DNA from: a virus
IMG/VR virus record: IMGVR_UViG_3300030329_002280
Coordinates: 1 to 20,941 of that record
Strand: one strand, 5' to 3'
Length of the DNA stretch: 20,941 nt
Below are positions 1-20,941 of this stretch, piece after piece. Every line of letters begins with the position of its first letter. Within the stretch, counting starts at the first letter, position 1. The notes below the pieces were generated by a model. It was not told the origin of the DNA, did no database searches, and saw nothing but the letters and a program-made list of their open reading frames with translations. The position numbers were made by a program, and so were the translations under genes.

Positions 1-453
1 AAACTCTTTATCACCAATAATAGCAAGTAAATCTAACATTGATTTGTATTGCTCTTTATTTAATGCATCTGGAGCTTGTGGTAAATCTTCACCAGCATAA
101 ATATATAAACCTAAACCATGTAGAGATATTGCTTTAGCTAAACAACGTTGTATTGCTGTATTAACTTGAAAAGCATTAGGTTCTACTACAGTTTTATTCA
201 TATGGTCTAATACTGGATGTACTTGTGTTCTTTCTACATCGTTTACATTTACTGTTACTTGCACAAATGCACCAGCATCAGTTTTCATGTAAGGACTAGA
301 ACCAACATTAAATGTATGTACTTTCCATGTAGCTTCTGGAAAATTCTCTAACAATATTCTAACTGCCCACGCCCAAGAAAGGTAAGTAAAATTACCCTTC
401 TTTTCAGTATGTTCAGATACATTTATATTGCTTAATACTTGAAATACACTCAT
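1..453 (-). CDS. DUF1071-type single-strand annealing recombinase (partial)
   Basis: The first 151 codons are present and the 3' end runs off the left edge. The product starts MSVFQVLSNINVSEHTEKKG and continues with YLSWAWAVRILLENFPEA, then NAFQVNTAIQRCLAKAISLHGLGLYIYAGED. The YLSWxWAW-like motif near the N-terminus and the AIQRCLxKAxxxxGLGLYIYAGEDLP block are the pattern I recognise for DUF1071 phage proteins, which are grouped with Erf/Sak-like single-strand annealing proteins. Such proteins coat ssDNA and anneal complementary strands during phage recombination and replication. The start codon overlaps the upstream gene's stop as ATGA (450-453), implying translational coupling. A Cas4-like nuclease lies upstream in the same operon and is a likely partner. 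Family assignment is from memory of motifs; the annealing role is inferred from the family. Confidence 0.8.
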   Translation of the reverse strand, partial: MSVFQVLSNINVSEHTEKKGNFTYLSWAWAVRILLENFPEATWKVHTFNVGSSPYMKTDAGAFVQVTVNVNDVERTQVHPVLDHMNKTVVEPNAFQVNTAIQRCLAKAISLHGLGLYIYAGEDLPQAPDALNKEQYKSMLDLLAIIGDKEF

Positions 454-647
454 CTTAATCTCCCCCATGTATCATATAGAGCTTCAAAATGTTTCATAAT
501 GTTTATCCAAGTAGATTTATCTAATCCAGCTTGTTTTCTTGCTATAGGGTCATACATATTATATTGACCATCCATCTGTACTTCTTGATAAGCTCTAAAG
601 TCTTCTCTTCTAATTCCAAATTTACTTTCTCTTTCTAAATCTAACAT
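450..647 (-). CDS. Small conserved phage protein, function unknown
   Basis: A 65-aa soluble protein. The centre reads GQYNMYDPIARKQAGLDKSTW, resembling a short family common in phages with an MFDPxARxxTGL-like core followed by an amphipathic helix; no function is known to me. It overlaps the gene before it by 7 nt (641-647) and the annealing-protein gene after it by 4 nt (ATGA), so it is embedded in the recombination operon and probably co-translated. No cysteine cluster, signal peptide or membrane segment is visible. A role as a small accessory of DNA metabolism is only a guess from position. Confidence 0.75.
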   Translation of the reverse strand: MLDLERESKFGIRREDFRAYQEVQMDGQYNMYDPIARKQAGLDKSTWINIMKHFEALYDTWGRLR

Positions 648-1264
648 ATTCTAAATCCTCCTGATTGTCTACAAAATTTTGAAAATTCTTTTACATTATC
701 TTTATGAAATGGATAACGTGAACTCCAATCTTCTTTACTTCTAATTTTTTCATATTGTTCTTTCCATTCTTCTGGATAATTCATTGGAACAATATCTTCA
801 TTACCTGTGGCTTTAATAACAAGCTTCCTAAGTTCTTCTATTTCTTTTTCAACTTGTTTATTAATTTTTCTACCAACTTCATTCTGTTCTGTTACATCTT
901 TTTGAATAGTATCAACTGTTCCATCTTCAAGTAATGTATCTAATTTATTAGCAATAGCTAATGCTTTATCTTCTGTAATTAAATGATTGTCATTAGAATG
1001 ACCGTAATTCATATCATCATCAGATAATATATCATCACAAGTATTACAAACAAATATCCATAACTTTCTCCACCACCATACATTATTTCTAAAGTATTCA
1101 CCTGGATTATCAGTTCTAATTGCTTTTGTTAATGCCCAATATTCTTCCTTCTGTTTTTCAGTTATACTATCATCATCCCATTTAATATTTAATTCATCTC
1201 TTCTGTTTAAATCATCTTCCATTACATTATTCTTAGGGTTTTCACCATATAAATCAAATCCCAT
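641..1264 (-). CDS. Conserved phage hypothetical protein (MGFDLYG family)
   Basis: A 207-aa protein starting MGFDLYGENPKN and ending FCRQSGGFRIC. The start, the motif GEYFRNNVWWWRKLWIFVC and the terminal SGGFxIC are the hallmarks of a hypothetical protein I recall from many phages and some bacterial genomes; its biochemical role is unknown. The Trp-rich stretch (about residues 55-73) is followed by CNTCDDIL, so Cys residues may be structural. The middle (about 90-150) is charged and probably helical. A GGAGG site lies about 9 nt upstream of the ATG, inside the end of the preceding gene, whose stop is 1 nt away. The gene sits in the recombination operon. Confidence 0.8.
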   Translation of the reverse strand: MGFDLYGENPKNNVMEDDLNRRDELNIKWDDDSITEKQKEEYWALTKAIRTDNPGEYFRNNVWWWRKLWIFVCNTCDDILSDDDMNYGHSNDNHLITEDKALAIANKLDTLLEDGTVDTIQKDVTEQNEVGRKINKQVEKEIEELRKLVIKATGNEDIVPMNYPEEWKEQYEKIRSKEDWSSRYPFHKDNVKEFSKFCRQSGGFRIC

Positions 1265-1265
1265 C

Positions 1266-1478
1266 TTATTTATCCTCCATGTTTCTAAATCGTTTAAGTT
1301 TATTTATTATATCTTCAGTTGTTGTTTTATCTTTATCCATAAACATCAGTCTGATTCTTGTTGGAAGCACCACATCAAAATTACAAACAGCACAACACCT
1401 TCCATCATTAATAGGTTCAGCATTATGTCCGTATGGGTCATCATGTTTATCTCCACATATACTACATTTTAGTTTCAT
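1266..1478 (-). CDS. Small zinc-ribbon protein, function unknown
   Basis: A 70-aa protein with two cysteine knuckles: CSICGDKHDDPYGHNAEPI followed by RCCAVCNFDVV. The CxxC ... CCxxC arrangement (residues 5-8 and about 28-32) with intervening His suggests one zinc ion. The basic C-terminal helix (IINKLKRFRNMEDK) could touch nucleic acid. A GGAG site lies about 9 nt before the ATG. It follows a 185-nt gap after the nuclease gene and directly precedes the MGFDLYG gene. Small zinc proteins like this are frequent in early phage operons, but no specific function can be assigned. Confidence 0.75.
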   Translation of the reverse strand: MKLKCSICGDKHDDPYGHNAEPINDGRCCAVCNFDVVLPTRIRLMFMDKDKTTTEDIINKLKRFRNMEDK

Positions 1479-1587
1479 TTTGTTTTTCTCCGTATTATTA
1501 GATAGACACTACATAGTTTTTATCTGCAGTCTTATTACTATGCCAATGTTTTACGATTTTATAAAACTACTGAACTTCGTTTTACCA

Positions 1588-1609
1588 GTAATACTGTCGG
1601 TAATACTGT
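1588..1609. repeat. Short tandem direct repeat in a 185-nt intergenic gap
   Basis: The gap 1479-1663 between the nuclease and zinc-ribbon genes holds two copies of GTAATACTGT at 1588-1597 and 1600-1609 (12-bp period). The first copy lies in the partial palindrome CAGTA-A-TACTG (1586-1596). A weak inverted repeat GTTTTA/TAAAAC lies at 1548-1553 and 1562-1567. On the minus strand the region encodes no convincing protein. It may be a regulatory site or a structured leader for the downstream genes. Confidence 0.35.
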
Positions 1610-1663
1610 GCCATAAAACTGGACAAGCTACCTTGAACTCTTGCCACTATTGTTTGGGTCTAT

Positions 1664-2392
1664 CTAAATACTATATAATCCAGGACAATATTTGCCTTGA
1701 AATTCACAATACTTACATTCCCAATTATAAACTGGAACATTTTCATCTTTGCCTGGTATTAATTCTTCAGGTTGTGAAATATTATCATTTACTTCATTAA
1801 GTTCTGTCCAATAATTAAATGCTTCTTCCATATACAGATTAGAAACATTTTCTTCTCTCATAGCAGAAGTGTCTTTGTTATACCACATAATAGATAAGTC
1901 TACATCAGTAATATCATATTCATTACCTAAACCTATTCCATATGTAGCTAATTGAAGTTCATAGTTGATTGAAGGATTTTTATCTGGATTTTTACCAAAC
2001 TTCATCCTCCATTTCCATGCTCCTGATGTTTTAATATCATACACATGAATTTTCTCCTGTTTCTCATTTACAACACCAACATCTAAATGTCCAACAACAT
2101 TAAGTTCTGGTATCTTTATACGATGTTCTGCTACTACTGTAACATCTTCTTCACTATAGTTTTTTAATGCTTTTTCAAAATCAGCATGAACAATAGTTCC
2201 CAATCTTAATAAACGATTACTACGAATATCAATTGGACTACCTTCTACACCAAGTGAACGATATAACTGCTTTCTAAAGCAACTACCAGCAGCACTAGCT
2301 GAAAACCATCCTTTAACATCTTCATATTTCTTACGATTTTCAACACGTTTTTCTTCTAAGTAGTCATTATATATTTTTTGAATATCTATCAT
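1664..2392 (-). CDS. Cas4-like PD-(D/E)XK exonuclease
   Basis: A 242-aa nuclease of the PD-(D/E)XK superfamily. Visible motifs in order: SAAGSCFRKQLY with C38; RLGTIVHADFEKAL with H69; GHLDVG with D104; YDIKTS with D119 and K121; YELQLATYGIGL with Q147 and Y151 (the QxxxY motif of the Cas4/AddB group); and a C-terminal cluster with C226, C229 and C236. C38 plus the three C-terminal cysteines match the layout that holds a 4Fe-4S cluster in Cas4 and AddB. No Cas1/Cas2 or CRISPR array is present, so the role is probably phage DNA processing: end resection that feeds the annealing protein encoded downstream. The length fits the family. It lies just downstream of a terminator, so it may have its own promoter. 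Confidence 0.85.
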   Translation of the reverse strand: MIDIQKIYNDYLEEKRVENRKKYEDVKGWFSASAAGSCFRKQLYRSLGVEGSPIDIRSNRLLRLGTIVHADFEKALKNYSEEDVTVVAEHRIKIPELNVVGHLDVGVVNEKQEKIHVYDIKTSGAWKWRMKFGKNPDKNPSINYELQLATYGIGLGNEYDITDVDLSIMWYNKDTSAMREENVSNLYMEEAFNYWTELNEVNDNISQPEELIPGKDENVPVYNWECKYCEFQGKYCPGLYSI

Positions 2393-2448
2393 TTATCCTC
2401 CAAAAGAATATACAAATATTTCATGTTATTAACAATACTATTCATGCT

Positions 2449-2486
2449 AAAAAGAGAGGCTAAAGGAAAAGCTAAAAACCTCTCTT
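2449..2486 (-). terminator. Intrinsic terminator after the HTH gene
   Basis: A perfect 8-bp stem AAGAGAGG/CCTCTCTT (2452-2459 with 2479-2486) encloses a 19-nt loop. In the minus direction the 3' arm runs into five T residues (2449-2453). It lies about 50 nt after the HTH gene stop. In the plus direction the T-run is poor, so it is assigned to leftward transcription. The loop is rather long, so termination may be partial. Confidence 0.6.
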
Positions 2487-2536
2487 ATTAACATTATGAG
2501 CTATCATATTCGTCTTATTATCGTTGGTAAACGAAA

Positions 2537-2800
2537 TTATAAAAGTCTTCTTAAATCATAAAATAACTGATTATTATTTTGAGTATCTTCTAATACATAC
2601 TTACCAAAACTTGCTTCTTTATGATGTATTCTTCTAGTATCAATATCAAAACCTTCTTCTCTAAGTCTAAATATAATAGCACTTAACCTTGTTGCACGAT
2701 AATATTCAAATGCATCTAAGCTTGTAATATTACCATATTTCTTTAAATGTCTTAATATTTTAACTGTTTGAGTATCTTTTCCATGTTTAAATCTTAACAT
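2537..2800 (-). CDS. Small helix-turn-helix DNA-binding protein
   Basis: An 87-aa protein whose first 60 residues read as a winged-helix/HTH domain: KILRHLKKYGNITSLDAFEY then YRATRLSAIIFRLREEGFDI. This pattern (a helix, ITSLDAxxxY, xRLSAxIxxLRxEGxxI) matches the phage HTH_39-type family. The tail KYVLEDTQNNNQLFYDLRRLL may be the wing plus a C-terminal helix. It probably binds DNA as a small regulator or replication accessory. The start codon overlaps the preceding microprotein by 14 nt; AGGAG lies about 11 nt upstream, so translation is likely coupled. A terminator follows. Confidence 0.8.
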   Translation of the reverse strand: MLRFKHGKDTQTVKILRHLKKYGNITSLDAFEYYRATRLSAIIFRLREEGFDIDTRRIHHKEASFGKYVLEDTQNNNQLFYDLRRLL

Positions 2801-2939
2801 AATATTGTAATCTCCTATATAAATATTTAATAAATTCCCAAACTAACAATGTAGTTATTATTAATTGCCAATATTCTGATAATGTTAAACAACTATAATA
2901 CATTATATCAGCATCAGCATCATACCAATATTCTTCCAT
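2787..2939 (-). CDS. 50-aa single-pass membrane microprotein
   Basis: A small gene joined to the HA-domain gene by a TAATG junction at 2937-2941 (one base shared), with GGAGG 5 nt before its ATG. The product starts MEEYWYDADADIMYYSC, then has a hydrophobic stretch (about residues 24-38, QLIITTLLVWEFI) and a basic aromatic end (YLYRRLQYYVKI). The acidic N-terminus and positive C-terminal flank suggest a single membrane segment with the C-terminus inside. Its last 14 nt overlap the HTH gene start. The excellent RBS and overlaps at both ends argue it is real. Function unknown. Confidence 0.7.
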   Translation of the reverse strand: MEEYWYDADADIMYYSCLTLSEYWQLIITTLLVWEFIKYLYRRLQYYVKI

Positions 2940-3580
2940 TAGAACCTCCAAGTACCTTTCTGTTCATTCAAAAGATATTTTATATTATCTTCAGAATCCA
3001 TTCCTTGTACTGTTTTAATATTTGCTTCTTTATCTGTTACATACGCAGGACCGTATTCTGGTTCAAAATCAAATCCAATATTTATTAAATTATCAAGTCT
3101 ATCTGGTTTCAAAGTATTCTTTCTATAATGATTTCTTTGTATTAAACACCAAACAGATAATCTATGTAATTTATCATCTATTGGAGAAATCCATTTCCCA
3201 TTTTCAATTCTTTCAGGAAATCTATCCATTCTTATTTGAGGAGGAGTAATTCCATATCTTTCAATATAATTTTTACATTCCTCAAATTTACTATACCAAA
3301 CATTGTTTTGTTTACTCCATAAAAATCCAGGTATTTCATTTAATAAATCATATTTCCATTCAGGTAATGTTTGTTTAGATTTATAATGTTTTAACTGTGC
3401 TGCCCAAGTATATAAACGATGTTCTGCTCTAGGTCTAAATGTTGTAACAGTTCTTTGCATTGGTAATCTACCATTAATTTCTATAAACTTTTTATAAGCT
3501 CTAAGATTTCTCATAAAACTTTTATAATGTTGACTTTTTTTATCAATTTTTTGTTTATACACATATTTCTTTATTTTCAT
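2939..3580 (-). CDS. Protein with two helicase-associated (HA) DNA-binding repeats
   Basis: A 213-aa protein made of two similar units. Unit 1 (about residues 20-88) has NLRAYKKFIEINGRLP ... LYTWAAQLKHYKSKQTL ... LLNEIPGFLW. Unit 2 (about 95-172) has WYSKFEECKNYIERYGITP ... RLSVWCLIQRNHYRKNTL ... LDNLINIGFDF. The order [helix, G-x-P, LxxWxxxQRxxYxxxxL, hydrophobic helix, GFxW/F] is that of the helicase-associated domain (PF03457), a small helical DNA-binding module usually attached to superfamily 2 helicases. No helicase motifs are present, so this is a stand-alone DNA binder. AGAGGT precedes the ATG by 6 nt. It overlaps the microprotein by 1 nt. Position near the origin-like site suggests a role in replication, by inference only. 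Confidence 0.8.
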   Translation of the reverse strand: MKIKKYVYKQKIDKKSQHYKSFMRNLRAYKKFIEINGRLPMQRTVTTFRPRAEHRLYTWAAQLKHYKSKQTLPEWKYDLLNEIPGFLWSKQNNVWYSKFEECKNYIERYGITPPQIRMDRFPERIENGKWISPIDDKLHRLSVWCLIQRNHYRKNTLKPDRLDNLINIGFDFEPEYGPAYVTDKEANIKTVQGMDSEDNIKYLLNEQKGTWRF

Positions 3581-3597
3581 ATATTTACCTCTTTCTT

Positions 3598-3771
3598 TTA
3601 TTTTTCTTCTTGTTCTACTATTTTAGACCTATCAAGTTTAACATGTTTAGTATTAGATATTTTATAAGGATTACCTGTTCTATTCTTTTTATTAGGAACA
3701 GTCTCAATATCTATTACCATCATTGTTCCTTTACGATTACTAATTGATATTATATGTCTTTCTTTACTCAT
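3598..3771 (-). CDS. 57-aa hypothetical protein
   Basis: The product begins MSKERHIISISNRKGTMMVI and ends KLDRSKIVEQEEK. It is basic and soluble, with no recognisable domain. AGAGGTAAA lies about 9 nt upstream of the ATG, the same RBS style as the neighbouring early genes, and the stop is 17 nt before the HA-domain gene. It is the first protein gene after the long non-coding block. The start is supported by the RBS; the function is unknown. Confidence 0.65.
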   Translation of the reverse strand: MSKERHIISISNRKGTMMVIDIETVPNKKNRTGNPYKISNTKHVKLDRSKIVEQEEK

Positions 3772-3790
3772 AATTTATTTACCTCTTTTC

Positions 3791-4712
3791 TAGTTTTTTA
3801 AAATTTTTCATAAAGTTGAGAATACGCTTTATGGTGAACATACTTTCGCAGCCTTATCCTTTACGGTTTGTATTGGTTAACTACTTTTCCACATATTATA
3901 AATATGTAATGCTCATCGCCGGTAGTTATAGACTACCACTCTTATCGTTTGAGCTAATCTACGCATACAGCATAATCTATTTTTTATAGACTACTAATCG
4001 GTTGAAGATGCGCGTCTCCAAACACAAGTCTCGTATACATTACTATTATCCTTGAGAGATAATAAATAGCTACGTGTTATCAGTAGCACAAGGCGACTTA
4101 TCTTTCAAACGCCAAAAGACTCTTTTCGTTGTTATCGTTATGTGATATAATGTATTCATCATCACTTTTGGTAAAAACTACAGCAGGATAAGTGCTTAAG
4201 GTTATTGCTTCATAGTTATTTCTAACCACAAAATACAAATCTTATCCATATGCTCTTCGTAGGAGAAGTTTACATGGTCTTGGTTCTATCATCTAATACT
4301 TTCATATTAGCTAGACATATGCCAACTGAATACAACAATTAAGTTCCTACACTTTATGTCATATTCTAGAGATGTATGCTTTGCATCACTGCTCAATGGA
4401 CTTGCTAAATCCATCTGGACACAATTAAACCCTTGTAAGGAATTTGTTTAACTGTATCCTCGCACTCTCATCCATACTTAAACACCGAAATGTCGCATTG
4501 TATCTGTTTTCGAAAATACAACACTTTATACCCCATTGCTAAGGTTTATTTAACGACTATATGTAGCCGACTCTTGACATCGTAGAGTAACGAAATCTTT
4601 TATTTTCTTAAGTTGATGTAGAAAACTCCCATAAATGAGATAAAACACATCTAAATCTTGTTATAAAGGGCGCAAACTGAGGTAAAACAAACCTGTATCA
4701 AACTAACCGATA
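3791..4712 (-). ncRNA. Candidate large structured non-coding RNA
   Basis: About 920 nt with no credible protein gene on either strand, inside an otherwise densely packed operon. The minus-strand transcript folds into many local hairpins: 4446-4459 with 4417-4430 (14 bp, two G-U); 4396-4414 (8 bp, one G-U); 4293-4310 (7 bp capped by a GAAA tetraloop); 4516-4524 with 4495-4503 (9 bp, two G-U); 4043-4065 (9 bp, two G-U); 3972-3994 (9 bp, two G-U, A5 loop); 4142-4165 (9 bp with a 2-nt bulge); 3921-3937 (6 bp); and a longer-range 7-bp pairing 4241-4247 with 4186-4192. A short ACAU-UUCG-GUGU hairpin lies near 4485. The G-U pairs would be A-C mismatches in a plus-strand RNA, so the minus strand is the RNA strand. 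Size, phage context and ornate folding resemble GOLLD or ROOL RNAs, but I cannot assign a class. Boundaries are approximate. Confidence 0.65.
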
Positions 4713-4729
4713 TTAAGGAATCTGCGCCC
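4668..4729 (-). other. GC-rich hairpin joining the 64-aa gene to the RNA block
   Basis: GGGCGCA (4668-4674) pairs perfectly with TGCGCCC (4723-4729), the most GC-rich helix in this AT-rich area. The 5' arm of the RNA (4723-4729) lies inside the last codons of the 64-aa gene. The 48-nt loop contains an inner AGGT/ACCT hairpin. The 3' arm is followed by TTTATAAC. It could be the 5' closing helix of the large RNA, a processing site, or a weak terminator; the loop is too long for a typical intrinsic terminator. Confidence 0.5.
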
Positions 4730-4907
4730 CTTCAAATGATTTTAATTCTTCGATACTTTTTAATAACCTCTCTACTGTATTATTATTAACTATAAATACA
4801 CGTAATTCTAATGCACTTGGTTCAGTATTAAATCTTCTTTTGAACTCAGTGATATACTCTCTAAATAATTTATCTCTTTCACTATAACTCACTACAATTG
4901 GTTTCAT
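4713..4907 (-). CDS. 64-aa hypothetical protein
   Basis: The product begins MKPIVVSYSERDKLFREYI and has a mixed-charge helical middle (FKRRFNTEPSALELRVFIV) and end (VERLLKSIEELKSFEGAQIP). No family is recognised. GAGGTAAAAGAT precedes the ATG, matching the RBS style of its neighbours. It lies between the DnaA-box cluster and the large RNA block and would be the first gene transcribed leftward from the origin region. Its final codons form one arm of a GC-rich hairpin (4723-4729), so gene end and RNA start may be physically linked. Function unknown. Confidence 0.6.
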   Translation of the reverse strand: MKPIVVSYSERDKLFREYITEFKRRFNTEPSALELRVFIVNNNTVERLLKSIEELKSFEGAQIP

Positions 4908-4936
4908 ATCTTTTACCTCTTTTTATGATTAAATTG

Positions 4937-5007
4937 TTATTCACAGTTTATCCCCATGTTATACACATCAGGATATATATTATACACATTTTATCCACTT
5001 ATACACA
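4937..5007. other. DnaA-box cluster, putative replication origin
   Basis: Six 9-mers matching or nearly matching the DnaA box TTATNCACA lie head to tail in 71 bp: TTATTCACA (4937-4945), TTATCCCCA (4948-4956, one mismatch), TTATACACA (4959-4967), TTATACACA (4980-4988), TTATCCACT (4991-4999, one mismatch) and TTATACACA (4999-5007). Start spacings are 11, 11, 21, 11 and 8 bp, close to helical phasing. A very AT-rich stretch follows at about 5041-5070 and could be the unwinding element. This is the layout of a DnaA-dependent origin. An alternative is DnaA-controlled transcription of the early operon. Confidence 0.7.
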
Positions 5008-5059
5008 TTACATGTATCCTTTTACTTCTTTTATCGTATATAATAGAAAATATAAATAT

Positions 5060-5098
5060 AAAAAAAATGATATAGGGAGCTAAATTAATAACTCCCTA
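5060..5098 (-). terminator. Intrinsic terminator after the 124-aa gene
   Basis: A perfect 7-bp stem TAGGGAG/CTCCCTA (5073-5079 with 5092-5098) has a 12-nt loop. Reading leftward, the stem is followed within four bases by eight T residues (5060-5067). It lies 15 nt past the stop of the 124-aa gene and insulates it from the origin-like site and downstream early genes, which therefore need another promoter or readthrough. Confidence 0.8.
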
Positions 5099-5113
5099 CT
5101 ATAATGAGATTAT

Positions 5114-5488
5114 TTAACCATTATCTCCTTCTCCACTGGTAGTATTACTTTTACTAGTATTACCTTTACCTAGGAACTCTTGATTATGCTTTTGAATCTC
5201 TGCTTCTGGATCTGCGAACTCTAAGTCATTGCCTGTCAATATCTGAATTGCCTTTTGAACATAAAGTGTTCTTTGCTTATCAGCTTCATTTCTTGCTTTA
5301 GACAATTCATAGTCATCTATGTCTACTACATATGTGATACCAGCTTTGTTTCTTCTTGTTTTCTTAGTTGGTACATCCATACAAGCTTCTGCTTTATCTA
5401 AATATACAGCAGCTTGCCTCTTGCGAGAATCTGAAATCATTTTAGTTACATTTGAATCTTCTAATAGATTCTTATCCCATTCACTCAT
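5114..5488 (-). CDS. 124-aa hypothetical protein, first leftward gene
   Basis: A soluble, highly charged protein. The N-terminal part (MSEWDKNLLEDSNVTKMI) leads into a helical region (RKRQAAVYLDKAEACMDV), a basic patch (PTKKTRRNKAGITYVVDID) and a second helix-rich stretch (YELSKARNEADKQRTLYV); the C-terminus is a Ser/Thr/Gly-rich tail. No family is recognised. GGAGG lies 7-8 nt before the ATG. It is transcribed alone from the divergent control region and ended by a strong terminator, as an early regulator or host-takeover gene would be, but this role is only inferred. Confidence 0.7.
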   Translation of the reverse strand: MSEWDKNLLEDSNVTKMISDSRKRQAAVYLDKAEACMDVPTKKTRRNKAGITYVVDIDDYELSKARNEADKQRTLYVQKAIQILTGNDLEFADPEAEIQKHNQEFLGKGNTSKSNTTSGEGDNG

Positions 5489-5519
5489 GTGATACCTCCG
5501 TATCGTTTAATTTAAATTA

Positions 5520-5548
5520 ATTATAACGTAAATCGTTATATACATAAA
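5520..5548 (-). promoter_or_regulatory. Leftward promoter candidate
   Basis: On the minus strand TATAAT (5520-5525) is preceded after a 17-bp spacer by TTTATG (5543-5548), a weak match to the -35 consensus. It lies 32 nt upstream of the 124-aa gene start. Its -10 and spacer overlap the inverted repeat at 5522-5540, which supports this being a regulated promoter. Confidence 0.45.
5522..5540. promoter_or_regulatory. Operator-like inverted repeat
   Basis: A perfect inverted repeat TATAACG-TAAAT-CGTTATA, 7 bp per arm with a 5-bp spacer (half-site centres 12 bp apart). It overlaps the -10 box and spacer of the leftward promoter candidate, where a dimeric regulator would block RNA polymerase. The HTH protein encoded at 2537-2800 is one possible binder; a host regulator is another. 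Confidence 0.5.
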
Positions 5549-5564
5549 CCCCATCATAGGGGGT
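5548..5564. repeat. ACCCC/GGGGT inverted repeat in the divergent region
   Basis: ACCCC (5548-5552) and GGGGT (5560-5564) are separated by 7 nt, standing out in AT-rich DNA. The same block read leftward contains ATGGGGTTTATG, similar to ATGGGGTTATG on the plus strand at 5619-5629, so a related motif occurs on both sides of the control region. It may be a second protein-binding site. Confidence 0.3.
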
Positions 5565-5593
5565 GTGTGTGAGTATATAGCTACATTTCAAAA

Positions 5594-5602
5594 TGCTATA
5601 AT
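5594..5602 (+). promoter_or_regulatory. Rightward extended -10 promoter candidate
   Basis: TGCTATAAT (5594-5602) is a perfect extended -10 element (TGnTATAAT). No good -35 is seen at the usual distance, as expected for extended -10 promoters. It is the only convincing promoter before the first plus-strand gene and would give a leader of about 60 nt ahead of the ATG at 5668. It may start the whole packaging and virion transcript. Confidence 0.5.
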
Positions 5603-5667
5603 TTTTCTTGCAAATAACATGGGGTTATGCGTAGATTCATATAGAAACTTAAATAAAGGAGTATATA

Positions 5668-5871
5668 ATGTCAGATGACGGATATATAACAAGTAAAGAC
5701 TTAGATGGAGGCAACGCTCTAACTGGGGTTGCTAGAAAAGAAGCAGAAGAACGTAAGCAATATGAAGAACTGCTTAATATCGCAATAGCTAAAGTAGAAG
5801 AAGAACGTGAGAAAGCTTTAGAAAGCGATTTAAAGAAAAAGAAAGTAACAAAGAAAAAGAAATCTACATAA
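5668..5871 (+). CDS. 67-aa Lys-rich hypothetical protein
   Basis: The product begins MSDDGYITSKDLDGGNALTG, continues with a strongly charged helix (ARKEAEERKQYEELLNIAIA) and ends in a run of lysines (LKKKKVTKKKKST). AAAGGAG sits 6 nt before the ATG, an ideal site. It is the first gene of the rightward operon. The acidic front, helical middle and polybasic end could contact nucleic acid or a terminase component; no family is recognised. The stop codon forms part of a hairpin arm at 5869-5876. Confidence 0.7.
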   Translation: MSDDGYITSKDLDGGNALTGVARKEAEERKQYEELLNIAIAKVEEEREKALESDLKKKKVTKKKKST

Positions 5872-5913
5872 TCTACTATTATCTACTAGTATCTGTGATA
5901 GCTACGTAGATTA
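5869..5913 (+). other. Hairpin overlapping the stop of the 67-aa gene
   Basis: TAATCTAC (5869-5876, which includes the TAA stop) pairs perfectly with GTAGATTA (5906-5913). Inside, TAGTATC-TGT-GATAgCTA makes a second stem with one bulged base, and ATCTACT is repeated at 5871 and 5881. No T-run follows, so it is not an intrinsic terminator. It may be an mRNA processing or stability element in the leader of the packaging genes. Confidence 0.45.
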
Positions 5914-5957
5914 CTTGAAGATAAAAGATTTCGTAGAGTTTGTCAAGGAAAAAAAGT

Positions 5958-6236
5958 ATGGGTTCACAAATAAATTGGCTTAGTAGACTTCCTCAGAAGG
6001 AACAAGAACGAATTTTGGGACAAATGGAAAAGCTAGTAAAACTAGAGCGCCTTCTATCAAATGCTATTAATGATGAAGATGAAGTCATGATGGCTATAGA
6101 AGATGAAGACGATGCTGCCGAGGGAACAAGAAGTGTACCTATAGAAATCAATGGAAAAAAATATTGGGTTGATAAAGAAGTAATGTTTTTAATTGAATCA
6201 TTACACAAACAATTAAGAAAATCTCGTGGAAAGTAG
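5958..6236 (+). CDS. 92-aa hypothetical protein upstream of terminase
   Basis: I start it at the ATG at 5958 (MGSQINWLSRLPQKEQERIL), which has AAGGA about 8-9 nt upstream; an in-frame TTG at 5940 would add six residues but has no RBS. The N-terminal half is helical and may form a coiled coil (GQMEKLVKLERLLSNAIN), followed by an acidic stretch (DEDEVMMAIEDEDDAAEG) and a small domain ending FLIESLHKQLRKSRGK. The end overlaps the terminase small subunit gene by 11 nt, so the two are probably co-translated. No family is recognised; an association with terminase is inferred from position. Confidence 0.7.
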   Translation: MGSQINWLSRLPQKEQERILGQMEKLVKLERLLSNAINDEDEVMMAIEDEDDAAEGTRSVPIEINGKKYWVDKEVMFLIESLHKQLRKSRGK

Positions 6237-6999
6237 AAAGATAAGACATAAACGTCATTACGTGTATGATAATAAAAAAGAATGGAAGGCGGACCATCCC
6301 AACGGGATACTTCACTCCGAATGGAGAGATGCAAAGGAAGGTGATTGGGTGTTGAGTGATGATAAGCGTATTGTTCAGCTATTAAAAGTGTCTACTGAAT
6401 TAAAGCATCCAAATGATTCTAAAAATTATAAACAATCAAAAGGGTATGTAAGAACCATAGTTGGAACATTTATCAATGCAAAGAAAACATATATGGATAC
6501 CGACTTTGAGAAACATCCAAATCGCTACACATTTAGTACCAAAATCAAGAATACAAACAAAAGAGTGAAGGAACGTACCAAATGTACAAACAGGGAAAAA
6601 ATTTTTGCCACTAGCGTGGCAGTTGGAAAAGATGCTGTGAGTGCTTATATGAAAGCATTTACTGAAGCAAATCGAAATAAAGCTAGAAAAAAAGCAGTGA
6701 TATTACTTAAACAGGAGAGAGTAATGAGTGAGATAGAAAAAACATCTAAAGAAATCGCTAAGGAACTTGGGATAGACCATGCATATATATTAGGGTCCCT
6801 CAAACAATTAGCAGATACAAGTGAAGACCAAAATATCGCATTGCAATCCTTAAAGGAATTAGGGAAAGCAATCGGTACACTAGGTAATCAAGTTAAGAAA
6901 ATAGAAACAGGTGTTGTTGGAATGTTTCAAGGATTTAGCCCTGATGAAATAGAAGGAGCTCAACGAAAAATTCTACCATCGCCAAAAGAGGAGGAGTAA
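6226..6999 (+). CDS. terS: Terminase small subunit
   Basis: A 257-aa protein starting at GTG inside the end of the preceding gene. The C-terminal half is the recognisable part: NREKIFATSVAVGKDAVSAY, KAFTEANRNKARKKAVILLK and LGIDHAYILGSLKQLADTSE, followed by IALQSLKELGKAIGTLG. This is the HTH-plus-helices pattern of TerS proteins that bind the packaging site and form a ring. Residues 1-110 form an extra domain containing EGDWVLSDDKRIVQLLKV and KKTYMDTDFEKHPNRYTFS, which resembles N-terminal extensions I recall in aquatic phage terminases. TerS recruits DNA to the large subunit encoded downstream. Its stop abuts the next ATG exactly. Confidence 0.75.
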   Translation: MESRKIRHKRHYVYDNKKEWKADHPNGILHSEWRDAKEGDWVLSDDKRIVQLLKVSTELKHPNDSKNYKQSKGYVRTIVGTFINAKKTYMDTDFEKHPNRYTFSTKIKNTNKRVKERTKCTNREKIFATSVAVGKDAVSAYMKAFTEANRNKARKKAVILLKQERVMSEIEKTSKEIAKELGIDHAYILGSLKQLADTSEDQNIALQSLKELGKAIGTLGNQVKKIETGVVGMFQGFSPDEIEGAQRKILPSPKEEE

Positions 7000-7887
7000 A
7001 TGATTTGTCCACATTGTAGTAGTATGCTTACTAAAAAAGAAGGTAAGAAACGAAATAAAGAGACAGTAAAGCAGCAATTTAGTTGCAAAAGTTGTGGGAA
7101 GTGGTTTTCAATACCTATCCCATCAGATGTAAAAGAATATGATAAGATGCACATAGAGCCTGGAAAACTATTTCATTATAAATCAGATGAGAAAGTTCGT
7201 ATCCACGGATTAACGGATATACATGTTGGAGCGAATGAGTTTGATTTAAAGAAATTCCAAGAGGCAATCAAGATTATATATGAAGACCCAAATGCACGAT
7301 GGTTTGGGAACGGAGATATGATAGAACTGATTCCCCCTAATTACAAAATAAACCAAAGAGGTCAAGGCATTCCACCAGAAGAACAATATTTAAGTTTCTT
7401 AAAACTTGTTCAACCCATACAAGATAAATGCCTATTTTTAAGAGGAGGGAATCACGACTATCTAAGAAGTTTCAATATCTTAGATTTTGATGTATGTAAA
7501 ACCTTAGCAAGTGAAATGGATGTTCCATATTTCAGATTGCCTGGATATGCTAAAATTTCAGTCGGAGAAAAAGATTGGTTTTTAGTAAGTGGGCATGGAA
7601 AGAGTGGAGCAAAGAATGGGGATACGGAACTTGATAAAATGGCTTCAGTTTATTCTGACGGCGATGTATACTTTTTAGGACATAACCACCAGTTGTATTG
7701 TAAGCCAATGGATTCTTTGACTATTGATGATAAAGGAGAAGAGACCTTAAGACGTAAATGGTATGTAAGAGGAGGGTCGTTCCTTAGATATGCTGATTAT
7801 GCACGATATAGTTTCTATGGTATTCAACGCACGGGTTGGATTACAATGGAATTTGATAGAGAACGTATTAACTGTTGGGAGAATTAA
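7000..7887 (+). CDS. Calcineurin-like metallophosphoesterase with N-terminal zinc ribbon
   Basis: A 295-aa protein. An N-terminal zinc ribbon has C3-x2-C6 and C29-x2-C32. The catalytic domain shows all metal-binding motifs: DIH (D73, H75), GNGD (D106), GGNHD (N151, H152), SGHG (H199) and GHNH (H228, H230). This is a complete two-metal active site of the calcineurin-like family, which includes Mre11/SbcD nucleases and phosphodiesterases. GAGGAG ends just before the TAA/ATG junction. It lies between the two terminase genes, so a nuclease or phosphatase role tied to DNA packaging or DNA-end processing is plausible, but the substrate cannot be read from the sequence. Confidence 0.85.
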   Translation: MICPHCSSMLTKKEGKKRNKETVKQQFSCKSCGKWFSIPIPSDVKEYDKMHIEPGKLFHYKSDEKVRIHGLTDIHVGANEFDLKKFQEAIKIIYEDPNARWFGNGDMIELIPPNYKINQRGQGIPPEEQYLSFLKLVQPIQDKCLFLRGGNHDYLRSFNILDFDVCKTLASEMDVPYFRLPGYAKISVGEKDWFLVSGHGKSGAKNGDTELDKMASVYSDGDVYFLGHNHQLYCKPMDSLTIDDKGEETLRRKWYVRGGSFLRYADYARYSFYGIQRTGWITMEFDRERINCWEN

Positions 7888-7980
7888 ATGAAAAAATTAG
7901 ATACAGGAGATTTAAGAAGAAACTATAATATGAAGAAAAAAAAGAAAACTACTAAGAAAAAAACTAAGAAAAAGAAGTAA
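7888..7980 (+). CDS. 30-aa polylysine microprotein
   Basis: A tiny gene whose ATG immediately follows the phosphoesterase stop codon, with GGGAG 6 nt upstream. The product is MKKLDTGDLRRNYN then a run of 16 residues made only of Met, Lys and Thr. Such a peptide would bind nucleic acid non-specifically. The good RBS and exact stop-start junctions support it as real, but low complexity makes homology tests weak. Confidence 0.55.
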   Translation: MKKLDTGDLRRNYNMKKKKKTTKKKTKKKK

Positions 7981-7982
7981 AA

Positions 7983-8093
7983 ATGTATTGCATGAAATGT
8001 AAACATGTTTGGAAAAGAACCAAGTGGTATGAATTTATCAGCTTTTTAACTAAATGTAAAAAGTGTGGTAGCAGATGGATACTGAGGTACTAA
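7983..8093 (+). CDS. 36-aa zinc-ribbon microprotein
   Basis: Starting 2 nt after the previous stop, the product is MYCMKCKHVWKR, a linker, then TKCKKCGSRWILRY. The paired CxxC knuckles (C3/C6 and C25/C28) form a minimal treble-clef or zinc-ribbon fold. The protein is basic and probably binds nucleic acid or a partner protein such as terminase. The next gene's ATG directly follows its TAA. The upstream RBS is only A/G-rich, so coupling with the previous gene is likely. Confidence 0.6.
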   Translation: MYCMKCKHVWKRTKWYEFISFLTKCKKCGSRWILRY

Positions 8094-8231
8094 ATGAGAA
8101 GAAGAATATTCGGAACCTTCCAAAAGAGGGTTAAAAGAAAGAAGAAAACTAGACAAGGTATGTCTAATAACACTAAATATTATACTAAGGAAAGTCCTAA
8201 GTATAAAAAAAGAAAGGTAGGTCAAGGCTAA
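8094..8231 (+). CDS. 45-aa highly basic microprotein
   Basis: The product is MRRRIFGTFQKRVKRKKKTR followed by QGMSNNTKYYTKESPKYKKRKVGQG. GAGG lies 6-7 nt before the ATG, the gene starts immediately after the previous stop, and its TAA shares one base with the next ATG (TAATG at 8229-8233). The strong positive charge suggests nucleic-acid binding or DNA condensation. No family is recognised. Confidence 0.6.
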   Translation: MRRRIFGTFQKRVKRKKKTRQGMSNNTKYYTKESPKYKKRKVGQG

Positions 8232-8491
8232 TGGCTAAGATGAATAAAAAAACATTAACAAAACATGACTTGTTAAGAGCTATTAAAGGAATAGCAATGG
8301 AATTACAAATATTACAACGTCATGTAATGATGATTGATAACATACTTGATAAATATATTCATATGAATAAAGACGAAGAGAAATTTAAAAAATATATGGA
8401 AAAAATTATCAAAGAAGAAGAAAAGAAAAAAGATGAACATAAACAAGGAAAACGTAAGCAAAGCGGAAGAAGCGCTAAGGCTAGCAAGTAA
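8231..8491 (+). CDS. 86-aa coiled-coil protein preceding terminase large subunit
   Basis: The product begins MAKMNKKTLTKHDLLRAIKG and contains an uninterrupted helix (IAMELQILQRHVMMIDNILD) that continues as a charged coil (KYMEKIIKEEEKKKDEHK) with a basic end. This looks like an oligomerising helical protein. The last 59 nt overlap the terminase large subunit start in another frame, so translation is likely linked. The family is unknown to me; a terminase accessory or scaffold-like role is possible. Confidence 0.7.
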   Translation: MAKMNKKTLTKHDLLRAIKGIAMELQILQRHVMMIDNILDKYIHMNKDEEKFKKYMEKIIKEEEKKKDEHKQGKRKQSGRSAKASK

Positions 8492-10007
8492 AGACTTAAT
8501 AGCGTTTGGTAAATTATTTTTACCTGACGATTTTATGAGAAGTGAAACTCCTCCCTTTCACTATGAGATGGCGGATGCTATTGATGATAGAGATGCGAAG
8601 CAATTAGCTATTATTCTTCCAAGAGGACATGGAAAGACTGTGTTGACGAAAGCAAGTATCATTAAAGATTTTTGTTTTTGTCCTAAAGACGATATGTTAT
8701 TCTATGCTTGGGTATCCGCTACTCAAAAATTAAGTGTAGGGAATATGGATTATATTAAATATCACTTTGAGTATAACGATAAAATAAAATATTACTTTGG
8801 TAATTTGAAAGGAAAGAAATGGACAGAAGAAGATGTGGAGTTAACCAATGGATGTAAACTCATTAGTAAATCGAATGTTGCAGGGATTAGAGGAGGGGCT
8901 AAGTTACATAAGAGATACGACCTTATTATTCTCGACGACTTCGAACACGAAGCCAATACAATCACAGCTGAAGCACGTAGTAAAAACTCTAATCTCGTTA
9001 CTGCTGTGGTTTATCCTGCTATTGAGCCTCATACTGGTAGGCTTAGGGTTAATGGTACTCCTGTGCACTACGATAGTTTTATTAACAATCTCATCATTAA
9101 TTATGAACGTCAAAAAGAAAATAAAGACGATTTTGCGTGGAGAGTAATTACTTATAAGGCTATATTGCCTGATGGTACATCTCTCTGGCCAGGGTGGTTT
9201 CCATTAGAAAAGTTAGCAGAAAAAAAGAAATTCTATCAAGATAGTGGAACGCCATCTAAGTTCTATCAAGAATATATGATGCAAGTTCAATCAGAAGAAG
9301 ATTCAGTTTGGACACAAAAACATATTAAATATTGGGAAGGATATTATGAATATGACAAGGAAGAGGATTTAAGTTATATTGTTAGAGATGGAGATAAAGT
9401 TCCTGTTAATACCTTTATAGGATGTGACCCAGCTACAGATATTGATACAAAAGAATCAGACTTTAGCGTTATTATGGTTATAGCAGTTGATGCAAATAAT
9501 AATAGATATGTATTAGAATATGAAAGACATCGTAGTATTCCAACATTGGGAGCAAAAGGAGAAGATGGAAACATTATAGATAAAAAAGGAGTAGTAGATT
9601 ATATTATTGAATTGTATAATAAATACAATTGCAAGAGTGCTACAGTAGAAGATGTTGCTATGAATAGAAGTATTTTTCAAGCGTTAAATGACGAAAGGAG
9701 GAGAATTAATCGTTATGATATTAGCGTAATTCCTGAAAAACCAGGAGGAACACAGAAAAGAAATCGAATTTATTCAGGTTTAAGTGGCATTTTTAGTGTA
9801 GGTTCCTTATATTTTAGAGAAAATATGTTTGATTTAATTAATGAAATCATTACATTTGGACCAAGAATGGCTCATGATGATACAATTGAGGGATTATATT
9901 ATGCTAATTTGCACGCTTTTCCCCCTAATTATAAATCTGATGGGTCAAAAGATAAACCAAGATGGTACAAACCAAAAAGAAAAGCTAAAAGTTGGATAGT
10001 AGCTTAA
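8433..10007 (+). CDS. terL: Terminase large subunit
   Basis: A full-length 524-aa packaging motor. ATPase domain: Walker A LPRGHGKT (62-69), Walker B LIILDD (164-169) followed by E171, and the coupling motif NGTPVHYDS (207-215). The C-terminal RNase H-like nuclease domain shows GCDPATD with D332, ATVEDV with E406, and AHDDTIEGL with D482/D483, the three acidic positions of the headful nuclease. TerL translocates DNA into the prohead through the portal and cuts the concatemer. The start at 8433 lies 59 nt inside the preceding gene, preceded by an A/G-rich stretch rather than a clear SD, consistent with coupled translation. The protein ends with a basic tail (KPKRKAKSW). Confidence 0.95.
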   Translation: MNINKENVSKAEEALRLASKDLIAFGKLFLPDDFMRSETPPFHYEMADAIDDRDAKQLAIILPRGHGKTVLTKASIIKDFCFCPKDDMLFYAWVSATQKLSVGNMDYIKYHFEYNDKIKYYFGNLKGKKWTEEDVELTNGCKLISKSNVAGIRGGAKLHKRYDLIILDDFEHEANTITAEARSKNSNLVTAVVYPAIEPHTGRLRVNGTPVHYDSFINNLIINYERQKENKDDFAWRVITYKAILPDGTSLWPGWFPLEKLAEKKKFYQDSGTPSKFYQEYMMQVQSEEDSVWTQKHIKYWEGYYEYDKEEDLSYIVRDGDKVPVNTFIGCDPATDIDTKESDFSVIMVIAVDANNNRYVLEYERHRSIPTLGAKGEDGNIIDKKGVVDYIIELYNKYNCKSATVEDVAMNRSIFQALNDERRRINRYDISVIPEKPGGTQKRNRIYSGLSGIFSVGSLYFRENMFDLINEIITFGPRMAHDDTIEGLYYANLHAFPPNYKSDGSKDKPRWYKPKRKAKSWIVA

Positions 10008-10019
10008 AGGAGAAGAAAG

Positions 10020-10235
10020 ATGTGGGCAATATTTAAAGATAAGAACGAATATAATGAAAAATCTATTATTGGATTTATTTCATTTGCACTAATGTGTGTT
10101 TTTGGAATTGTAGATTTAGTAACAGGTTTATTAGGACAGGAAATTATAATTAACGATAATATTTATAATTCATTTGTTTGGGTAACATTAGGTTCGTTTG
10201 GAATTGCTGGAGCAGAAAAAGTTTATAAAAAATAA
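10020..10235 (+). CDS. Two-helix membrane protein, candidate holin
   Basis: A 71-aa protein with two hydrophobic segments: about residues 16-38 (IIGFISFALMCVFGIVDLV) and 48-66 (YNSFVWVTLGSFGIAG), a charged N-terminus and a Lys-rich end (EKVYKK). Size, topology and position directly before the peptidoglycan-binding and peptidase genes fit a class II holin that opens the inner membrane for endolysin. AAGGAG lies 7 nt before the ATG. Holins have no universal motif, so this call rests on topology and neighbourhood. Confidence 0.6.
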   Translation: MWAIFKDKNEYNEKSIIGFISFALMCVFGIVDLVTGLLGQEIIINDNIYNSFVWVTLGSFGIAGAEKVYKK

Positions 10236-10245
10236 GGAATAATTT

Positions 10246-10701
10246 ATGCCAAGTCATTATAATGAACCTCAAGATTTACCTTTATATCCTGAAGATGGGT
10301 CAGATGAGGCTATATCGTTACAAAGAAATCTAAAAGAAGATTTAGGTCTATATAAAGGAAAAATAGATGGTATTATAGGACCTCAAACAAAAGAAGCTGT
10401 AGCAAAAAGAGTTGAATTATTAGATATGGGACTAAATCATTCTGATATACCTGTTTATGTTCATAGAGAAGAAAGTGGTTTACCAGCACATTTAATGTTT
10501 ACAGGCGAATATGAAATGTGGGACAAGTATGGAGATAATTATAGAGAACAAATGAGTGACGAAGAATATGAAGGACTATACGATGAAGAAAGAGTTGACC
10601 CCTTGGATAGAATTATAGAAGCAGGTTCTAATCTAAAAGATAGAATTGGAGAAATTGATTTAATAGATAGATTGTTTGATTATATGAAGGGAAATAAATA
10701 A
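10246..10701 (+). CDS. Peptidoglycan-binding domain protein
   Basis: A 151-aa protein. Residues about 22-55 match the PG_binding_1 fold: LQRNLKEDLGLYKGKIDG, then IIGPQTKEAVAKR. This three-helix module binds the peptide part of cell-wall peptidoglycan. The rest (about 60-151) is acidic, with no catalytic motif visible, ending LIDRLFDYMKGNK. No signal peptide is seen. It overlaps the following peptidase gene by one base (TAATG), so it may supply wall-binding for a split endolysin, or may be a virion-associated protein. Confidence 0.75.
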   Translation: MPSHYNEPQDLPLYPEDGSDEAISLQRNLKEDLGLYKGKIDGIIGPQTKEAVAKRVELLDMGLNHSDIPVYVHREESGLPAHLMFTGEYEMWDKYGDNYREQMSDEEYEGLYDEERVDPLDRIIEAGSNLKDRIGEIDLIDRLFDYMKGNK

Positions 10702-11093
10702 TGGCAAGTTTTGGAAAAAAATCACAAGAAAGATTAAATACTTGTGACCCAAGATTAATAGAGCTATTTGAAAGAGTAGTAGAAGATTTTGATTGTACTG
10801 TTCTACAAGGTCATCGTGGCGAAGAAGAACAGAATAAATTATTTGAAGAAGGTTTTAGTAAACTAAAATATCCAAAAGGTAGACATAATCAATATCCATC
10901 ATTAGCTGTAGACGTTGCTCCTTATCCAATAGATTGGAAAGATAGAGAACGTTTTACATATTTTGCTGGATTTGTTATGGGTATTGCTGCTTCAATGGGT
11001 TTAAATATTCGTTGGGGTGGAGATTGGGATAGAGATACAGAATTAAAAGATAACAACTTTGATGATTTACCTCACTTTGAGATAAGAGATTAA
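10701..11093 (+). CDS. M15-family peptidase, probable endolysin
   Basis: A 130-aa enzyme of the L-alanyl-D-glutamate/D-Ala-D-Ala peptidase group. Motifs: LQGHRGEEEQNKLFEEG (about 36-51), GRHNQYPSLAVDVAPYPIDW with likely zinc ligands H62 and D71, and DDLPHFEI with H125 as the third ligand and an Asp nearby as catalytic base. This resembles the T5-type endolysin domain, which cuts peptide cross-links of the wall. It has no wall-binding domain of its own; the preceding gene could provide one. No signal peptide is present, so release would need the upstream holin candidate. Confidence 0.85.
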   Translation: MASFGKKSQERLNTCDPRLIELFERVVEDFDCTVLQGHRGEEEQNKLFEEGFSKLKYPKGRHNQYPSLAVDVAPYPIDWKDRERFTYFAGFVMGIAASMGLNIRWGGDWDRDTELKDNNFDDLPHFEIRD

Positions 11094-11113
11094 ATTAACA
11101 ATAGGAGTCAGTA

Positions 11114-11416
11114 ATGGCAAAAAAAGATGCTAGACAAGAAACAATACGAGCATATCAAAGATACTTAGCAAAAAATGCTGATAAGATAGAGAAAGGAATG
11201 CGCATGTCACAAAAAGTAGGAACAGGCGTAGTTAAAGCTGCTGAGCTTTTGTTCAATCCAGCGAAAAAATTTACCCTTCCATATAAAATGACCAAGAAAG
11301 CTTTTAAAGCAATAAAAAAAGCAAAAAGAATGAATGAAGCACAAAAAGCGGCGCTTGGTGCTGGTGGTCTTGGATATGCCGTTGGTAAAGAAAGCAATAA
11401 AAATAAAAAGAAATAA
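11114..11416 (+). CDS. 100-aa basic hypothetical protein
   Basis: The product begins MAKKDARQETIRAYQRYLAK, has a basic helical middle (KMTKKAFKAIKKAKRMN) and a Gly/Ala-rich segment (GAGGLGYAVGK) before a Lys/Asn-rich end. The Ala/Gly stretch is weakly hydrophobic but not a clear membrane segment. AGGAG lies about 8 nt before the ATG. It sits between the lysis genes and the portal. No family is recognised; it could be a small virion or ejection protein. Confidence 0.7.
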   Translation: MAKKDARQETIRAYQRYLAKNADKIEKGMRMSQKVGTGVVKAAELLFNPAKKFTLPYKMTKKAFKAIKKAKRMNEAQKAALGAGGLGYAVGKESNKNKKK

Positions 11417-11424
11417 GGTATTAA

Positions 11425-13659
11425 ATGGCTAAACGAGGAAGAAAGAATAAAGCTGAAATAAATAGACAGTTATTTAAAAAAGCTAATAATTACTATAGAA
11501 AAAAATGGTTTACTGATTCTCAGAAAAGCATGGATTTTTATTTGAATGACCAATTATCTGCAGAAGAAAAAGAAATGTTGCAAGAGTCTGGTATGCCAGA
11601 TTTTACTATAAATCGTATTACTCCAGCTATAGATATAATGAAATTTTTTGTTACGGCAAAAAATCCAAGATGGCAAGCAGTTGGTACAGAAGGTAGTGAT
11701 GTAGATATAGCCAATGTCCATAGTGCTGTAGCAGATTATTGTTGGCATTTATCAGATGGAAAAAGTATGTTTAGTTCTGTAATACAAGATTCTTTGGTAA
11801 AAGGAATTGGAATTTTTAAAGTTGGAATAGATTCAAATGCTGATAATGGTTCTGGTGAAGTTATTTATGATACTATTGACCCTTATGATGTATATGTAGA
11901 CCCAATGAGTAGAGATTTTTTATTTAGAGATGCTTCATATATTATGGTTCAAAAGAATTTACCTAGAATTGCTTTAATAAGATTGTTTCCTCAATTTAAA
12001 AAGAAAATTGTAAGAGCAACAGGTTCAATAGAAAGTAAACAATATTCTTTTAGAGATGTACATGAATCAGAAGTAATTCAACCTGGAGATGTAGAAAATG
12101 AATCATATACATTAGAAGGGGAACAAGATGATGTTTTAGATTTCTATGAAGTTTATTCTAAAGAACAAGTAGCCTTCGTAAATGTTTGGGTTAAACAACC
12201 TCCAACACCAGAAGAACTTGCAATGATACAAGAACAAGCACAACAACAAACTAAAACATTGAGAGATACATTAAATGTTCAATTCAAAGAAAAACAACTC
12301 GAGTTAGATAATTTAGTTGAAGCAGGAGAAATACTTCCTGAAAGAAGAGATTTAGAATTGCAAAAACTTATGCAAGAAATGGAAGGTAAAATTCAAGAAC
12401 AACAAGCTATTATCGAAGCTGAATTAACTCAAGTCCAAACAAGAACAGTTCAACAGGTAATGGAAAAAAAGCGTTTTGACGAAACGATGAAAGAAAAATA
12501 TTTTTCAGATATTGTTGTAGATTATGTAGAATTTTTTAAAACTCAAATAAAAATGTGCGCATCAGTAGGGGATATGTATTTATATGAAGCTATATTACCT
12601 ATTGAGGAATATCCAATAGTACCAATTCCTTATACTCATACAGGAACTCCATATGCGGTTGGAGCTGTAACTCCTATGATAGGAAAACAAAGAGAAATAA
12701 ATAAAGCACATCAAATTATGTTACATAATGCAAATTTAGCTTCTAATCTTAGATGGTTATATACTGAAGGTAGTGTAGATGAAGAAGAGTGGGAAAGATA
12801 TTCAAGTTCTCCTGGAGCTATGTTAAAATATAGACAAGGATTTGAAGTTCCTACTCCAGTTCAACCTGCCCCTATTAATAATGCATTTTTTACAATTACT
12901 CAAACAGGAAAAGCAGATATAGAATATATTAGCGGTATTTCTTCTAGTATGCAGGGTATTGGAGAACCAAGCACAGAAACATATCGAGGTTTATTGGCAA
13001 TGGATGAATATGGAACTAGAAGAATTAGACAATGGATTAATAATATAGTAGAACCAGCTTTAGAACAATTAGGAAAAGTTTTTAAAACATTAGCACAATT
13101 TACATATACTTCACAAAAAGTATTTAGAATAGTTCAACCACAAGCAGGAGCAAGTGAAGGAGAAATTCAAGAAGTATCAATTAATATTCCAATATATAAT
13201 GACTTTGGTGAAGTAATAAATAGATATAATGATTTTCAATCAGCTAAATATGATATTAGGATTGTTGCAGGTTCAACTCAACCAGTTAATAGATGGGCAT
13301 TATTAGATGAATATTTTAGATGGTTCCAAGCTGGACTAATAGATGATGTAGCTATGATTGAACAAACTGATATAAGAAATAAAAAACAACTTATGGAACG
13401 TAAAAGTATTTATAGTCAATTACAATCACAAGTTGCTAGTTTAGAAGAAAATTTAAAAGATAAAGAAGGTACAATAGAAACATTGGAGAGACAATTAGTT
13501 CAAGCTGGAATTAAAGATAAAATAACTAAAGGAGCTATTGGAAAGACTAAAGCTTTAATGGAAACTCAGCAAGAACAAAGAATACTTCAAAGCAGACTTA
13601 ATGATATGTATAATGATGCAGAAGAAAAAATTCAACAAGAAAAAGAACTTGTTGATTAA
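11425..13659 (+). CDS. Portal protein (P22-like)
   Basis: A 744-aa protein. The N-terminal domain begins KANNYYRKKWFTDSQKSMDF, with FTINRITPAIDIMKFFVTAK and VHSAVADYCWHLSDGKSMFS, then IDPYDVYVDPMSRD (about 151-164). This order is typical of large podoviral portals. The portal is the 12-subunit ring at one capsid vertex through which DNA passes; it docks terminase outside and the connector below. Residues about 263-350 are a Gln/Glu-rich coiled coil inserted into the portal body, and a second coiled coil is near the C-terminus (about 650-735), plausibly the barrel. The gene order terL, lysis, portal, scaffold, capsid supports the call. Confidence 0.9.
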   Translation: MAKRGRKNKAEINRQLFKKANNYYRKKWFTDSQKSMDFYLNDQLSAEEKEMLQESGMPDFTINRITPAIDIMKFFVTAKNPRWQAVGTEGSDVDIANVHSAVADYCWHLSDGKSMFSSVIQDSLVKGIGIFKVGIDSNADNGSGEVIYDTIDPYDVYVDPMSRDFLFRDASYIMVQKNLPRIALIRLFPQFKKKIVRATGSIESKQYSFRDVHESEVIQPGDVENESYTLEGEQDDVLDFYEVYSKEQVAFVNVWVKQPPTPEELAMIQEQAQQQTKTLRDTLNVQFKEKQLELDNLVEAGEILPERRDLELQKLMQEMEGKIQEQQAIIEAELTQVQTRTVQQVMEKKRFDETMKEKYFSDIVVDYVEFFKTQIKMCASVGDMYLYEAILPIEEYPIVPIPYTHTGTPYAVGAVTPMIGKQREINKAHQIMLHNANLASNLRWLYTEGSVDEEEWERYSSSPGAMLKYRQGFEVPTPVQPAPINNAFFTITQTGKADIEYISGISSSMQGIGEPSTETYRGLLAMDEYGTRRIRQWINNIVEPALEQLGKVFKTLAQFTYTSQKVFRIVQPQAGASEGEIQEVSINIPIYNDFGEVINRYNDFQSAKYDIRIVAGSTQPVNRWALLDEYFRWFQAGLIDDVAMIEQTDIRNKKQLMERKSIYSQLQSQVASLEENLKDKEGTIETLERQLVQAGIKDKITKGAIGKTKALMETQQEQRILQSRLNDMYNDAEEKIQQEKELVD

Positions 13660-13694
13660 ACAAAAAAATAACTGTAAATTAGAAGGAGTACAGT

Positions 13695-14558
13695 ATGAAC
13701 GAAAATAAGGACAACCTACTAGTTGATGATGCCGACAGAGCAGAACAGCAAGTAGCCCCAGAAGACAATGCTGTGGCTGAAGAATTTTTTTCTCAGCTTG
13801 ATAAACAAGTTATGGGTGAAACGCTAGAACAGCCAATTGAAACAGCTCAAGAACAACAGACAACTTCCCCACAAGGGAACCCTGAGGTAGAGCAACAAGC
13901 TACTGATGAAGTAGCAAATTTAGAAAAGAGATATTCGGATTCTTCTCGTGAAGCAAAACGACTTAACACTCGTTTACAAGAGTTAGAACCTTATATGCCT
14001 TTACTAAATGCAATGAAAGAAGACCCTAATTTAATCTCTCATGTAAGAGGTTATTTTGAGGGTGGCGGCTCAGCTCCTAAGAGCGTAAAAGAGCAGCTTG
14101 GCTTAGACGAAGACTTTATGTTTGATTATGACGAAGCTTTGTCAGACCCTAATTCTCCATCTGCAAAGTTGTTTAATGCAACAGTGGATGGAGTGGTGCA
14201 AAGAAGGTTAGGTGATTTTGCTAAACAACAATCAGCTCAATCAAGAAAAGCTTCTGAAGAAAGTGCTTTCAAAGCAAAGCATGAAGTTTCTGAAGAAGAC
14301 TATAATGATTTAATGGATTATGCAAAATCTCATAAGTTAACATTGGAAGATGTTTATTATTTAAAAAATAGAGATAATAGAGACCAGCAGGTAGCTAATA
14401 ACACTAGAAATGAAGTGATAAATCAAATGAAAAATGTTAGACAAGTACCAACAAGTGTTGCATCAGCGGGGAATGCACAAAGAGAAGAAAAATCAGTAGA
14501 CGATGCCGTTTTCGACAAGTTGTTATCTCAAGGGACTGGGTTAGACGAGTTAATGTAA
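13695..14558 (+). CDS. Head scaffolding protein
   Basis: A 287-aa acidic, Gln/Glu-rich protein. The N-terminus is disordered (LLVDDADRAEQQVAPEDNA). A coiled-coil region (NLEKRYSDSSREAKRLNTRL) leads to a helical C-terminal half with FKAKHEVSEEDYNDLMDYAK. The position between portal and major capsid genes and the composition are those of podoviral scaffolds, which guide capsid assembly and then leave. AAGGAG lies 6 nt before the ATG. Sequence identity among scaffolds is low, so position and composition carry the call. Confidence 0.8.
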   Translation: MNENKDNLLVDDADRAEQQVAPEDNAVAEEFFSQLDKQVMGETLEQPIETAQEQQTTSPQGNPEVEQQATDEVANLEKRYSDSSREAKRLNTRLQELEPYMPLLNAMKEDPNLISHVRGYFEGGGSAPKSVKEQLGLDEDFMFDYDEALSDPNSPSAKLFNATVDGVVQRRLGDFAKQQSAQSRKASEESAFKAKHEVSEEDYNDLMDYAKSHKLTLEDVYYLKNRDNRDQQVANNTRNEVINQMKNVRQVPTSVASAGNAQREEKSVDDAVFDKLLSQGTGLDELM

Positions 14559-14591
14559 ACATAAACCTAAATACCCTAGGAGGGAAACAAA

Positions 14592-16133
14592 ATGGCAGAT
14601 ACAAGTTATCCAGCAAATACGCCGTTGGCAATTGCTACCTCTACAGGCTTAAGTGAAGGTTATGCTGCTTCTCAGGGAAGTTCCCTGAGTACAGGTGATT
14701 TACGTAGACGATATGACTTTTCTGAAAGATTTTCGGAGTTAGCTTTAGCTCAAACTCCATTCTTCAGACTTGTTTCAATGTTAGCGAAGAAACCTACAGA
14801 TGACCCATCATTTAAGTTTACAGAGAAGAGACAATCTTGGTTAAAACGTTATGCTTATGTAGTTGGTTTCAGACATGGTTCTACAGATGTGCACAATGAT
14901 GCAACTTTAGTAGAATCAGATAATTCAGCTTTATCACTTGGTGGAGAAGTTAAATTATACATGGCAACTGATTACTTTAGCGCAGGTAATATCCAAAATG
15001 TTCAAGGTCAATCAAATGGCGCAATTAAAGTAGGAGACGCAGGAACCGCTCCTGAGTTTTTACAAGTTAATCAAGTACTAAAAGTACCTATGAGTTCAAC
15101 ATCTGGCGGTGGCGCAGCAACTGACTATATGTTAGTTCGCATTACTGCAGTAGCAGCTCAAGGTGCATCAAACCTTAGTGCAAATAGCGGAACAGGTTCA
15201 GCAACTGCTGAAACTAAGTTAATCACAGGTAAGATTCTTAGACTACCAGGTGTAGCAGAATCAGCTTCCTATTCAAGCAATGTAGCACAATGTGTTAGTT
15301 ACAATGTAGATATTGCAGAATCTCTTGAAGAAAGACGTTCTTACGTAGTAGGTAATTCTTTCGGAGAAGGTTCTTCATTATTAGGAACAACCTGGAAGGA
15401 TAATCCATACTCAACAGGTTATGGACAAACACAAATCTTCAGAACTGAGTTCGGAATGACTAATACAGCAAGAGCAACAGCTCTTAAGTATGAACCAAAC
15501 GAATGGGCTCGTGTTTGGAAAGATAAGTTAATCGAACACAAATGGGATATTGAACAAGCAGGGCTTTTCTCATCTCAAGTGACCGATTCAAGTGTTAACC
15601 ATACCCAAGGTGCTGTGGATTATGTCTTGAATTATGGTAATATCTTCTCATGGAGTTCATCTAAGAATATTGATGACTTCTTGCAAGATATGTCACAATA
15701 CCAAGACCCACGATACAACCAAGACAAAGCAACAGTATTCTTATGTAGTACTGAAGTCTTTACTTGGCTACACAAACTAGGTGGATTCTTTAAACAAAAC
15801 ATCGATATTGATGACCAGTTTAGAGCAGACCTAGCAGTTACTGGTCGTAAGAAAGTAATGGGATTAGATGTAACAACTATTTCAACAGTATACGGAGACA
15901 TTAATGTTTCTAGATGTATTGCTTTGGATGGTTCACACGTGAAAATCCTTGCACTTAACATGAATAATGTTAAATACAGACCATTAGTTGGTAATGGTGT
16001 GAATCGTGATACTTCAATCTATGTCGGAGTTCAGACTTTAGAAAACTCAGGTATTGACAAGAGAGTAGATATGATTCTAACTGAGGCTGGCTTCGAATTT
16101 ATGATGCCAGAATCACACGCTATTTGGAAATAA
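14592..16133 (+). CDS. Major capsid protein
   Basis: A 513-aa protein with GGAGGG seven bases before its ATG, the strongest RBS in the window. It begins MADTSYPANTPLAIATSTG. The N-terminal arm runs into RYDFSERFSELALAQTPFF, a helix typical of HK97-fold capsids; a Gly/Ser/Ala-rich stretch (about 165-210) may be an inserted loop domain. The C-terminal part (SIYVGVQTLENSGIDKRVDM, then FEFMMPESHAIWK) fits the P-domain strand and terminus. Position after the scaffold supports the call. Codon usage is visibly less AT-biased than in flanking genes (many TTC, AAC and ATC codons), as expected for a very highly expressed gene. A strong hairpin follows the stop. Confidence 0.9.
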   Translation: MADTSYPANTPLAIATSTGLSEGYAASQGSSLSTGDLRRRYDFSERFSELALAQTPFFRLVSMLAKKPTDDPSFKFTEKRQSWLKRYAYVVGFRHGSTDVHNDATLVESDNSALSLGGEVKLYMATDYFSAGNIQNVQGQSNGAIKVGDAGTAPEFLQVNQVLKVPMSSTSGGGAATDYMLVRITAVAAQGASNLSANSGTGSATAETKLITGKILRLPGVAESASYSSNVAQCVSYNVDIAESLEERRSYVVGNSFGEGSSLLGTTWKDNPYSTGYGQTQIFRTEFGMTNTARATALKYEPNEWARVWKDKLIEHKWDIEQAGLFSSQVTDSSVNHTQGAVDYVLNYGNIFSWSSSKNIDDFLQDMSQYQDPRYNQDKATVFLCSTEVFTWLHKLGGFFKQNIDIDDQFRADLAVTGRKKVMGLDVTTISTVYGDINVSRCIALDGSHVKILALNMNNVKYRPLVGNGVNRDTSIYVGVQTLENSGIDKRVDMILTEAGFEFMMPESHAIWK

Positions 16134-16153
16134 TCTAAGTAGTTAATTTGCAT

Positions 16154-16199
16154 TGGGTCTTTGTAGGTTCTTTACCTCCTTTCTCCCTACGGGGACCCA
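16154..16199 (+). other. Strong 14-bp hairpin after the capsid gene
   Basis: Arm TGGGTCTTTGTAGG (16154-16167) pairs along its whole length with CCTACGGGGACCCA (16186-16199), including three consecutive U-G pairs; the loop is 18 nt. The U-G pairs form only in plus-strand RNA. It lies 20 nt past the capsid stop and is followed by TTTGCG, a poor T-run. It is best seen as a 3' stabiliser of capsid mRNA or a partial terminator that lowers expression of the connector genes. Confidence 0.7.
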
Positions 16200-16220
16200 T
16201 TTGCGAATATGGAGATATAT

Positions 16221-17102
16221 ATGAAATTATGGGAAAAAGTAAATAATATAACTGGAAATGCTTCCAAAGCTAGATTTCTTGTAGAACATCTAAATGCAGG
16301 TGCTAAGTTTATTGTATCTAGTTTACCTGAAAAGTTTTTATGGACTGTTGCTTCTGAAGTGGAAGTAAATGGATTTGATAGCACAGGAGCAAATATTGTT
16401 GGAAATGGTTCTGATTTGGCATATGATAAAATATTAGCAGTTTATCGCAACGATGGTACTAAAAAAAGAATATGTCAAGAAATACCTAAAAGTGCTGTAC
16501 ATATAACAGATGAACCTAGTAGTTTGTCTTTCCCAACAAAAATGTTTCCTAAATATTATAAATTAAGTGGTAAAATATATATTAAACCAGACCCAGATTA
16601 TAATGCACACGTGGGGAGTGGCAATTCGTATCAACATGCATATACGAATCCAAGCGGAACTACTGTAACAGTAGATTCTGAGCAAGGAGATAAAGGAGTT
16701 ATTGTTTATTCAGCTCCCCCAGTAATTGATGCAAATACCGATTCATGGGTATTAACAGAATATGAAAATGTAGCAATATTATATGCAGCATCATTGGATA
16801 TGTTAAGATTATCTAGTACAATAGATGTTGAAAAGATTTTAGAAGGAGGTATGGCTTCAGTTGATACTACAAGTAAAACAAGTTTATCAGCTATTCATTG
16901 GTTAGAAGATGAGGACCCTGAAATGGCTATGGCGGTTGTTCAGGTTGCAGATGGAGATTCTAGATTAGCTAATGCTAGATTACAAAGAGCAATAGGGTTT
17001 TATGAAAGAGCTATTTCTGAATTGCAAGCTATTACTGGAGCACTTACAGCGCCTCCAAAACAACAACAATCTCAAAGACAACAAGAAGGAGCAACATCGT
17101 GA
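16221..17102 (+). CDS. Head-tail connector / virion protein
   Basis: I start at the ATG at 16221 (MKLWEKVNNITGNASKARF), which has GGAG 6 nt upstream; an in-frame ATG at 16209 lacks an RBS. The 293-aa product has a helical N-terminal part, a beta-rich middle (KYYKLSGKIYIKPDPDYNAH; GTTVTVDSEQGDKGVIVYS) and a helical end (RLQRAIGFYERAISELQ) before a Gln-rich tail. It lies just after the capsid gene, where adaptors and neck proteins are encoded. Its TGA overlaps the next GTG start (GTGA). The virion role is inferred from position and fold pattern. Confidence 0.65.
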   Translation: MKLWEKVNNITGNASKARFLVEHLNAGAKFIVSSLPEKFLWTVASEVEVNGFDSTGANIVGNGSDLAYDKILAVYRNDGTKKRICQEIPKSAVHITDEPSSLSFPTKMFPKYYKLSGKIYIKPDPDYNAHVGSGNSYQHAYTNPSGTTVTVDSEQGDKGVIVYSAPPVIDANTDSWVLTEYENVAILYAASLDMLRLSSTIDVEKILEGGMASVDTTSKTSLSAIHWLEDEDPEMAMAVVQVADGDSRLANARLQRAIGFYERAISELQAITGALTAPPKQQQSQRQQEGATS

Positions 17103-17377
17103 AAATTTTAGAAATTATGGAAAGAGTAGATTCTAATGATACAAATTTAGTAATTGCTTTTATCAAAGATGCATTTCATCAAATACAATCATCTAATGAA
17201 ATTAATACTGAAGTAAATAAACAAAATATTGTAGCTGATACAAGAGATTATGATTTACCAGCGGGATTAATTGCTATTAAGAGTGTTAGTGTTTTAGATA
17301 CAGAAGACGATAATAAATACAAATCAATTAGAAGATTACAAAGCGACCCATTAGTTACGGAGGATACAAACCCATGA
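17099..17377 (+). CDS. Connector-like protein, N-terminal part of a possible frameshifted pair
   Basis: A 92-aa product from a GTG start with GGAG 7 nt upstream. It begins with a helix (KILEIMERVDSNDTNLVIAF) and has TRDYDLPAGLIAIKSVSVLD, a pattern typical of head-tail adaptor proteins (xYDLPxxxxxIxSVxV), which usually continue into a longer protein. Here the frame ends at TGA (17375-17377), and the remaining half appears to be encoded in the -1 frame by the next gene. A slippery heptamer lies directly before the stop. It may therefore be made both as a short form and as part of a fusion of about 245 aa. Confidence 0.65.
   Translation: MKILEIMERVDSNDTNLVIAFIKDAFHQIQSSNEINTEVNKQNIVADTRDYDLPAGLIAIKSVSVLDTEDDNKYKSIRRLQSDPLVTEDTNP
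17359..17374 (+). other. Possible -1 ribosomal frameshift site
   Basis: The heptamer A-AAC-CCA (17368-17374) has the X-XXY-YYZ form in the zero frame of the upstream gene, directly before its TGA stop. A -1 slip (to AAA CCC) would read straight into the frame of the next gene. An SD-like GGAGG (17359-17363) lies 4 nt upstream of the heptamer, and a small stem ATGCT/AGCAT (17399-17403 with 17411-17415) lies downstream. CCC in the second position is not the most efficient class, and the GGAGG can also be the RBS for the ATG at 17374. Confidence 0.35.
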
Positions 17378-17835
17378 GTTATGATACAAATAGAACTTAT
17401 GCTTACATACAGCATGGTAAACAATTAAGATTATATAAAATTGTAAGAAGCTCAGGTAGAATGGTAGATAATCAAGGTAGAGTTAGTGGAGGAAATCTTG
17501 ATGAAATTATTTATCCTGATGAAGCAATTACTAATGGATTAAGAATTGAATATACTTCAATTGAAAAACCTTTTGTAGATGAAGACCCTGAGACTACAGC
17601 AAATGCTAGTTTAACAGAACAAACGTCTCCATCAGAAGCAACTCACGTAAATTTAAATAGAATGTTATCAATGGCAGTTGTATGTTATGTTAAAGCTCAA
17701 ATAGCTGAAAAAATGGGTAATATAGATGTAAAAGAATATTACATGAGAGAATTTTATAAAAAAGTAGCAGATAATGAAAGTAATAAAAATAAAGTATTTT
17801 TGGCTAGCCCAATAGATGCTTTTGCAGTTAAATAA
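17374..17835 (+). CDS. Connector-like virion protein, C-terminal part of a possible frameshifted pair
   Basis: A 153-aa product beginning MSYDTNRTYAYIQHGKQLRL. The stretch YIQHGKQLRLYKIV followed by GLRIEYTSIEKPFV matches the second half of many head-tail adaptors (a beta strand pair then a helical tail, here LNRMLSMAVVCYVKAQIAEK). It overlaps the preceding gene by 4 nt (ATGA). Independent start at 17374 is possible from GGAGG 10 nt upstream, a longish spacing. Together the two genes look like one adaptor protein split between frames, either naturally or by an assembly error. Confidence 0.65.
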   Translation: MSYDTNRTYAYIQHGKQLRLYKIVRSSGRMVDNQGRVSGGNLDEIIYPDEAITNGLRIEYTSIEKPFVDEDPETTANASLTEQTSPSEATHVNLNRMLSMAVVCYVKAQIAEKMGNIDVKEYYMREFYKKVADNESNKNKVFLASPIDAFAVK

Positions 17836-17847
17836 TAGGAGAAAACA

Positions 17848-18084
17848 ATGGCTAAAGGACTTAATGATTACGCAGTACAAGAGAGTGTAGCTCCATATAT
17901 CAAGGCAGTAGTTGCAACAACTAATGACCAAGATGCATGTAGAGCAGTTCATATGAAAGGCACAGCAGCAAATGTTACCTTAACGGTAGAAGGTGTTGAT
18001 GTAGTATTTCATTTATTAAAAGGACATATATACCCAATTTGTGCAACAAAAAGTAGTTCAACAGATGTAGTATTTTTATATTAG
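17848..18084 (+). CDS. 78-aa virion-region hypothetical protein
   Basis: The product begins MAKGLNDYAVQESVAPYIKA and is beta-rich (NVTLTVEGVDVVFHLLKG, then STDVVFLY). AGGAG lies about 7 nt before the ATG. Small beta-strand proteins encoded among connector and fibre genes are often capsid decoration or tail components; no family is recognised, so only a virion-region location can be stated. Confidence 0.7.
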   Translation: MAKGLNDYAVQESVAPYIKAVVATTNDQDACRAVHMKGTAANVTLTVEGVDVVFHLLKGHIYPICATKSSSTDVVFLY

Positions 18085-18093
18085 GAGGAATAA

Positions 18094-18543
18094 ATGATTT
18101 CAGCAAATCAATATCAAGATATAGAAATACAGCAAGGAGCTGACTTTGAAAATGTTATTACATTTGAAACAAGTCATGGAATGGATGCGCAAAAACAATT
18201 TGTAGGTAAAATACAAAAAGATTTTGCAAATAGTGCATTTACAGGACCTCAAAAATCTAATAATACTGTTGGAACACAAGCAAATAATGATAATTGGGAA
18301 AGCGCAACAGTTACTCAAATATATTTTGATTTAGTTGCTAGTATAAGTGGAAGTACTGTAACCTTAACATTACCAGCTGAAGCAACAATACATTTTACAG
18401 ATGATTTTGAAGGAGTCTGGGAGTTATCAGAAAAAGATGTAACAACTGCAGCAAATCCTATTTATACAAGACATATACAAGGTGATGTAGTTATTTCTAA
18501 AAGTGCAATACAATTAGATAATACATGGAAGGCGGCTGCATAA
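18094..18543 (+). CDS. Small beta-sandwich virion protein
   Basis: A 149-aa protein with GGAGG just upstream. It begins MISANQYQDIEIQQGADFEN, then VITFETSHGMDAQ, and later a beta-rich run (SGSTVTLTLPAEATIHF) and WELSEKDVTTAA, IQGDVVISKSA. The pattern I/V-x-x-QGADF-x-x-x-I-x-F ... VTLTLxAExT ... GxVxxSxxA is that of a phage structural family often encoded next to tail-fibre genes. Its exact place in the virion is unknown to me. Its stop overlaps the next gene's ATG by one base (TAATG). Confidence 0.7.
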   Translation: MISANQYQDIEIQQGADFENVITFETSHGMDAQKQFVGKIQKDFANSAFTGPQKSNNTVGTQANNDNWESATVTQIYFDLVASISGSTVTLTLPAEATIHFTDDFEGVWELSEKDVTTAANPIYTRHIQGDVVISKSAIQLDNTWKAAA

Positions 18544-19049
18544 TGGCTATAAGTGCTAAAGTTACAACAAATAAAGCTGTAAAAGCTACTGTGCAAACAA
18601 CAAGCGCTACAAAAAGTGTAGGTGTACAAAACACTACTAAAGTTCAAGATAGCTTTAGTATTGATGCTAGTCAAATACCTGTAAGTTTAGATAATAGCTC
18701 AGCTAAAAATGTTAGAGATGCATTAAACGGAACGGCAACAGCTGATGCTACACAAACATTAACAAACAAAACAATTAATGCTGATAATAATACACTCAGC
18801 AACGTAGAAGTAGATAATTTGAAAGCGGGAGTACTAGATACAGACTTAAGTTCAACAGCTGGTACTGATACAACATTGCCTAGCGCTAAGGCAGTAAAGA
18901 GTTATGTGGACAATTTTAGCGGTGATGATACTATTGCTGAAATGGATGATACAAATATTACATCCCCAGTTAATGGAGCTGTTTTACAATACGATAGCAG
19001 TTCTTCAAAATGGGTAGATGCTGATGGAATAGATGGAGGGGTATATTAA
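18543..19049 (+). CDS. Tail-fibre-like protein
   Basis: I start at 18543 (MAISAKVTTNKAVKATVQTT), sharing one base with the previous stop; an in-frame ATG 18 nt upstream lacks an RBS of its own. The 168-aa product has the tail-fibre motif ATQTLTNKTI and repeated Asp/Asn/Thr-rich strands (NVEVDNLKAGVLDTDLSSTA), then LPSAKAVKSYVDNFSG and a C-terminal VLQYDSSSSKWVDADG. These sequence styles are typical of trimeric fibres or baseplate-proximal adaptors. Receptor specificity cannot be judged. Confidence 0.75.
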   Translation: MAISAKVTTNKAVKATVQTTSATKSVGVQNTTKVQDSFSIDASQIPVSLDNSSAKNVRDALNGTATADATQTLTNKTINADNNTLSNVEVDNLKAGVLDTDLSSTAGTDTTLPSAKAVKSYVDNFSGDDTIAEMDDTNITSPVNGAVLQYDSSSSKWVDADGIDGGVY

Positions 19050-19067
19050 TGTTAATAGGAGAGAACA

Positions 19068-20363
19068 ATGGCAAATAAAATACAATTAAAAAGAAGTAAT
19101 ACTTCTTCTGCTGTTCCTACTGTTGCTTATGGAGAGTTAGGATTAAACGTTAATGACAAAAAGATGTATTACGGAAACGCTTCTGGTACTGCAACTGATA
19201 TTTCCGAATTAATACTAATTGCAACTTCATCAGTAAAAGGTAGAGCTTCATTCAGCACAGATAATTTTGCTGTATCAAGCGGAGCAGTAACAATTAAAGA
19301 TAGCGGAATTGCAAACGCTGAATTAGCGGGTAGTATTGCAGATAGTAAATTAAATCAAATTACCACAGCTGGAAAAGTAGCTTTATCAGCATTAGAAATA
19401 GATGGTGCAAGTGATATAAATTCTGCTTTAGCAACTGGTGATTTAATTATAGTAGATGATGGCGCAGGTGGAACAAATAGAAAGTCTACCATTGATAGAG
19501 TAGCAACATTGTTTGCTGGTGCTGGTTTAGCAGCATCTAATGCAGTATTATCAGTAGGAGTTGATGATACTGGTATAGAGATTAATTCAGATGCATTAAG
19601 ATTAAAAGATAGCGGTGTTGTAACAGCAAAAATAGCTGATGACGCAGTTACTTCAGCAAAAATAGCTGACGATGCAATTACTTCAGCACTAATAGCAGAT
19701 AATGCAATTACCACAGCTCACATTACAGATGGAACAATAACTGCTGATGATTTAAAGCAAACTGATGGCGGTGAAGCGGTAACTACAGCAACTATTAGAG
19801 CTGGAGCAGTTACTAATACTGAATTAGGTGCTGATGCGGTTAATGGTGCTAAAATTGCAGATGATGCAATAGATAGTGAACATTATGTAGATGGTTCTAT
19901 AGATACTGCGCATATTGCAGATAATGCAGTAACTGGAGATAAATTAGCTGATAGCATTACAGTTGCTTCAAATCTAACAGTATCTGGAGATTTAACAGTA
20001 TCTGGAAGTACTACTACTTTAAGTGTAGCAACATTAGAAGTTGAAGACACTTTTATTGAATTGAATAAAGGTATTCAAGCTGGTGGAACTGAAGATACCG
20101 TAGATGTTGGTATTTATACTGCTTATGATGCAACAAGTGGTGGTACTGATTTATGGAATTGGACTGGATTAGGTAGAGATGCAAGTGAAGGTAAATGGGT
20201 ATTATTCCAAGGATTAGATACTGAACCTTCAGCAACGCCTGGAGCAGTAAGTATGGGAACAAACAATGCAAGAACTGCAAAATTACAAGCTAATTTAGAA
20301 GGGTTGTCAAACCTTACAAATACTATTGAAAACTACACAATTGATTGTGGTACATTTAGTTAA
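19068..20363 (+). CDS. Tail fibre protein with repeats
   Basis: A 431-aa fibre with AGGAG before the ATG. The N-terminal attachment part (MANKIQLKRSNTSSAVPTVA; YGELGLNVNDKKMYYGNAS) is a common phage-fibre start. Residues about 187-226 carry 10-residue repeats of the AKIADDAVTS type, with further degenerate copies to about residue 300. Then come VASNLTVSGDLTVSGSTTTL and a C-terminal domain with WNWTGLGRDASEGKWVLFQG, a motif I associate with marine phage fibres. It probably forms a trimeric shaft that contacts the host surface. The N-terminus resembles that of the next gene. Confidence 0.85.
   Translation: MANKIQLKRSNTSSAVPTVAYGELGLNVNDKKMYYGNASGTATDISELILIATSSVKGRASFSTDNFAVSSGAVTIKDSGIANAELAGSIADSKLNQITTAGKVALSALEIDGASDINSALATGDLIIVDDGAGGTNRKSTIDRVATLFAGAGLAASNAVLSVGVDDTGIEINSDALRLKDSGVVTAKIADDAVTSAKIADDAITSALIADNAITTAHITDGTITADDLKQTDGGEAVTTATIRAGAVTNTELGADAVNGAKIADDAIDSEHYVDGSIDTAHIADNAVTGDKLADSITVASNLTVSGDLTVSGSTTTLSVATLEVEDTFIELNKGIQAGGTEDTVDVGIYTAYDATSGGTDLWNWTGLGRDASEGKWVLFQGLDTEPSATPGAVSMGTNNARTAKLQANLEGLSNLTNTIENYTIDCGTFS
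19626..19745 (+). repeat. 30-bp tandem repeats in the tail-fibre gene
   Basis: Four tandem 30-bp units start at 19626, 19656, 19686 and 19716 and encode AKIADDAVTS, AKIADDAITS, ALIADNAITT and AHITDGTITA. Degenerate copies continue to about 19960. Divergence among units is mostly synonymous or conservative. Such repeats can change copy number by recombination and alter fibre length. Confidence 0.85.
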
Positions 20364-20371
20364 GGAGTTAA

Positions 20372-20941
20372 ATGGCTAATAAAATTCAGATTAAAAGAGG
20401 TGGAGACCTCTCAAATGCTGGTACCCCAGCTGCAGGTGAGTTAGTTTATAAAACTGGAACCAATGAACTTTTTGTTGGTGATGGTTCTACTGCAGCTAGT
20501 AGTTTAACAGCTATTGGTGGTAGCGCTACTAGTGTTACACTAGGCGGGCATACAATGAATGATGTTGACATTGGCTCAGAATTTAATGATGTTGACGACC
20601 ATTTAATGACATCAGGTGCAATCAAAGAAAAGATTGAAGCTTATGGTTATACTACAGCTGCTGGTACAGTAGATACAAGTGGTAGTCCTGTAGATAATGA
20701 CTTTGCTAAGTTTACTGATGCTAATACTTTAGAAGGTAGAAGTTATGCAGAAGTTCGTAGTGATTTAGGTTTAGGAGATTTAGCTCTAGTAGATGATATT
20801 GCTGCAAGTAAAGTAGTATCTGGAACACTTGCAGCTGCAAGAATACCAGACGCTTTCTTAAAGAATGATGCAAGTGATACTATGAGTGGCTCTTTAACAG
20901 TTACTGGAGTTGTACATGTTCAAAGTGGAGATGATTTTGCA
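20372..20941 (+). CDS. Tail-fibre protein, partial (cut by right edge)
   Basis: At least 190 codons are present, open at the window's end. AAGGAG lies 4-5 nt before the ATG. The start MANKIQIKRGGDLSNAGTPA, then AGELVYKTGTNELFVGDGS, is closely similar in layout to the preceding fibre (MANKIQLKRSN...; YGELGLNVNDKKMYYGNAS), so the two share an attachment domain. Later segments include EGRSYAEVRSDLGLGDLALV, VVSGTLAAARIP and DTMSGSLTVTG, all common phage fibre shaft motifs. The receptor-binding end lies outside the window. Confidence 0.85.
   Translation, partial: MANKIQIKRGGDLSNAGTPAAGELVYKTGTNELFVGDGSTAASSLTAIGGSATSVTLGGHTMNDVDIGSEFNDVDDHLMTSGAIKEKIEAYGYTTAAGTVDTSGSPVDNDFAKFTDANTLEGRSYAEVRSDLGLGDLALVDDIAASKVVSGTLAAARIPDAFLKNDASDTMSGSLTVTGVVHVQSGDDFA

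Follow-up and report, generated by a model that had tools for sequence, protein, structure and literature searches.

The window analysed here is the whole of a 20,941-nucleotide stretch of viral DNA (IMG/VR record IMGVR_UViG_3300030329_002280), a phage contig that carries genes for terminase, portal and capsid. Its packaging and head block (terminases, a P22-like portal and an SU10-like capsid) runs rightward, and a block of short genes for nuclease, winged-helix and helicase-associated-domain proteins runs leftward. The closest named phages, as judged by terminase, are only ∼23–25% identical. Between a 57-aa ORF (3598–3771) and a 64-aa ORF (4713–4907) lie 941 nt with no credible gene. This is the largest gap in the window; the next is ∼343 nt and the others are mostly below 40 nt, which bears out the claim of an earlier note that ∼920 nt are gene-free in a genome where gaps are mostly below 40 nt. 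The longest stop-to-stop frame in the gap (65 codons) is not above that of shuffled sequence, and its two short ORFs have no PHROGs match. The limits of the interval in the earlier note, 3791–4729, needed small corrections: positions 4713–4729 fall within the last part of the upstream 64-aa ORF, and the conserved RNA runs from ∼4600 (possibly 4656) to 3813. The features of the locus are as follows.

1664–2392, leftward block: Cas4-type PD-(D/E)XK nuclease
2537–2800, leftward block: winged-helix protein
2939–3580, leftward block: helicase-associated-domain protein
3813–4656, minus strand: putative GOLLD RNA gene, securely conserved from ∼4600 to 3813 (∼790 nt)
4249–4600, minus strand: 5′ domain, a homologue of the cap (5′) domain in typical GOLLDs
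4570–4593, minus strand: H-type pseudoknot near the 5′ end of the RNA (stem 4593–4590/4583–4580; loop pairing 4588–4584/4574–4570)
4464–4570, minus strand: most conserved core of the 5′ domain, from the match to model R1 (see below) and covariation
4569–4565/4558–4554, minus strand: core hairpin whose loop (4563–4560) pairs with 4476–4473, from covariation
4417–4459, minus strand: 14-bp helix (4446–4459/4417–4430) with two G-U pairs, from sequence and MFE
4293–4310, minus strand: GAAA-capped hairpin, aligning with a conserved GAAA loop
3813–4248, minus strand: 3′ domain, full-length match to Rfam RF02032
4186–4248, minus strand: first long hairpin of the 3′ domain, with loop AGAAAU in the window
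4121–4185, minus strand: A-rich variable linker, from alignment

GOLLD is a giant phage RNA, and its known relatives self-assemble into hollow, RNA-only cages that are among the largest known. The RNA gene in the window shares its strand with the leftward nuclease operon and, with the Cas4-type nuclease, winged-helix and helicase-associated proteins downstream of it, the 'early operon' location proposed earlier is plausible. At its 5′ end, the 64 nt at 4593–4656 are 97% conserved in a near relative, L082.

The minus strand of the gap folds to −235.3 kcal/mol; its dinucleotide shuffles average −200.6 ± 5.3 (z −6.5; none of 20 as low). Folding is strand-specific, as the plus strand is ordinary (z −0.2). 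The 14-bp helix with its two G-U pairs and the GAAA-capped hairpin are both present as the earlier note described them.

Evidence that the stretch encodes a GOLLD RNA came from RF02032, an Rfam model that covers the 3′ domain only. It matches the minus strand from 4248 to 3813 end to end (model 1–416; 120.8 bits, E 6.9e-33). The score falls under the curated gathering cut-off of 150 bits, so a standard annotation run finds nothing; at that threshold Rfam returned no match in the window or in ten relatives. The cut-off is a conservative search threshold rather than a biological feature, and the match lies well within the E 1e-5 used in a published survey. To take the empty run as a sign of a new class would have been wrong. 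After GOLLD, the next Rfam matches in a permissive search were chance ones (E above 8). The other families named earlier did not hold up: no Rfam model of ROOL, OLE, HEARO, group I or II introns or tmRNA matched 3600–5150 to E 10, and a scan of the window found no tRNA or tmRNA. ROOL resembles the RNA in size and phage context and also forms cages (8-mers), but even the permissive search gave no ROOL match. In the printed RF02032 alignment, 70 of the 85 model pairs with letters on both sides are standard, and 30 of those 70 differ from the consensus at both positions. The remaining 15 are broken and nine more are gapped. Alignment shift may account for part of this, and many of the broken pairs are concentrated in a single region that forms alternative local helices. 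As MAFFT alone misaligned the 3′ domain of the window, covariance-model alignments were used instead.

For the 5′ domain, typical GOLLDs were gathered from viral contigs by a DNA pattern (the typical-GOLLD motif), and 40 of the 41 records so collected and searched exceed the Rfam cut-off (177–325 bits). Profiles built on typical 5′ domains recognise members of the new clade, and clade profiles likewise recognise typical copies (E 4e-6 for the window and down to 3e-14 for other members). In a search of 760 kb, R1, a covariance model built from 11 typical GOLLD 5′ cores only, matches the window at 4570–4464 on the minus strand (48.3 bits, E 2.7e-9); it also matches 14 relatives, each with E of at most 7e-12. 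Among loci that were GOLLD-negative by RF02032 and by nhmmer at E 0.01, R1 matched none, save for a borderline match in the Lak-phage locus L162 (E 0.012). A joint alignment was made of 11 typical and 12 clade sequences. Its 18 pairs in four helices, including the pseudoknot-forming loop pairing, are standard in 96.9% of cells, and 94 cells are changed on both sides, compared with 27.6 ± 4.9 after shuffling. These shuffles do not keep relatedness; slid-partner controls, which do, are just 26–48% paired and agree. The helices at the 5′ end were assessed in a clade-only alignment of 11 distinct sequences, where the H-type pseudoknot is paired in 100% of cells and six of the nine pairs in its two helices are changed on both sides; with the next hairpin included, pairing is still 100%, and eight of 14 pairs have both-side changes. 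Helix covariation among homologues, which the earlier note had named as a check, is strong in both domains. The locus encodes a conserved two-domain RNA with selection on its pairing.

These observations bear on two alternative origins of the stretch. Decayed protein-coding sequence, or a cluster of small ORFs, might be suspected because small ORFs occupy the RNA site in relatives that have no GOLLD. The gap, however, holds no long frame and no family match, its structure is strand-specific, and the compensatory substitutions and covariation refute such an origin, which we find scarcely credible. The second alternative is a new giant-RNA class that resembles GOLLD merely by composition or convergent hairpins, as could be argued from the score under the Rfam cut-off and the large sequence divergence. 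We judge it highly improbable, for both domains are collinear with independent models, the window clade and typical GOLLDs share the short motifs AAATAAAC, TAAAGTG and TCTCA, and it is contradicted by covariation that typical and new sequences show together. The earlier note had left open a member, a distant relative or a new class; its lead to GOLLD was correct, with a full-length RF02032 match, a 5′ domain that matches an independent typical-GOLLD model and covariation in both domains, and it is the distant relative that stands, while the new class falls. Judged from sequence, homology to GOLLD seems practically certain, and we put at roughly 0.9 the probability that the stretch is the gene of a divergent GOLLD RNA of ∼790–840 nt. 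As the window and all detected relatives score under 150 bits, the RNA is filed in a divergent GOLLD clade and not as a core Rfam member.

A GOLLD descendant could still be decaying, or already non-functional, in this one phage. The window copy is one of the most diverged in its clade. It has the lowest R1 score there (48 bits against 59–78), its broken and gapped model pairs were noted above, its P21 arm is altered, and the loop of the 4186–4248 hairpin reads AGAAAU in place of the UCAAAAG of relatives and the consensus. Yet the folding energy of the minus strand remains 6.5 sd below that of shuffles, compensatory changes preserve the 5′ pseudoknot and core helices, and many broken pairs cluster where alternative local helices form. 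We therefore consider decay improbable and keep to a divergent GOLLD gene.

The RNA can be compared with the solved GOLLD env-38, which is 833 nt long and forms a 14-mer by cryo-EM (PMC12286853). The 3′ domain is collinear over model 1–416, the 5′ core is homologous, the length is similar, and the phage location, the GAAA hairpin and a variable linker at the equivalent point are shared. We infer that the GAAA loop at 4293–4310 may be L11a of that structure; the linker segment is disordered inside the solved cage (PMC12286853).

Besides the window, 17 contigs have an RF02032 match adjoining the same nuclease gene, several of them from identical or near-identical phages; the model had zero matches in 14 control genomes. 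One clade member, L084, was missed by the fast filter and recovered by nhmmer and R1. Clade members score 106–141 bits with RF02032, compared with 177–325 in the 40 typical, motif-gathered GOLLDs. They also differ from typical GOLLDs in having no tRNA nearby, in mostly lacking P21a and in lacking a Bacteroidota-type promoter. A tRNA scan of the window and related loci found none; the typical locus L147 carries a tRNA-Met. Neighbouring tRNAs are a frequent association of GOLLD, neither universal nor defining. When the P21 region is folded, typical copies usually show two hairpins, with CGCAA and GGCA loops, whereas in most clade members the P21a hairpin (CGCAA loop) is missing and the GGCA/GGCG loop alone remains. 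That loop is GGCA or GGCG in ten clade sequences and GGTA, plus another arm, in three. The window has no recognisable GGCA loop; its P21 arm carries neither GGCA nor CGCAA, and a CGCGCA loop is possible. In the solved cage, self-kissing P21 loops (B8/B9) join the half-shells (PMC12286853), and we mapped L21a and L21b to that structure by their order, so their placement on the sequence is indirect. If this mapping holds, one contact between half-shells would be missing in most clade members. For the L20-J13/15 kissing contact, the sequence gave no confident assignment.

The 5′ flanks differ as well. A Bacteroidota-type TAnnTTTG element is found in 15 of 19 typical loci but in two of 12 clade loci, which hints that the clade uses a different host group. 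In the typical loci (L224–L253) the promoter elements lie 300–800 nt upstream of the 3′ domain, and TAnnTTTG mostly has an upstream TTG. A sigma-70 promoter scan gave fewer sites than shuffles did. GOLLD itself is known; the novelty lies in a divergent clade that the Rfam cut-off conceals and that shows structural losses and exchange of alleles.

That alleles are exchanged is seen when RNA and nuclease are compared pairwise. Where nucleases are 95–98.5% identical, the RNAs are either 89–99% or only 72–75% identical; L105 and L106 have nucleases of 84.8% identity and RNAs of 90.5%. Across the set the rank correlation between the two identities is weak (0.19). Between the window and L082 both flanks are 94–99% identical, and 3617–5557 is replaced except for the RNA, which is ∼68% identical in its best block; the small ORFs of this segment are unrelated in the two phages and only the RNA is recognisable. 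The segment 3617–5557 has the appearance of a recombination cassette. L086 (RNA present) and L088 (RNA absent) have nucleases of 99.6% identity and, at the RNA site, unrelated sequence of similar length. As near-identical phages swap RNA alleles or have none, the RNA behaves as an accessory cassette in an exchangeable locus of uncultivated tailed phages. Four GOLLD-less relatives and L121 were searched at this site for a structured RNA of another kind, and no continuous structured kilobase was found, unlike in the GOLLD-bearing control L082. Single strongly folding windows occur in two GOLLD-less relatives (L092:7802–8051, z −4.6; L114:7202–7451, z −3.8; 12 shuffles each).

Two further features lie upstream of the RNA. 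Four DnaA-box-like TTATNCACA sites are found at 4937–5007 on one strand with ∼20-bp spacing (five such sites in the window, 1.45 expected). Since they are near the GC-skew minimum and a divergent gene boundary, there may be a replication origin a short way upstream of the GOLLD gene. A GGGCGCA...TGCGCCC hairpin at 4665–4727 overlaps the end of the 64-aa ORF and may be a terminator, a processing site or an extra 5′ arm; L137 has a GGCG...CGCC hairpin at the equivalent place.

Searches of other phages gave several side results. With the interval as query, BLASTN returned chance matches only from 50,697 phage records. A degenerate 3′-end motif scan of genome contigs gave 11 matches, all in genomes that lack a GOLLD match. 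Prevotella Lak phage B4 has a weak match over the full length of the GOLLD model (L223; MK250023.1 487145–487583, minus strand; 62.8 bits, E 1.3e-16), possibly a still more divergent GOLLD. A typical GOLLD of 287 bits lies in an unannotated 635-kb uncultured phage genome (L222; LR745206.1 420875–421280), and the 59-kb viral contig G095 (the record of L177) has two, at 19736–20149 and 36280–36673. Vibrio phage ICP1, which has no tRNAs, likewise makes an abundant long ncRNA, of ∼0.8 kb, in a gap devoid of ORFs between gp139 and gp140 (PMC7567579). We rejected it as a GOLLD, since the whole ICP1 record gave no match to the family.

By analogy with the solved GOLLD, we argue that the RNA could fold protein-free and self-associate into a hollow cage resembling the 14-mer, held together by A-minor contacts and kissing loops and enclosing the linker. 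Judged from gene context, the cage would enclose or sequester a host or phage component during infection, in host interaction or counter-defence, as an accessory element outside the core replication machinery. That the RNA of the window forms a cage is, on this analogy, rather probable; an accessory host-interaction role for the cage is more tentative, at somewhat less than an even chance. The accessory, non-core character is suggested by the close relatives without the RNA and by the swapped alleles, and it fits the report, quoted in PMC7567579, that a Lactobacillus brevis prophage can produce phage without GOLLD. It is conceivable, if rather unlikely, that the RNA, though a true GOLLD, serves chiefly not as a cage but as a regulator (of ribosomes, for instance), either as a monomer or bound to protein. 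PMC12286853 mentions a ribosome pull-down with GOLLD, and the P21a hairpin, whose loop on the order-based mapping joins the half-shells, is missing from most of the clade; set against this, other elements of the cage RNA are conserved, with both domains, the GAAA loop and, in most of the clade, the GGCA/GGCG loop.

More speculatively, and in our view doubtful, GOLLD alleles could be exchangeable specificity types, whose differing self-assembly loops would block co-assembly with the cages of co-infecting relatives or let the RNA escape a host factor that recognises its type. If so, diversifying selection would act on the RNA cage just as it does on anti-defence or immunity genes. We would like to point out that phages with GOLLD and without detected tRNAs argue against tRNA carriage as its universal role, and that the P21a arm, absent from most of the clade, puts to the test which contacts a cage needs. 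Natural sets of phages that share a backbone and carry one RNA type, another or none offer a comparative and experimental handle on GOLLD function.
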